Shown piece after piece: positions 1-64,000 of a stretch of DNA of 64,000 nucleotides. The position numbers and the translations under genes are program-made. Every line of letters begins with the position of its first letter. The first letter of the stretch is position 1. Source of the DNA: Acidiphilium multivorum AIU301 (GTDB taxonomy: Bacteria; Pseudomonadota; Alphaproteobacteria; Acetobacterales; Acetobacteraceae); assembly GCF_000202835.1 (NCBI RefSeq), contig NC_015186.1, positions 3,505,501 through 3,569,500 on the forward strand, written 5' to 3'. The notes below the pieces were generated by a model that ran no database searches, was not told the DNA's origin, and worked only from the letters and a program-made list of their open reading frames with translations.

Positions 1-1
1 C

Positions 2-85
2 CGGCCCGAACGGGTCGATGGTGTGGCGGATGCCGGCACGCGCGCCCGCGCCGCGGCGATCCGCGCCCTGTTCGGCGCCCATTGA
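2..85 (+). CDS. 3' end of an unidentified gene
   Basis: An open frame enters from the left edge and stops at TGA 83-85, giving 27 residues ending in ALFGAH. The piece is alanine/arginine-rich and too short to name. Its stop lies about 30 nt before the RNase P RNA, so the rnpB promoter probably overlaps this coding region. It could be a chance frame in GC-rich DNA, but its open reading to the edge and clean stop before rnpB favour a real gene end. Confidence 0.4.
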   Translation, partial: RPERVDGVADAGTRARAAAIRALFGAH

Positions 86-114
86 CCGGGCGCTGGCGAT
101 CGCCCAAGAAGCGC

Positions 115-510
115 GGGCCAGACGGTTGGACGGCCGCCGTGCCGCTCGCGGCGCGGAGGAAAGTCCGGGCTCCATGGAATGACGGTGCCGGCTAACGGCC
201 GGCGGGGGCGACCCCAGGGAAAGTGCCACAGAAAACATACCGCCGGTACGCCTCGGCCTGCCGGCAAGGGTGAAAAGGTGCGGTAAGAGCGCACCGCGCC
301 GCCGGCAACGGGGGCGGCAGGGAAAACCCCACCGGGAGCAAGACCGAATAGGGGCGACCGGCGGCATGAGCGATCATGGCCGCGGAGGGATTCCGCCTCG
401 TCGCCCGGGTTGGTCGCGCGAGGCACGCAGCGATGCGTGTCCCAGATGAATGGCCGTCCAGCATCCGCGAGGGTGTGGACAGAACCCGGCTTACAGACCG
501 TCTGGCATTT
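115..510 (+). ncRNA. rnpB: RNase P RNA (class A)
   Basis: This is the catalytic RNA of RNase P, which removes the 5' leader of tRNA precursors. The first and last 9 nt pair perfectly as helix P1 (117-125 with 498-506). The conserved 5' core GAGGAAAGTCCGGGCTCC lies at 156-173, the internal core ACAGAAAACATACCGCC is near 229-245, and the 3' core ending in CCCGGCTTACAGACCG lies around 485-500. A run of five T follows P1 at 508-512 and may serve termination. The length of about 395 nt fits alphaproteobacterial class A. Exact ends are set from P1, with a few nt of uncertainty. Confidence 0.95.
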
Positions 511-580
511 TTGCCCCCGCGCGCCGCCCGGCCATGCCCGCGCGCGATTAGGCAATCGGGGCCGGCTCTGCTATGAGTGA

Positions 581-3055
<2,475 letters not shown>

Positions 3056-3282
3056 CCGCGGCTGGAGCGGTCCGGTCCGCTGCCGGGAGTGCTGATGGTA
3101 TCCGGAATGCATTCCGTGACATGCATTGGCGCATTTGCGCTAGTGGCTGCTTGGCGGAATGGAATTTCGGGCGGGCGAAGCCCGTTCGACGGTGCTGTCG
3201 GCCAGCATGTCGTGGATGATCAAGATGTGATTGCCCGGGGACTGTCTGATCGGAAAGGACTGACGTTATAATTCAGCCCATC
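3056..3282. other. intergenic region after gyrB
   Basis: This 227-bp stretch has no convincing gene. A CGGGC/GCCCG hairpin sits near 3169-3185 without a T tract. The right end holds a perfect TATAAT (described separately). A 60-codon frame at 3089-3271 has no recognisable features and is not called. Confidence 0.5.
3267..3272 (+). promoter_or_regulatory. -10 element before the small membrane gene
   Basis: TATAAT matches the sigma-70 -10 consensus exactly. The -35 position at about 3244-3249 is poor. Transcription would start near 3279, only a few bases before ATG 3283, so the message would be nearly leaderless, which fits the absence of a usable ribosome-binding site. Confidence 0.4.
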
Positions 3283-3432
3283 ATGCAGCGTCTGTCGCGG
3301 GGACAGTTATTCGGGATCGCCATCGTGCTCGTGATTTCCACGAGTTTTATCGCGGCTGTCGTGTATGGCGCCGTGTTCGGTGATACACAGGCCGCGAAAC
3401 ATTATTCCGCAGTGGCGCCCGGCGAACAATAG
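3283..3432 (+). CDS. 49-residue single-span membrane protein
   Basis: This small protein is not recognised. It starts MQRLSRGQLFG, has one strongly hydrophobic segment at about residues 11-31, and ends in a short polar tail to a TAG stop. The short basic N-terminus before the span suggests an N-in orientation. A consensus -10 box ends 10 nt before the ATG, and no Shine-Dalgarno sequence is within range, so translation may be leaderless. Similar short membrane peptides are common between housekeeping genes in this family of bacteria. Function is unknown, and a chance frame cannot be excluded. Confidence 0.5.
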   Translation: MQRLSRGQLFGIAIVLVISTSFIAAVVYGAVFGDTQAAKHYSAVAPGEQ

Positions 3433-3580
3433 GCCAGGGCACCGGGTCGCGGCCGCGCCTTCAGTTCGGCAATCGTTCTGCCGGCATGACGGGACATCCA
3501 GGCCACAACGCACGGCATTCGAACCGGTCGGAAGATGCCTCGACATCCGCCTTTGTGCCGGCAGGGGCGATTGTAGCCTC

Positions 3581-4480
3581 TCAACGATGGATGGCCGGAT
3601 CACCTGATTCGGGGAAAGTCATCGCCAGGAACAGTTTCAGGCTCGGATTCATGTTGGCCGCACACCAGGCAAGGACGTGATCAATCGTCGGCGCCTCCTC
3701 CAATTCACAGAACTGCACGCCCGAAGGGGCCAGTCTGCTCACCGAAACCGGCACGAGGCCGGCGCCGATCCCTTCGGCCGCGAGGCTGACGATTGTCGTC
3801 TGCAACTGGGTCTCTACCCGGATCGTCGGTCTGAATCCCCCCGCGTGGCAATACTCTTCAATCACGTTGCGCAAGGCGGGCGCGGTTTCGGCGGGCGTGA
3901 GGATCAGCGGCAGGTTTACCAGATCGTCGCGGCAGATCAGGCTCCGCGCCGCCAGTTCATGCCCGGCCTGAAGGACGACGCAAAGCCGCTCCCGATAAAC
4001 CGGCCGGACTTCGAGCCCGCGCACCGGCGGCGGCGGAAACATGACGCCGAGGTCGAGTTGCCCCGCCATCAGATCGCTGACCAATATGTTCGGCATCACC
4101 TCCCGCAAACGTAATTCCACGCCCGGCAGGTCGGTCATGACCCGGCGGGCCAGTTTCGGAACGATGGTTTGGGCGGCATGCATCATGAAGCCGAGGGAGA
4201 GTTCGCCTATTTCGCCGGAAGCCGCGCGGCGTGCGTTGCGACACGCCCGATCGAAGAGGGTCACGATCTCGCGCGCCTCGGCAACAAAACGAAGGCCCGC
4301 TTGCGTCAGGCGCACATGGCGGGAATGCCGATCGACGAGCCGCACCCCAAGATCCTTCTCAAGGGCCATGATCTGCCTGCTGAGCGGCGGTTGGGTAAGG
4401 TTCAACCGCTCCGCTGCGCGCCCGAAATGGAGCGTCTCGGCGAGTGCGATGAAGTAACGCAGCTGGCGGATATCGGGCAT
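3581..4480 (-). CDS. LysR-family transcriptional regulator
   Basis: This 299-residue protein has the LysR layout. An N-terminal winged helix-turn-helix spans about residues 1-60 (RQLRYFIALAETLHFGRAAE, LNLTQPPLSRQI), a linker helix follows, and the C-terminal co-inducer domain starts near residue 90. It is transcribed divergently from the AEC permease gene with 64 bp between the starts. By the usual LysR arrangement it therefore probably controls that permease and itself. The inducer is unknown; a carboxylate such as malonate would fit the permease family, but that is inference. Confidence 0.9.
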   Translation of the reverse strand: MPDIRQLRYFIALAETLHFGRAAERLNLTQPPLSRQIMALEKDLGVRLVDRHSRHVRLTQAGLRFVAEAREIVTLFDRACRNARRAASGEIGELSLGFMMHAAQTIVPKLARRVMTDLPGVELRLREVMPNILVSDLMAGQLDLGVMFPPPPVRGLEVRPVYRERLCVVLQAGHELAARSLICRDDLVNLPLILTPAETAPALRNVIEEYCHAGGFRPTIRVETQLQTTIVSLAAEGIGAGLVPVSVSRLAPSGVQFCELEEAPTIDHVLAWCAANMNPSLKLFLAMTFPESGDPAIHR

Positions 4481-4481
4481 G

Positions 4482-4534
4482 ATACCGAATAAGCATCAAT
4501 CGGGACGTTAATCGGTATTAGACAGTATCAATCG
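4482..4534. promoter_or_regulatory. divergent promoter/LysR operator region
   Basis: Two repeat types lie between the divergent genes. The inverted pair ATACCGAATA (4482-4491) and TAATCGGTAT (4509-4518) matches at 9 of 10 positions. The direct repeat ATCAATCG occurs at 4495-4502 and 4527-4534, exactly 32 bp apart, or about three helical turns. LysR regulators typically bind such paired sites across a divergent promoter. Binding is inferred. Confidence 0.5.
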
Positions 4535-4544
4535 ATGAGTCTAC

Positions 4545-5486
4545 ATGCCCGCCATGCTGTCGACCCTCATCATCGTCATCCCCGTCTTTGCCTTGATCTT
4601 CGTCGGCTGGCTGGCGCGGCGCCTCGCCGTGCTTGGTTCGAATGCGACGACCGAACTCAACCGCTTCGTCGTGTATCTCGCATTGCCGGCGCTACTGTTC
4701 GATATCGTCGCGCATGCCCGTTTGTCGGAGATCTGGCAGCCGGGCTTTATCGCCGTGTTCGCACTCGGATGCCTTGCCGTCTTCGCGTTGACGATCCTGG
4801 TGAGCCTGAAGCGGCCATTGCATCTGGCCGATGCGGTGATCGACGGACTCAATGCGGGCTATGCGAATGTCGGCTTCATCGGGTTTCCGCTGGTGGCGGT
4901 CGCCATCGGCCGCAATGCGCTCGGGCCGACCCTGGTCGCGACGATGATCACCGTCTGCGTCCTGTTCGGAGCCGCGATCGTGCTGATCGAAATCGGCCTG
5001 CAAACGGAGCAGCGCCCGGCCCGCATGGTCCTGAAAGTCGTGCGGTCGCTCGGGCGGAATCCTCTTCTGGTCGCACCAATGGCAGGTGCCGTCGTGCCGA
5101 TCGCCGGGCTTGCGATTCCATCCGCCGCCGAGACGTTCCTGAAACTGCTGGGTGGCGCGGCGTCACCGTGCGCTTTGGTGGCGCTTGGCCTTTTCCTTGC
5201 GGAGCAGCGGGATACGAAGCCAGATGCGGCGCCCGCCTGCCTGCTCGTCGGATTCAAGCTTGTCCTCCAGCCGGCGCTGACCTGGGTATTGGCCAGTTTC
5301 GTATTCGAACTGCCGGCCGCTCTCTCGCATACGGCAGTCCTTCTGGCGGCATTGCCGACCGGCACCGGGCCTTTCATGCTGGCCGAGTACTATCGGCGGG
5401 AGGCGGGAATGACATCGAAGGTCATTCTCGCTTCCACGGTGCTCTCGCTGCTCAGCGTCTCGGGCTACCTCTACGTCACGCATTGA
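4545..5486 (+). CDS. AEC-family permease
   Basis: This 313-residue integral membrane protein belongs to the auxin-efflux-carrier (AEC) family. It has about ten hydrophobic segments, a family-typical start (IIVIPVFALIFVGWLARRL) and the conserved LNRFVVYLALPALLF. The mid-protein motif GLNAGYANVGFIGFPL matches the family's characteristic GYMNxxFxGxPL-like stretch. Bacterial members move small carboxylates, and MdcF imports malonate. The substrate here is not evident. ATG 4554 is an alternative start. The gene is divergent from the LysR regulator and is probably its target. Confidence 0.85.
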   Translation: MPAMLSTLIIVIPVFALIFVGWLARRLAVLGSNATTELNRFVVYLALPALLFDIVAHARLSEIWQPGFIAVFALGCLAVFALTILVSLKRPLHLADAVIDGLNAGYANVGFIGFPLVAVAIGRNALGPTLVATMITVCVLFGAAIVLIEIGLQTEQRPARMVLKVVRSLGRNPLLVAPMAGAVVPIAGLAIPSAAETFLKLLGGAASPCALVALGLFLAEQRDTKPDAAPACLLVGFKLVLQPALTWVLASFVFELPAALSHTAVLLAALPTGTGPFMLAEYYRREAGMTSKVILASTVLSLLSVSGYLYVTH

Positions 5487-5576
5487 GGCGGCAGGCCGCC
5501 CGTGCCGCCAGACCGTGAACGGTCCGGGCGACGGCGGACATCAACGGCAGATTTCATGACCGGCGGTGCCAGGCCT

Positions 5577-5608
5577 TTCGGCGGGTACCAATCCCCGCCG
5601 CCGCCGAA
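5577..5608. terminator. GC-rich hairpin after the permease gene
   Basis: TTCGGCGG (5577-5584) pairs perfectly with CCGCCGAA (5601-5608), with more GC pairing inside. A smaller GGCGG/CCGCC hairpin directly follows the permease stop at about 5487-5500. Neither has a T tract, so termination is only suggested. Confidence 0.35.
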
Positions 5609-5698
5609 CCAGGGACCGGAAAAGGCAGCATACCTGCCTATACTACGCATTAATATTTTTCGATCAGAATAACCCCGATATCGGGAAGTTTGTGATGC

Positions 5699-8600
5699 AT
5701 GCGTACTAACAAGGCCGCCTGGTCGAGGGGCGCGGTTGGCTTTCTCTGGATTGCTGTCGCACTCGTCGTTCTGATCTGTGGCGCATTCGAGCGGTTCGAA
5801 TTCGAGGATGTTGCGAACGGCATCCGGGCGCAGGCAAAGACGGTCGCGACGGAATATGCAGGCACGATCGCGCGGCGCCTGTTCAACCAGTTTACCGAAC
5901 TGGAATTCATCGCGATCAGCCTTCTTGCCCCGCAGCCGGACGGGACGATATCTCCATCGCCGCGAACGATGCACGCTCTTTTCCGCTTCATGGCACTGCA
6001 TCCGAGCCTTTATGCGTTCAACGTGCAGTCGCCGGACGGTAACCGCATCATCTGGTCGACGATCAGGCAACCGAAGCGACCGATCACGATGGCATCGGGG
6101 TTCACACCCCTGCCAGCCCATGCCGGATATCTGCTGGGGCGGCCGCGCTTTGCCTCCCGTGTGCATAGTTACGCCATAACGATGCGGTATCGCGCATCGG
6201 GTCCAGACGGGCGAACGCGGTATTTCGTTGGCACACCCTACAGGCTCGATCGGCTTTTCGCCTTTCCGAACCGCTTGCGCACACCGCTTGCGCTCTCCGT
6301 GATCGATTTGAGAAACCACAGGGAGCTTGCCACCTGGCGATCCGGCCGGCTCGATTTCAGCGAATTTAACAAGCGGGACACGGGCGTTGCCGGGAAGGCA
6401 GGCGGCAGACCTCTCGTCCGCGGTCGAGCCGGCATCGTGCCGGTGCCGGGCCTGCCGCTGGAAATTGCCGCGGGCTGGCCCCGAAATGTCGTCTTCGACG
6501 ATTGGGTCCGGACAGGTCGTCTCCGCTGGGCCGTCGAGGCGCTCTTTGTCGGGGTTATGGCGCTTCTGGTGCTGCTTGTCGATCGAGGCCGCCGCCGCGA
6601 GCAGCGGGCCGCCGAGGCAATCGAGCGGGTCCGAACGACGGACGAGGCCACGGGTCTGAGCACGCGCGCGATGTTCGAGGAACGGATCCCCGGGCTCTGC
6701 GATGCCCTCGGCTCCGGCCGCCAACTGGCTGTCATCGTGATTGATATCGAGGGCTTCACGGAAATCAATGCCAGGCACGGCCGGAAGGCGGGCGACAGGA
6801 TTCTGCGCGCCCTTGCCGAACGCCTCAGGGCGCTGCCGGATGCTCGGCTTCTGGCCCGTGTCGGCGCGGATTCCTTCGCATTCGTTCATGTCGGCATCCT
6901 GGAGCGCGAGATACATGCGCGGATCGATGCGGCGCTGGCGGTTGTCGAAACGCCGTTCGACATATCGGCAGGGGTTGCGGAGACCCTGAAACTCTCTCTC
7001 GGAAGCGCCCTTTACCCGGCCGATACGGGATCGGCGGCGGCGTTGCTCGGCCGGGCCGAGGTGTCCATTTTCGGCCAAATTCAACGCCAATACGGTATCA
7101 GGCGCCGGGATCTCGACCCCTATTCGCCGGAATACCATGCCATGCTCGGATGGGGATGGCGCTTTCTCAATCATCTGATCCCCGATTTGGCCGCCGGAGT
7201 ATTCGACGATTTCGCGGCGGACGCGCGGAATGTCCCCATCATCCAGTCGCTCGGCACAGAACGTGCCAGAAGGCTCGAAAATGGACTCCGGCGCCATGTC
7301 GCAATGTTGCTCGATCCGGAATTGACGCGCGAGCGCCATCGGGACGAGGCGTTGCGGGTCGGCCGCATGCATGTCGCGCTGGGGATCGATATCAGTGCGC
7401 TGACGAGTGCGACCAGCGGCCTCTACCAGCGCATTGCGGTACTGAGCCAGCAGATTCCGGGGCGCGTCAGCCAGCGCCAGATATATCTGGATATCATCCT
7501 GCAACGTTGCGAATTCGACATGGAGACCCAGCAGGATGCCGCGGCGCGGTTGCGCCATGAAATTCACAGGACACTCGGCGCACTGGCCTTGGAAACGCGC
7601 GGGCAGACGCGCGGCGTCGATGTCTGCGACTCGATCATCGGCGCGATGGAAACCTGGCCCTTCGTCGCCTTCAGCGCCATATACACCGAAGGTGTCGACG
7701 GCCTGCTCGTTATCGAAGCGGAAAGCGCGGCTCATCGTGCAACCATGAAACGGCAACCGCGGCTGCGTCTGGACGGGCGCAGCCTCAAGGAACTCGATGG
7801 GCATCCCATTGCCGAGGCCTGGCTTTCGGGAGAGCCGGTCCATGGCGCGGCGGAGGAGTTCCTTGGCGCTCGTGACACTGACGCAAATGACAGGCCCCTC
7901 GCCGAGGCGGGAATTCAAAGCGCCGCGGCGCTGCCGATCACGGAGACCGGCGGTCGCGTGCGTGCCATTCTGGTTCTTTACGGCCGGATAGCCAATCAGT
8001 TCTCTGCGCCGGTATTGCGCGACTCCCTGGAGGCGCTCGGCCTGATCGCCGCACGCGGCATTGAGCAGGCGCGCGATGAGTCGCTGGCGCTCCTCCCTGC
8101 CGCCGACCGCCAGAGGTGGCGGAGCCGTCTGTTCGACGGGGGCTTGCAGATGTTCATGCAGCCGATCGTCGACCTGCGAACGGGGCGGGTGGTCAAGGTC
8201 GAGGCCTTGGCACGGCTGGAACTTCCGGGAGGGCAGTTGATCAGCCCGGGCCAGTTCCTGCCGATCCTGAGCCAGCAGGATCTCGACAGGCTTTTCATCG
8301 AGGGCATGCATATGGCGATGAAGGCGGTTCGAGAGTATCGCAGCCTCGGCATCGTGGTCGATCTTTCGGTGAACCTGCCGCCGACGTCTCTCCGCAATCC
8401 CGATTGTTCGGGATGGATCCGGGCGGCGCTTGAGACGCACGATTTCGATCCGAAAGATCTGACGCTCGAACTGCTGGAAGACCAGGAAATCGGCGGTGGC
8501 GATGCGGGCCTCCGGGCGATCGAAGCCCTCCATCGTGCCGGAGTGCAATTGGCGCTGGATGATCTGGGAGCGGGTTACGGCAGTTTGATGCGGCTTCGGA

Positions 8601-8908
8601 ACCTTCCTTTTGACATGGTGAAGATCGATCAGGGCCTGGTCCGGGGCATATCCGAGAATGACCATCGTTCCATGAAACTGGTCGAGGCGCTGGTGGAACT
8701 TGCGCGGCGGCTGGATATTCCGGTGACGGTCGAAGGGTTGGAAACGTCCGCACTCATCGACATGGCTCGTCGCTTTGGCGCCGAGTTCGGCCAGGGGTAC
8801 GGCATCGCTCGTCCGATGCGGGCGGAGGAAATACCGGGATGGATCGCAGGGTTTCGTCTGCCTGCCGAAAGCAGGCCGGCAGCGCCGTCATATGTCGCAT
8901 TGTATTGA
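5699..8908 (+). CDS. membrane EAL phosphodiesterase with degenerate GGDEF, globin-like and GAF-like segments
   Basis: This 1069-residue protein is predicted to break down cyclic di-GMP. A membrane span lies near residues 12-32, a periplasmic sensor region follows, and a second span lies near 278-297. A GGDEF-like domain comes next, but its signature is VGADS (388-392), so cyclase activity is probably lost. Residues about 470-600 look like a sensor globin: the motif RVGRMHVALGI places a candidate haem-ligand His at 558, as in globin-coupled sensors. A GAF-like region covers about 640-790. The C-terminal EAL domain (about 812-1055) keeps EAL at 835-837, DDLGAGYGSL at 954-963, VKIDQ and the VEGLET glutamate, so it should be active. 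No neighbouring gene suggests a specific pathway. The globin and GAF calls are by eye. Confidence 0.85.
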   Translation: MRTNKAAWSRGAVGFLWIAVALVVLICGAFERFEFEDVANGIRAQAKTVATEYAGTIARRLFNQFTELEFIAISLLAPQPDGTISPSPRTMHALFRFMALHPSLYAFNVQSPDGNRIIWSTIRQPKRPITMASGFTPLPAHAGYLLGRPRFASRVHSYAITMRYRASGPDGRTRYFVGTPYRLDRLFAFPNRLRTPLALSVIDLRNHRELATWRSGRLDFSEFNKRDTGVAGKAGGRPLVRGRAGIVPVPGLPLEIAAGWPRNVVFDDWVRTGRLRWAVEALFVGVMALLVLLVDRGRRREQRAAEAIERVRTTDEATGLSTRAMFEERIPGLCDALGSGRQLAVIVIDIEGFTEINARHGRKAGDRILRALAERLRALPDARLLARVGADSFAFVHVGILEREIHARIDAALAVVETPFDISAGVAETLKLSLGSALYPADTGSAAALLGRAEVSIFGQIQRQYGIRRRDLDPYSPEYHAMLGWGWRFLNHLIPDLAAGVFDDFAADARNVPIIQSLGTERARRLENGLRRHVAMLLDPELTRERHRDEALRVGRMHVALGIDISALTSATSGLYQRIAVLSQQIPGRVSQRQIYLDIILQRCEFDMETQQDAAARLRHEIHRTLGALALETRGQTRGVDVCDSIIGAMETWPFVAFSAIYTEGVDGLLVIEAESAAHRATMKRQPRLRLDGRSLKELDGHPIAEAWLSGEPVHGAAEEFLGARDTDANDRPLAEAGIQSAAALPITETGGRVRAILVLYGRIANQFSAPVLRDSLEALGLIAARGIEQARDESLALLPAADRQRWRSRLFDGGLQMFMQPIVDLRTGRVVKVEALARLELPGGQLISPGQFLPILSQQDLDRLFIEGMHMAMKAVREYRSLGIVVDLSVNLPPTSLRNPDCSGWIRAALETHDFDPKDLTLELLEDQEIGGGDAGLRAIEALHRAGVQLALDDLGAGYGSLMRLRNLPFDMVKIDQGLVRGISENDHRSMKLVEALVELARRLDIPVTVEGLETSALIDMARRFGAEFGQGYGIARPMRAEEIPGWIAGFRLPAESRPAAPSYVALY

Positions 8909-9086
8909 GGCCTTGATTTCGCGGGCCAGGGCGGAACGGCGGTGAGGCGCCCCCGCGGCGCACAAGCCGGCCCCTTGATGGACCAATGTCTCTGCCGGTC
9001 ACGTCATTGCGACGATTGCCAATCCTTCATGTCATTGTGAGCCGATTGCGCTTGCCGAAAGGCGTCTGCCGCGCCACCTTAGCGCT

Positions 9087-9359
9087 ATGACGCAGCACCA
9101 TGCTCCGACCATCGATATGACGATTTCCGGCGAATTTCGCGATCCGCCAGGGCGGTATCCATCGCTGGCGGTCATTGCGCTGCGCGTTGCGGCGTTCGGC
9201 CTGATGCTGGGATTTGCCGCCATTGTGTTCTGGCTGGCCGTGTTCACCTTGCCGCTGCTGTTTGTGTTCGGGGTGGCCGCCTACCTCTATCTGCGCTTCC
9301 AGATGGCGCGCGGAAAATTTTCCGGCGGGCCGAGCGTCCTGCGCGTCTTCCGCTTTTAA
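9087..9359 (+). CDS. 90-residue two-span membrane protein, unknown function
   Basis: I do not recognise this gene. The N-terminal 25 residues are polar, then two adjacent hydrophobic segments (about 27-49 and 52-70) form a likely hairpin in the membrane. The C-terminus is short and basic (LRFQMARGKFSGG). Codon use matches its neighbours. The start is preceded by a poor ribosome-binding site. The 178 bp upstream hold no other gene. Confidence 0.6.
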   Translation: MTQHHAPTIDMTISGEFRDPPGRYPSLAVIALRVAAFGLMLGFAAIVFWLAVFTLPLLFVFGVAAYLYLRFQMARGKFSGGPSVLRVFRF

Positions 9360-9378
9360 TCCGCTACCGTGAACTGAG

Positions 9379-9399
9379 GGGGCCGGTCGCGCCGGCCCC
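9379..9399. terminator. hairpin shared by convergent genes
   Basis: GGGGCCGG (9379-9386) pairs perfectly with CCGGCCCC (9392-9399) around a 5-nt loop. It lies between the convergent ends of the small membrane gene (stop 9359) and the GFA gene (stop 9411). No T run follows on either strand, so it would be a GC-only or Rho-assisted terminator. Confidence 0.45.
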
Positions 9400-9410
9400 A
9401 CGGCAATCGG

Positions 9411-9836
9411 TCACTCGGCGATGATGTTGCCGGAGCCGCCGAATTCCGCCGGAAAATCGGCAAATTTCGGCAGGCCGTCGCGAATGGGCAGCACGGTCTC
9501 GCTGTAGTTCACATGCAGCGCGGGTTTGTGCTCGAGCGTCGGAATCGTTGCCGAAAACACATCGACCAGGCCGAGAGGCGGATGGTCCGCCATGATGTGG
9601 CCGCCGCACAGCTTGCAGAACTTGCGCTCGCTCATCGGGGTCTTGGCGAAGGTGGCGATGTTCTCCTCGCCCTTCGTGACCGTCACGGCTTCAGGCTTCC
9701 AGAGGCTGAACGCGTTGACCGGCCCGCCGGACCAGGAGCGGCAGGAGCGGCAATGGCAGATGCCCATGCCTTCCGGCTCCCCGCTGACCTCGATTTCGAC
9801 GGCACCGCAGAAACAGGCCCCCTTATGGATCGTCAT
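9411..9836 (-). CDS. GFA-family zinc protein
   Basis: This 141-residue protein belongs to the family named for Gfa, the glutathione-dependent formaldehyde-activating enzyme (DUF636). It carries the family's cysteine pattern: CFCG near residues 8-11, CHCRSC near 32-37, and CKLCGGH near 79-85, which together bind zinc. Most members have no proven substrate, so a formaldehyde role should not be assumed. The start at 9836 is supported by GAGGAGA about 8 nt upstream. A longer in-frame extension exists but lacks family similarity. Confidence 0.85.
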   Translation of the reverse strand: MTIHKGACFCGAVEIEVSGEPEGMGICHCRSCRSWSGGPVNAFSLWKPEAVTVTKGEENIATFAKTPMSERKFCKLCGGHIMADHPPLGLVDVFSATIPTLEHKPALHVNYSETVLPIRDGLPKFADFPAEFGGSGNIIAE

Positions 9837-9981
9837 ATTCGGATGTCTCCTCAAATTGCGGCCCGATGGTGCCGCACGGTGCGCTGATCGGCAAGAGTGC
9901 TGACAGGATCGTCCGGGCATGCATGATGGGCCGCGCCGGAGAGTCACCTCCGGCAGCAAGGAACGCGTAGGGGAGGATGAC

Positions 9982-11037
9982 ATGACGGAACCGCGCTGGC
10001 GCCATCGGCCGGAGGGATCGAACTGGGGCGATTTCGGACCCGACGATCAACGGGGGCGTCTCAACCTGATCACCCGGGAAAAGGTTCTCCAGGGAATGGC
10101 CGAGGTCCGGGAGGGGCTCGTGTTCTGCCTCAGCCTGCCGCTCGATTTTCCGGGCGGCAACCTGCTGAACGAACGGCGTCATCCGCCGGTCCTGCGCCCG
10201 ACGCTGCGGGGCGACCGACCCAATTTCAACTGCACGCTCACAGGCGCCGAAAGCGCGCGCACCGACGTGTTCAACGACGATCTCGCGATTCTCCATCTGC
10301 AATACTCGACCCAGTGGGATGCGCTCAGCCATGTCGGCGGCCTGTTCGACGCCGATGGCGACGGCGTGGCCGAGAAGGTCTTCTACAACGGCTTCCGCGC
10401 CGGCGAAGACATCGTCGGCCCGACCGAAACCCGGGATGCGGGCGTGCAGTCGGACATGGCGTTGCACAGCACGTCCCACGCTGGCGCCCTGGGCATCGAG
10501 CGGATGGCGGCGCACGGGGTGCAGGGCAGGGGCGTGATGATCGACCTGCGCGCCCATTACGGCGATGCCCGCGTTCTGGTCGGGTATGACGCGTTGATGC
10601 GGGTGATCGACGCCGACCGGATCGCGATCGAGACCGGCGACATGGTGTGCCTCCATACCGGCTTTGCCCAGCGCGTGCTCGAGATGGACCGCTCGCCCGA
10701 CCGGGCCGTGCTGCACGAAAGCTGCGCCGTGCTCGATGGCCGCGACGAACGGCTCCTGCGATGGATCAGCGACAGCGGCCTCGCGGTCCTGATCGCCGAC
10801 AATTACGCGGTCGAGGCCTTCCCGGCCTCGGAAGCCCGGCATGAATGTTGCTCGATCCTGCCGCTGCACGAGCACTGCCTGTTCAAGAACGGCATCCATC
10901 TCGGCGAGTTGTGGCACCTGACGCCGCTGGCCACCTGGCTGCGCGAGCATGGCCGGACGCGCTTTCTGCTGACGGCGCCGCCGCTGCGGCTGCCAGGCGC
11001 CGTCGGTTCGCCGGTCACTCCGATCGCGACCGTCTGA
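9982..11037 (+). CDS. cyclase-family metal-dependent hydrolase
   Basis: This 351-residue protein belongs to the cyclase/kynurenine-formamidase-like family. The metal-binding region typical of this family appears as STQWDALSHVGG near residue 110, a variant of the HxGTHxDxPxH motif, and is followed by SHAGALGIERMAAHG and GVMIDL. Family members hydrolyse amides or lactones or cyclise polyketides, and the substrate here is unknown. The start at 9982 has GGGAGGA 5-10 nt upstream. A start at 9919 would add 21 unconserved residues. Its last 23 bp overlap the convergent XRE gene. Confidence 0.85.
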   Translation: MTEPRWRHRPEGSNWGDFGPDDQRGRLNLITREKVLQGMAEVREGLVFCLSLPLDFPGGNLLNERRHPPVLRPTLRGDRPNFNCTLTGAESARTDVFNDDLAILHLQYSTQWDALSHVGGLFDADGDGVAEKVFYNGFRAGEDIVGPTETRDAGVQSDMALHSTSHAGALGIERMAAHGVQGRGVMIDLRAHYGDARVLVGYDALMRVIDADRIAIETGDMVCLHTGFAQRVLEMDRSPDRAVLHESCAVLDGRDERLLRWISDSGLAVLIADNYAVEAFPASEARHECCSILPLHEHCLFKNGIHLGELWHLTPLATWLREHGRTRFLLTAPPLRLPGAVGSPVTPIATV

Positions 11038-11410
11038 GCGAAGGCGCCGGCCTGGCCGGCGTTTCACGCAGCAGCGCGTCGATCGCCGCGACCGTTTCGT
11101 CCGGAAGGTGGCGCAACTGCCGGGCGAAGCGGTTGGCGAGCGCCGTCTGCGCCGGCGTCAGCCCGCCCGTGTGCAGGCTGATGCGCGGGCGGGAGTCGCG
11201 GGCGAGATCGGCGAGTTCGTGCGCCTCGTCCCAGATCAGGTCGAGCCGTTCGCAAATCTGGTGAATCAGTCCCGGCGAGGGGGCGCCCCGCCGGCCGTGT
11301 TCCAGCGCCGAGAGGTAGGCGGCCGAAACGCCGAGCCCATCGGCCATGGCGCGCAGGGTCATCTTGCGTTCGGCCCGCAGCGCGCGCAGCCGGGCGCCGA
11401 ACGGCGTCAT
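11015..11410 (-). CDS. XRE-family helix-turn-helix regulator
   Basis: This 131-residue protein begins with a Cro/CI-type helix-turn-helix at about residues 4-60 (RLRALRAERKMTLRAMADGL, VSAAYLSALEHGRRG). The C-terminal half is helical and unassigned. It follows the Smr gene by 10 bp on the same strand, so it is probably the last gene of the lutB-lutC-smr-xre unit. Its 3' end overlaps the convergent cyclase gene. Targets are unknown. An upstream in-frame start at 11473 would add 21 cysteine/arginine-rich residues that are not family-like. Confidence 0.8.
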   Translation of the reverse strand: MTPFGARLRALRAERKMTLRAMADGLGVSAAYLSALEHGRRGAPSPGLIHQICERLDLIWDEAHELADLARDSRPRISLHTGGLTPAQTALANRFARQLRHLPDETVAAIDALLRETPARPAPSLRRSRSE

Positions 11411-11420
11411 CTGCCCCGCC

Positions 11421-11969
11421 TCACGACCGCAGACGCCGCAGCAGCACCCGCAGCGCGCCCTGATTGGCCGCATGCGGATGGCAGACCGCCAGGATCATCG
11501 GGCGCAGGGGCTGGTCGTTGAGCCAGATCGGCACTTCGCGTCGCAGCACACCTTCGCCACCGGTCCGGCGTCCGTGGCCGGTCACGATCTCGACGCAGCG
11601 CATCCCGCGCGACACCGCGCCCGCGATCAGCGCGTTCACGGCGACATGTGCCGCGGCCGCCGTCATCCCGTGCAGGTCGAGCGTGCGTTCGGGGGCGATT
11701 CGCCCGGCGCGGAATTTCGCCCAGGTCGCGCGGTCGAGCCCCGGCGGCGCCACGCCGATCGCCACGCCCGGGCGGCGCTGCGGCAAGGCCGGGGGCGGTG
11801 CCGGCGCAGCAACGACGCGCACGCCCTCGGGCTCCGGCCGGACGCTGCCGGGCTTGTCCGGAGGCGGCGGCTCAGGCACGCGCACGCCGCGCAGCGGGCG
11901 GACATGGCGCAGATAGCGCGTCCAGACCTCGAGATCGGCGGCCGGGAGGGGTTTAGCCCTGCGCGCCAT
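11421..11969 (-). CDS. Smr-domain protein
   Basis: This 182-residue protein has a proline-rich, probably disordered N-terminal half and a C-terminal Smr domain from about residue 95. The domain shows the typical LDLHGMTAAAAHVAV and VEIVTGHGRR motifs. Smr domains occur at the end of MutS2 and as stand-alone proteins, and several have DNA- or RNA-nicking activity. The target here is not known. The start overlaps the end of lutC by 17 nt, which suggests translational coupling. An Smr gene beside an XRE regulator is common in alphaproteobacteria. Confidence 0.85.
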   Translation of the reverse strand: MARRAKPLPAADLEVWTRYLRHVRPLRGVRVPEPPPPDKPGSVRPEPEGVRVVAAPAPPPALPQRRPGVAIGVAPPGLDRATWAKFRAGRIAPERTLDLHGMTAAAAHVAVNALIAGAVSRGMRCVEIVTGHGRRTGGEGVLRREVPIWLNDQPLRPMILAVCHPHAANQGALRVLLRRLRS

Positions 11970-12657
11970 CCCCGCCTGCGCCGCCGAGCAGCACGATGTG
12001 CAGCCGTCGCGGGCCATGCGCGCCGAGTTCGAGCGTGCGCTCGATATCGGCCGAGCGCGACGGCCCGGTGACCAGCATCACGTTGCGCGGCATGCCGCCG
12101 GCCTGGCGCAGCCGGTCGAACGCGTCTTCATACGGCCCGACCACGTCGGACTCGCGGAGCACGACGATTTCGGTATCCGGCAGCAGGTTGAGCGTGGTCG
12201 GCGAGCGCTGGCCGGAAGGCAGCATCAGCGTGCCGGTTTCGGCGATCGCCGCGAAACCGCGCTGCACCGAAACCATGTCGCTCGGCTGCGCGCGGCCGAA
12301 GCGATGGGCGAGCAGCGGGGCATCGTTCCAGTTCGCCGCCTCCAGATCGGGATGCGGCGCGATCACCAACTCCGCCGGCAGGTTCTGCTCGCGCAGGTAG
12401 CCCGCGATATGGGCGGGCAGGTCCGCCATGTCGGCAAGGCGCTGAACGGTCGCGTATTCCCGGGTCGCATTGGCGATGAACAGCTCGATCAGCGCGTCAT
12501 GGTCGAGCGCGACGCGGGCGGGGATCGTGTGGCGCGGGTGGGCATCGAGCCGGGTGCGGAGCATCGCCGCCTGGTCGGCGGGCAGCGTGCCGCGCCCGAG
12601 GCCGCGCCGTATCGTGCCGAGGATCGCCGCGCGCTGGGCCTGGTTGTCCTGTTTCAT
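11953..12657 (-). CDS. lutC: LutC-type lactate utilisation protein
   Basis: This 234-residue protein belongs to the LUD family (LutC/YkgG). The C-terminal region has the family pattern AIAETGTLML (about residues 142-151), TLNLLPDTEIVVL, and a final segment with VTGPSRSADIERTLELGAHGP. LutABC together oxidise L-lactate to pyruvate, and LutC has no known cofactor of its own. Its start overlaps the lutB stop as ATGA. No lutA is adjacent, so the complex may use a remote LutA or a different partner. Confidence 0.88.
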   Translation of the reverse strand: MKQDNQAQRAAILGTIRRGLGRGTLPADQAAMLRTRLDAHPRHTIPARVALDHDALIELFIANATREYATVQRLADMADLPAHIAGYLREQNLPAELVIAPHPDLEAANWNDAPLLAHRFGRAQPSDMVSVQRGFAAIAETGTLMLPSGQRSPTTLNLLPDTEIVVLRESDVVGPYEDAFDRLRQAGGMPRNVMLVTGPSRSADIERTLELGAHGPRRLHIVLLGGAGGDGAQG

Positions 12658-14075
12658 CGGCTGCGCTGCTCCCGTGCATAGCGTGCGAAGAAGGTTTCGC
12701 CCTCGGGGGCGGGCATGTCGCGCGCGGCGGTCCAGGCGCCGGCGAGCGGCAGCCAGCCGAAGCGGCCGCGCTTGCGCCCCATGACCCCGAGTCCCCATGC
12801 CGCGATGCGCGACACGCTGCGGTAAAGCCCGGGGCGCCGGGCGACGAACCCCCAGCCGCGAATGCCATAGCGCGTGGTCGCCGGTGCGAGATGCCGCTCG
12901 AAGGCCCGCTCGCGCCAGTGGCGCATCATGCCGGTGAGCGGAATCTTCATCGGGCAGACGCTTTCGCACTTGCCGCAGAAGGTCGAGGCCGTGGGCAGCA
13001 GATGCGCCTGGTCGGCGCCGAAGATGGCCGGGGTCAGCACGCTGCCCATCGGGCCGGAATACATCGAGCCATAGGCGTGGCCACCCACGGTGAGATAGAC
13101 CGGGCAATGGTTCATGCAGGCCGAGCAGCGGATGCAGCGCAGCATGTCCTGGAACTCGGTGCCGACCATGTTCGAGCGGCCATTGTCGAGCAGGATGACG
13201 TGATATTCCTCCGGCCCGTCGGGGTCGCCGGGGCGTTTCGCGCCGGTGGAAAAGGTGGTGTAGACCGAGAATTCCTGTCCGGTGGCCGAGCGCGCCAGAA
13301 CCCGCAGCAGCGAGACGGTGTCCTCAAGGGTGGGGACGATCTTTTCCAGGCTGGCGAGCACGATATGCACGCGCGGCAGGGTTTGCGTGAGGTCGCCATT
13401 GCCCTCGTTGGTGACGATCACCGAACTGCCGGTTTCCGCGATCAGGAAATTGGCGCCGGTGATGCCGACATCGGCGGCGATGAACTGCTCGCGCAGCACC
13501 GCTCGGGCCTCGGCCTGGATGTCGCGCTTTTCGTGAAACACCCGGTCGGCTGGCAGATGGGTATGGGCGGCGCGGAAGCTGGCTTCCCAGTCCTCGCGGT
13601 TGAGGTGGAAGGCCGGGCCGATGATGTGGCTCGGCGCCTCGCCCCTGATCTGCAGGATGTATTCGCCGAGATCGGTCTCGACCGGGCGGACGCCGTTTTC
13701 CGCGAGGTGCTCGTTCAGCCCGATCTCTTCGGAGATCATCGACTTGCCCTTGGTGACGGTTTTCGCCCCCACCCGGCGGCAGATGTCGAGCACGGCATTG
13801 CGCGCGTCCTCGGCGGTGCGGCACCAGTGAACCTGCCCGCCATGGGCCTCGACCTGCTCCGCATAACGCTCCAGGTAGAAATCGAGATGGGCGAGCGTAT
13901 GGTTCTTGATGCCCTTCGCGGTTTCCCGCAGGGTCTCGAACTCGGGCAGCCGGGCGACCGCGGCCGCGCGGGTCTGGGCGAAGGGCTTGCGAGCGCGGTC
14001 GAGCGCCTTCTGCAATCCCGCGTCCTGCATCGCGCGGCGGGAATTTTCCTTGAAATCGGGGCTGGTATTCAGCAT
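12654..14075 (-). CDS. lutB: LutB-type iron-sulfur protein
   Basis: This 473-residue protein is the iron-sulfur subunit of the LutABC lactate oxidation complex (YkgF family). The N-terminal LUD domain contains VTKGKSMISEEIGLN and the GITGANFLIAETGS stretch. Two ferredoxin-type motifs follow, CIRCSACMNHCP and CGKCESVCP, which should hold two 4Fe-4S clusters. The start at 14075 has AAGGAG 8 nt upstream; longer frames reach into the leader and are rejected. It is the first gene of the lutB-lutC-smr-xre run. The leader carries a possible attenuator or small RNA (14161-14249). Confidence 0.92.
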   Translation of the reverse strand: MLNTSPDFKENSRRAMQDAGLQKALDRARKPFAQTRAAAVARLPEFETLRETAKGIKNHTLAHLDFYLERYAEQVEAHGGQVHWCRTAEDARNAVLDICRRVGAKTVTKGKSMISEEIGLNEHLAENGVRPVETDLGEYILQIRGEAPSHIIGPAFHLNREDWEASFRAAHTHLPADRVFHEKRDIQAEARAVLREQFIAADVGITGANFLIAETGSSVIVTNEGNGDLTQTLPRVHIVLASLEKIVPTLEDTVSLLRVLARSATGQEFSVYTTFSTGAKRPGDPDGPEEYHVILLDNGRSNMVGTEFQDMLRCIRCSACMNHCPVYLTVGGHAYGSMYSGPMGSVLTPAIFGADQAHLLPTASTFCGKCESVCPMKIPLTGMMRHWRERAFERHLAPATTRYGIRGWGFVARRPGLYRSVSRIAAWGLGVMGRKRGRFGWLPLAGAWTAARDMPAPEGETFFARYAREQRSR

Positions 14076-14160
14076 CGGGCACTCCTTCGTTCGCGACTTT
14101 AGAGAATGGAAGCGCCGAAGTGAACGGCCCCAGCCGCACGAGCCGATTTCTTGATGGATC

Positions 14161-14190
14161 AAAAAAAATGGCGGCACTTGCGTGCCGCCA
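14161..14190 (-). terminator. strong intrinsic terminator upstream of lutB
   Basis: On the minus strand a perfect stem (GGCGGCAC with GTGCCGCC, 14170-14177 and 14182-14189, extended by one A-T pair) with a 4-nt loop is followed within one or two bases by eight T (14161-14168). No coding gene ends just upstream of it on this strand. It therefore ends either a small RNA or a lut leader transcript. Confidence 0.85.
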
Positions 14191-14249
14191 AGTTTAGGGA
14201 GGAAACGTCCAAGAAAGCAAACAGAGCGAACGGATCGCTGTGTTGCTGA
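14161..14249 (-). ncRNA. candidate small RNA or lutB attenuator leader
   Basis: A promoter at 14255-14283 and the terminator at 14161-14190 bound a transcript of about 88 nt with no plausible reading frame. Its 5' half can form a small stem (AGCGA with TCGCT). The middle has an unpaired pyrimidine stretch TTTCCTCCCT (about 14195-14204), complementary to a Shine-Dalgarno sequence. Anti-Shine-Dalgarno CCTCC motifs are typical of trans-acting small RNAs in alphaproteobacteria. The unit also sits directly upstream of lutB in the same direction, so a read-through/attenuation role for lutBC is equally possible. No Rfam family was recognised. Confidence 0.55.
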
Positions 14250-14254
14250 TGCTT

Positions 14255-14283
14255 TTTATAGTCATCCGAGCGGGGATATGCAA
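14255..14283 (-). promoter_or_regulatory. sigma-70-type promoter for the lut leader/small RNA
   Basis: Reading the minus strand, TTGCAT (14278-14283) and TATAAA (14255-14260) are separated by exactly 17 nt. It is one of the best promoter matches in the window. The predicted start is near 14248. Confidence 0.6.
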
Positions 14284-14410
14284 GAACTTTTTTGCAGTGC
14301 AGCATCGCAAGCTTTGCGGCGCTTGCCGTTGCCGACGTCGTGTCAGCTCCGGGGTCGATGAAGCGCGCGAAAATAACGGCAAATTAACCGTTCTGCCGGA
14401 TATTGCGCGC

Positions 14411-15358
14411 ATGCAGCGGCGCCTGACCAAAACCCTTGTCGCATCATTTGCGGTATTCGCCCTGTCCGGCATTCGGCCGGCCAGCGCATTGCCGACCGGC
14501 GAGTTGCCTGCGTCGGCGCCGGTCGTGGATCCATCGCTGCTCTGTCAGGCCGCCGTCATCATGGCGGAGTCCGACAAGCACACTCCGGTCGGGCTGCTGC
14601 GTGCCGTCGGAACCGTCGAAAGCGGCCGCCGTGATCGTGTGACCGGCCAGCTGGCGCCTTGGCCCTGGACCATCGATGCAAATGGCGCCGGCCACATGTA
14701 CCAGACCGAGGCCGAAGCGATCGCCGCGGCGCAGTCGTTTCTGCAGCAGGGCGTGACCTCGCTCGACATCGGTTGCATGCAGGTGAACATCCAGCAGCAC
14801 CCCCACGCGTTCACCAACCTCGTGCAGGCGTTCGACCCGATGGCGAACGTCTTCTATGCGGCGGACTTCCTCACCCGGCTGAAGGCGCAACTGGGCACCT
14901 GGGAGCAGGCGATCGCCGCCTATCACTCGCAGACGCCGTCGATCGGCGCACCCTATGCGAGGCAGGTTCTTGCCCGTTGGCAGGGACAGACCGGCGGGCA
15001 ACCGAGCGGCCTGCCGCTGGTGCAGACGGCCATGACGCCGCCTCTCGCGCCGGTCGCGCAGCCATCGGCGGCGCCTCGTGTGTGGGGGCCGGGATCCGCG
15101 GGCGCCTCGCCCGCCGGCAAGGCGCTGCCGCAGATGTCGAAGCCCGCGCCGGGTGCCGTGGCAATTCGCCGCTTCGCACCCGGCGCGTTTGCCTTCGCGC
15201 CGTTGCACGGTTCGCCGACGCTCCTGCCCGCAACCGCACAGCCAGGTGGCCCGGCGTCACGGATTACCGTGCCCGGCGCCATTGCCGGCGGCATGGCGGG
15301 CCGGAATCTCGCGGCCTATCGCCGCGCGCCAATCCCGATTGCAGGCCCGTCTTCCTGA
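14411..15358 (+). CDS. lytic transglycosylase (SLT domain)
   Basis: This 315-residue exported protein is predicted to cleave peptidoglycan glycan strands. A signal peptide covers about residues 1-25 (TKTLVASFAVFALSGIRPASA). The SLT-like domain (about 45-190) has the candidate catalytic Glu in AVGTVESGRR and the family motifs LDIGCMQVNIQQHP and NVFYAADFLTRL. The C-terminal 110 residues are proline/alanine-rich and probably a flexible linker or tail. The start at 14411 is chosen because the signal peptide begins there; an upstream extension is not signal-like. It is convergent with tolB. Confidence 0.85.
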   Translation: MQRRLTKTLVASFAVFALSGIRPASALPTGELPASAPVVDPSLLCQAAVIMAESDKHTPVGLLRAVGTVESGRRDRVTGQLAPWPWTIDANGAGHMYQTEAEAIAAAQSFLQQGVTSLDIGCMQVNIQQHPHAFTNLVQAFDPMANVFYAADFLTRLKAQLGTWEQAIAAYHSQTPSIGAPYARQVLARWQGQTGGQPSGLPLVQTAMTPPLAPVAQPSAAPRVWGPGSAGASPAGKALPQMSKPAPGAVAIRRFAPGAFAFAPLHGSPTLLPATAQPGGPASRITVPGAIAGGMAGRNLAAYRRAPIPIAGPSS

Positions 15359-15474
15359 ACGGACCGGGAACCCTGCGCCATGCGGTCCGGAGGTCTCCTG
15401 TCCGGGAAACCGGCCCCATTTGCCATATCACGCAAGCAGGCGATCCGACCTGGTCAGGCGCCCCCGCCCGGAGT

Positions 15475-16884
15475 TTATGAAAGGCGCGGCCCCCAGGACG
15501 GGTCCTCGGCATTCGTTGGCGTCGGCGTGATGCGCTCATTGAAACCGTCGACGCCGATCGTGACGAGATGGGATACGTTCCCGACCCTGAGCGGGCTCTG
15601 CCGGTAGAACATGATCACCCGGCCGTTGGGACAGAAGGTTGCCCCCTCTTCCAGATAGCCCTGCGACAGCAACCGCTCGCCCGAGCCATCCGGCTTCATC
15701 ACGCCGATGCCGAAACCGCTCGAGTCGAGGCGGGTGAAGGCGATCGCATCGCCGCGCGGCGACCAATCCGGCTCCGCATAGCGCGCATGGCCGTATGAAA
15801 TCCGCTGGACGTTCGATCCGTCGGCATTCATGACGAAAAGCTGCTGGTCGCCGGAGCCGTCGCGGTCCGAGTTGAACACGATCTTGGTGCCATCCGGGCT
15901 GTAGCACGGGGTGACGTTGATCGAGTTCGCGTCGGTCAGCTGGGTCATTCGCCGGCTTCCCAGGTCGTATTTCACGATCATCGCGCCGCCGCCCTTCGAT
16001 ATCGAGAACAGCAGCGCGGAGCCGTCGGGGCTGAAACGCGGGCCGAAGCTCATATCGCCGAACGAGCCGATATTGGTGCGCGCGCCCGTCTGCAGGTCGA
16101 ACAGATAGACCTGCGGGCGATTGTTCTCGAAGCTGACGAAGGCGAGTTGTTGCCGCGTCGGGTTGAACTGCGGCGAGAGCGCCATGTTGCGGCCCGAGGT
16201 GAGGAAGCGGACATTCGCGCCGTCGTAATCCATCAGCGCCATGCGACGGATCGGGCTGGTCGGAGGGCCCGAGACGGATATGAACGCAACCCGCGTGTCG
16301 AAATAGCCCTTTTCGCCGATCATCTGCTGATAGATGTCATCGGCGATGATATGGGCGATCCGCCGCCAGTTGCCCGATGCCGTGGTATAGGCCGTCCCCT
16401 GCAACTGCTTCTGCTGCGAAATGCCCCAGAGCCGGTATTCGACGCGGATCTGCCCCGCGCCCGGGCTCGTCACCTGGCCGGTCACAAGCGCCTGCGCCCC
16501 CAGAATGCTCCAGTTGTTCCAGACCGGCACGCTGTTGACCACCGAATTCGGCACGAAGCTGGTGGGATCGATCGCGCTGAACAAGCCGCAATGGTCGAGA
16601 TCCGATGTGACGACCTGGGTGATCTGGGCGCCGATATCCGACGTATTGCCGCTTGCATCGGTGAAGGCCGGCAGGGCGATCGGGATGGGCGCGTTATGCG
16701 CGCCGGAGACGTTGATCGCATCGCTCGGGCCGTTCGCGGCATTCTGCGCGCGGGCGAGCCCGGGCAGCATCAGCCCCGCGGCTCCGGCGCCGATCATCAA
16801 CCGGCGGGACAGCGGCGGCAGCCGCTCGACCAGGGTTCCGGGAACGCGCGGATGGTGGGCGGGCGACGGACGGCGGATCGTCAT
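15475..16884 (-). CDS. tolB: Tol-Pal system beta-propeller protein TolB
   Basis: This 469-residue periplasmic protein links the inner-membrane TolQRA motor to Pal at the outer membrane. The N-terminus carries a twin-arginine-type signal (LSRRLMIGAGAAGLM, about residues 25-39, cleavage after LARAQ). An alpha/beta domain follows, then the six-bladed propeller with repeated signatures such as FSPDGSALLF, YSPDGTKIVFNSDRDGSGDQ and WSPRGDAIAF. It is the last gene of the minus-strand run. Pal and the TolB-associated coiled-coil protein, usually next in line, are absent here; the convergent lytic transglycosylase follows instead. Confidence 0.95.
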   Translation of the reverse strand: MTIRRPSPAHHPRVPGTLVERLPPLSRRLMIGAGAAGLMLPGLARAQNAANGPSDAINVSGAHNAPIPIALPAFTDASGNTSDIGAQITQVVTSDLDHCGLFSAIDPTSFVPNSVVNSVPVWNNWSILGAQALVTGQVTSPGAGQIRVEYRLWGISQQKQLQGTAYTTASGNWRRIAHIIADDIYQQMIGEKGYFDTRVAFISVSGPPTSPIRRMALMDYDGANVRFLTSGRNMALSPQFNPTRQQLAFVSFENNRPQVYLFDLQTGARTNIGSFGDMSFGPRFSPDGSALLFSISKGGGAMIVKYDLGSRRMTQLTDANSINVTPCYSPDGTKIVFNSDRDGSGDQQLFVMNADGSNVQRISYGHARYAEPDWSPRGDAIAFTRLDSSGFGIGVMKPDGSGERLLSQGYLEEGATFCPNGRVIMFYRQSPLRVGNVSHLVTIGVDGFNERITPTPTNAEDPSWGPRLS

Positions 16885-16915
16885 GAAGAACCTCTATCCT
16901 GAAACGCTTCGAACA

Positions 16916-17878
<963 letters not shown>

Positions 17879-17931
17879 GGGTCGATCCCGTCTCAATCCA
17901 TCCGCCTGCCGGTGATCCCGTTCCGGCTGGC

Positions 17932-18375
17932 TCAGCGTTTCGTGGCCGTCGGCTGCTGGGCGAGCAGCGCGACCTTGGTGAACCCGCCATTGGTGATCGT
18001 GGCCATCACCTTCAGCATCGTGCCGTAGGGCACTGCCGTGTCTCCACGCACGAAGATGCGGCGGTCGGTGTTGTGCTTGGCGATCTGTTGCAGCGTCGAA
18101 ACCAGATTGTCGAGCTGGACCGACGAGTTCTGCAGATACACCGAGCCATCAGCCTTCACCGAGATGGTGATCGGCGTCGCGTCGGTATTGACCGGCTTCG
18201 CGTTGGCGTGCGGCAGATTGACGGTGACGCCGGAGGTGATGAGCGGCGCCGTGATCATGAAGATGATCAGCAAGACGAGCATCACGTCGACGAGGGGGGT
18301 GACGTTGATTTCCGCCATGGGCCGGTAACGACCGCGCCTTCCGCCGGATTTCCGATCGAGCAGACCGCCGGCCAT
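17932..18375 (-). CDS. tolR: TolR
   Basis: This 147-residue protein is an inner-membrane component of the Tol motor (ExbD/TolR family). One membrane span lies at about residues 26-45. The essential ion-channel aspartate sits in [16 protein letters not shown] near residue 30. The periplasmic domain ends with the typical [19 protein letters not shown]. It follows tolQ by 2 bp and precedes tolA. It works with TolQ to convert proton flow into movement of TolA during envelope constriction. Confidence 0.95.
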
Positions 18376-18377
18376 GG

Positions 18378-19094
<717 letters not shown>

Positions 19095-19096
19095 GT

Positions 19097-19597
19097 TCAG
19101 TCCCCTTCCACGGCCGCCAGGCCGTCTTCTGTTTTGCCGCCCGCGACAGCGTCATCGTGCATCCGCACGAGGGCGGCGCGCATCTCCGCCGGCAGGCGCG
19201 CCGCTCTCCCGCTCGCCCGATCGACGCAGGCGAGCTGCAGCCTGATTCGCACCAGCGTAATGGCGTCGCGCCGGATCGTCTGGTCCAGCGCGACACGCGC
19301 TGCGGCAACCTGCCGCACACGGGTCACGACGGTGATCAGATCATCGAGTCGCGCGGGCCGCTCATAGTCGATTTCCGCGCGGTGCACTACGAACATCCGG
19401 TCGTGGACATCTACCATTTCCGCGTGTGGCACCCCCAGCGAACGCAGGGCTTCCGACCGCGCCCGCTCGGCGTAACGCAGATAATTGGCGTGATAGACGA
19501 TGCCGCCCGCATCGGTATCCTCGAAATAGATCCGCACGCCGAGCCGATGCTCGCCGCCGCGAAGCGCATTTTCCAGCATGTTCGCGACGTCGTTCAT
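19097..19597 (-). CDS. ybgC: YbgC acyl-CoA thioesterase
   Basis: This 166-residue hotdog-fold thioesterase is usually the first gene of tol-pal operons. The active-site signature [19 protein letters not shown] lies at about residues 24-42, with the catalytic aspartate in EDTDAGG. Its physiological role in phospholipid or acyl-CoA metabolism is only partly known. The start overlaps the ruvB stop as ATGA, which ties the tol genes to the ruv genes in one transcript. Confidence 0.93.
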
Positions 19598-20637
19598 GGG
19601 TCGAACGGCAGATCCGACTGGCCGGGAGCAGCGGTGGGCGGCAGCAGGCCGAGATGCGCCCAGGCCTCGCGCCCGAGCATTCGACCGCGCGGGGTGCGGA
19701 TCACGAACCCCTCCTGGATGAGAAAGGGCTCGATCACGTCTTCGAGCGTGTCGCGCGGTTCGGACAGTGCCGCGGCCAGGGTCTCGATACCGACCGGCCC
19801 GCCATTGTGGTGCTCGGCGATGCGGCGGAGATAGCGCCGGTCCATCGCATCGAGCCCGCGCTGATCGACGTCGAGCCGCGTCAGCGCCGCGTCGGCCGCC
19901 GCGCGGTCGACCCTCGCCGTGCCCGCGACGGCGGCGAAATCGCGCACCCGCCGCGTCAGCCGGCCGGCGATCCGCGGTGTCCCGCGCGAGCGGCGGGCGA
20001 TTTCCGCCGCGCCATCCGCCGTGATGTCCATCTCCAGCAGCGTGGCGGCGCGGGTGACGATCAGGGTCAGTTCCTCCGGCGTGTAGAAGACGAGCCGGAG
20101 CGGAATGCCGAACCGGTCGCGCAGCGGATTGGCGAGCAGGCCGGAACGCGTGGTCGCGCCGATCAGCGTGAACCGCGGCAGGTCGATCCGCACCGATCGC
20201 GCCCCGGGCCCCTCGCCGATGATCAGGTCGAGCACGAAATCCTCCATCGCGGGATAGAGAACCTCCTCGATCGAGGGCTGCAGGCGATGAATCTCGTCGA
20301 TGAACAGAACGTCCCTCGGTTGCAGGTTGGTCAGGATGGCCGCCAGATCGCCCGATTTCTGGATGATCGGCCCCGAGGTCGCCCGGAAACCAACCCCCAT
20401 CTCGCGCGCGATGATCTGCGCCAGCGTGGTCTTGCCCAGCCCCGGCGGGCCGTGCAGCAGCACATGGTCGAGCGATTCGCCCCGGCCGCGCGCCGCGGCG
20501 ATGAATATCGCAAGATTTTCTCGGCTCGCTTTCTGCCCCGTGAATTCCGCGAGAGTTTGCGGCCGCAGGGCGGCTTCCGGCCCGTCCTCCGCATCGCGCG
20601 CGCCGGAGAGCAGCGCCCGGTCTTCCGCGCCGCTCAT
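19594..20637 (-). CDS. ruvB: Holliday junction branch-migration ATPase RuvB
   Basis: This 347-residue AAA+ motor drives branch migration of Holliday junctions with RuvA. Walker A is [14 protein letters not shown] near residues 58-71, Walker B is [10 protein letters not shown] near 110-119, and sensor 1 follows in TLIGATTR. The C-terminal winged helix carries the family ending [20 protein letters not shown]. Stop and start codons overlap by 4 nt with both neighbours, so ruvA, ruvB and ybgC are translationally coupled. Confidence 0.96.
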
Positions 20638-21248
20638 CGGGCGAGCCGCCGCAGCCCGCCGCGGATCAGCTCATCCAGCGCCGCGTCCTCGCCGGCCTCC
20701 GCCTGCACCGCGGAAAGGGCCGCCTCTGCTTCGGCACGGCGGTAGCCGAGATTGACCAGGGCCGAAAGCGCGTCGGCCAGCTTCCCCTGCGGCGGAGCGA
20801 CGGGCGGGGCCGTTCCGGTCGGGATGAAGGCCGAGCCGGTCGGCATCGCGGCAATCCGCTCGCGCAGCTCGGAAATCAGCCTTGCGGCAAGCTTGGGGCC
20901 GACGCCGGGCGCGCGGGTGATCGCCCCCCGGTCGCTCGCGGCGATGGCGCTGGCGAGCTGGTCCGGCGGCAGCGCCGAAAGCAGGTTGAGCGCCACTTTC
21001 GCGCCCACGCCCTGAATGGTGGTGAGCAGGCGGAACCAGTCGCGCTCGGCGGCATCGATGAAGCCGAACAGGGTGATCGCATCCTCGCGGACCTGGGTTT
21101 CGACGAGCAGCGTCGCGCGCGCCGGCGGCGCCGGCAAGGCGGCCAGGCTGCGCGCGGAGCAGAACACCACGTAGCCGACGCCGCTCACATCGATCAGGCA
21201 GCGCCCGTCCTCGATCTGCTCGGCCGTGCCGCAGAGCCGCCCGATCAT
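20634..21248 (-). CDS. ruvA: Holliday junction-binding protein RuvA
   Basis: This 204-residue protein binds four-way junctions and positions RuvB. The N-terminal OB domain starts [11 protein letters not shown]. Two helix-hairpin-helix motifs follow ([15 protein letters not shown] and [16 protein letters not shown], about residues 78-130). A flexible linker leads to the C-terminal RuvB-binding helices ([20 protein letters not shown]). Its start overlaps the ruvC stop as ATGA. Confidence 0.95.
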
Positions 21249-21748
21249 GCCGCCGGCACCCGGCTGGCGGTGGCGAGATGATGCGCATGGCAGATGGCGA
21301 CGGCGAGTGCATCCGCCGCATCGGCGCGGGTGATCGCCGCCCCCGGCAGCAGGCGGCGCACCATGAGGGCGACCTGGTCCTTTTCCGCGGCCCCGGTGCC
21401 GACCACGGCGCGCTTCACCGTCTTGGCGCCGTATTCGGCGACCGCGATTCCCGCCCGCGCCGGGGCGAGCAGGGCGACGCCGCGGGCATAGCCGAGCTTG
21501 AGCGTCGCGGTCGCGTTGCGGTTGACATAGGTTTCCTCGACCGCCGCATGGTCGGGCGCATAGGTCGCGAGCAGCCGGGCGAGGGCGGCGTCGAGCGTAT
21601 GCAGCCGCTCGGCCACCGCCGCCGCGCCGTCGGTCGCGATCACCCCGTCGGCGACATGCCGCAGCCGGTTGCCATCGGCGTCGATGATGCCGAAGCCGGT
21701 GAAGCGAAGGCCGGGATCGATCCCGATGATGCGCGCGCGAATCGGCAT
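21245..21748 (-). CDS. ruvC: Holliday junction resolvase RuvC
   Basis: This 167-residue nuclease cuts Holliday junctions. The acidic active-site residues are visible in GIDPG near the N-terminus, VEETYVNRN near residue 68, and the C-terminal ADAADALAVAICH. A GTG start at 21754 would add two residues. It is 38 bp downstream of yebC, the usual order yebC-ruvC-ruvA-ruvB. Confidence 0.95.
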   Translation of the reverse strand: MPIRARIIGIDPGLRFTGFGIIDADGNRLRHVADGVIATDGAAAVAERLHTLDAALARLLATYAPDHAAVEETYVNRNATATLKLGYARGVALLAPARAGIAVAEYGAKTVKRAVVGTGAAEKDQVALMVRRLLPGAAITRADAADALAVAICHAHHLATASRVPAA

Positions 21749-21786
21749 GCTCACGGACTATAAAGGATTCCGCGCCCCCCGTCCGG

Positions 21787-22536
21787 TCAGGCGGACAGTG
21801 CCTGCATCACGTCGTCGGGAATCTCGAAATTGGCGTAGACGCTCTGCACGTCGTCGCTCTCCTCGAGCGCGTCGATCAGCTTCATCACGCTGCGGGCGGC
21901 CTCCTCGTCGAGCGGCGTGGTGGTGGTCGGCCGCCAGTCGAGCTTCGCGGCTTCGGGCTCGCCGAATTTCTGCTCCATCGCGTCGCGCACGGCGAAGAAG
22001 TTTTCCACCGCGCAGATGATCTCGTGGCCCTCGTCGGTGCTCTGCACGTCGTCCGCCCCGGCCTCGATCGCGGCTTCGAGCATGTCGTCCGCGCTGGCGG
22101 CCGCGGTCGGATAGCGGATCAGGCCGATCCGGTCGAACATGAAGGCGACGGAATTGGTCTCGCCCAGCGCGCCGCCATGTTTCGAGAAGGCCGCCCGCAC
22201 GTCGGAGGCCGTGCGGTTGCGGTTGTCGGTCAGCGCCTCGACGATGATCGCGATCCCGGACGGGCCGTAACCCTCGTAGCGCACCTCCACGTAATCGTCA
22301 CCGCCGGCGCCGCCCGCCGCCTTCTTGATCGCCCGCTCGATCGTGTCGCGCGGCATGTTCGCCTGGCGGGCGGCGGCGCAGGCCGCGCGCAGCCGCGGGT
22401 TCGCTGCCGGGTCGGGCAGGCCGGTCTTGGCCGAGACGGTGATCTCGCGGATCAGCTTGGCGAACTGCCTGGCGCGCCGCGCATCCTGCGCGCCCTTGCG
22501 GTGCATGATGTTCTTGAATTGCGAATGTCCGGCCAT
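21787..22536 (-). CDS. yebC: YebC/PmpR-family protein
   Basis: This 249-residue protein belongs to the YebC/TACO1 family, shown in various bacteria to act on transcription or on translation of proline-rich stretches. The start [21 protein letters not shown] is the family hallmark, which is why 22536 is chosen over 22548. Central [17 protein letters not shown] and [21 protein letters not shown] are also typical. It is the first gene of the ruv-tol run and divergent from a glycosyltransferase gene. Confidence 0.95.
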
Positions 22537-22628
22537 CAGAAAATCCATGATTCATCGCCGGTGCGCGCCCGCGCGCGTCCCGGAAGTTTGGTCGCGGCCG
22601 GCGATACCATGTCCGGCCCGAATTTGAT

Positions 22629-23879
22629 ATGCCCCTTCGGCGACCCGTTTTTGCGGTCATGATCGGGGGATGGATGGAGAGTGCGTCGCTGGGGCTGGCG
22701 CATCGCGCATGGCGGCTGCTGCCCGCCGAGACGCGCCGCCGCGCGATGACGCGGGTGGCGGGCCTCATCGCCGGCCGGCCGGATCGCCTGCCGCCGGCGG
22801 CGAGCGAGGGCATCGTGGTGGCCGGCGATATCGACGGGGCGAACGGCCTCGCCGAGACCAGCCGGATCATGGATACGGTGTTCCGCCAGATCGGCGTGGG
22901 GCGCGGCACGCTCCAGCTCGGCCTGCCCAGCGTCACCCCCGCGCCGGGCGCGCTGCCGCCCGCCGAGGCCGCGATGCTCGCGGTGGTGAACGCGCCGATC
23001 CTGCCCGTCGGCCTCGCCCGCTGGCCGCGCGCGCTGATGCGGGGCCGCCGGGTCATCGGTCTCTTCGTGTGGGAACTGCCGGCGGTGCCGGCCGCCTGGC
23101 ACGTGGGGGCGAAATTCGTCCACGAGATCTGGGCGCCGTCCGCCTTCTGCGCCGAGGCGTTCGAGCCCCTGGCGCCGGGCCGCGTGCGCGTCGTGCCCTA
23201 TCCGCTCGCCGCCCTGCCACCGCGCCCGGTCGAGGGCGGACGCGCCGATTTCGGCCTGCCCGACGGCGCGCTGGTGGTGCTGGTCGTGTTCAATCTCGCG
23301 TCCAGCCGCGTGCGCAAGAACCCCGAAGGCGCCATCCGCGCCTTCCGCGCCGCCTTCGGCGACCGCCGCGACCGGATGCTGGTGCTCAAACTGTCCGGCA
23401 CCTCGCTGTATCCCGAGGACCTCGCGGAGATCCGGGCGATGGTCGCGGATGCGCCGAACATCCGGGTGATCGACGAGACCATTCCCGAGCCCGCCCTGCG
23501 CGGCCTCATCGCGGCGAGCGATATCGTGATGTCGCTGCATCGCGCCGAGGGGTTCGGCCTCATCCCGGCCACCGCGATGCTGCTCGGCCGCCCGGTGGTG
23601 ACCACCGGCTGGTCCGGCAACATGAGCTTCATGGACGCGGACAGCGCTGGCCTTGTGAAATACGATCTGGTGCCGGTGAACGACCCGCGCGGCACCTACC
23701 GGCTGGAGGGCAGCCGCTGGGCGGAGCCGGATGCCGGCCATGCGGCGGCGCTGCTCCGGCAACTGGCCGACGATCCCTCCGCGCGGGCCGCACTCGCCGC
23801 GCGCGGGCGGGAGACCGCGATGCGCGCGCTGGGAGACGCGCCGGTGCGCGACGCGCTCGCCGCCTCCGGCATCCGATGA
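22629..23879 (+). CDS. glycosyltransferase, GT4-like
   Basis: This protein of up to 416 residues is a predicted GT-B fold glycosyltransferase. The C-terminal half has the nucleotide-sugar binding pattern of family GT4 (ASDIVMSLHRAEGFGLIPATAMLLGRPVVTTGWSGN, given here in pieces: HRAEGFGLIP, then GRPVVTTGWSGN). The N-terminal half is less conserved. The start is uncertain: ATG 22674 has a GGGGGA stretch close upstream. It is coupled to the next glycosyltransferase by an ATGA overlap, so both probably act on one surface glycan. Donor and acceptor are unknown. Confidence 0.8.
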   Translation: MPLRRPVFAVMIGGWMESASLGLAHRAWRLLPAETRRRAMTRVAGLIAGRPDRLPPAASEGIVVAGDIDGANGLAETSRIMDTVFRQIGVGRGTLQLGLPSVTPAPGALPPAEAAMLAVVNAPILPVGLARWPRALMRGRRVIGLFVWELPAVPAAWHVGAKFVHEIWAPSAFCAEAFEPLAPGRVRVVPYPLAALPPRPVEGGRADFGLPDGALVVLVVFNLASSRVRKNPEGAIRAFRAAFGDRRDRMLVLKLSGTSLYPEDLAEIRAMVADAPNIRVIDETIPEPALRGLIAASDIVMSLHRAEGFGLIPATAMLLGRPVVTTGWSGNMSFMDADSAGLVKYDLVPVNDPRGTYRLEGSRWAEPDAGHAAALLRQLADDPSARAALAARGRETAMRALGDAPVRDALAASGIR

Positions 23880-24964
23880 GGATTCTCACCTGGCAATGGG
23901 GACGGCGCGGCGCCGGGCCGCGCTTCGCCGCCCTGCTCCATGCGGCACTCGGCCGCCTGCCGGCGACCGAATCGGTGCTGTCGCTCTCGGCCGAGGCGGA
24001 AATCCTCGGCGCGGCGGATGCGCCGGACTGCGCCTGGCGCTACCCGACCTATTCGAGCGCCGCCGGCGCGCTGGCGCGGCTACTCACCCTGCCCCTCGCC
24101 GGGCGCAGCGTTCGGGCGGAACTCGACCGTCTCGCACCGGATGTGGCGCTCTGCGCCATGCCCGCGGTGCTCGACCGGCTGATGGTCGCCAATCTGCGCG
24201 TGCCTTACGGGATCATCGTGCACGACGCGGTCTCGCACCCCGGCGAAAGCTTGAGCTTCCGGCTGGTGGATCAGGCGCGGCTGCTGCGCGGCGCGGGGCT
24301 GCTGGCCACGCTCAGCCAGGCGGTGACCGACGAGTTGCACAATGCCGGCGCGGTCCGCCCCGGCCAGCGGGTTCTCACCCTCACGCATCCGCCGATGCCG
24401 GTGGGCGACGGCGCGATGCCGGCCGCGCCCTTCGCCCATGGCGGCCGGCCGCGGCTGCTGATGTTCGGCCGGCTGCTGCCCTACAAGGGGCTCGACCTGC
24501 TGTGCCAGGCGATGGCGGATCTCGGCCCCGATCCCGGGTTCATGCTGAAGGTGGCGGGCGATGGCCCGGATTCCGCCGAACTCGGTCGCCTCGGCGCGAT
24601 GCCGCATGTCGTGGTCGACCGGCGCTGGATTCCCGAGGCCGAACTGGCGCAACTGATCGGCGATTCGGATGCGCTGGTGCTGCCCTACCGGCAGGCGAGC
24701 CAGTCCGGCGTGGCGGCGGCGGCGCTCGCCCTGGGCCGCCAGGTGATCGCCACCGATGTCGGCGGCCTTGCCGAGCAACTGCGCGACGCGCCGCAGGCGA
24801 TCCTCTGTCCGCCGGATGCCGGCGCGCTGGCCGATGCCCTGCGCACCTGGCGCGACCGGCGCTTCACGCCGGGGCCGACGCCCGCCGCCGATCCGATGGC
24901 GGCATGGACGGCGATGGCGGCTCAGTTGCGCGCCGGGCTGGGCGCGATTTCGGGCGCGGCCTGA
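23876..24964 (+). CDS. glycosyltransferase, GT4 family
   Basis: This 362-residue GT-B protein begins MRILTWQWG. Its second domain starts near residue 195 with RLLMFGRLLPYKGLDLL, followed by LKVAGDGPDSAEL and the donor-site stretch SDALVLPYRQASQSGVAAAALALGR. These are typical of GT4 enzymes that retain the sugar configuration. The start overlaps the previous stop as ATGA. The last 43 bp overlap the convergent MFS gene, so the two C-termini are encoded on opposite strands of the same DNA. Confidence 0.85.
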   Translation: MRILTWQWGRRGAGPRFAALLHAALGRLPATESVLSLSAEAEILGAADAPDCAWRYPTYSSAAGALARLLTLPLAGRSVRAELDRLAPDVALCAMPAVLDRLMVANLRVPYGIIVHDAVSHPGESLSFRLVDQARLLRGAGLLATLSQAVTDELHNAGAVRPGQRVLTLTHPPMPVGDGAMPAAPFAHGGRPRLLMFGRLLPYKGLDLLCQAMADLGPDPGFMLKVAGDGPDSAELGRLGAMPHVVVDRRWIPEAELAQLIGDSDALVLPYRQASQSGVAAAALALGRQVIATDVGGLAEQLRDAPQAILCPPDAGALADALRTWRDRRFTPGPTPAADPMAAWTAMAAQLRAGLGAISGAA

Positions 24965-26139
24965 ACCGGCTTCACCGACCAGACCAGCATTGCGGCGCCG
25001 GCCAGCATCACCGCCACCATCACGAACGGCGCGCCCGGAAACCGCCACGGCAGGACGCCGCTGAACGCCTCGAACACGGCAGCCCCGGTCAGCGGCGCGA
25101 CGATCGCGGTCAGCCCCTCGATGGAGGAGAGCGCGCCGTTCATCCGCCCCTGCTGGTCCGCCGGTGCTGCGCGCGAGAGCATGCTGCGGATCGCCGGATT
25201 GGCGATCGAGCCCAGCGCCATCAGCCCCACTCCGGCGAACAGCCACGAAGCGGTCGGCGCAACGCCGAAGATCATGTAGGCGGCCGCGTTGCAGGCGAAG
25301 CCGACAAAGGCGGCGCCGCGTTCGCCAAGCAGTGTCACGGCCCGGCGGACCAGACCGAACTGCACGAGCGTCGACGCGATGCCGGTGCATGCGAAGAAGA
25401 TGCCGTTCTCGCGCGGCCCCCAGCCGAAGCGCAACGAGGCATAGAGTACAAAAACCGCCTGGATCGCGCCGAGGCCGAACCATCGCACGCTCCACGCCGC
25501 GGCGAGGCGCCAGAGGCGCGGCACGGTGGTGAGCAGCCGCATGGCGCCGAGCGGTGTCGCTTCCCGCAGGCGAAACGGCCGCCGCCGCTCCGGCGGCAGC
25601 GATTCGGGCAGGACGAAAATACCGTAGACCACGTTCACCGCGACCAGCCCGGCCGAGACCAGAAAGGGCAACCGCAGATCGATCGCGCCGAGAAACCCGC
25701 CGATCACCGGCCCGGTGGTGAAGCCGAGCCCGAACGCGGCGCCGATCAGGCCGAAACGCTGGGCGCGCCGTTCCGGCGGGGTGATGTCGGCGATATACGC
25801 GCTGGCGGCCGAGACGTTGCCGGCCGTCGCACCGGCGATCAGCCGGCCGACGAACAGCCAGAGCAGGTTGGGCGCGAAGGCGAGGAGCAGATAGTTCGCC
25901 GCACTCCCGGCGAGGGAAACGAGAATGAGGCGGCGGCGGCCGAACCGGTCGCTCAGCTGGCCGAGCACCGGGGCGGCGAAGAATTGCGTCGCCGCGAAGG
26001 TCATGCTCAGCACGCCGACCCAGAGGGCCGCGTGCGAGGCGGGTGTTGCGGACAGCTTCTCGACGAGATCGGGCAGAATCGGCGCGATGAGGCCGAAACC
26101 GATCGAATCGATGACGAGAACCGCGAAAATGAACCCCAT
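24922..26139 (-). CDS. MFS exporter, TetA-like
   Basis: This 405-residue membrane protein of the major facilitator superfamily has about twelve hydrophobic segments. The start MGFIFAVLVIDSIGFGLIAP and the loop 2-3 motif GQLSDRFGRRRLIL match the TetA-type (DHA1) drug:proton antiporters, as does AYIADITPPERRAQRFG. Such homologues often have no resistance role. The substrate is unknown. The gene lies downstream of tRNA-Asn on the same strand and its 3' end overlaps the convergent glycosyltransferase. Confidence 0.88.
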   Translation of the reverse strand: MGFIFAVLVIDSIGFGLIAPILPDLVEKLSATPASHAALWVGVLSMTFAATQFFAAPVLGQLSDRFGRRRLILVSLAGSAANYLLLAFAPNLLWLFVGRLIAGATAGNVSAASAYIADITPPERRAQRFGLIGAAFGLGFTTGPVIGGFLGAIDLRLPFLVSAGLVAVNVVYGIFVLPESLPPERRRPFRLREATPLGAMRLLTTVPRLWRLAAAWSVRWFGLGAIQAVFVLYASLRFGWGPRENGIFFACTGIASTLVQFGLVRRAVTLLGERGAAFVGFACNAAAYMIFGVAPTASWLFAGVGLMALGSIANPAIRSMLSRAAPADQQGRMNGALSSIEGLTAIVAPLTGAAVFEAFSGVLPWRFPGAPFVMVAVMLAGAAMLVWSVKPVQAAPEIAPSPARN

Positions 26140-26204
26140 GGTGAGATCGATCCATCCCGTTCAGCAGAGGGCGGGTAGACTGATTCGAACCGGAAGGGGA
26201 AGTC

Positions 26205-26280
26205 TGGCTCCCGGAGTAGGACTCGAACCTACGACCGAGCGGTTAACAGCCGCTTGCTCTACCAGCTGAGCTATCCGGGA
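26205..26280 (-). tRNA. tRNA-Asn (anticodon GTT)
   Basis: The 76-nt gene includes an encoded CCA. The 7-bp acceptor stem TCCCGGA/TCCGGGA is perfect, the D arm contains AGCTCAGCTGGTAGAGC, the anticodon loop reads CTGTTAA, and the T loop is TTCGAGT. It lies between the MFS gene and tRNA-Leu, all on the minus strand. Confidence 0.97.
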
Positions 26281-26406
26281 ACCGTGAAGCGCCTCATAGC
26301 CAAGCCCGTGGAGAATGGCAACAGGGTCTGTTCATATCGGCCCTGCCCGATCGACGGGCCGGCCGCCGGCGAGAGGTGGCGATGAAGAAGAGACGGAGAA
26401 AAAAGG

Positions 26407-26702
26407 TGGTGGCCCTCCCCGGACTCGAACCGGGATGCCCGCAAGGGCGCGCGATTTTCGTACCACTTCGGCTTTCGCCGCCCCATGCGGGTTCGTGGTC
26501 TGGACTGTCCCTTCACCATACCCCGGCTTTCGCCGGAGGTTTAGGTGCCGCCCGTCCAGTCTCTACACCTTCCCGTTTCCGGGCTTGGCTCGGGATTAGC
26601 AGTGAAGCCTTCCCCGACTTTGAGCGGTTCTACGCCGGGCATTTCCACCCGGGCACCCAATTTACGATGAGTCGCGTTCGTCTACCATTCCGACAGAGGG
26701 CC
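26407..26702 (-). tRNA. tRNA-Leu (anticodon CAA) interrupted by a group I intron
   Basis: The 5' exon (26669-26702, 34 nt) carries acceptor GGCCCTC, D arm TCG-GAATGGTAGA-CGA and anticodon-stem strand CGCGA followed by CTC. The 3' exon (26407-26458, 52 nt) carries AAAA, the stem strand TCGCG, a 15-nt variable arm (GCCC TTGC GGGC), T arm CCCGG-TTCGAGT-CCGGG, acceptor GAGGGCC, A and an encoded CCA. Joining them gives an 86-nt class II tRNA with loop CTCAAAA, so the anticodon is CAA. The long variable arm and sequence identify leucine. The anticodon assignment depends on splicing between positions 34 and 35. Confidence 0.92.
26459..26668 (-). ncRNA. group I intron (IC3-like, Azoarcus type)
   Basis: This 210-nt intron lies inside the anticodon loop and ends in the required G (26459). 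The core elements closely resemble the Azoarcus tRNA-Ile intron: GGTGTAGAGACTGGACGG (R/P7, near 26550-26567) and GGGACAGTCCAG (S, near 26499-26514). Visible helices include P2 (CCGGGTG/TGCCCGG), P6a (CCCG/CGGG), P8 and P9, each capped by GAAA. A guide stretch TTGGGT near the 5' end pairs with the last four 5'-exon bases ACTC and the first two 3'-exon bases AA. There is no internal reading frame, so it lacks a homing endonuclease. It should self-splice, but that is inferred. Confidence 0.92.
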
Positions 26703-26859
26703 AACGGATAAAGTGTATACTCAACAGCATGCGCTCTGCAAAGGGCCGGATGCCGGAGCGTCCGGTCATGCCGGCTGGCGCGCAGGTCCGGGCGGTATCG
26801 GGCCGCAGGTTTCGCAAGGACGTCACACAAGGCGGATGGACAAACCGGGGCGGACGGAG

Positions 26860-26895
26860 TTAGGCTCTGGGCCAACAACTTGTATAGATATCTAT
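26860..26895 (+). promoter_or_regulatory. phn operon promoter with palindromic operator
   Basis: TTAGGC (26860-26865) and TATAGA (26883-26888) are 17 nt apart. The perfect 12-bp palindrome ATAGATATCTAT (26884-26895) overlies the -10 box and predicted start point. GntR/HutC-type repressors such as PhnF bind short palindromes in this position, so PhnF binding is a reasonable inference. Confidence 0.5.
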
Positions 26896-26904
26896 TTATG
26901 AGAG

Positions 26905-27357
26905 ATGCCTGATATGTCCCGCGCCGCATGGCTTGGCGTCCTCGCCCGGGCGACATGTGCTGAACTGGCGGCCTGCCTCGCCGCCGTGCCGCCTTTGGCC
27001 GGCTTCGTGAGGCTGCGCGGCCCGGAAATCGGCATGTCGATGGTGCGCGGGCGGATCGGCGGCGGCGGCCCCCCATTCAATCTCGGAGAGATGACGATCG
27101 CCCGTTGCAGCATCCGCGACGAGGCGGGCCGCATCGGCCACGGCTACGCGGCGGGGCGTGACCGCGATCTCGTCGAACTGATCGCCAGGCTGGACGCGGT
27201 ATTGCAGGACGAGGCGCTTCATCCGCTCTACCATGAAGCGGTCGTCGCGCCGCTGGCGGCGGCGCAGACTGCGCGCCGGGCGGCGGCCGAGGCCCGCGCC
27301 GCGGCGACGGAAGTGCGCTTCTTCACCCTCTCGACGATGCGGGGCGATCTGCCATGA
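26905..27357 (+). CDS. phnG: C-P lyase core subunit PhnG
   Basis: This 150-residue protein is a structural subunit of the carbon-phosphorus lyase core complex (PhnGHIJ). With PhnI and PhnL it converts ATP and a phosphonate to the ribose 1-phosphonate triphosphate. The family pattern includes a start like RAAWLGVLARATCAEL, MSMVRGRIGGGGPPFNLGEM and IRDEAGRIGHGYAAGRD. ATG 26914 has GAGAG 9 nt upstream and is an equally likely start. It is the first gene of the operon, just after a palindromic operator, and overlaps phnH by 4 nt. Confidence 0.92.
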   Translation: MPDMSRAAWLGVLARATCAELAACLAAVPPLAGFVRLRGPEIGMSMVRGRIGGGGPPFNLGEMTIARCSIRDEAGRIGHGYAAGRDRDLVELIARLDAVLQDEALHPLYHEAVVAPLAAAQTARRAAAEARAAATEVRFFTLSTMRGDLP

Positions 27358-27917
27358 CCCGCCTTGAGACCGGTTTCGCATCGCCTCTGGCGGCGCAGGC
27401 CTGTTTTCGCGCCCTGCTCACCGCGTTTGGCGCCCCGGGCCGGATCGTTGCGCTGCCCCACGTGGTTGAACCGCCCGCCGGGCTTTCGCCGGCTGCCGCC
27501 GCCGTTCTTCTGACCCTCGCCGATCCCGCGACGGGCGTCGCCCTTCCGGCACAAGCCCCCGCGCGGGATTGGCTGGCGTTCCACACCGGCGCGCCGCTCG
27601 CCGCGCCGGCGGATGCCGCATTCTGCGTCGCCGCCGCGCGGCCGGCCCTCGCGTCTCTGCGACAGGGCAGCGAGGAGGTTCCGGAAGACGGCGCAACCCT
27701 GATCCTCGATGTTCCGGCCCTCGATGCCGGCCGCCGCTGCCGGCTGGCCGGGCCGGGCCTGGCGGCGCCGGTGACGGTGCCGCTGCCGGTGGATGGCGCC
27801 TTCGTGGCCGAATGGCGGGCGCAGATGCGCCGCGCGCCTTGCGGCATCGACGTCCTGCTCTGCGCCGGCCACCGCGTGATTGCCCTGCCGCGCAGCCTGT
27901 CCATCGAGGAGGCCTGA
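27354..27917 (+). CDS. phnH: C-P lyase core subunit PhnH
   Basis: This 187-residue subunit of the PhnGHIJ core has no known catalytic site and stabilises the complex. Recognised by position and by the N-terminal FRALLTAFGAPGRIVAL and the C-terminal PCGIDVLLCAGHRVIALPRS. Overlaps phnG as ATGA; phnI starts 1 bp after its stop. Confidence 0.9.
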   Translation: MTRLETGFASPLAAQACFRALLTAFGAPGRIVALPHVVEPPAGLSPAAAAVLLTLADPATGVALPAQAPARDWLAFHTGAPLAAPADAAFCVAAARPALASLRQGSEEVPEDGATLILDVPALDAGRRCRLAGPGLAAPVTVPLPVDGAFVAEWRAQMRRAPCGIDVLLCAGHRVIALPRSLSIEEA

Positions 27918-27918
27918 C

Positions 27919-29001
27919 ATGTATGTGGCGGTCAAGGGCGGCGAGGCGGCCATCGATGCGGCGCATCGCTGGACGGCCGATGAGCGCCGCGGCGATCCGT
28001 CGGTGCCGCCTCTGGCGCTCGACCAGATCGCCAACCAGCTCGGCCGCGCGGTCGACCGCGTGATGGCGGAGGGCGCCCTGTACGACCGCGAACTGGCCGC
28101 GCGGGCGATCCGCCAGGCGCAGGGCGACCTGATCGAGGCGGCGTTCCTGCTGCGCGCCTATCGCACGACGCTGCCGCGCCTGGTCGATTCGGAGCCGGTC
28201 GACACCGCGGCAATGCTGCTGAAGCGCCGGATCTCCGCCGTTTTCAAGGACCTGCCGGGCGGCCAGCGCCTGGGGCCGACGACGGACTACACCCATCGCC
28301 TGCTCGATCTGTCGCCGGATGCGCCTGACCCGCCGCCCGCGGAGCCGCGTGCGGAGCCTGTCCCGCCGCCCGCGCCGGTGCCGCGCGTGACCGATCTTCT
28401 GGGCGCGGAATCGCTGATCGAGCCGGATGGCTCCGGCGAACGGCCTGCCGGCGACCTGACCATGGAACCCGTCGCCTTCCCGGCCCCGCGCGGGGTGCGC
28501 CTTCAGGCCCTCGCCCGGGGCGACGAGGGCTTCCTGCTCGCGCTCGGCTATTCGACGCAGCGCGGCTACGGCAACAATCACCCCTTCGTCGGCGAACTCC
28601 GGGTCGGCGAGGTGCCGGTCAGCATCGTGCCGCCGGAACTCGGCTTCGCGATCGAGATCGGCGACATCACGCTCACCGAGTGCCAGATGGTGAACCAGTT
28701 CATCGGCAGCCGGGCGGCGCCGCCGCAATTCACGCGCGGCTACGGGCTCTGCTTCGGCCATGCCGACCGCAAGGCGATCGCGATGGCGCTGGTCGACCGG
28801 GCGATGCGCGCGGACGAACTGGGCGAGGATGCCGCATCGCCGGCGCAGGACGTCGAATTCGTCGTATCCCACTGCGACAACATCGAAGCGACCGGCTTCG
28901 TCGAACATCTCAAATTGCCGCATCACGTGGATTTCCAGAGCGAGCTGGAAACGATCCGCGCCATGCGGGCCGCAGCGGGGGCCGGCGATGCAGGGCTATA
29001 A
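27919..29001 (+). CDS. phnI: C-P lyase subunit PhnI (purine nucleosidase component)
   Basis: This 360-residue protein supplies the nucleosidase activity that displaces adenine from ATP during phosphonate activation. The start MYVAVKGGEAAIDAAHRW is highly typical. Later motifs include LGYSTQRGYGNNHPFVGELR, PPELGFAIEIGDITLTECQ and FVVSHCDNIEATGFVEHLKL. It starts 1 bp after phnH and its end overlaps phnJ by 14 nt. Confidence 0.95.
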   Translation: MYVAVKGGEAAIDAAHRWTADERRGDPSVPPLALDQIANQLGRAVDRVMAEGALYDRELAARAIRQAQGDLIEAAFLLRAYRTTLPRLVDSEPVDTAAMLLKRRISAVFKDLPGGQRLGPTTDYTHRLLDLSPDAPDPPPAEPRAEPVPPPAPVPRVTDLLGAESLIEPDGSGERPAGDLTMEPVAFPAPRGVRLQALARGDEGFLLALGYSTQRGYGNNHPFVGELRVGEVPVSIVPPELGFAIEIGDITLTECQMVNQFIGSRAAPPQFTRGYGLCFGHADRKAIAMALVDRAMRADELGEDAASPAQDVEFVVSHCDNIEATGFVEHLKLPHHVDFQSELETIRAMRAAAGAGDAGL

Positions 29002-29821
29002 TTTCGCCTATCTGGACGAGCACACGAAGCGCATGATCCGCCGCGCGATCCTCAAGGCCGTGGCGATACCGGGCCATCAGGTCCCCTTCGCGAGCCGCGA
29101 GATGCCGCTGCCCTATGGCTGGGGCACCGGCGGCATCCAGCTGACGGCGTCGCTCCTCGGCCCGGACGACGTTCTCAAGGTGATCGACCAGGGGGCGGAC
29201 GACACGACGAACGCGGTGTCGATCCGGCGGTTCTTCGCCCGCACCGCCGGCATCCGCACCACGACCCGCACGGCCGAGGCGACGGTGATCCAGACAAGGC
29301 ACCGGATTCCCGAGACGCCGCTGCGGGAAGGACAGATCATCGTCTACCAGGTGCCGATACCCGAGCCGCTCTACCGGCTCGAACCGAGCCGCGCCGCGGC
29401 CGCGCAGATGCACGCGCTGGCGGATTACGGGGCCATGCATGTCAGGCTCTACGAAGAGATCACGCGCCATGGCCGCGTCGCGCTGTCCTACGATTATCCG
29501 GTCATGGTGAACGAGCGCTATCTGATGTCGCCATCGCCGATTCCGGCCTTCGACAATCCGAAGCTGCATATGAACCCGGCCATGCAGCTCTTCGGCGCGG
29601 GGCGCGAGAAGCGCATCTACGCGGTGCCGCCGTTCACGGCCGTGCGCTCGCTGGATTTCGAGGATCATCCCTTCGACCCCCGCCGCGCGGATGCCGCCTG
29701 CGCGCTGTGCGGCGCGCGGGAGACCTATCTCGACGAGATCGTCTCGGACGATCGCGGCGGGAAGATGTTCGTCTGCTCGGATACCGATTGCTGCGAGTCG
29801 CGGCGGGAGACGGCGCCATGA
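28988..29821 (+). CDS. phnJ: C-P lyase catalytic subunit PhnJ (radical SAM)
   Basis: This 277-residue protein cleaves the carbon-phosphorus bond of ribose 1-phosphonate 5-phosphate by a radical SAM reaction. The unusual C-terminal cysteine cluster is intact: CALC, then 21 residues, then CSDTDCC, matching the C-x2-C-x21-C-x5-C pattern of the family. The N-terminus GYNFAYLDEHTKRMIRRAI and PLPYGWGTGGIQLTA are also typical. The start lies inside the end of phnI, and the stop overlaps phnK as ATGA. Confidence 0.96.
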   Translation: MQGYNFAYLDEHTKRMIRRAILKAVAIPGHQVPFASREMPLPYGWGTGGIQLTASLLGPDDVLKVIDQGADDTTNAVSIRRFFARTAGIRTTTRTAEATVIQTRHRIPETPLREGQIIVYQVPIPEPLYRLEPSRAAAAQMHALADYGAMHVRLYEEITRHGRVALSYDYPVMVNERYLMSPSPIPAFDNPKLHMNPAMQLFGAGREKRIYAVPPFTAVRSLDFEDHPFDPRRADAACALCGARETYLDEIVSDDRGGKMFVCSDTDCCESRRETAP

Positions 29822-30582
29822 CGCTGCTGCAGGCGCGGGACCTCCGCAAGCGGTTCGGCCCGGTCGCCGCGCTGGACGATGTTTCGCTGTCGCTGCGCCG
29901 GCGTGAGATCGTGGCGATCGTCGGCGAGAGCGGGTCCGGCAAGTCCACCCTCCTGAACGTCCTGAGCGGCCGCATCGCGCCCGATTCGGGAACCGTGCTG
30001 TATGACGAGGGCGAGGGCCTGTCGCCGATCGCCGGGCGCGGCGAGGCGCGGCTGCGGCACCTGCAGCGCACCCGCTGGGGCTTCGTCCAGCAGGACCCGC
30101 GGCAGGCGCTCCGGCTTTCGGTCACGGCGGGCGGCAATATCGGCGAGCGGCTGATGGTCTCCGGCGCGCGGCATTACGGCGATATCCGCGCCACCGCCGC
30201 GCGCTGGCTCGAAACCGTCGAAATCGATCCGGCGCGGCTCGACGATCTGCCCCGCACCTTCTCCGGCGGCATGCTCCAGCGCCTGCAGATCGCCGCGACC
30301 CTGGTGACCGAGCCGGAACTCGTCTTCATGGACGAACCGACCGGCGGGCTCGACGTGTCCGTCCAGGCGCGGATTCTCGACCTGGTGCGCGGCCTCGTGC
30401 GCCGGCTCGGCCTCGCGGTCCTCCTCGTCACGCACGATATCGGCGTGGCGCGCCTCCTCGCCGACCGGCTCGTGGTGATGCGCCACGGCCGCATCGTCGA
30501 GACCGGATTGACCGATCAGGTGCTGGACGATCCGCACCATGAATACACCCAGCTCCTCGTCTCCTCGGTGCTGCCCGCATGA
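29818..30582 (+). CDS. phnK: C-P lyase ABC-type ATPase PhnK
   Basis: This 254-residue ATP-binding protein docks on the PhnGHIJ core and is required for phosphonate breakdown, although it resembles a transporter ATPase. Walker A is GESGSGKST (about residues 37-45), the signature is FSGGMLQRLQIA near 151, and Walker B is LVFMDEP. The region WGFVQQDPRQALRL matches the PhnK/oligopeptide-ATPase group. Overlaps phnJ and phnL by 4 nt each. Confidence 0.93.
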   Translation: MTLLQARDLRKRFGPVAALDDVSLSLRRREIVAIVGESGSGKSTLLNVLSGRIAPDSGTVLYDEGEGLSPIAGRGEARLRHLQRTRWGFVQQDPRQALRLSVTAGGNIGERLMVSGARHYGDIRATAARWLETVEIDPARLDDLPRTFSGGMLQRLQIAATLVTEPELVFMDEPTGGLDVSVQARILDLVRGLVRRLGLAVLLVTHDIGVARLLADRLVVMRHGRIVETGLTDQVLDDPHHEYTQLLVSSVLPA

Positions 30583-31274
30583 TCGTGCTCGACGCCGCCG
30601 GGCTTGAGAAAACCTTCGTGCTGCACCTGCAGAACGGAACCCGGCTGCCGGTGCTGCGCGGCGCCGGGCTGACGCTGCGCGCCGGCCGGTGCGTCGCGCT
30701 GACCGGCCCTTCGGGTGCCGGAAAATCGACCCTGTTGCGCGCGCTCTACGGAAACTACCTGGTTAGTGTCGGATCGATCCGCGTCCGCCATCGCGGCGTC
30801 ATGATCGACATGGCCGATGCGCCGCCGGAGCGGGTGATCGAGATCCGGCGCGAGACGCTGGGCTATGTCTCCCAGTTCCTGCGCGCCATGCCGCGCCTCG
30901 CCGCGCGCGACGTCGTGGCCGCGCCCCTGCTCGACCGTGGCGCCGCCGCGGAGGCCGCCGCCGCGCGGGCGGGGGCGATGCTGGACCGGCTCGGCATTCC
31001 AACCCCCCTGCATGCCCTGCCGCCGGTGACCTTCTCGGGCGGCGAGCAGCAGCGCGTGAACCTCGCCCGCGCCTTCGCCTGCGAGTGGCCGATCCTCCTC
31101 CTCGACGAGCCGACCGCCTCGCTCGATGCCGCCAACCGGGACATCGTGATCGGGCTGATGCGCGAGGCGAAGGCTCGCGGCGCGGCCCTGCTCGGGATAT
31201 TCCACGACCGGCACGTCCGCGACGCCGTGGCGGACGAAACGCTGTCGCTCGAACCCCTGAAGGAAAGCGCATGA
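30579..31274 (+). CDS. phnL: C-P lyase ABC-type ATPase PhnL
   Basis: This 231-residue ATP-binding protein is the second ABC-type subunit needed for phosphonate activation. It has Walker A GPSGAGKST near residue 47, then LYGNYLVSVGSIRVRH, a stretch characteristic of PhnL, the signature FSGGEQQRVNLARAF and Walker B ILLLDEPTASL. The last codons overlap the phnM start by 4 nt. No permease gene is nearby, in line with a non-transport role. Confidence 0.93.
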   Translation: MIVLDAAGLEKTFVLHLQNGTRLPVLRGAGLTLRAGRCVALTGPSGAGKSTLLRALYGNYLVSVGSIRVRHRGVMIDMADAPPERVIEIRRETLGYVSQFLRAMPRLAARDVVAAPLLDRGAAAEAAAARAGAMLDRLGIPTPLHALPPVTFSGGEQQRVNLARAFACEWPILLLDEPTASLDAANRDIVIGLMREAKARGAALLGIFHDRHVRDAVADETLSLEPLKESA

Positions 31275-32392
31275 CGACGTTCACCAATGCAAGGCTCGTG
31301 CTGCCCGACCAAATCCGCGACGGCACCCTGTCCGTCGCGCAGGGCCGGATCGCGGCATTCGGCGGCTCCGGCGCGGATGTCGACCTCGAGGGCGATTACC
31401 TGATTCCGGGCATCATCGACCTGCACACCGACAATCTGGAACGGCAGACCCAGCCGCGCAACAACGCGCGCTGGCCGTCGCGGTCCGCCCTGCTGACGCA
31501 TGACGCGCAATGCGCTGCGGCCGGCATCACGACGGTGTTCGACGCCCTCTGCCTCGGCGATATCGGCTTCGGCAAGGCCCGCAACCAGACCTTCGAGGAC
31601 GCCTTTGTCGACCTGCGCGCCCTGTTGCCGCTCGGCGCCCTGAAGAGCGAGCACTTCCTGCATCTGCGCTGCGAACTCCCCGCGCCCGAAATGCCCGGCA
31701 TGCTGGCCCGCGCCATCGACGACGATCGCGTGCGGCTGATCTCCCTGATGGATCACAGCCCCGGTTTGAGCGGGCAGTATGCGGATGTCGAGCGTTACCG
31801 GCAGATGCGGCGCGACGAGGGCGTCGCCGAGGGCGAGCTCGACACCATCATCGCCGAGTTGCAGGACAATCATCACGCCTATCACGGGCCGAACCGCGCC
31901 TTCGTGATCGCCGAGGCGCGGCAGCGGGGCATTCCGCTCGCCTCCCACGACGATCACACCGAGGCCGATGTGGCGCGCAACGCGGAGGAAGGGATCGGGA
32001 TCGCCGAATTTCCCGTCTCGCTCGCCGCCGCGCGGGCCGCCCGCGCGCGCGGCATGCGCAGCATCGCCGGCGCGCCGAACATCGTGCGCGGCGGGTCGCA
32101 TTCCGGCAATGTCGCGGTGCTCGACCTGGTCCGCGAGGGCCTGCTCGATGCCCTGGCCTCGGACTACGTGCCGGCGTCCATGCTGGAAGCGGTGTTCTGC
32201 CTCGCCGCGCGCGAGATCCTGCCGCTGCCCGCCGCGATCGGGCTGGTCACCGCGGGGGCCGCGGACATCGCCGGGCTCGACGATCGCGGCCGGCTCGCCG
32301 TCGGACTGCGGGCCGATCTCGTGCAGGTGCGGGTCTACGAGGGCCTGCCCGTGGTCCGGTCCGTCTGGCGGGAGGGCGTGCGCATTGCCTGA
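31271..32392 (+). CDS. phnM: ribose 1-phosphonate triphosphate pyrophosphohydrolase PhnM
   Basis: This 373-residue amidohydrolase-fold enzyme removes pyrophosphate from alpha-D-ribose 1-methylphosphonate 5-triphosphate, preparing the substrate of PhnJ. The metal-binding motif DLHTDNLE near residue 52, SHDDHTEADV near 223 and the late APNIVRGGSHSGN and ASDYVPAS stretches match the family. The stop overlaps the next gene, which starts with TTG, by 8 nt. Confidence 0.95.
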   Translation: MTTFTNARLVLPDQIRDGTLSVAQGRIAAFGGSGADVDLEGDYLIPGIIDLHTDNLERQTQPRNNARWPSRSALLTHDAQCAAAGITTVFDALCLGDIGFGKARNQTFEDAFVDLRALLPLGALKSEHFLHLRCELPAPEMPGMLARAIDDDRVRLISLMDHSPGLSGQYADVERYRQMRRDEGVAEGELDTIIAELQDNHHAYHGPNRAFVIAEARQRGIPLASHDDHTEADVARNAEEGIGIAEFPVSLAAARAARARGMRSIAGAPNIVRGGSHSGNVAVLDLVREGLLDALASDYVPASMLEAVFCLAAREILPLPAAIGLVTAGAADIAGLDDRGRLAVGLRADLVQVRVYEGLPVVRSVWREGVRIA

Positions 32393-33050
32393 ACCCCACC
32401 GCGCCGCCGTCTACTACGTTCCCGAACCGGATGATCCGCTCTGGTCGCGGGGCTGCGCCTGGCTCGGCCGCGATCCGCTGAGCGGAGAGCGCCTGCCCCA
32501 GCCGCCGGTCGCCGGACTCGAGGGCATGACGGAGTCGCCACGGCGCTACGGCTTCCACGCGACGCTGAAGCCGCCGATGGCGCTGCGGCACGGGCTCGAC
32601 GCCTTCATCGCCGATGCGGCGGCGCTCGCCGCGCGGATGCGGCCCTTCGACCTGCCGCCCCTCGACATCGCCAACCTGCACGGCTTCCTCGCCCTGTGCC
32701 TCGCCGGGGCGTGCCCGCCGATGCGCGACCTCGCCGATGCCTGCGTCGCCGAACTCGATCACCACCGCGTGCCGGAGGACGCGGCGGCGCGGGCGCGGCG
32801 CGCCGAAGGCCGCCCCGCCGCCGAGCGCGCGTATATCGAGCGGTGGGGCTATCCGCTGGTGTTCGATGCGTTCCGCTTCCACATGACGCTGACCGACCGG
32901 ATCGCCGACAATCCGCTCGTCCCCGCCGCCGCCGCGCATTTCGGCGAGACCCTGGCCGCGTCGCGGCGCGTCACCGGGATCGCCGTCTTCGTGGAAGAGG
33001 GCGCGGGGGCGCCGTTCCGTCTGGCCCGCCGCCTGCGCTTCGGCGCCTGA
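32385..33050 (+). CDS. DUF1045 protein, 2H phosphoesterase-like
   Basis: This 221-residue protein is of a type often found in phn operons of alphaproteobacteria. Two H-x-T motifs are present, HAT at 58-60 in YGFHATLKPP and HMT at 166-168 in FRFHMTLTDR. This is the hallmark of 2H phosphoesterases, which open cyclic phosphodiesters. No phnP is present in the window, so the protein could handle the ribose cyclic phosphate released by PhnJ; that role is inference. The only sensible start is TTG 32385, with GGAGGG about 9 nt upstream, overlapping phnM by 8 nt. It ends in a TGATG overlap with phnN. Confidence 0.85.
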   Translation: MPEPHRAAVYYVPEPDDPLWSRGCAWLGRDPLSGERLPQPPVAGLEGMTESPRRYGFHATLKPPMALRHGLDAFIADAAALAARMRPFDLPPLDIANLHGFLALCLAGACPPMRDLADACVAELDHHRVPEDAAARARRAEGRPAAERAYIERWGYPLVFDAFRFHMTLTDRIADNPLVPAAAAHFGETLAASRRVTGIAVFVEEGAGAPFRLARRLRFGA

Positions 33051-33595
33051 TGCCGCGATCGGGCCGCCTCGTGCTGGTCGTCGGCCCGTCCGGCGCGGGC
33101 AAGGACACGGTGCTGCGCCAGGCCAGGCGCCGCCTCGGGCATGCGCCGGACATCGTGTTCCCCCGGCGCGTCATCACCCGGCCGCCCGATCCGGCGGAGG
33201 ATCACGAACCGGTCTCCGACGATGACTTCCAGCGCCGCGCCTTCGCCCTCTCCTGGTCGGCGCATGGCCTGAGCTACGGCATTCCGGCAAGCATCGCCGG
33301 CGATCTCGACGCCGGGCGGATCGTCGTGGTCAACGTCTCCCGCGCGATCGTGGCCGATGCGCGGCGCCGCTTTCCCTGTTTCGTCGTCGCGGTGACGGCG
33401 GCGCCCGCCATCCTCGCCGCGCGGCTCGCGGTCCGGCGGCGCGAAACCGCGGCCGAAATCGGCGCGCGGCTGGCCCGCGCCGCGGCCCCGGTCGAGGCCG
33501 ATGCCGTCGTCGCCAACGAAACCACGCCGGAAGCGGCGGGGGCGGCGTTTCTCGGCATCCTGCTCCGCTGCCGCGACCTGCCCTGCCTGCCGTGA
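33050..33595 (+). CDS. phnN: ribose 1,5-bisphosphokinase PhnN
   Basis: This 181-residue kinase converts ribose 1,5-bisphosphate to PRPP, the last step of the C-P lyase route. The guanylate-kinase-like fold shows a P-loop GPSGAGKDT at about residues 11-19, RRVITRPPDPAEDHEPV and FALSWSAHGLSYGIP. It is the last gene of the operon and starts at a TGATG junction. Confidence 0.92.
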   Translation: MPRSGRLVLVVGPSGAGKDTVLRQARRRLGHAPDIVFPRRVITRPPDPAEDHEPVSDDDFQRRAFALSWSAHGLSYGIPASIAGDLDAGRIVVVNVSRAIVADARRRFPCFVVAVTAAPAILAARLAVRRRETAAEIGARLARAAAPVEADAVVANETTPEAAGAAFLGILLRCRDLPCLP

Positions 33596-33596
33596 T

Positions 33597-33615
33597 GCGG
33601 CGGGCGCCCCGCCGC
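33597..33615. terminator. hairpin between phnN and phnF
   Basis: GCGGCGGG (33597-33604) pairs perfectly with CCCGCCGC (33608-33615) with a 3-nt loop, directly after the phnN stop. There is no T tract. It lies between convergent genes and may end both transcripts. Confidence 0.45.
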
Positions 33616-33658
33616 TAGAGCACTTTCCGATCCTGTTGGATCGGATAACGATACTCTA
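33616..33658. repeat. palindromic intergenic element
   Basis: A central hairpin CCGATCC-TGTT-GGATCGG (33627-33644) is flanked by TAGAG (33616-33620) and CTCTA (33654-33658). The arrangement resembles the dispersed palindromes starting TAGAGCA that are common between genes in alphaproteobacteria. Only one copy was noticed in this window. Confidence 0.45.
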
Positions 33659-34393
33659 CGGCTCGAACACCAGTTGCACGCGTGGCGCCGGATAGATCGA
33701 CAGGCCGAATTCGATCGGCGCCCCGCCCTCCGCGATGTTCAGGGATTCCGTGGCCAGCAGGGCGTCGCTGCGGGCCATGCGCAGCAGCCGCGCCTCGCGC
33801 GCATCCGGCTGGCGGGCGCAGACGCGCGTCCATTTGCGCGTGTAGTCGGCGATCCCGAGCGCGGCCAGCGCCGCGGTGATCGACCCGCTGTGCCGCAGCG
33901 CCTCCAGCAGTCCCGGCAGTGCCCGCGCGGGGAAAATGTGCCGCGACAGCGAGATCGGCGTCGAATCCGCCGAGCCGATGCGCTCCAGCAGGATCACCGG
34001 TTGCGCCGGCGCCAGCCGCAGCGCCTCGGCGGCGGCGGCGGCTTCGGGCAGGGTGTCGAGGGCGGTTTCCTCCAGCATCAGGATATCGCCGAGCGGCGTG
34101 CGGTTGTGGCCGCGCACCCATTCCGAGAATCGCGGCCGCTGGCCGATCCGGTAATCCAGCACCTCCTCCGCCACGAACGACCCCCGTCCATGCTCGGTGC
34201 GGATGATGCGCGCCTTGGCCAGTTCCTCCAGCGCGCGGCGAACGGTGTGGCGGTTGACGCCGTAGCCCTGGGCGAGCCGCGCCTCGGTCGGCAACCTCGT
34301 GTCGTGCGGGTAGACCCCCTCGCGAATGTCGCGGGCCAGCGCGTTGGCGATCTGGCTCCAGAGGGCCTCACCCCGTTTGCGTTCGAAATCCAT
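33656..34393 (-). CDS. phnF: GntR-family regulator PhnF
   Basis: This 245-residue repressor has a GntR winged helix at residues 1-75 (LWSQIANALARDIREGVYPH, RLPTEARLAQGYGVNRHTVR) and a C-terminal UTRA effector domain (about 95-240). HutC-type members next to phn genes are named PhnF. Here it is convergent to the operon rather than upstream of phnG, so regulation would act at a distance on the palindrome at 26884-26895. The effector is unknown, a phosphonate or phosphate ester being likely. Confidence 0.88.
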   Translation of the reverse strand: MDFERKRGEALWSQIANALARDIREGVYPHDTRLPTEARLAQGYGVNRHTVRRALEELAKARIIRTEHGRGSFVAEEVLDYRIGQRPRFSEWVRGHNRTPLGDILMLEETALDTLPEAAAAAEALRLAPAQPVILLERIGSADSTPISLSRHIFPARALPGLLEALRHSGSITAALAALGIADYTRKWTRVCARQPDAREARLLRMARSDALLATESLNIAEGGAPIEFGLSIYPAPRVQLVFEP

Positions 34394-34451
34394 GCCTAGC
34401 AGATGCCGGAAACGGCGGCCCGAATCCAGAGATGGCCGGCCTCAGGCGGCA

Positions 34452-37094
34452 TCAGCCCGCTTGCCGCCGCCGGGGCTGCGGTGCCGCCGCCGCCGGCGCG
34501 GCCGGGAACCGGGCGGGCGCGGGCGGCGAAACACGCCGGACGTCCGCCGGGTCGATCACCCGCAGGTCGCGATACACGCCGCCCTCGCGGCTGAAATGCG
34601 GATTGTAGAACGGGTCGCGTTTCAGCGCTTCGTCCCATCTTTCGCGCATCGTCTCGTTTTCCAGCATGAACCGCGCCAGCTTGCTCTCGTCGAAATCGTC
34701 GCCCCGGCTCAGGCTCTCGCGATGTTCGCAGACCGCGTCGGCGCTGAAGATGATGCGGTATCCCGCCTGCCTGATCTTCATGCAGAGATCGACGTCGTTG
34801 AACGCCACGCTCAGCCCGTCCTCGTCGAAGCCGCCAGCCGCCGCGAACGCCTCGCGGCGGACCAGCATGCACGCGGCGGTCACCGCAGAAACCTCGCGGC
34901 AGGCGATGGCATTGGCGATGTAGCCCGGCTTGTCGGCCGGCAGTCCGCGGAAACTGTGATCGGCGATCCCGCCGACACCCAGAACGACGCCGGCATGCTG
35001 CACGGTCTCGTTCGGATAGAGCAGTTTCGCGCCGACCGCGCCCACGCCCGGATCGGCCAGCGCCTCGTTCAGCATCGTGCGCAGCCATTCCGGGTCGCTC
35101 ACGAACACGTCGTTGTTCATGAACAGCAGAAATGGGAAGCGCGCCGCCTCCACCCCGCGATTGTTGATGCGCGAGTAGTTGAACGGCTCGGCGATGCGGA
35201 TCACCCTCGTGTCCCGCAGGTTGCCCTGCTCGACGGCGAAACCCTCCGCCTCCTCGTCCTGCGACCAGTTGTCGAGGAGAAGAATCTCGTAGCGCGCCCC
35301 CCGCGTCACGTCCCGGATCGCCTCGACGCACGCGCGCGTCATCCCGATATGGTCGCGATATGGGATCAGGATCGAAACGCCCGGGTCCTCGCTCATGCGG
35401 AAGCTGGTGCGATAGCAGGTCAGCCCGCCCCGCCGTTCGGTCCGCGCCGCCAGGCCCCGCCGCTTCAGATGCGCGGCGACGGCGGCGGCGCCGGCCAGCG
35501 CCGCCTTCGGCTTGGCCGCCCCGGAGCCGGCGGTCGACTGCGCGGTGATCCGCCAGTGATACAGGATTTCCGGCACGTGGTGGATCTCGTGCGCGCCGAG
35601 CCGCTCGACCAGGCGCAGCAGCAGGTCGTGGTCCTGCGCGCCGTCCAGATCCGGGTCGAGCCCGCCGGCGGCGCGGACCAGCGCCGCCTCGGCGACGACG
35701 AGATGGCAGATATAGTTCAGGTCGAGCAGCAGCCGGTAATTGAAGTCCGGCTTGAAATTGGGCTCGGAAAACGCGCCGCGCCGGTCGATCTTGTCCTCGT
35801 CGGAATAGAGCAGCCGCGCCCCGGTCGCGGCCTGCGCCCGCATCATCGCGTCGAGCGCGCAGGGTTCCAGCACGTCGTCATGATCGAAGAAGGCGATGAA
35901 ATCGCCCGTCGCCGCCTCGATCGCGCGGTTGGTCGCGGCGGCGATCCCGGCATTGGCCCTGCGCGCCTGCACGCGGATGCGCGGATCGGCGTCGGCGAGG
36001 CGCTTCATCAGCGCGGTGAGGCGTGCATCGCCGCTGCCATCGTCCACCAGGATGAGTTCCCAGTTCCGGTAGGTCTGCGCGCGCACGGAATCCACCGCGG
36101 TCACGAACGCGCCGTGATCGGGCCGGTAGACCGGGCAGATCACCGAAACCAGCGGCGCGTCGGCGCGCGCGCCGTAGCGGGCGGCGATCCGGGCCCCGGC
36201 GAGGGGTTGGCTGCGCGCGGCCCAGCTCCGGTAGCTCGCCAGCGAATGGCCCTCGGCCGGCAGCACCGCCTTGAGCTCGCGCCGCAGCCGGTAGGCGTAG
36301 CGGAACAGGTCGTCCGCCTGTTCGATCAGCCCTTCGATGCGCTCGCGCTCGGCCGAGCCGGGCATGCGCAGCTCGACAGGACTGCCGCGCAGCGCGACGC
36401 GGCCGGGCATCACGTGGAAGTCGAAGCTGAGCGTTCCGCCGCCGCGCCGCAGCTCCGGCGGCGGCGACCACGAGAAGCCGCAGGCCGGGTCGGCGCCGAG
36501 CGCCTCCGCCACGTCCGCCCGGAACTGGTCGGCCATCAGCTCGGCGACCGGCTGGCCGTTCGTCGACACCACGACGCGGGCGCCGCCCGCTTTCTGCCCC
36601 GTCCGCTCGTCGACCTGCAGCACCCAGCCCTGGATCAGCCCGTCCACCAGCCCGTCCAGCACGCCTTCCACGCGCACCTGCCGCGCGAGGCAGAAATGCA
36701 GCTCCGGCAGCACGAAGCCGCCCCGGCCCGGCAGGCCGACCGGGCGGCCATCCACGGTGGCCAGGGTGAGGACGTGGCGAAGCCCGTCCTGATGCATGGC
36801 CGGGATGGCGAACTGGAAGCCGACCTTCGTGTTCGGCAGGCTCAGCCGCCGCAGGTCCGGCCGGTCGAGATCGCACTGGATCACATCGGCGACCTGCCCG
36901 TCGATCAGCACGCGCAGCGCCAGCGGCCGGTCGATATCGGCCGTATCCACCGCCCATCCGGCCAGCGTCGCATCCTCGATCCTGTCGAGAAACCCGAGAA
37001 TGGTCGACGCGGGCATGGTCGGCGCGGGCGCCGCGCGCGGCGCGGAGGGTTTGGACTTCGCGCGTCCCGCTCCGCTGGCCGGCAATCTGGCCAT
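34452..37094 (-). CDS. tandem GT2 glycosyltransferase
   Basis: This 880-residue protein has an N-terminal region (about residues 30-250) with repeated beta-rich motifs such as GFLDRIEDATLAGWAVD and VDGLIQGWVLQVDE. Two family GT2 domains follow. The first starts near 325 (PLVSVICPVYRPDHGAFVTA, LVDDGSGD, FFDHDDVLEP). The second starts near 590 (VSILIPYRDHIGMTRACVEA, LLLDNWSQDEEA, FLLFMNNDVFV). The DDG/DHDD and MNND acidic motifs suggest both are active, though the first lacks a canonical DXD spacing check. Such enzymes extend rhamnose-rich or O-antigen-type chains. The start at 37094 has AAGGAG 6 nt upstream. It is a single gene between phnF and rpmI. Confidence 0.88.
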   Translation of the reverse strand: MARLPASGAGRAKSKPSAPRAAPAPTMPASTILGFLDRIEDATLAGWAVDTADIDRPLALRVLIDGQVADVIQCDLDRPDLRRLSLPNTKVGFQFAIPAMHQDGLRHVLTLATVDGRPVGLPGRGGFVLPELHFCLARQVRVEGVLDGLVDGLIQGWVLQVDERTGQKAGGARVVVSTNGQPVAELMADQFRADVAEALGADPACGFSWSPPPELRRGGGTLSFDFHVMPGRVALRGSPVELRMPGSAERERIEGLIEQADDLFRYAYRLRRELKAVLPAEGHSLASYRSWAARSQPLAGARIAARYGARADAPLVSVICPVYRPDHGAFVTAVDSVRAQTYRNWELILVDDGSGDARLTALMKRLADADPRIRVQARRANAGIAAATNRAIEAATGDFIAFFDHDDVLEPCALDAMMRAQAATGARLLYSDEDKIDRRGAFSEPNFKPDFNYRLLLDLNYICHLVVAEAALVRAAGGLDPDLDGAQDHDLLLRLVERLGAHEIHHVPEILYHWRITAQSTAGSGAAKPKAALAGAAAVAAHLKRRGLAARTERRGGLTCYRTSFRMSEDPGVSILIPYRDHIGMTRACVEAIRDVTRGARYEILLLDNWSQDEEAEGFAVEQGNLRDTRVIRIAEPFNYSRINNRGVEAARFPFLLFMNNDVFVSDPEWLRTMLNEALADPGVGAVGAKLLYPNETVQHAGVVLGVGGIADHSFRGLPADKPGYIANAIACREVSAVTAACMLVRREAFAAAGGFDEDGLSVAFNDVDLCMKIRQAGYRIIFSADAVCEHRESLSRGDDFDESKLARFMLENETMRERWDEALKRDPFYNPHFSREGGVYRDLRVIDPADVRRVSPPAPARFPAAPAAAAPQPRRRQAG

Positions 37095-37224
37095 GGAAAT
37101 CTCCTTGTCTGAAATGTCGTGCGCCGCGGCACGGCGCGGCCTCAAATGCGGATTCGACGATGCATGTTTTCTAACCGCCGGACAGTCCGGCGGCAAGCGA
37201 TCGGCCGGGGGTGCGGCCGGCGAG

Positions 37225-37253
37225 TTGCCAAGCCCGGCACGATTGCCTATACC
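37225..37253 (+). promoter_or_regulatory. promoter of rpmI-rplT
   Basis: TTGCCA (37225-37230) and TATACC (37248-37253) are separated by exactly 17 nt. The predicted start near 37260 leaves a leader of about 100 nt before rpmI, long enough for the autoregulation by L20 known in other bacteria. I did not identify a specific L20-binding fold. A perfect CCGCCGGA/TCCGGCGG hairpin lies at about 37177-37195, upstream of this promoter. Confidence 0.5.
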
Positions 37254-37358
37254 GCCCCCTTCCAGCGCGATCAGGTCGCGAGCCCGGGCCATTTTGGCAT
37301 GCCCGGCCGCACGCCGCGCGCCCGGCAGGCGTCGGGTATGGACGAGAAGGAGTATGAA

Positions 37359-37562
37359 ATGCCGAAGATGAAGACCAAGTCGTCGGTCAAGAAGCGGTTC
37401 AAGATCACCGCGACCGGCAAGGTGATGGCCGGCCACGGCAACAAGCGCCACGGCCTGATCAACCGCTCCCAGAAGATGAAGCGCACCAATCGCGGCACGA
37501 TGGCGCTGCCCGAGCAGGACGGCAAGACCGTCAAGCAGTGGGCTCCCTACGGTCTGGATTGA
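37359..37562 (+). CDS. rpmI: 50S ribosomal protein L35
   Basis: This 67-residue protein belongs to the large ribosomal subunit. The sequence [20 protein letters not shown] is the family signature, followed by [14 protein letters not shown]. The start at 37359 has AGAAGGAG 7-10 nt upstream. It is 13 bp before rplT. The usual upstream gene infC is not adjacent. Confidence 0.97.
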
Positions 37563-37575
37563 GGAGCGATAGACA

Positions 37576-37932
37576 ATGGCACGCGTCAAACGGGGTGTGA
37601 CGACCCACGCCCGTCACAAGAAGGTTCTCAAGCAGTCCAAGGGGTTTGTCGGCCGTTCGTCGACCAATTACCGGATTGCGCTCGAGCGTCTCGAAAAGGC
37701 GCTCCGCTACGCCTATCGCGACCGCCGGAACAAGAAGCGCGAGTTCCGCGCCCTCTGGATCCAGCGCATCAATGCGGCCGTGCGCGAGCAGGGCATGACC
37801 TACAGCCAGTTCATCGCCGCCCTCAAGGCCGCGAATATCGAGCTGGACCGCAAGGTGCTCGCCGCCATGGCGTTCGACGATCCGGCCGGTTTCACCGCGA
37901 TCGTCGAGGCCGCGAAGGCCGTGCGCGGCTGA
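37576..37932 (+). CDS. rplT: 50S ribosomal protein L20
   Basis: This 118-residue protein is needed early in 50S assembly and, in some bacteria, represses its own operon. Family markers are [20 protein letters not shown], the basic [20 protein letters not shown] and [24 protein letters not shown] lies 9-14 nt before the start. pheS and pheT, usually downstream, are replaced by convergent genes. Confidence 0.97.
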
Positions 37933-37936
37933 TCGG

Positions 37937-38989
37937 CTAATCCGGTGCCGGTCCGCGCCCGCGGATCGGCACCAGGTGCCGCATGAACAGCGCGGCACAG
38001 GACGCCCAGCTGTGGCGTTCGGCAAAGCGCCGGCAGTCGGCGCGGTCAAGTTTCAGGGCGGCCAGCGCCGCCGATCCCAGATCCTCATCGAGAACACCGA
38101 CCGGCGGCGTCGCGCCCCCAATGATGTCGGCCGGCCCCGCCACCGGAAACGCCGCGACGGGCGTGCCGCTCGCCAGCGCCTCGAGCACGACGAGGCCGAA
38201 CGTGTCCGTCCGGCTCGGAAACACGAAAACATCCGCGCTGGCGAACAGGCTCGCCAGGTCCGGGCCGTGCCGCGTGCCCAGAAACACCGTCCGCGGTCCC
38301 GCATGGCGCCGTTCGAGCGCCGGCCGGGCCGGGCCATCGCCGACGATGAGCTTCGTGCCCGGCAGGTCGAGATCGAGAAAGGCGGGCAGGTTCTTCTCCA
38401 CCGCGAGCCGCCCGACCGAGAGAAAGATCGGCCGCTCGTAGGGCAGGTCGATCGCCCGGCCGGGGTTGAAGAGGTCGGCATCCACGCCGCGCGACCAGAG
38501 CAGCGTGTTCGAAAACCCCCGCGCGCGGAGCTCGTCGGCGAGCGAAACGGTCGCCACCATCGTGCCGGCGCCGTGCAGATGGAAGCGGCGGAGCCAGGCA
38601 TACGAGAGCCGCCGGGGCAGGGCGGTCCGCGCCGCGAGATAGTCGGGAAAGCGGGTATGATAGGCGGTGGTGAACTGCCAGCCCCGGCGCCGGGCCAGGC
38701 GCGCGGCGGCGACGCCGAGCGGCCCTTCGGTGGCGATGTGCAGCGCGTCCGGCGCGAAATTGTCGACAATCCGGCCGAGCCGCCGGCCCGGCGCGACCGC
38801 GAGGCGGATTTCGGGATAGAACGGGCAGGGCAGCGTGAGGAACCGATCCGGCCCGACGACGAGCACCCGCTGGCCGAGCCGCGCAAGCTGATCCGCCAGC
38901 ATCGAGAGTGTCCTCACGACACCGTTCACCTGGGCGTGCCAGGCGTCGGTGACGATCATGATTCCGGCGGGATCAGGCAGGTGCCGCAT
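37937..38989 (-). CDS. GT4 glycosyltransferase (MgtA-like)
   Basis: This 350-residue protein of the mannosyltransferase-like GT4 group has an N-terminal VTDAWHAQVNGVVRTLSMLA, a stretch seen in GDP-mannose-dependent alpha-mannosyltransferases, and AYHTRFPDYLAAR. The donor domain has FLSVGRLAVEKNLPAFLDL, GDGPARPALE, and SRTDTFGLVVLEALASGTPV. The start overlaps the end of the LpxH-like gene by 17 nt; the same pairing is common in alphaproteobacteria. Role in glycolipid or lipid A-linked sugar synthesis is inferred. Confidence 0.87.
   Translation of the reverse strand: MRHLPDPAGIMIVTDAWHAQVNGVVRTLSMLADQLARLGQRVLVVGPDRFLTLPCPFYPEIRLAVAPGRRLGRIVDNFAPDALHIATEGPLGVAAARLARRRGWQFTTAYHTRFPDYLAARTALPRRLSYAWLRRFHLHGAGTMVATVSLADELRARGFSNTLLWSRGVDADLFNPGRAIDLPYERPIFLSVGRLAVEKNLPAFLDLDLPGTKLIVGDGPARPALERRHAGPRTVFLGTRHGPDLASLFASADVFVFPSRTDTFGLVVLEALASGTPVAAFPVAGPADIIGGATPPVGVLDEDLGSAALAALKLDRADCRRFAERHSWASCAALFMRHLVPIRGRGPAPD
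37944..37973 (+). terminator. hairpin after rplT
   Basis: GGTGCCG (37944-37950) pairs with CGGCACC (37967-37973), and the inner TCCGC (37952-37956) pairs with GCGGA (37961-37965). It begins 12 nt after the rplT stop and lies inside the 3' end of the convergent glycosyltransferase gene. No T run follows. Confidence 0.45.
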
Positions 38990-39800
38990 CCATTGCGCCG
39001 GGCTGGGCGGTCTCGCCGCGGGGAGCGAGGAAGGAGAGCCGGTTGAGCGCGGCCCAGTCGAGCAGTTCGAGCCTTCCGTCGTGATGCTCGACGAGCGCCG
39101 TGCAGCTTTCCACCCAGTCGCCGTCGTTGATGTAGCGCACGCCGTTGACCACGCGCATTTCCGGATGATGGATATGGCCGCAGACCACGCCGTCGAAGCC
39201 GCGCGCCGAGGCCTCGGCGGCCAGCGCGACCTCGAACCGGTCGATCGCCTTCACCGCCTCCTTCACCTGGCGCTTGAGATAGGCGGAGAGCGACCAGTAC
39301 GGGTAGCCGAACCGCGCGCGGGCGATGTTGAACCAGCGGTTGAGAGCCAGCGCCCCGGTATAGGCCCAGTCGCCGAGAACCGCGAGCAGCTTCGCATAGC
39401 GCACGACCGAGTCGAACTGGTCGCCGTGGATCACCAGCAGCCGCTCGCCGGCGGCGGTGACGTGCTCCGCCTCCTCGGCGAACCGCACGCCGGCGATTTC
39501 GAGCCCGAGATGAAGATAGCGCCGCACGAGTTCGTCGTGATTGCCCGGCACATACGTGATCTTCGCGCCGGCCCGCGCATGGCGGAGCAGCAGGTTGATC
39601 ACGTCGTCATGGTGGCGGTCCCAGTACCAGCCGCGGCGCAGCCGCCAGCCGTCGATGATGTCGCCGACGAGGTAGATGTGCTCGGCGCTGGTCCGCCGCA
39701 GGAAATCGGCGAGGAAATCCGCCCGGCTGCCGCGCGTGCCGAGATGGATGTCCGAGATGAACACGCTGCGATAGCGGATGATCGCGCCGGGGACTGTCAT
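38973..39800 (-). CDS. LpxH-like metallophosphoesterase
   Basis: This 275-residue protein of the calcineurin-like family resembles UDP-2,3-diacylglucosamine diphosphatase (LpxH), a lipid A enzyme. The metal-binding motifs occur in order: FISDIHLG near residue 14, VGDIIDGW near 45, PGNHDE near 83, VIHGDQFD near 119 and CGHIHHPEM near 204. Members coupled to a GT4 gene form a separate subgroup whose substrate is not settled, so no lpxH symbol is given. It is translationally coupled to the downstream glycosyltransferase. Confidence 0.85.
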   Translation of the reverse strand: MTVPGAIIRYRSVFISDIHLGTRGSRADFLADFLRRTSAEHIYLVGDIIDGWRLRRGWYWDRHHDDVINLLLRHARAGAKITYVPGNHDELVRRYLHLGLEIAGVRFAEEAEHVTAAGERLLVIHGDQFDSVVRYAKLLAVLGDWAYTGALALNRWFNIARARFGYPYWSLSAYLKRQVKEAVKAIDRFEVALAAEASARGFDGVVCGHIHHPEMRVVNGVRYINDGDWVESCTALVEHHDGRLELLDWAALNRLSFLAPRGETAQPGAMDAAPA

Positions 39801-39908
39801 GGCGCGCTCACTACGGCGTGCCGGCGCGTCGCGCCTAATGAAAGTCCGGTGACAGGGCCTCGATCTTTACAACGACATGACGCACTGCGCCGATAAAGGC
39901 GGGCGAAA

Positions 39909-40334
39909 TCAACCGCCGACCTGGGCCGTCCAGTCCTGCAAATTGTAATAATTGGTGACGCGCGCGATCTTGCCGTCGCGCACATCGAAGAAGGCGCCCG
40001 CGGGCAGCACGTAGCGCTGGCCGCGCGCCTCGGGCAGCCCGGCATCGGTCTTCAGATATTCGCCATGCACCACGAATTCCGCCGCGGCGCGCCGCCCGTC
40101 GGCGCTGGCGAAGACGACGATGTCGGTCAGGCGCTCGCGATACGAGACATTCATGTGATCGAGAAAGGCGGCGAAGGCGGCACGGCCGGCCTCCCGCTTC
40201 CCCTGGTTGATGTCGTGCGCGACATCCTCGCTCAGCAGGTCGAGCATGCTCTGCGGCCGCCCCTCATTGAACGCGGCGTAATAGGCTTCGATGAGGGCCC
40301 GGGTCGCTTCGGCTGGCGTGCTGTGCATGGTCAT
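39909..40334 (-). CDS. NTF2-like / ketosteroid isomerase-related protein
   Basis: This 141-residue protein has the SnoaL/NTF2-like cone fold pattern: an N-terminal helix LIEAYYAAFNEGRPQSMLDLL, VAHDINQGKREAGRAAFAAF and a C-terminal FDVRDGKIARVTNYYNLQDW. Family members are isomerases, hydrolases or simple binding proteins, and the activity cannot be read from sequence. ATG 40328 is an alternative start. It is divergent from the CurA-type reductase. Confidence 0.8.
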   Translation of the reverse strand: MTMHSTPAEATRALIEAYYAAFNEGRPQSMLDLLSEDVAHDINQGKREAGRAAFAAFLDHMNVSYRERLTDIVVFASADGRRAAAEFVVHGEYLKTDAGLPEARGQRYVLPAGAFFDVRDGKIARVTNYYNLQDWTAQVGG

Positions 40335-40449
40335 CCATTCCTGAAAGGAGCGGATACATTCCAGACTTTGCGGCGGGCTTCAAGGCCGCATCCCCTTGCC
40401 GGCCCCTCGGCCAGAGATTACCCTATACGTAAACTTATTGGAGCGAAAC

Positions 40450-41454
40450 ATGAGCCAGCCCGAAAGCCGCCAGTTCCGTCTGATCCGCCGCCCCGTCGGC
40501 CTGCCGAAGCGGGATGATTTCGAATTCCGCGTCGAGCCGGCGCGCCCGCCGGAAGCCGGCGAAGTCATGGTCGGCGTCGAATACATCTCGCTCGACCCCG
40601 CGATGCGCGGCTGGATGAACGAGGGCAAGTCCTACATCAAGCCGGTCGGGCTTGGCGAGGTGATGCGCGCCGGCGCGATCGGCACGGTGATCGAAAGCCG
40701 CGCCGAGGGCTTCGCCGCCGGCGATGTGGTGACCGGCCCGCTCGGCGTGCAGAGCGTCGCGACCCTCGCCGCGAAGGACTGCCTGAAGGTCGATCCGTCC
40801 CTGGCGCCGAAGCCGCTGTTCATTTCCACCCTCGGCATGCCGGGCATGACCGCCTATTTCGGCCTTCTTGCCGTCGGCGAGCCGAAGCAAGGCGAGACGG
40901 TGGTGGTCTCCGCCGCCGCCGGCGCCGTCGGCGCGCTGGTCGGGCAGATCGCGAAGATCCAGGGCTGCCGCGTGGTCGGCATCGCCGGCCGCGAAGACAA
41001 GTGCCGCTACATCGTCGACGAACTCGGGTTCGATGCGGCGATCGACTACAAGACCGAAAGCGTGCCCGACCGTCTGCGCGAAACCTGCCCGAACGGCATC
41101 GACGTCTATTTCGACAATGTCGGCGGCCAGATCCTCGACGATTGCCTGGCCCGCATCAACCTGCGCGCGAGGATCGTCATCTGCGGCGCGATCTCGCAAT
41201 ACAACAGCACGACGCCGGTGCGCGGGCCGGCGAACTATCTCTCGCTGCTCGTCAATCGCGCGCGGATGCAGGGCATGATCGTGTTCGACTGGGCCGACCG
41301 CTATCCCGAAGGCATGCGGGCGATGGCCGGCTGGCTGAAAGAGGGCAAGCTGAAGAGCCGCGAAGACATCGTGGACGGACTCGACAATTTTCCCGAAACG
41401 CTTCTGAAACTTTTCACCGGCGAAAATTTTGGAAAGCTCGTCCTGAAGGTCTGA
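40450..41454 (+). CDS. NADP-dependent oxidoreductase, CurA/MDR type
   Basis: This 334-residue zinc-independent medium-chain reductase resembles leukotriene B4 12-hydroxydehydrogenase/CurA proteins. Markers are YISLDPAMRGWM, the LGMPGMTAYFGLL stretch near residue 130, the nucleotide-binding VVSAAAGAVGALVGQIAKI and YFDNVGGQILDD. Such enzymes reduce alpha,beta-unsaturated carbonyls with NADPH. Promoter and inducer are not evident. The gene stands alone. Confidence 0.88.
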   Translation: MSQPESRQFRLIRRPVGLPKRDDFEFRVEPARPPEAGEVMVGVEYISLDPAMRGWMNEGKSYIKPVGLGEVMRAGAIGTVIESRAEGFAAGDVVTGPLGVQSVATLAAKDCLKVDPSLAPKPLFISTLGMPGMTAYFGLLAVGEPKQGETVVVSAAAGAVGALVGQIAKIQGCRVVGIAGREDKCRYIVDELGFDAAIDYKTESVPDRLRETCPNGIDVYFDNVGGQILDDCLARINLRARIVICGAISQYNSTTPVRGPANYLSLLVNRARMQGMIVFDWADRYPEGMRAMAGWLKEGKLKSREDIVDGLDNFPETLLKLFTGENFGKLVLKV

Positions 41455-41462
41455 AACGACGA

Positions 41463-41497
41463 TCGGCGGTATTGGGGACTTGCACTGATACCGCCGA
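41463..41497. promoter_or_regulatory. inverted repeat between the reductase and livG
   Basis: TCGGCGGTAT (41463-41472) and ATACCGCCGA (41488-41497) are perfect inverted copies 15 nt apart, 8 nt after the reductase stop. It may be a terminator stem (no T run) or an operator for the liv genes. A second perfect hairpin GGCCCC-GCT-GGGGCC lies at 41529-41543. Confidence 0.45.
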
Positions 41498-41555
41498 TAT
41501 GCCACGAGGCCGTCACAATTTAGTGACTGGCCCCGCTGGGGCCGACGAGGGGAAA

Positions 41556-41621
41556 ATGTCTTTCATCTTGATCTCGGCCCCCGCCGTTGCGGCGGCAGGC
41601 GATCGCCTGTGCAATGGCTGA
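41556..41621 (+). CDS. possible 21-codon leader ORF coupled to livG
   Basis: The frame starts at ATG 41556 with GAGG 5 nt upstream and ends at TGA 41619-41621, overlapping the livG start codon (41614) in another frame. The peptide is MSFILISAPAVAAAGDRLCN plus G. livG itself has no good ribosome-binding site, so translation of this leader could feed ribosomes to livG. A GGCGATCGCC palindrome covers the space before livG. A chance frame is possible. Confidence 0.4.
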   Translation: MSFILISAPAVAAAGDRLCNG

Positions 41622-42364
41622 CAATATTCTCGAAGCTCGTGGCCTGTCCAAGGCATTCCGTGGTTTCATGGCCGTGCAGGACGTCGATCTGTCGATCGAA
41701 CGGGGTAGTATTCATGCCCTGATCGGTCCGAACGGGGCCGGCAAAACCACCTGCTTCAACCTGCTGACCAAATTCCTGCAGCCGAGTGCCGGACGCATCG
41801 TGTTCGAGGGGCGCGACATCACCGAGCTCAAGCCGGCGGACGTCGCGCGTCGCGGCATGGTCCGCAGCTTCCAGATTTCGGCGGTGTTCGGGCACATGAG
41901 CGCGCTGGAGAACGTCCGCGTCGCCTTGGCCCGGTCGCGCGGCGGCAATTTCGATTTCTGGCGCAGCGAACGCGCGCTTTCGGTCTTCAACGACCGCGCG
42001 CACGAACTCCTCTACGATGTCGGCCTTTCGGACAGTGTCGATGTCCCCGCGGCCGAGCTTTCCTACGGCCGCAAGCGCGCCCTCGAGATTGCGACGACGC
42101 TGGCGCTCGATCCGAAGCTGATGCTGCTCGACGAGCCGACCGCCGGGATGACGGAATCCGACGTGGCGCGGATCGTCGCCCTCATTCGCCAGATCCGCAG
42201 CGGCCGGACCATCCTCATGGTCGAGCACAATCTCTCGGTCGTTTCCGGCCTCTCGGACCGGATCACCGTGCTGGCGCGCGGACGGGTGCTGGCCGAGGGC
42301 GACTATGCCAGCGTTTCCGCCGATGAAGCGGTGATCACCGCCTATCTCGGCTCGGAGCATGCCG

Positions 42365-42372
<8 letters not shown>
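41614..42372 (+). CDS. ABC transporter ATPase, LivG type
   Basis: This 252-residue ATPase of the HAAT family (hydrophobic amino acid/amide uptake) has Walker A IGPNGAGKTT near residue 37, the LivG-type GMVRSFQISAVFGHMSALENV, a signature LSYGRKRALEIATTLALD and Walker B LMLLDEPTAGM. It is the first of five coupled transporter genes. The start is internal to an apparent leader ORF. Confidence 0.92.
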
Positions 42373-43057
<685 letters not shown>

Positions 43058-43078
43058 ACCCCAACGAAGGAAACATCC

Positions 43079-44314
43079 ATGGACCTGACCAGAAGAAACC
43101 TTCTCGGCGGCGCCGCCGCCGGTGTTGCCGCCGCCACCCTGCCGGGCGCGCGGGCGCGCGCGGCCTCGGCGAAGAAGCTCAAGATCGCGGTGATCAGCGA
43201 TTTCTCCGGTCCCTATCGCGACATCGGCGGCCCGACCTCGGTGGCCTGCGTCGAGCAGGCGATCGCCGATTTCGGCGCCAAGCAGAAGGGCTACGACGTC
43301 GAGGTGATCAAGGGCGATCACCAGGAGAATCCCGGCGTCGGCACCGCTCTCGCGCGCCGCTTCTACGATGAGGGCGCCGACCTCGTGATCGACGTGCCGA
43401 ACTCGGCGATCGGCATCGCCATCGAGGGCGTCGCGCACGACAAGAACCGCGCCTACATCAACACGAACTCGGCGTCGTCCGAAATCACCGGCAAGTTCTG
43501 CAACGCGCAGACCGTGCACTGGACCTACGACACCTACATGCTGTCGCACTCCACCGGCGGCGCCATCGTCAAGGCTGGCGGCAAGAAGTGGTTCTTCATC
43601 ACCGCCGATTACGCGTTCGGCCACCTGCTGCATGACCAGACCGCGGCGGTCGTCAAGCAGATGGGCGGCCAGGTGCTGGGCAACATCAACTATCCGTTCC
43701 CGCAGACGACCGACTTCTCCTCCTACCTGATCCAGGCCCAGTCCTCCGGCGCCGACGTGCTCGGCCTCGCCAACGCCGGCAAGGACACGGTCAACTCGAT
43801 CAAGCAGGCGCACCAGTTCGGCCTCAACAAGAAGATGCGGATCGCCGGTCTGCTGATCTTCCTGAACGACGTCCACGGCATGGGTCTCGATATCGCCCAG
43901 GGCCTGACGCTGACCGAGAGCTTCTACTGGAACCTGAACGACCGCACGCGCGCCTTCATGAAGCGCGTGAAGCCCCGCACGCCGAACAACTACCCCTCGA
44001 TGGGCCAGGCCGGCTGCTACTCCGGCACGCTGCACTTCCTCAAGGCCGTCGAGGCCATGAACAACATGAAGGACGTCAAGAACGGCGCCGCCGTCATCGC
44101 CCAGATGAAGAAGATGCCGACCGATGACGACGCCTACGGCAAGAAGTACATCCGCGAGGATGGCCGCTTCATGTGCGACGCCTACCTGTTCCGCGTGAAG
44201 TCGCCCTCCGAGAGCAAGGAGCCGTGGGACTACTACGAACTCCTCGCGACCACCCCCGCGAAGGACGCCTTCATGCCGATGGCGGCAGAAGGCTGCCCGC
44301 TGGTCAAGGCCTGA
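43079..44314 (+). CDS. periplasmic binding protein of the Liv-type transporter
   Basis: This 411-residue binding protein (type I periplasmic fold, Peripla_BP_6) carries a twin-arginine signal LTRRNLLGGAAAGVAAA at residues 3-19. The mature part starts near KKLKIAVISDFSGPYRDIGG and contains the family stretch ADLVIDVPNSAIGIAIEGVA. The ligand is not clear from sequence: amides, urea or aromatic/branched amino acids fit, and the amidase next in line favours an amide. GGAAAC is close to the start. Confidence 0.9.
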   Translation: MDLTRRNLLGGAAAGVAAATLPGARARAASAKKLKIAVISDFSGPYRDIGGPTSVACVEQAIADFGAKQKGYDVEVIKGDHQENPGVGTALARRFYDEGADLVIDVPNSAIGIAIEGVAHDKNRAYINTNSASSEITGKFCNAQTVHWTYDTYMLSHSTGGAIVKAGGKKWFFITADYAFGHLLHDQTAAVVKQMGGQVLGNINYPFPQTTDFSSYLIQAQSSGADVLGLANAGKDTVNSIKQAHQFGLNKKMRIAGLLIFLNDVHGMGLDIAQGLTLTESFYWNLNDRTRAFMKRVKPRTPNNYPSMGQAGCYSGTLHFLKAVEAMNNMKDVKNGAAVIAQMKKMPTDDDAYGKKYIREDGRFMCDAYLFRVKSPSESKEPWDYYELLATTPAKDAFMPMAAEGCPLVKA

Positions 44315-44344
44315 GGCACAGCCTGCCATGAAGAGATCCACGTC

Positions 44345-45232
44345 ATGCTCATGATCCTCGGCAAGCCGGCGCCGCTGCTGTTCGGGCAGTTGCTGCTCGG
44401 CATCATCAACGGCTCGTTCTATGCGATGCTGTCGCTCGGGCTGGCGATCATCTTCGGCCTGCTCAACGTGATCAACTTCGCGCATGGCGCGCTCTTCATG
44501 GTCGGCGCCTTCGTGACCTGGGGGCTGCTGCATTATCTCGGCATCGGCTACTGGCCGGCGATGGTGCTCGCCCCCGTCATGGTCGGTGCGTTCGGGCTCG
44601 GGCTCGAACGCACGCTGATCCGCTTCACCTACAAGCTCGACATTCTCTATGGCCTGCTGCTGACCTTCGGCCTCGCCCTCGTGCTCGAAGGGCTGTTCAC
44701 CAACGCCTATGGCAGCTCCGGCGTGTCCTATTCCGCGCCGGGCATCCTCTCCGGCACGCTGGATCTCGGCTTCATGTATCTGCCGGTCTATCGCGGCTTC
44801 GTGGTCGTCGCGGCGATCGTCATCTGCGTCGCGGTGTGGTTCGTGATCGAGAAGACGAGCCTCGGCGCATTGCTGCGCGCCGCGACGGAGAACCCCTCGC
44901 TCGTGCAGGCCTTCGGCGTGAACGTGCCGCGCGTGATCGCGCTCACCTTCGCCGCCGGCGTCGCCCTCGCGGGGCTCGCCGGCGTGCTGGCGGCGCCGCT
45001 CTATTCGGTGAACCCGGGCATGGGAACCGACCTGATCAACACCGTCTTCGCCGTTGTCGTCATCGGCGGCATGGGATCGATCGGCGGCGCCATCCTCACC
45101 GGCTTCGGTCTTGGCATCATCCAGGGCTTCACCGAGGTCTATTACCCGGCGGCGTCGTCGGTGGTCGTGTTCGCGGTGATGGCCGTGGTTCTGCTGGCCC
45201 GTCCGGCCGGCCTGTTCGGAAGGGTGGCGTGA
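44345..45232 (+). CDS. ABC transporter permease, LivH type
   Basis: This 295-residue permease has eight or so hydrophobic segments and the LivH landmarks GIINGSFYAMLSLGLAIIFGLL, NVINFAHGALFMVGAF and the coupling loop RAATENPSLVQAFGVNV. It ends in a TGATG overlap with the LivM-type gene. Confidence 0.93.
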   Translation: MLMILGKPAPLLFGQLLLGIINGSFYAMLSLGLAIIFGLLNVINFAHGALFMVGAFVTWGLLHYLGIGYWPAMVLAPVMVGAFGLGLERTLIRFTYKLDILYGLLLTFGLALVLEGLFTNAYGSSGVSYSAPGILSGTLDLGFMYLPVYRGFVVVAAIVICVAVWFVIEKTSLGALLRAATENPSLVQAFGVNVPRVIALTFAAGVALAGLAGVLAAPLYSVNPGMGTDLINTVFAVVVIGGMGSIGGAILTGFGLGIIQGFTEVYYPAASSVVVFAVMAVVLLARPAGLFGRVA

Positions 45233-46167
45233 TGTTCGGTTTCACCCGTGCCCAGGCCGTGGGCTTTCTGCTCATGGCCGCGCTCCTCGCGGTCGCCCCG
45301 TTCGTCGTCTACCCGATCTTCGTCATGCAGGTGATGTGCTTCGCCCTGTTCGCGATGGGGGCGAACCTGCTCATGGGCTACACCGGCCTGCTGTCGCTCG
45401 GCCAGGCCGCGTTCTTCGGCATGGGCGGCTATGTCGCCGGCTACATGATCCAGACGATGCACGCCTCGACCGAGGTCGGCCTTCTCCTCGGCGGCCTCAC
45501 CGCCGCCGCGATCGGCGTCGTGTTCGGCTGGCTCGCCATCCGCCGGCAGACCATCTATTTCGCGATGATCACGCTGGCGCTCGCCCAGCTGGTCTATTTC
45601 TTCGCCGTGCAGGACACCGGCTTCACCGGCGGCGAGAACGGCATCCAGAACATCCCGCGCGGCGCGCTCTTCGGCAGCATCCCCTTGCATGCCGACAAGC
45701 AGATCTACTGGCTGGTCTTCGCGGTGTTCATCCTGGGGTTCCTCTTCGTGCACCGGGTGATCCACTCGCCCTTCGGGCAGGTGGTGAAGGCGATCCGGGA
45801 GAACGAGAACCGCGCCATATCGCTCGGCTACAAGGTCGAGCACTACAAGTGGATCATCTTCGTCCTGGCCGCCGCCCTCGGCGGCGTAGCCGGCGGGTTG
45901 AATGCCCTGGTCGTCCGCATCGCGACGCTCACCGATGTCGGCAACGTGACATCCGGCCTCGTCGTCCTGATGGTGCTGGTCGGCGGCATCGGCACCGTCT
46001 TCGGCCCGCTGGTCGGCGCGGCGATCATCGTCGCGATGCAATACTACCTCGCCAGCTTCAGCGACTGGGTCACGGTGATCCAGGGAACGATCTTCATCGC
46101 CTGCGTGCTGGCGTTCCGTCGCGGCGTTGCCGGCGAAGTTGCCTCCTGGCTCAAATTGTCCCTTTAA
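45232..46167 (+). CDS. ABC transporter permease, LivM type
   Basis: This 311-residue second permease shows the LivM landmarks LMGYTGLLSLGQAAFFGMGGY, VGGIGTVFGPLVGAAI and the coupling loop VVKAIRENENRAISLGYKV. The start at 45232 overlaps the preceding stop by one base. The amidase gene begins 6 bp after its stop. Confidence 0.93.
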   Translation: MFGFTRAQAVGFLLMAALLAVAPFVVYPIFVMQVMCFALFAMGANLLMGYTGLLSLGQAAFFGMGGYVAGYMIQTMHASTEVGLLLGGLTAAAIGVVFGWLAIRRQTIYFAMITLALAQLVYFFAVQDTGFTGGENGIQNIPRGALFGSIPLHADKQIYWLVFAVFILGFLFVHRVIHSPFGQVVKAIRENENRAISLGYKVEHYKWIIFVLAAALGGVAGGLNALVVRIATLTDVGNVTSGLVVLMVLVGGIGTVFGPLVGAAIIVAMQYYLASFSDWVTVIQGTIFIACVLAFRRGVAGEVASWLKLSL

Positions 46168-46173
46168 TGCGGG

Positions 46174-47655
46174 ATGCCGACTGACGAACTGCGCGAACAT
46201 GACGCCACGTCGCTTGCCGGGCTGATCCGCGCCGGCGAACTCTCGCCGGACGAACTGCTCGACGCGACGCTGGCGCGGATCGACTCGTGCGATGGCCGAT
46301 ACAACGCCATCGCCGCCGACCTGCGCGACCGCGCCCGGCGGCAGATCGCCGCCGGCCTCAACGGCCCCTTCGCCGGCGTGCCCTTCCTGCTGAAGGATCT
46401 GGGTCACGACTATGAAGGCGCGCCGATGACGATGGGCGCCCATGCGATGCGCCATCACGTCGCCGCCCGTTCCGCTTATTACGTCGAGCGCTGCCTGCGC
46501 GTCGGGCTGGTCATCGCCGGAACCACCACCTCGCCGGAACTCGGCCTGAAGGCGATCACCGAAACCCGGCTGCACGGCGCCACCCGCAACCCGTGGAATC
46601 CCGCGCACACGCCCGGCGGCTCCTCCGGCGGCGCCGGTGCGGCCGTCGCCGCCGGCTACGTGCCGATGGCCGGCGCCTCCGATGGCGGCGGGTCGATCCG
46701 TATCCCCGCCGCCTATTGCGGCCTGTTCGGGCTCAAGCCCTCGCGCGGCCGGGTCACCGCCGGCCCCCTGGCCGGCGAGGTGTGGGACGGCGCGGTGGCC
46801 GACCATGTCGTGACCCGTAGCGTCCGCGATTCCGCCGCCATGCTCGATTGCCTGGCCGGCCCGGCGCCCGGCGATCCCTTCGTCATCGCCCCGCCGGCGC
46901 GGCCCTTCCTCGCCGAGCTTGGCGAAGCGCCGGGCCAGCTCAGGATCGCCTTTTCGCTCCGCTCGCCGATCGGCGGCCGCGTCGCCCCCGAGATCGCCGA
47001 GGCGACCCGCGCCACCGCGCACCTCCTCGAGTCGCTCGGCCACATCGTCGAGGAGGCCGAACCCGCGATCGACGGCACCCTGCTCGCCCGCTGCTACATG
47101 GGCATGTATTACGGCCAGGTCGCCGCCATGCTGTCCACGCTGAAACGCCGGCACGGCTGCCGCGAGTCCGATTTCCACCCGGATACCAGGGCCATCGCGG
47201 CGATCGGCCGCGCCATGTCGGCCGGCGCCTATGCCGAGCTGCGCGAGCAGTGGAACGGCTTCGCCCGCGCCCTCGGCGCCTTCCACGAAACCTACGATCT
47301 CTACCTCACCCCGACCACCGCACTCGGTCCGGCGCGGATCGGCGAGCTCGACTCCCCGCCCGCCATCCAGGCGCTGAGCCGGCTGATCAGCCGCGCGCGC
47401 GCCGGCGGGCTGCTGATCCGCTCCGGCGTGGTCGACGATCTGGCCTTCCGCAACCTCGAACGCACCCCCTTCACCCAGCTCGCCAACCTGACCTTCGTGC
47501 CGGCAATGTCGGTGCCGCTGCATCACGGGCCGGACGGCCTGCCGATCGGCATGCAGTTCATCGGCCGCTCCGGCGACGAGGCGACGCTGTTCCGCCTCGC
47601 CGCGCAGCTCGAACAGGCCGCCCCCTGGGCCGGACGCCGACCGCCGCCGATCTGA
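46174..47655 (+). CDS. amidase, amidase-signature family
   Basis: This 493-residue hydrolase has the Ser-cisSer-Lys triad: the lysine in FLLKDLGHD near residue 74, the first serine in TPGGSSGGAGAAVAAG and the nucleophilic serine in ASDGGGSIRIPAAYCGLFG. The family cleaves amide bonds in many substrates, so the substrate is unknown. Its place directly after a HAAT transporter suggests that imported amides are hydrolysed for nitrogen or carbon. No clear ribosome-binding site precedes it. Confidence 0.9.
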   Translation: MPTDELREHDATSLAGLIRAGELSPDELLDATLARIDSCDGRYNAIAADLRDRARRQIAAGLNGPFAGVPFLLKDLGHDYEGAPMTMGAHAMRHHVAARSAYYVERCLRVGLVIAGTTTSPELGLKAITETRLHGATRNPWNPAHTPGGSSGGAGAAVAAGYVPMAGASDGGGSIRIPAAYCGLFGLKPSRGRVTAGPLAGEVWDGAVADHVVTRSVRDSAAMLDCLAGPAPGDPFVIAPPARPFLAELGEAPGQLRIAFSLRSPIGGRVAPEIAEATRATAHLLESLGHIVEEAEPAIDGTLLARCYMGMYYGQVAAMLSTLKRRHGCRESDFHPDTRAIAAIGRAMSAGAYAELREQWNGFARALGAFHETYDLYLTPTTALGPARIGELDSPPAIQALSRLISRARAGGLLIRSGVVDDLAFRNLERTPFTQLANLTFVPAMSVPLHHGPDGLPIGMQFIGRSGDEATLFRLAAQLEQAAPWAGRRPPPI

Positions 47656-47807
47656 CGGCGGGCCGTCTCGTGGGTTGACCAGCTCCCTCTGCCGGCCCAC
47701 ATCGGAAGGGCTGTAACATGACCAGAGGGCCGGCTTCCGTCCCCGTGGGCAGAATCGCGCCGCCGCGGGCACCGAACCTCGCCTGATGCCAAGTGGAGCT
47801 GCGCCGC

Positions 47808-50800
47808 ATGAACGAGCCGGCCGCGACGACTGCGAACCGGGCGCCCGCCCCCGTCTCGATCCGCCGCATCGATCCCCTGGCGAGCGCGACGTTCGACGAT
47901 GTCGCGACGCAAATCGCCGATGCGGCGGATCTGGGGTTCGATACCATCCTGATCGGCGGACCGTTCGCCACCGATCCGTCGCGCGACGCCGCCTCCGAGC
48001 ATGACCCCCTGCTGATTGCGCCCGATGGCGGCCCCTCCATGCCGGCACTCGCCCGGCTTGCGGGCGAGGCCAGGCGGCACGGGCTCGCGATGTGCCTCGA
48101 ACTCCGGCTCGATCAGGTCGCGCCGGGCGCGGCGCTGGTGCGGCGCCATCCCGGCTGGTTCACCTACACCGCCGACGGGCTGGCGTTCCGCTTCGGCGCG
48201 GATGGCGTTCCGGACGCCTGGTGGAACGACCTGGTCCTCCGGCTCCAGGAACACGGTCTGGACGGCCTCTGCCTGCTCGGCGCGCACCGCATGCCGGTGG
48301 CGGCGGCCGCCCGGCTGAACCGCGACGCACGAGCGCGCAATCCGGGCTGGACCGCCATCGCCGCCCCCTTCGGCGCGGCGCCGCCGCAGATCGCCAGCCT
48401 CATGGGCGGGGAATTTGATTACATCGCCGCATCGTCGTGCTGGTGGGATGGCGAGGCCGCCTGGCTCGCCGACGATCTCGAACGGATCGCCTGCGCGGGC
48501 AACGTGGCCAGCTTCGCCGTGCCGCCGCTCGCGGCGTCGCAAACCGTCGCGGACTGGCGCCTCGCCGTCGCGGGCTTTCTCGGCACGGCCTGGGTGATGA
48601 ACGCCGCCATTCCGCCCCGCCAGCGCGCCGCCGTGACGGCGCTCAACAGCTTGCGTCGGACCGAGCGCGAGGTGTTCGCGGGGCGGCCCTTCAGCCTCGC
48701 GCCGCCGCACGCGGCAACATCCCTGTTTGCCCGCTTCGCGGCCGATGGCCGCGGACTGGCGCTCGCCTGCACCCCAACGGGTGCCGAGCCCGATCGCCAC
48801 GAACTGCATGCGTTTCTGGCCGGCCGGGCCGCGGCGCCTGTTCCGGTCCCGCTCGAGGGATGGAACGCCGCCGGCCTTGCCTGGTTCACGACCTCGCCGC
48901 TGCCCGCCCACCATTCACCGGAATCCCCGCGCCATTCGGTCGATGCGCCGCGCATCGCGATCGAGGCGATTGCGCCGGCCGTCGACGGCGGCCGCTTCCC
49001 GGTGAAGCGGATGGCCGGTGAAGACGTGACGGTCGAGGCCGATCTCCTTTGCGACGGCCACGGCCGCCTCGCGGCCGACCTGCTCTGGCGGATGTCCGGC
49101 GAGCCAGCCTGGCGGCGCGCGCCGATGGCGGCCATCGGCAACGATCGCTGGCGCGCCCAATTCGGGCTGAGCGCGATCGGCCGCGCCGAATTCACCATCG
49201 AGGCATGGGTGGATCGCTACGGCACCTTCGCCGACGAGCTCGCGAAGAAACACGAGGCCGGCCTCGATGTCCGGCTTGAGCTTGTTGAAGGCCGGCAGTT
49301 GCTGGACGCCGCGATCGCAAAATCCAGCGGTGAGGCCAGAACCGTTCTGGCCGAATGCCGAGCGGGGCTCGAACCCTGCGCTCCCGGAGAGCAGGTCGGA
49401 AAACTGACCGCGCCCGCCATCATCGCCGCGATGCGCGATGCCGAGGAGCGTCGCTTCCTGGCACGGCACGAACCCGCCTTGCCGATCGATTCCGAGCGTC
49501 GCGCCGCGGGTTTCGCGAGCTGGTACGAAATCTTCCCCCGCAGCCAGAGCGGCGACGCCGATCGCCACGGCACCTTCGACGACGTGATCGCCGCATTGCC
49601 GCGAATCCGCGCCATGGGATTCGATGTCCTGTATTTCCCGCCGATCCATCCCATCGGCCGGAAGAACCGCAAGGGGCCGAACAACACGCTCGTCGCCAAT
49701 CCCGGCGATCCGGGAAGCCCCTACGCCATCGGCGGTGCCGAGGGCGGACATGACGCGATCCATCCCGAGCTCGGCTCGTTCGACGATTTTCGCCGCCTGA
49801 TCTCTGCGGCGGCCGGGCAGGGCCTCGAAATCGCGCTGGACTTCGCCATCCAGTGCGCTCCGGACCATCCATGGCTGGCCGAGCACCCGGAATGGTTCGA
49901 CTGGCGGCCGGACGGCTCGATCAAGTATGCCGAAAATCCGCCGAAGAAATACCAGGATATCGTGAATGTCGATTTCTACGCCGATGGCGCGCGACCCGCG
50001 CTCTGGCACGCCTTGCGCGATATCGTCCTCTTCTGGATCCGCGAGGGGATACGGATCTTTCGCGTCGACAATCCGCATACCAAGCCGTTCCCGTTCTGGG
50101 AGTGGCTGATCGCCGATATCCGGCGGAACCATCCCGACGTGATCTTTCTCGCCGAGGCCTTCACCCGGCCGAAGATCATGCATCGCCTGGCGAAGATCGG
50201 ATTCTCGCAATCCTACACCTATTTCACCTGGCGAAATTCTGCTGACGAAATGAAAAATTACCTCGTCGAACTGACGCAGTCATCGACACGGGACTATTTC
50301 CGTCCCCATTTCTTCGTCAACACGCCGGACATAAATCCCGCGTTCCTGCAGACATGCGGCCGCCCCGGCTTCCTGATCCGCGCGGCCCTCGCCGCGACGC
50401 TGTCCGGCCTCTGGGGCGTCTATAACGGCTTCGAGCTCTGCGAAGCCGCCGCGCCGCCAGGGACGGAGGAATATCTCGATTCGGAAAAATACCAGATCAG
50501 AAGCTGGGATTATGGGCGGTCCGGAAATATCGTGGCGGAAATTTCCCTGCTCAACCGGATCCGCCGGCAGAACCCGGCCCTGCAAAGCCACCTCGGCGTG
50601 CACTTCATCGATTGCGATAATGACAACGTCCTGTGCTTCGAAAAGGCCAGTCCGGATCGCTCGAACATCGTGCTGGTCGCAATCAGTTTCGATCCCCGCC
50701 GGTGGCAGACAACCACGATCGACCTCCCTCTCGAACGCTACGGGTCTTCCGGGCGGGATGCCCTGCATCTCGAAGATCTCATGCGCGGCGTCGCATTCAC

Positions 50801-50876
50801 CTGGCACGGGCGGCAGCAGGTCGTCGATTTCGACCCGGGCGAACTACCCTTCAGCATCTGGAGGATTCGCAAATGA
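47808..50876 (+). CDS. glgE: maltose-1-phosphate maltosyltransferase GlgE with an N-terminal extension
   Basis: This 1022-residue protein extends alpha-1,4-glucan with maltosyl units from maltose 1-phosphate. The GH13_3 core starts near residue 390 with a beta-sandwich domain, and the catalytic barrel follows from about 560 (ASWYEIFPRSQSGD, FPPIHPIGRKNRKGPNN). The nucleophile is Asp 754 in RVDNPHTKPFPFWEW and the acid/base Glu 783 in LAEAFTRP. The first 380 residues form an extra barrel-like domain resembling a degenerate glycosidase; it lacks recognisable catalytic motifs. GGAG lies 9 nt before the start. It is the first gene of the glucan operon, ending in ATGA with treS. Confidence 0.93.
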   Translation: MNEPAATTANRAPAPVSIRRIDPLASATFDDVATQIADAADLGFDTILIGGPFATDPSRDAASEHDPLLIAPDGGPSMPALARLAGEARRHGLAMCLELRLDQVAPGAALVRRHPGWFTYTADGLAFRFGADGVPDAWWNDLVLRLQEHGLDGLCLLGAHRMPVAAAARLNRDARARNPGWTAIAAPFGAAPPQIASLMGGEFDYIAASSCWWDGEAAWLADDLERIACAGNVASFAVPPLAASQTVADWRLAVAGFLGTAWVMNAAIPPRQRAAVTALNSLRRTEREVFAGRPFSLAPPHAATSLFARFAADGRGLALACTPTGAEPDRHELHAFLAGRAAAPVPVPLEGWNAAGLAWFTTSPLPAHHSPESPRHSVDAPRIAIEAIAPAVDGGRFPVKRMAGEDVTVEADLLCDGHGRLAADLLWRMSGEPAWRRAPMAAIGNDRWRAQFGLSAIGRAEFTIEAWVDRYGTFADELAKKHEAGLDVRLELVEGRQLLDAAIAKSSGEARTVLAECRAGLEPCAPGEQVGKLTAPAIIAAMRDAEERRFLARHEPALPIDSERRAAGFASWYEIFPRSQSGDADRHGTFDDVIAALPRIRAMGFDVLYFPPIHPIGRKNRKGPNNTLVANPGDPGSPYAIGGAEGGHDAIHPELGSFDDFRRLISAAAGQGLEIALDFAIQCAPDHPWLAEHPEWFDWRPDGSIKYAENPPKKYQDIVNVDFYADGARPALWHALRDIVLFWIREGIRIFRVDNPHTKPFPFWEWLIADIRRNHPDVIFLAEAFTRPKIMHRLAKIGFSQSYTYFTWRNSADEMKNYLVELTQSSTRDYFRPHFFVNTPDINPAFLQTCGRPGFLIRAALAATLSGLWGVYNGFELCEAAAPPGTEEYLDSEKYQIRSWDYGRSGNIVAEISLLNRIRRQNPALQSHLGVHFIDCDNDNVLCFEKASPDRSNIVLVAISFDPRRWQTTTIDLPLERYGSSGRDALHLEDLMRGVAFTWHGRQQVVDFDPGELPFSIWRIRK

Positions 50877-53800
50877 CATCATTGACCGATCAGATCATTC
50901 GACCCCAGGCGAACATGTTCGATCCGCTCTGGTACAAGGACGCGGTGATCTATCAGGTTCACGTCAAATCGTTCTTCGACAAGAACAACGATGGCGTCGG
51001 CGACTTTGCCGGCTTGACCGAAAAGCTCGATTATATCGCCGAACTCGGCGTGACGGCCGTCTGGATCCTGCCGTTCTATCCCTCGCCGCGCCGCGATGAC
51101 GGATACGACATCAGCGCCTATCGCGCGGTTCATCCCGAATACGGCTCGCTTGGCGACCTGCGGCGTTTCATCGACGCGGCGCACCGCCGCGGCTTGCGCG
51201 TCATTACCGAACTCGTCGTCAACCACACGTCCGATCAGCACCCCTGGTTCCAGCGCGCACGGCATGCCCGGCCGGGCTCGTCGGCGCGGAACTACTATGT
51301 CTGGTCCGACACCGACCGGAAATACGACGGCACACGCATCATCTTTCTCGATACCGAGAAATCGAACTGGACGTGGGATCCGGTGGCGGGAGCCTATTAC
51401 TGGCATCGGTTCTACAGTCACCAGCCAGATCTCAATTTCGACAATCCGCGTGTCCTGCAGGAAGTGCTGGGCATCATGCGCTTCTGGCTCGATCTCGGTG
51501 TGGACGGCATGCGGCTCGATGCGGTCCCCTACCTGATCGAGCGTGACGGAACGAACAACGAAAATCTCCCCGAAACCCACGCCATCCTGAAGCAGATCCG
51601 CGCCGCGCTCGATGCCCATGCGCCCGGGCGGATGCTCCTCGCCGAAGCCAATCAATGGCCCGAGGACGCCCGCCCCTATTTCGGCGAAGGCGACGAGTGC
51701 CACATGGCGTTTCATTTCCCGCTGATGCCGCGCATGTATATGGCGATCGCCCAGGAGGACCGCTTCCCCATTTCCGACATCATGCGCCAGACACCGGAGA
51801 TTCCGGAAAACTGCCAGTGGGCGGTGTTCCTGCGCAACCACGACGAGCTCACGCTCGAAATGGTTACGGACAAGGAACGTGATTACCTTTGGGAAACCTA
51901 CGCCGCCGATCGCCGGGCGCGGATCAATCTCGGCATTCGCCGCCGCCTCGCCCCACTGCTCGAACGGGACCGGCGCCGCATCGAGCTGATGAACGGCCTG
52001 CTGCTGTCGATGCCCGGCACGCCGGTCATCTACTATGGCGATGAGATCGGCATGGGCGACAACATCCATCTCGGGGACCGGGACGGGGTGCGAACGCCGA
52101 TGCAGTGGTCGCCCGACCGCAATGGCGGCTTCTCGCGCGCGGACCCGGCCGCCCTCGTCCTGCCGCCGATCATGGATCCGCTCTACGGCTATCAGGCGCT
52201 GAATGTCGAGGCGCAGGCGAAGGATCCGTATTCGCTGCTGAACTGGATGCGCAGGATGCTCGCCGTCCGCCGCCGGCATCGCGCATTCGGGCGCGGCAGC
52301 TTGCGCTTTCTCTATCCCGGTAACCGGAAGGTGCTCGCCTATGTGCGGGAGTGGACCGATCAGGACGGCGGAGAGGAAACGATACTCTGCGTCTACAACC
52401 TCGCCCGCACCGCCCAGGCGGTCGAACTCGACCTCGCGGCCTTCGATGGCCGAATTCCGCTCGACCTCATCGGCGGCGCGCCGTTCCCGCCGGTGGGCCA
52501 GCTTCCCTACATGCTGACCCTGCCGCCATTCGCATTCTACTGGTTCAGCCTGACGACCGAAGCGGCGATGCCCTTCTGGCGCATCCAGCCGTCGGAGCCG
52601 CTGCCCGATTACATCACCCTCGTCATGCGGCTCGGCCTCGCCGACCTCGTTGCCGTCGACAGCCGGCACAGTCTCGAGACCGAAATTCTCCCGCCCTATC
52701 TCCAGCGCCGGCGCTGGTTCGCCGCGAAGGACAGGCATGTCCGGAGCGTGACGATCGCCAATGCCCATATGCTCGGCACGGCGGAGGATGATTTCCTGCT
52801 CTGCGAAATCGAGGTTGAGTTCGCGGGCGAGGGGAGGGGGGATGTGTATCTCCTGCCGCTCGCGGTGGTCTGGGATGACGGCCCGGTTGCAAGTATCGTC
52901 CAGCAGCTCGCCTTGGCCCGCATTCGCCGGCACCGCCGGGTCGGCTATCTGACGGACGCATTTGCGGTCGACCGCTTCTGCCACGACATCATCGCCAGAT
53001 TGAGGACAAAATCCTGCATCTCGCTCGACTCGGGCCGGCTCAGCTATGAACCCACCGCGCTGATCGACGACCTGCCGCCGCTCGACGATGCGGAAATCCG
53101 CCGCTTTTCCGCCGAACAATCCAACAGTTCCCTGATCGTCGGCGACGCCGCGGTCATGAAGATCCTGCGGCGGACGGAGCGCGGGATTCATCCCGAGACC
53201 GAAATGAGCCGCTTTCTGACCGACGCGTCCTTTGCGAACATTCCCGCATTGCTGGGCGATGTCGTGCGGCTCGATCCGGATGGCGAACGGCGCACACTGA
53301 TCGTCGTCCAGCAGTTTGTCCGCAACCAGGGCGATGCCTGGCAGTGGACGCTGGATGTCCTCGGGCGCGCGGTCGATGGCGCGATTCACGCCGAACTCCG
53401 CGACCCCGGCGGGATCGATCCGCTCTCCGGCTATCTCTCCTTCGTCTCGGTGATCGGACGGCGCCTCGCGGAGATGCACTCGGTCCTCGCGCAGTTCGGC
53501 ACCGGACCCGATTTCGCGCCCGAACAGGCCGGCGAGGCCGAGATCGCGGCATGGGCCGAGGGCGCGAAAGGCCAGCTGGACGCCGCCGTCGCCGCGGTCG
53601 AGCAGATGGCCGACCGGGCCGGGCCAGAAACGCAAGGCCTGATCCGGCGCCTGCGCGACGAGCGGACGGCGATCGAAACCCGATTGCGGCGCCTCGCCGA
53701 GGCGGGCGCCGGAACCCTGCTGACCCGTGTGCATGGCGACTTTCATCTCGGCCAGGTTCTGGTGGCGCAGGGCGATGCGTTCATCATCGATTTCGAAGGC

Positions 53801-54205
53801 GAGCCCATCAAGCCGATTGCCGAGCGGCGAAAGAAATCCTCTCCCCTGCGTGATGTCGCCGGGCTGCTGCGATCCCTCGATTACGCGGCCGCCACCGTGG
53901 AGCGCGCGGCTTTCGCGGCCAGCGAACGCGGCGAAGACCGTCAGCAGGCCATGATCGCGCGCTTTCGCACCGATGCCACCGCGGTCTTCATCGAGGCCTA
54001 TCGCGCGGTCGCGATGACGGCGCCGCGGCCATGGATCACGGAAGCCGCGTGGCGCGATGTCCTGGCATTGTTCATGATCGAGAAGGCCGCGTATGAAATC
54101 TGTTACGAGGCGGCGAACCGGCCCGGCTGGATCGACATCCCGCTGAGCGGCCTGGTCCGGATACATGAGCGGCACGAGGGAGGCGGGGATGCCGGCATCG
54201 GCTGA
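50873..54205 (+). CDS. treS: trehalose synthase / maltokinase fusion
   Basis: This 1110-residue bifunctional protein interconverts trehalose and maltose and then phosphorylates maltose. The TreS part (about residues 1-555) has GH13 motifs: nucleophile Asp 216 in [10 protein letters not shown], Glu 258 in LLAEANQWP and Asp 324 in [10 protein letters not shown]. The C-terminal part (about 575-1105) is the maltokinase (Mak/Pep2), with the kinase motif HGDFHLGQ (Asp 956) and IDFEGEP (Asp 973). The product maltose 1-phosphate is the GlgE substrate. The start overlaps the glgE stop as ATGA. Fusions of these two activities are known in Proteobacteria. Confidence 0.94.
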
Positions 54206-56354
54206 CGAAACGCTGGACGCGCTTGCCGCCGGAACCCATTCCGACCCGTTCAGCGTGCTTGGTCCCTGCCACGGGCCGCACGGAACGTTCGTCCGGACCC
54301 TCCAGCCCGGCGCGAGCGGCGTCACGCTCCTGTGCGGGACGGGTCTGGAACTGCCGATGACCCGCGTGCATGCGGGCGGCATTTTCGAAAGCGCGCCGGT
54401 CGAGGCCGCGTCCTACCGGCTCAGGATCGATTGGGGTGGTTCCAGCCAGGAGATCGACGATCCCTACCGCTACGGCCCGCTGCTCGGCCGCGACGAAATC
54501 CGCGATCTCGCCGAAGGGCGGAAACTGCGGCTCGCCGAATGCCTCGGCGCCATCCCCGTCGCGATCGGGGGCGTCGAGGGCGTCCGCTTCGCGGTCTGGG
54601 CGCCGAACGCGCGGCGGGTGTCCGTTATCGGGTCGTTCAACAACTGGGATGGCCGCCGGCACCCGATGCGGTTCCGGCACGATGCCGGCGTCTGGGAGAT
54701 CTTCATTCCGGAACTTTCCGCCGGAGTTCTCTACAAGTATGAAATTCTCCAGCACTCGGGCGAAGTCCAGCAGAAATCGGACCCCGTCGCGCGGCAGGTC
54801 GAGGGCCCGCCGGCAACCGCCTCCATCGTCGCGCCGGTCCCGGCGTTTCGCTGGCGGGATGGCGCCTGGTGTGCCGCGCGCGAAGCCCGTGCTGACCGAC
54901 CGTTATCAATCTACGAAGTCCACGCCCCCTCATGGCGCCGTCACCCGGATGGCCGCCCCTTGCTCTGGCGCGAACTGGCCGACACGCTGATCCCCTATGT
55001 GCGCGATCTCGGCTTTACCCATATCGAATTCCTGCCGCTCACGGCGCACCCTTTCGGCGGGTCGTGGGGGTACCAGCCGCTGTCGCAATTCGCGCCGCTC
55101 CCCGCCCTCGGCACGCCGGAAGAGCTGGCGGACTTCGTTGATCGCTGTCATGCGGCAGGTCTCGGAGTCATTCTCGACTGGGTGCCCGGACATTTTCCGA
55201 CCGATGCCCACGGGCTCGTCCGGTTCGACGGAACCGCGCTCTATGAACACGAAGATCCCAGAGAGGGATTCCATCAGGACTGGAATACGCTGATCTACAA
55301 TCTCGGCCGGACCGAAGTCAGGAATTTCCTGATTGCCAGCGCGGTGTTCTGGCTCGAGACATTTCACATCGATGGACTCCGCGTCGATGCGGTCGCGTCG
55401 ATGCTGTATCGCGACTATTCGCGCCAGCCCGGCGAGTGGATCCCGAACCGCCATGGCGGGCGGGAGAACCTCGAAGCCGTCGCCTTCCTCCGGGAGCTTT
55501 CAGCCGCCATCGCTGAAGATGTTCCAGGCGCCATGCTGATCGCCGAGGAATCGACGGCGTGGCCGGGGGTGAGCCATCCGGTCGAACAGGGCGGTCTCGG
55601 CTTCACCCACAAGTGGAACATGGGCTGGATGCACGACACGTTGCGGTATGTCGGACATGATCCGGTGCATCGGAAATTCTCCCACCACGACATGACCTTT
55701 GGCCTCGTTTACGCGTTTTCCGAGCGCTTCGTGCTGCCGATCTCGCACGACGAGGTCGTGCACGGAAAGCGGTCGCTGCTCGGCAAGATGCCCGGCGACG
55801 CCTGGCAGCGTCTGGCCAACCTCCGGCTCTACCTCGCGTTCATGTGGACCCAGCCTGGCAAGAAGCTGTTGTTCATGGGGCAGGAATTCGGCCAGAGTGC
55901 GGAATGGAATCACGATGCCGAATTGAACTGGCCGGAGGCGGCAACGCCGGAACACGCGGCCCTGCGCCTGCTGCTGCGCGACCTGAATCATCTCTATCGC
56001 GACGCCCCCTCGCTGTCGTGCACGGATTTCGATCCCGGCGGCTTTCGCTGGGTGGTCGAGGATGACGCGGATCAAAGCGTCTTTGCCTGGCTGCGGCACG
56101 TGGGAAATGACCCAAACGCCCTCCTGGTCCTCTGCAACTTCACGCCGGTGCCGCGTGAGCGATACCGTGTGGGCGTGCCGCTGCCGGGGCGCTGGCGCGA
56201 GGTGCTGAACACCGACGCCGTCGAGTATGGCGGCAGCGGCCTCGGGAATCTCGGCGGGATCGACAGTGACGATCGTCCCGCCCACGGCTTCGCGCAGTCG
56301 CTGTCGCTGACATTGCCGCCGCTGGCAGCGCTGATCCTGCGTGCGGAGAGCTGA
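54189..56354 (+). CDS. glgB: 1,4-alpha-glucan branching enzyme GlgB
   Basis: This 721-residue enzyme creates alpha-1,6 branches in the glucan made by GlgE. It has an N-terminal domain with DPFSVLGPC, a CBM48 domain ([20 protein letters not shown]) and the GH13 barrel. The nucleophile is Asp 400 in [11 protein letters not shown] and the acid/base Glu 453 in LIAEEST, close to Asp 405 and Glu 458 of E. coli. GGGAGG lies 5 nt before ATG 54189; ATG 54165 is an alternative. The stop overlaps the glgX start by one base. Confidence 0.95.
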
Positions 56355-58465
56355 TGGCCAGCCTGCCGAAATATATGACCGCGGGGCGGTGCGATCCGCT
56401 GGGCGCGACCTGGGACGGGTTCGGGGTCAATTTCGCGGTGTTCTCGGCCAATGCCGACCGGATCGAACTATGCGTGTTCGACAGGAGCGGCCGCCGCGAG
56501 ATCGCGCGCTACGACCTGCCGGACTGCACGGACGAGGTCTTTCACGGCTATCTGCCCGATGCCCTGCCCGGCCTCGTCTACGGATACCGCGCCCATGGTC
56601 CGTATCAGCCCGAACTGGGCCACCGCTTCAACCCGAACAAGCTGCTGCTCGATCCTTACGCCCGCGCCCTGATCGGCGAGGTCCGCTGGTCCGACACGTT
56701 GTTCGGCTACCGGCCTGGTGCCACCCGCGCCGACCTCTCGTTCGATCGCCGCGACTCGGCCCAGGCGATGCCCAAGGCGGTCGTCCTCACCGACGACGCA
56801 ACCTGGGGCGATGACCGCAAGCCGCTTCTGGGCTGGGCGGAGACGGTCATCTACGAGGCGCACATACGCGGCCTGACGCGGCAACGCGCCGACCTTCCGG
56901 AGGACAGACGCGGCACCTTCGCCGCGCTGCGCGATCCGCGCATGATCGATCATCTCGTCAGGCTCGGGATCACCGCGATCGAGCTTCTCCCGGTTCACGC
57001 GATCCTGCAGGACCGGTTCCTCGTCGAGCGGCGACTCTCGAATTACTGGGGCTATTCGACGCTTTCCTTCTTCGCGCCGGAGCGGCGCTATTTCGCCGAG
57101 CCCGACAACCCGGATGACGAGTTGCGCGCCACCGTCCGGCGCCTGCACGAAGCCGGAATCGAGATCATCCTCGATGTCGTCTACAAGCATACCTGCGAGG
57201 GGGACGAGACCGGCCCCACGCTCTCCTGGCGCGGGCTCGACAATGCCAGCTATTACCGGCTTATGCCCGGCCACCAACGCCGCTGCGTCAACCACACGGG
57301 GTGCGGAAACACGGTCAACATCGCCCACCCGCGCGTGCTGCAGATGGTGACCGACAGTCTGCGCCATTGGGCAACGCGCTTCCGGATCGACGGTTTCAGA
57401 TTCGATCTCGCAACGACGCTCGGCCGCGAAGCGGATGATTTCGATCCCTCCGCCGGCTTCTTCGATGCCATCCGGCAGGATCCCGTGCTCTCCCGCCTCA
57501 AGCTGATCGCCGAGCCGTGGGATCTCGGGCCCGGCGGCTATCAGCTGGGCAATTATCCGCCCGGCTTCGCCGAATGGAACGCGGCATTCAGGGACGGCGC
57601 GCGGCGGTTCTGGCGTGGCGATCCCGGGCAGCGGCCGGAAATCGCGCGTCGGCTGATGGGCTCGCCCGAGCTGTTCGATCGCCGCCGCCGGCGTCCCTCG
57701 GCCTCGGTCAATTTCGTCACCGCGCATGACGGCTTCACCCTGCGCGATCTCGTCTCGTATTCGGAACGGCATAATTTCGCCAACGGCGAGGACAACCGAG
57801 ACGGCGCCGAAGACAACGTCTCCTCGAACTGGGGCGTCGAGGGCGAGACCGCGGACGGCGCGATCAATGCCCTGCGCGATCGCGTGCGCCGGGCGCTGCT
57901 GGCGACGTTGTTTTCATCATACGGCACGCCGATGCTGCTTGCGGGAGACGAGATCAACCGCACCCAGCGCGGGAACAACAACGCCTATTGCCAGGACAAC
58001 GAGCTTTCCTGGCTCGACTGGACCGCGCTCGACGACGAGTCCGGCACCGGCATGCTCGGCTTCGTCACCGCGCTGGCCGCCGTGCGTCGCCGCTATCCCA
58101 GTCTGCGCAGCGCCGTCTTTCTCCACGGTATCGGCATGATCGCGGATGACCTGCCGGACACCGCCTGGTTCGACGAGGCCGGAAACCCGCTCGACAGTCA
58201 CGCCTGGTCCGATGCCGCGGCGCGCCTGCTGGTGCTGCGGCGCGCCACCGCGAGCGAACGGCGGCGCGAGGCAACCCTGCTGCTGCTGAACGCCTCCGAG
58301 GATGACAGGGCCTTCACCCTGCCCGCACCCGCCTTCGCCTGGATCGTCGAAATCGATTCCGCCCGGGCGGAGCAGTCCCGCCGCCCGGTGGACGGCCCGG
58401 ATCTCACCGTCGCCGCGCGGTCGATGATGATCCTCGGCGCCGAGCTCGCGCCGCCCATCGCATGA
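56354..58465 (+). CDS. glgX: glycogen debranching enzyme GlgX
   Basis: This 703-residue enzyme hydrolyses alpha-1,6 branches of partly degraded glucan. It has an N-terminal CBM48 (DPLGATWDGFGVNFAVFSAN) and the isoamylase-type GH13 barrel, with Asp 351 in GFRFDLATTLGR and Glu 387 in LIAEPWDLG. The stretch FVTAHDGFTLRDLVSY and RNGAEDN-like NRDGAEDNVSSNWG are family-typical. It is coupled to glgB by a TGATG overlap and to malQ by ATGA. Confidence 0.94.
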   Translation: MASLPKYMTAGRCDPLGATWDGFGVNFAVFSANADRIELCVFDRSGRREIARYDLPDCTDEVFHGYLPDALPGLVYGYRAHGPYQPELGHRFNPNKLLLDPYARALIGEVRWSDTLFGYRPGATRADLSFDRRDSAQAMPKAVVLTDDATWGDDRKPLLGWAETVIYEAHIRGLTRQRADLPEDRRGTFAALRDPRMIDHLVRLGITAIELLPVHAILQDRFLVERRLSNYWGYSTLSFFAPERRYFAEPDNPDDELRATVRRLHEAGIEIILDVVYKHTCEGDETGPTLSWRGLDNASYYRLMPGHQRRCVNHTGCGNTVNIAHPRVLQMVTDSLRHWATRFRIDGFRFDLATTLGREADDFDPSAGFFDAIRQDPVLSRLKLIAEPWDLGPGGYQLGNYPPGFAEWNAAFRDGARRFWRGDPGQRPEIARRLMGSPELFDRRRRRPSASVNFVTAHDGFTLRDLVSYSERHNFANGEDNRDGAEDNVSSNWGVEGETADGAINALRDRVRRALLATLFSSYGTPMLLAGDEINRTQRGNNNAYCQDNELSWLDWTALDDESGTGMLGFVTALAAVRRRYPSLRSAVFLHGIGMIADDLPDTAWFDEAGNPLDSHAWSDAAARLLVLRRATASERRREATLLLLNASEDDRAFTLPAPAFAWIVEIDSARAEQSRRPVDGPDLTVAARSMMILGAELAPPIA

Positions 58466-60456
58466 GCGGATCGGCATTGCACGCGCTCGCCGAGCGGGCG
58501 GGCCTGCAGGTGGTCTGGCAGGACGCGTCGGGCGTCCGGCGCACGGTCTCGCCGGCCACGCTTCGCGCGATCCTCGGCTGCCTCGGCCTCGAAGCGACCA
58601 CCGACGCGGCGTGCCGCGACACCATGCGCCGGCTCGACGACGAGGACCTCGCAGCCGCGCCCCTGCTCGCCGCGACCGCGGGCGAAGCGCTGACGCTTCC
58701 GGCACTCCGCGCTCCAGCGGTCATCCATCTCGAGGACGGGCGCCGGCTCGATGTCATGCCCGACAGGGATGCCGCCGGAACGGTCTCGCTGCCCGGCACC
58801 CTGCCACCGGGCTATCACCGTCTGGAGACGGCCTCAGGCGTCCGCACGCTCGCCATCGCGCCGCGGCGCGCCCACACCGTGGCCGATGCGCTCGCCGCCG
58901 CCGGACGGGAGGGCAAGGCGTGGGGACTTGCCGTCCAGCTCTACGGCCTGAGACGCGAGGGCGATTGCGGCAACGGCGATTTCGCCGCCCTGGCCGACCT
59001 TGCCGGGCCGGCCGGCCGCCTCGGCGCCGATGCCCTGGCGATCAGCCCCATTCACGCCCTGCACGCCGCCGAGCCCGATCATTACAGCCCCTATGCGCCA
59101 TCGAGCCGCTTCGCCCTGAACCCGGCCTATGCGCCCCTCGATTGCGCGCCGCTGGCGGAGGCCGGGCTGATCGACTGGCGCAAGGCGCTCTCCCGCCGCG
59201 AGGCGCTGCTGCGCGCGGCGTTCGCCGCCGGGCGCGAGGATCCGGCATTCCGCGCCTTCCGCGACGATGCGCCGGCGGGAATCAGGCATTACGCCTTGTT
59301 CGAAGCCCTCGTCGCCGAACGCGTCGCCCGCGGCGAGGGGCGCGACTGGCGCGGCTGGCCCGCCTCGTGGCGCGATCCGGCCAGCGCCGATGTCGCCGCG
59401 GCGGCCCAACGCCTCGACGATGAGGTGTCGTTCCACCTTTACGCCCAGTTCCGCGCCCGCCAGGGCCTGGAGATGGCCCAGCGCTCCGCGCGCGGCGCCG
59501 GCATGGCGATCGGCCTCATCGCCGACCTTGCGGTCGGCGCCGATCCCGCCGGCTGCGATGCCTGGGCGCGGCCGGGCGAGATGCTGCGCGGAGTCTCGGT
59601 CGGCGCGCCGCCGGATGCGTTCAACCGTGCGGGACAGAACTGGGGGCTGACCACCGTCTCGCCGCGCGGCCTGCGTCGGTCGGGCTTCGCCGCCCTGCGG
59701 GACATGATGGCATCGGCGCTGCGCTTCACCGGCGGCGTGCGGATCGACCATGCGATGGGCCTCGCCCGGCTGTGGCTCGTCCCCGACGGCGCCAGTCCCG
59801 CCGAAGGGTGCTACCTTCACTATCCGTTCGCGGACATGCGCCGGATCGTGGCGCTGGAATCGGTCCGCCACCGCGGCATCATCGTCGCCGAGGATCTCGG
59901 CACCGTTCCGCCAGGCTTCCGCGCCGAGCTCGCCGCCTCCGGAATTTCAGGGATGGCGGTGATGTGGTTCGAACGCGAGGGCCGCCGCTTCCTGCCCCCG
60001 GCCGACTGGCGCCCCAATTCGGTGGCGATGACCACGACGCACGACCTGCCGACCGTCGCCGGCTGGTGGCGCGGCACCGACCTCGGCTGGCGGGAGCGTC
60101 TCGGCATCGCCGGCGAAAGCGCCGCCGATCGGGCGGAGGACCGCCGTCACCTGTGGTCCGCCCTCCGGCAATCCGGTTGCGCCCGCGGGCCGCGGCCGCA
60201 GGATCGGGAGCCCGAAGCGGTCATCGACGCCGCGGTGGCCCATATCGGCACGGCCTCATCCGCGCTTGCGCTTCTTCCCCTGGAGGATGCGCTCGGACTG
60301 CCGGACCAGCCCAATCTCCCCGGCACGACCACCGAACATCCGAACTGGCGACGGCGAATGCCGCAACCGGCCAGCCGCATGCTCGACCCGCCCGAAGTCA
60401 CCGCCAGACTGTCACGGCTTGCCCGCGCGCGGAAAACCACGCCGCCACCAAGGTAG
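58462..60456 (+). CDS. malQ: 4-alpha-glucanotransferase (amylomaltase)
   Basis: This 664-residue enzyme disproportionates malto-oligosaccharides (GH77). The N-terminal 150 residues form the accessory domain of long proteobacterial MalQ. The catalytic part has RLGADALAISPIHAL-like text near residue 190, nucleophile Asp 429 in GGVRIDHAMGLARLWLVP, Glu 477 in IIVAEDLGTVP and Asp in TTTHDLPTVAGWW. It is the last gene of the operon and ends 27 bp from a convergent gene. No terminator was seen. Confidence 0.93.
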   Translation: MSGSALHALAERAGLQVVWQDASGVRRTVSPATLRAILGCLGLEATTDAACRDTMRRLDDEDLAAAPLLAATAGEALTLPALRAPAVIHLEDGRRLDVMPDRDAAGTVSLPGTLPPGYHRLETASGVRTLAIAPRRAHTVADALAAAGREGKAWGLAVQLYGLRREGDCGNGDFAALADLAGPAGRLGADALAISPIHALHAAEPDHYSPYAPSSRFALNPAYAPLDCAPLAEAGLIDWRKALSRREALLRAAFAAGREDPAFRAFRDDAPAGIRHYALFEALVAERVARGEGRDWRGWPASWRDPASADVAAAAQRLDDEVSFHLYAQFRARQGLEMAQRSARGAGMAIGLIADLAVGADPAGCDAWARPGEMLRGVSVGAPPDAFNRAGQNWGLTTVSPRGLRRSGFAALRDMMASALRFTGGVRIDHAMGLARLWLVPDGASPAEGCYLHYPFADMRRIVALESVRHRGIIVAEDLGTVPPGFRAELAASGISGMAVMWFEREGRRFLPPADWRPNSVAMTTTHDLPTVAGWWRGTDLGWRERLGIAGESAADRAEDRRHLWSALRQSGCARGPRPQDREPEAVIDAAVAHIGTASSALALLPLEDALGLPDQPNLPGTTTEHPNWRRRMPQPASRMLDPPEVTARLSRLARARKTTPPPR

Positions 60457-60483
60457 ATATTGAATCAGCCGGGCTCCCGCCAC

Positions 60484-62172
60484 TCACTTCAAATCCGGCC
60501 CCTCAGCCAATGGAGGCAAGCCGGAAGTACGACGCCTTGCCGGACAAATTGCAACATCAGCCGCCGCTGTATGGTATCTTTCGCAACTCTTAAAATCGAC
60601 ATGAATTCCATACATTTCAGCCAACAATAATTTGTGTCGCTCTATATTCGGCGACGAAGACAAATAATAAATGTCTTTTGCTTTCGAAAGTTTTTTCAGA
60701 TAGTTTTTTTGAAAACGAGTCGTCAAGTATGGTATCCGTTCGGGTATTCCGATGACCTGATCGGTATCTGGAAAATACGGAACCATAAATCCAAGAGGCA
60801 CAGTACCGAGGATCAGCAGCGAATTTTCATATTTCCCGAATTCTCCCTTGTTGATCCCGAAATAGGTTCTGCCAAATTGTTCGCGGCCCCAATTGGTGTC
60901 GGCCAATGCGTGGGTCCCATATAGGCTGCCGCCGGCGATCAAGGCGACAAACAGAGCCGCCCCCGCAATGGAGGCGGACCGCATGCGCTTCCACGACAAA
61001 AGTCTGGCAAGTGAAACCAAGGAAAAAGCGGGGGCGATTGTTTCAATTGCTGAAAAATATCGATAATAACTAAACATCTTTTCCCATACAATAAAAGAAA
61101 GCAATACAAAACTAGCCAAAAAATACATCTCAATAACGGATGGTTTGAACCGGCACGTCGATGATCTTTTTGCGTAAGCCCAAAAATAAACGGCTGGAAC
61201 CAGAATCAGGACGAGGGCAGGGAAGAGCGTACGAAAGGGAATTTCCAACCCGACCAGATGATTGCCCGTCGTATGATGATGAACAAAGGCAAACCTGAAC
61301 GGCAGGGCCAGGTAGCCCGCGAAATCCACCGGGAACCAACGGCCATCATGGATTGCACGTGGCGCCATGAAGGGTGAGTGAAAGATGTTGTTGAAATAGG
61401 GAAAAATCGGATTGCGGAAGTGCGACCACATCTGCCAGCCGAAATATCCATAGGTCGCCAGAAACGCGACAGCCGAATACGCCGAGAATACAAATGCATT
61501 CAGAAGAATGCCCCGGATTTTTGATGGCGACTCGAATATGCCCGTCAGGATCAAGGCGCCGGCGACCGCCAGGGCGTATACCATATTGGTGAATTTCAAG
61601 CCGCAGGCAAAGCCGACGAGCGCGCCGGCAATTCCAAAAAACAACAGCCTTCTGTCCCTGAGACCTTCGAGGATACACCAGAGTGCGATGATGATGGGCG
61701 TATCCAGAAGCGTGTCGCCCATCGTGCCGCCGATTTCGGACCAGAAGACAGGGCTGATCAATGCGGCCAGTGTTGCGATCGATGAAAGCATGATCCGCTG
61801 GAACATGCCGAAACCGTGTTCGGTCATGCGAAAGCAGAGCAACCATACCGCCGACAGGGACAGGGATTGCAGACTGGCAATGATCAAATTCGCCGCGAGG
61901 GGAGAAAAATGATCTATCAGGATATAGTAAAACGAATTCAATAGTGGATCCAGGTAAGACTGCACCGTGCAGATCGAATCTGAAAAAATCTTGCCGTTCA
62001 GCCAGAGATAGCCATTGAGAAAATGATAATTCAGCAAATCCCAGTTCAGATCAGCGCCAAGCCGAAGAGAGATGCCGCATAGCAGGGCGGCGTTAATGAA
62101 AATGACGGCAGGCGCGAGAAAGAGATATCGGCTCTTCTGCGAATTTGGCGCCGTGCTTGCAGGGGCTTGCAT
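60484..62172 (-). CDS. multi-span membrane protein, probable polyprenyl-linked glycosyltransferase
   Basis: This 562-residue protein has about ten hydrophobic segments between residues 20 and 420. The first large loop contains DLLNYHFLNGYLWLNGKI, and WNLD-like acidic text (GADLNWD) follows the first span, a place where GT-C enzymes have catalytic acids. The C-terminal 130 residues are soluble. No family could be named. The start at 62172 is preceded by AGAGAG about 8 nt upstream. The gene is visibly richer in A and T than its neighbours, which suggests acquisition from elsewhere, as is common for surface-glycan genes. It lies 25 bp after the GT2 gene. Confidence 0.7.
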   Translation of the reverse strand: MQAPASTAPNSQKSRYLFLAPAVIFINAALLCGISLRLGADLNWDLLNYHFLNGYLWLNGKIFSDSICTVQSYLDPLLNSFYYILIDHFSPLAANLIIASLQSLSLSAVWLLCFRMTEHGFGMFQRIMLSSIATLAALISPVFWSEIGGTMGDTLLDTPIIIALWCILEGLRDRRLLFFGIAGALVGFACGLKFTNMVYALAVAGALILTGIFESPSKIRGILLNAFVFSAYSAVAFLATYGYFGWQMWSHFRNPIFPYFNNIFHSPFMAPRAIHDGRWFPVDFAGYLALPFRFAFVHHHTTGNHLVGLEIPFRTLFPALVLILVPAVYFWAYAKRSSTCRFKPSVIEMYFLASFVLLSFIVWEKMFSYYRYFSAIETIAPAFSLVSLARLLSWKRMRSASIAGAALFVALIAGGSLYGTHALADTNWGREQFGRTYFGINKGEFGKYENSLLILGTVPLGFMVPYFPDTDQVIGIPERIPYLTTRFQKNYLKKLSKAKDIYYLSSSPNIERHKLLLAEMYGIHVDFKSCERYHTAAADVAICPARRRTSGLPPLAEGPDLK

Positions 62173-62197
62173 GTATCGTGCTCTCTTGTTTGACGGC

Positions 62198-63154
62198 TCA
62201 GGCCCTGGGCGCGTCTGTCTGCAAATCGCCCGGCGGGGCATGATGGAGATAGGCAAGCAGCCTCGTCTCGCGGCGGCCTCGCGTCACGGTGTCCAGGATC
62301 AGTCCGGTCGTCAGGCTCAGGGCGCCGGCAATCACGATGCCCGTCGCCAGAACGGCGGTCGGTAGCCGCGGAACCAGGCCCGTGTGCAGATAGGTGGCGA
62401 TCAGCGGTGCAGCGAGTCGGAGCGCCAGCGCGAACGCGAACACGGCAAGCGCGCCGAAAAACGCCAGCGGCCTCTCGTGGCGCAGCAGCCTGACGATCAG
62501 GCGCAGGATGCGCCAGCCATCGCTCCAGGTGCGGAGCTTGCTCACCGATCCGGGGGGCCGCGGCCGATACGCCCCTTCGACATGCGCGATCGGGAGAGCC
62601 AGTTCCAGAGCGTGAACCGTCAATTCCGTCTCGATATCGAAGCCCGTGGACAGCACCGGAAACGACTTCACGAACCGCCGGGACAGCACCTTGTATCCCG
62701 ACAGCATGTCTTCGACACGGTCGCCGAAGATCATCCGCACCGCCCCCGTGAGCAAAAGATTGCCGAAGCGGTGCCCGTCCCGGTAGGCGGCATCGTCCGT
62801 CTGACGCCGTATGCAGTTCACCAGATCGAACGGGCCGGTCCGGGCGCGGTGGATCATCGCCGGTGCCAGCGCCGCATCATAGGTATCGTCGCCATCCGCC
62901 ATCACATAGAGATCGGCCTCGATGTCGCGGAACATGCGGCGGACGACGTAACCTTTGCCCTGAAGCGGCTCGTGCCGCACCACCGCGCCGGCCTGTCGGG
63001 CGATCGTCGCCGTATCGTCGGTCGAGTTGTTGTCGAAAACGTAGATCGTGGCATCGGGCAAGGTGCTCTGAAAGGCATGTATCACGCTGGAAATGGCCAC
63101 TTCCTCGTTGAAACAGGGAATCAGAACGGCAACGCGTGGTTCGTCAGCCTTCAT
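62198..63154 (-). CDS. GT2 glycosyltransferase with C-terminal membrane spans
   Basis: This 318-residue protein resembles dolichyl-phosphate-sugar synthase-like enzymes. The GT2 domain has VLIPCFNEEVAISSVIHAF, VFDNNSTDDT, YVMADGDDTYD (the DXD-type acidic motif near residue 92) and FGDRVEDMLSGYKVLSRRF. Two hydrophobic segments near 225-245 and 255-285 anchor it. It probably charges a polyprenyl phosphate with sugar for the next membrane enzyme. The start at 63154 has GAGG 6-9 nt upstream; 63211 is a longer alternative. Confidence 0.85.
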   Translation of the reverse strand: MKADEPRVAVLIPCFNEEVAISSVIHAFQSTLPDATIYVFDNNSTDDTATIARQAGAVVRHEPLQGKGYVVRRMFRDIEADLYVMADGDDTYDAALAPAMIHRARTGPFDLVNCIRRQTDDAAYRDGHRFGNLLLTGAVRMIFGDRVEDMLSGYKVLSRRFVKSFPVLSTGFDIETELTVHALELALPIAHVEGAYRPRPPGSVSKLRTWSDGWRILRLIVRLLRHERPLAFFGALAVFAFALALRLAAPLIATYLHTGLVPRLPTAVLATGIVIAGALSLTTGLILDTVTRGRRETRLLAYLHHAPPGDLQTDAPRA

Positions 63155-63386
63155 CGAAACCTCGGTTCGGGGGTCCACATCGGCCGTATCATTCAGTGCG
63201 AAATCATGCAAATTGCACGAATGGTTCCAATATCATGATCTAATGGAATATTTTGAGCGGCTTTCGATTGAACGATGCCATCGGCCGCGCTGTCGTTCCG
63301 CCGTGGCCGAGGCGAATTCAGCCGAAATCAGGACAGCAACCGGGGCCGGCGGTTGACGCGCCTTCGGCGCGGTTGTCCGGCGGCCG
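63155..63386. other. intergenic region
   Basis: This 232-bp region separates two minus-strand glycosyltransferase genes. It is locally AT-rich near 63190-63260 and probably holds the promoter for the downstream GT2 gene. No clear terminator, repeat or gene was seen. Confidence 0.4.
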
Positions 63387-64000
63387 TCACTCTTCCGTGA
63401 TGACGCCGAGATGCCGGGCAATCCTGCGCGCGGCCTCCTGCCATGTGTGCCAGGTGATCGAGGTGGGGTCCGGAATGCGCTCTCTCTGCGCGTCCTCCAG
63501 CCAGCCCTGAACGGCCTCCGCCAGATCTGCGGCATCGAGGCCCGAGAAATAGGTGGCATGCTCGCCCGCCACTTCGCGGAACACCGGAATGTCGCGCGCC
63601 AGCACCGGCAGTCCGTGCTGCGCCGCTTCGATCAACGGCAGGCCAAACCCCTCACCCTCGCTGGCGGCGATCAGGCACGAACTCGCTTCATAGATCGCCT
63701 CGAGATATTCGTCGCTGATTCCATCGAGCCAGAAGAGCCTCTCGCCGCGCTCGGGGTGCTGGCGCAGCGTGCTCACGATGCGGGGGATCGGCCGCCGCTG
63801 AATATCGGGCACCGGCTTCCAGCCTTCCTGCCCCACAATCACCAGGTTGACATCGACCCCCTTCGCCCAGAGCAGTTCGAAGGCGGCGATCGTCTGGAGA
63901 TATCCCTTGCGCGGCTCGATCGTGCCCACCATCAGGAATGTCGGGCGGCCGCGAATCGTGGACAGGACCTGCTCGGCGCCATCCGGAAATCCGGTCGTCG
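63387..64000 (-). CDS. GT4 glycosyltransferase, 5' end outside the window
   Basis: The frame runs off the right edge; about 203 C-terminal residues are visible. Reading in from the edge, PTFLMVGTIEPRKGYLQTIA marks the start of the GT4 donor domain. NLVIVGQEGWK and the SEGEGFGLPLIEAAQHGLPV stretch, with the catalytic-type Glu pair, follow. It belongs to the mannosyltransferase-like GT4 group and to the surface-polysaccharide cluster that continues beyond the window. Confidence 0.88.
   Translation of the reverse strand, partial: TTGFPDGAEQVLSTIRGRPTFLMVGTIEPRKGYLQTIAAFELLWAKGVDVNLVIVGQEGWKPVPDIQRRPIPRIVSTLRQHPERGERLFWLDGISDEYLEAIYEASSCLIAASEGEGFGLPLIEAAQHGLPVLARDIPVFREVAGEHATYFSGLDAADLAEAVQGWLEDAQRERIPDPTSITWHTWQEAARRIARHLGVITEE

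Follow-up and report, generated by a model that had tools for sequence, protein, structure and literature searches.

The 64,000-nucleotide stretch of the Acidiphilium multivorum AIU301 genome analysed here (contig NC_015186.1, positions 3,505,501 to 3,569,500; hereafter the window) carries, on the minus strand at 26407–26702, a class II tRNA-Leu(CAA) gene that is interrupted by a 210-nt group I intron. The 5' exon (26669–26702, 34 nt) ends with C34, the C at 26669, from which the intronless genes of two other genomes, G201 and G178, continue as CTCAAAATCGCG. The intron (26459–26668) ends with a terminal G at 26459, and the 3' exon (26407–26458, 52 nt) starts with A35 and comprises, according to sequence reading and ARAGORN, the long variable arm, the T arm, A73 and an encoded CCA. 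In its predicted spliced form, the RNA displays all the features of a tRNA-Leu(CAA), namely, the class II fold, the CAA anticodon, A73 and CCA. By reading, its 10-25 pair is U-A, the commoner type having G-C at this place, which we take as a sign that the tRNA is under constraint. The downstream neighbour on the same strand is a tRNA-Asn(GUU) gene called by ARAGORN (26205–26280), which served as a syntenic anchor for comparison with genus mates. Beside the split gene, on the other strand, lie the phosphonate genes phnG and phnH (Pfam; 26905–27917 and onward), probably representing the start of a phn operon. Elsewhere in the window, Rfam models matched a class A RNase P RNA (118–509, 299 bits) and a small RNA of the mmgR/suhB type (14154–14225, 52.7 bits).

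The whole gene was delimited with the intron mode of ARAGORN and by full-length relatives, and the intron with ARAGORN, the Rfam group I model RF00028, an alignment and covariation. With intron lengths of 150–300 allowed, ARAGORN returned tRNA-Leu(caa) at c[26407,26702], with a 210-nt intron at 34/35, as the sole intron-containing tRNA of the window; these are exactly the coordinates and strand given for a split tRNA-Leu in the original prediction, and the insertion at 34/35 that it proposed is borne out in addition by the intronless genes of G201 and G178. As three intron-tRNA calls in total were also obtained from 20 dinucleotide-shuffled windows, the ARAGORN call is insufficient as proof by itself. 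Default ARAGORN and the Rfam tRNA model at its gathering score both missed the split gene and reported tRNA-Asn alone in the whole window, so that the gene does escape standard tRNA finders, as had been anticipated. RF00028, whose gathering score is 50, matched positions 26482–26679 at a lower value, 31.8 bits (E 1.9e-6 for 411 bases searched); in the whole genome, this model has no other match with E up to 10. A poor covariance score had been named beforehand as an argument against the intron. We rejected the score as counter-evidence, since all seven sibling tRNA-intron loci that were scored also fall below 50 (28.9–45.7 bits); the value is low, yet normal among siblings, and thus reflects the Rfam cut-off and not a defective intron. 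The gene is held to be real chiefly because near-identical intron-bearing genes and intronless versions with the same exons exist, and these comparative genes, together with the covarying helices and the RF00028 match, uphold the presence of a group I intron in Leu(CAA).

The structure of the intron was analysed in an alignment of 18 out of 22 extracted introns. RNAalifold proposed 58 pairs, with two-sided changes in 30 of them. In a 55-pair structure including the P7 pseudoknot, 96.7% of the cells were paired, and the helices of the P4-P6 and P3-P8 core were 80–100% paired in the 18 introns. Two-sided changes occurred in 28 of the 55 pairs, a number reached by none of 500 shuffles, and pairing fell to 32–46% when the partners were slid. 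The names given to the helices of the window intron are presumptive. P7, the pseudoknot helix expected to hold the guanosine-binding site, has four possible pairs and is invariant in 18/18 introns; given that P4, P6 and P7 never vary, these helices are supported by homology and not by covariation. The 5' strand of P7, GACU, belongs to the R segment (26558–26561, minus strand; alignment columns 144–147) and its 3' strand, AGUC, to the S segment (26503–26506, minus strand; columns 212–215). GAAA caps are read from the sequence on P2 (hairpin at 26635–26652, loop at 26645–26642), P6a, P8 and P9 (loop of the last hairpin at 26473–26476); the R and S segments, the four GAAA loops and the terminal G described in the original prediction are therefore all present. 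Upstream, the fold and the alignment show P1 (26655–26672), in which A31 C32 U33 C34 (26672–26669, numbered by reading) face the guide sequence GGGU (26658–26655); a guide pairing with the 5' exon and a terminal guanosine, here at 26459, are both hallmarks of group I introns. The fold energy (z of -1.92, with 12 of 200 shuffles equally good) was considered too weak to serve as support. Small size, location in a tRNA anticodon loop and GAAA loops make it likely, by analogy, that the intron is of the Azoarcus type, subgroup IC3.

With regard to the borders, an intronless gene (GGCCCTCTGTCGG...) is found in G201 (97% over 87 bases) and G178 (93%), reading GACTCAAAATCGCG, and these same-exon copies join GACTC directly to AAAATC. 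This comparison allows the intron to start either directly behind C34 or one base later, behind A35, in which case its last base would be A; the former border was chosen on account of the conserved terminal G. In the fold, P1 consists of A31-U, C32-G, U33·G, C34-G and A+1-U, and the UU at 26660–26659 could form P10 with A35 and A36. A U·G pair is the textbook 5' splice-site signal of group I ribozymes, its role being known largely from mutants. It has been termed critical (PMC8395846). As the 5' exon of the split Leu(CAA) gene ends with the wobble base of the anticodon, the ribozyme would have to use the Watson-Crick pair C34-G in its place, a point that the original prediction did not raise. 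A survey of natural exceptions to U·G was not found in open-access full text, and novelty is not claimed for the C-G pair.

In the 18-intron alignment, the splice-site pair (columns 6 and 21) is U·G in 16 introns and C-G in two, both from Leu(CAA). Among 113 introns with resolved borders, 106 follow a 5' exon ending with U and seven one ending with C, the latter being exactly the Leu(CAA) 34/35 introns, although the motifs behind this count are specific to each host and prescribe the final base of the exon. All seven have C34-G at the splice site instead of the usual U·G pair; that they nevertheless belong to the group follows from their homologous core and from the tree. The counts leave out L047 (Ns), L057 and L059 (partial), L079 (borders not resolved), the duplicate loci L010, L056, L058, L073, L080, L103 and L104, as well as L138, L174 and L197, which the motif script did not match and two of which were resolved with U in a freer border search. 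The latter, allowing any base, resolved 70 of 79 further loci, which had been hand-picked among the family matches listed as high-scoring and spread over genera, and are thus a non-random sample. For 69 of the 70, one border choice yielded an ordinary tRNA with U, L152 being the odd one, and some loci also offered alternative borders ending in other bases. The labels of the ARAGORN intron mode were rejected, as their borders are shifted, giving for instance Phe(gaa) or His(atg) for Leu(UAA), Thr(GGU) and Arg(CCU) genes; borders were taken from the exon stems and the final G.

One base upstream of the splice site, U33·G is present in P1 of six of the seven Leu(CAA) 34/35 introns (P1 by reading, three being folded), where it could misdirect the cut. 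The ribozyme might thus obey the U·G rule and cut after U33, losing C34 and leaving a six-base anticodon loop and no working tRNA; indeed, a separate clade of Leu(CAA) introns at 33/34 uses U33·G and receives C34 from the 3' exon. In the seven 34/35 introns, however, the 3' exon starts with AAAA and not CAAAA, and without a leading C a cut after U33 is ruled out as the productive site. Moreover, the seventh intron, L076, whose tRNA exon differs from the window type (70–76% alike), has U33-A in P1 and hence C-G with no U·G alternative to use, at identical borders. The exons are also 91–99% identical among the six intron copies of the window tRNA type, while the intron loops vary. We consider cleavage after U33 very unlikely, and retain C34 as the splice-site base.

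The usual reader of the U·G splice-site pair is J4/5. Its two flanking bases are G/U in 7/7 Leu(CAA) 34/35 introns, as against 0/65 in Arg(CCU) and 0/20 in Leu(UAA) 34/35 introns. The same G/U flank was scored by script in four of the five Leu(CAA) 33/34 introns, the fifth being mis-anchored and G/U by eye, and also in 2/2 introns from UAG loops, 2/5 from Thr(GGU) and 1/5 from Leu(UAA) 33/34. The script anchored on P2 for this one Leu(CAA) 33/34 row and possibly for a few other 'aaacc' rows; in mis-anchored rows, the other strand is not U, with the exception of the Leu(CAA) row. The G/U flank may be part of the splice-site change, as a co-adaptation. A tie to C-G itself is made less convincing by the same flank in the 33/34 introns, where U·G is retained, and shared descent could explain part of the distribution. 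Two genomes, G147 (L152) and G060 (L160), harbour the intron lineage of the window in a similar tRNA whose anticodon loop departs from the standard, being CCU/AGUG in one case and one base too long in the other; an ordinary Leu(CAA) gene, itself intact, lies a short way downstream. Both have U at the splice site, in agreement with the notion that the CAA anticodon imposes C. In these two genomes, where the host tRNA has apparently decayed or become redundant, the splice-site base may have turned back to U.

The split gene is the only Leu(CAA) gene detected in the window genome. None of the 43 typed tRNA genes reads CAA, Leu(UAA), (UAG), (GAG) and (CAG) being intact. A wide pattern for intact Leu(CAA) was positive in 6/6 control genomes and in none of the four intron-bearing genomes of the family; two further matches, in G201 and G060, were taken as chance. 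An earlier, narrower pattern gave the same result in the four intron genomes and matched 22 of 31 others, missing the intact Leu(CAA) of G060 and G147. A second intact Leu(CAA) gene, which the original prediction had put forward as one half of a possible refutation, was thus found neither among the 43 typed tRNAs nor by pattern search. Ile(GAU) and Ala(UGC) tRNAs, usually located in the rRNA operon, are also absent among the 43; the nine-contig assembly or the search may miss genes. Under wobble rules, the intact Leu(UAA) could read UUG, so that the cell may survive without tRNA-Leu(CAA). Leu(CAA) being dispensable in principle, the locus might be a decayed pseudogene with a dead intron, akin to the counterparts in G060 and G147, whose loops are odd and which have an intact Leu(CAA) nearby. 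The conserved core, the paired tRNA stems and the retention of the anticodon in all four genomes in which no other copy was detected make this very unlikely.

Introns of this type are widespread in the family: a covariance model (E up to 1e-6) detected them in 185 of 397 genomes and 56 of 102 genera, and the DNA of the window matched 21 of 60 genomes, its own included. The hosts of the 113 introns are Arg(CCU) (65), Leu(UAA) at 34/35 (20), Leu(CAA) at 34/35 (7), Leu(CAA) at 33/34, Leu(UAA) at 33/34 and Thr(GGU) (5 each), Arg(UCU) (2), the window-type exon with a UAG loop (2), Lys(UUU) (1) and Thr(UGU) (1). The 33/34 insertions, all with U33·G, occur in Leu(CAA) at L074, L083, L086, L091 and L093, and in Leu(UAA) at L077, L081, L084, L085 and L088; related introns in Thr(UGU), Thr(GGU), Lys(UUU) and Arg(UCU) genes are represented by L042, L038, L045, L195 and L204. 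Leu(CAA) hosts are rare: a search pattern for split Leu(CAA) genes, which derives from Leu introns already known and is bound to miss others, matched 4 of the 397 family genomes, that of the window among them, and 20 stretches in a collection of 84,980 species. Eleven of these 20 are split Leu(CAA) genes, of which five carry the window tRNA type (three uncultured Rhodopila, Belnapia arida T18 and MAG SKS3.bin60), one is L076 and five have the intron at 33/34. The others are six Leu(UAA) 33/34 introns, including L079 with its 3' border not resolved, and three intronless chance matches.

In a 37-row tree of the core, the seven Leu(CAA) 34/35 introns form one clade (95/98) and the Leu(CAA) 33/34 introns another (99/96), with 21 of the 34 inner branches open. 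Two clades at two positions imply, if the tree is right, that Leu(CAA) was entered at least twice. A tree of 113 rows places both UAG-loop introns within the Leu(CAA) 34/35 group (91/100), so that the seven do not make up a clade by themselves there, and the sister of the group is poorly supported (31/0). An origin from an Arg(CCU) intron, with its guide GGG, was also considered and rejected, as the core trees do not join the Leu(CAA) group with the Arg rows.

The window exon type is shared by three genera, with introns 90–99% and exons 91–99% alike over gap-free columns. In the genus mates G005, G006 and G010, the Leu(CAA) exon is of another type, and congeners in the two other genera differ too; a tRNA exon that three genera share and that is unlike those of their congeners suggests whole-gene transfer, which the original prediction did not consider. 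Around the locus, Leu(CAA) is divergent from tRNA-Asn in G006 and G010, and parallel with it in the window and G004. An MFS gene beside tRNA-Asn is common to the window and G010 (80% over 372 residues) and unmatched in the compared stretches of G006 and G004, and a glycosyltransferase gene beyond Leu is common to G010 and G004 (70% over 451). It seems that the resident Leu(CAA) gene was replaced or inverted at one place. The shared MFS and glycosyltransferase genes, placing the split gene where the resident one lies, would also suit vertical descent only, in which the genus inherited the gene and gained the intron while its exon drifted, the gene as a whole never having been transferred. Such a history is nevertheless unlikely, given the near-identity of both exon and intron across three genera whose genus mates have different exons, and the divergent, rather than parallel, orientation in G006 and G010. 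We favour replacement by a transferred intron-bearing gene that would have spread as a unit between genera.

Carriage of the window gene by a phage or plasmid was considered and rejected: the pattern for this gene had no match in viral contigs, none of the plasmid or phage records reached 80% coverage of the query, and the four matches examined are other tRNAs. In Belnapia arida, the split Leu(CAA) adjoins genes for GmtX and a GmtZ-like integrase (L087:4160–7953; GmtZ below the curated cut-off), and this neighbourhood is a possible carrier of the split gene. In other respects, 1272 of 72,556 plasmid records hold a stretch resembling the window intron, mostly from enterobacteria and with 76.7–77.2% identity among the matches listed, indicating that intron-bearing tRNA genes occur on plasmids. 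One of them, pCTX-M3 (L233:3001–3217), has near aac(3)-IId what reads as a tRNA-Leu(UAA)-like gene, absent from the annotation and containing a group I intron; ARAGORN labels this gene tRNA-Stop. A Lys(UUU) with a 238-nt intron is called near the integrase gene of Gordonia phage Daredevil (L235), and an uncultured phage of 595 kb (L236) contains an intron core and a tRNA-like 3' half.

Taken together, it is highly probable that the only detected Leu(CAA) gene of this genome is split at 34/35 by an intron, probably of subgroup IC3, that is spliced through C34-G. The transcribed intron would fold and bind the 5' exon via P1 (ACUC with GGGU), guanosine is predicted to cut after C34, and the exons would then join at A35, restoring the CAA loop. 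Self-splicing, accurate cleavage after C34 and not U33, and use of the tRNA are what we infer from the sequence. A bolder reading, which we put forward tentatively and at somewhat less than even chances, is that this ribozyme lineage reset its 5' splice-site rule from U·G to Watson-Crick C-G in order to inhabit the CAA anticodon, most of its members having to ignore a U·G decoy one base off. The introns constitute a natural series within one family, with U at the site in 106 of 113 and C in seven, two of the U cases lying inside the C lineage. This natural test of site choice by a ribozyme makes the question of other splice-site marks directly testable. In practical terms, default tRNA finders can skip split genes hosted by Leu(CAA), Thr(UGU), Thr(GGU), Lys(UUU) and Arg(UCU), and some genomes thought to be devoid of a tRNA may therefore have one.

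That group I introns can reside in the anticodon loops of tRNA genes is well established (PMC3984707, PMC8450103, PMC7717549), and tRNAscan-SE is, according to its authors, not designed to detect tRNAs containing them. In chloroplasts, a survey reported group I introns in 12 of 20 tRNA isotypes, Leu not being excluded (PMC9840617). No bacterial group I intron in tRNA-Leu(CAA) came up in the open-access full text searched. The IC3 ribozyme of the Azoarcus tRNA-Ile reportedly measures about 200 nt, with GAAA-capped P2 and P9 and insertion at 36/37. This ribozyme, named in PMC3984707, is similar to the window intron in size and GAAA caps, but the host and position differ, and the P9 region of the window intron has an extra hairpin. 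Closer in taxonomy, an Arg tRNA of Acetobacteraceae is split by a sequence homologous to group I introns (PMC4596401), and BbgpI, the intron of Bartonella bacilliformis tRNA-Arg(CCU), has been reported to self-splice (PMC7717549). The alphaproteobacterial Arg(CCU) introns are of similar size and likewise sit in the anticodon loop, and those of relatives align directly with the window intron. However, in the relatives examined, they are inserted at 36/37 after U36, with U at the splice site, where the window has C34. The Leu(CAA) and Leu(UAA) introns at 33/34 share the tRNA family and the guide GGGU with the window intron, but lie one base upstream and keep U33·G, those of Leu(CAA) forming a separate clade. 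Finally, the 20 Leu(UAA) 34/35 introns found here resemble it in position, tRNA-Leu host and related core, yet their 5' exon ends with U34, whereas the window gene, with its CAA anticodon, presents C34-G.
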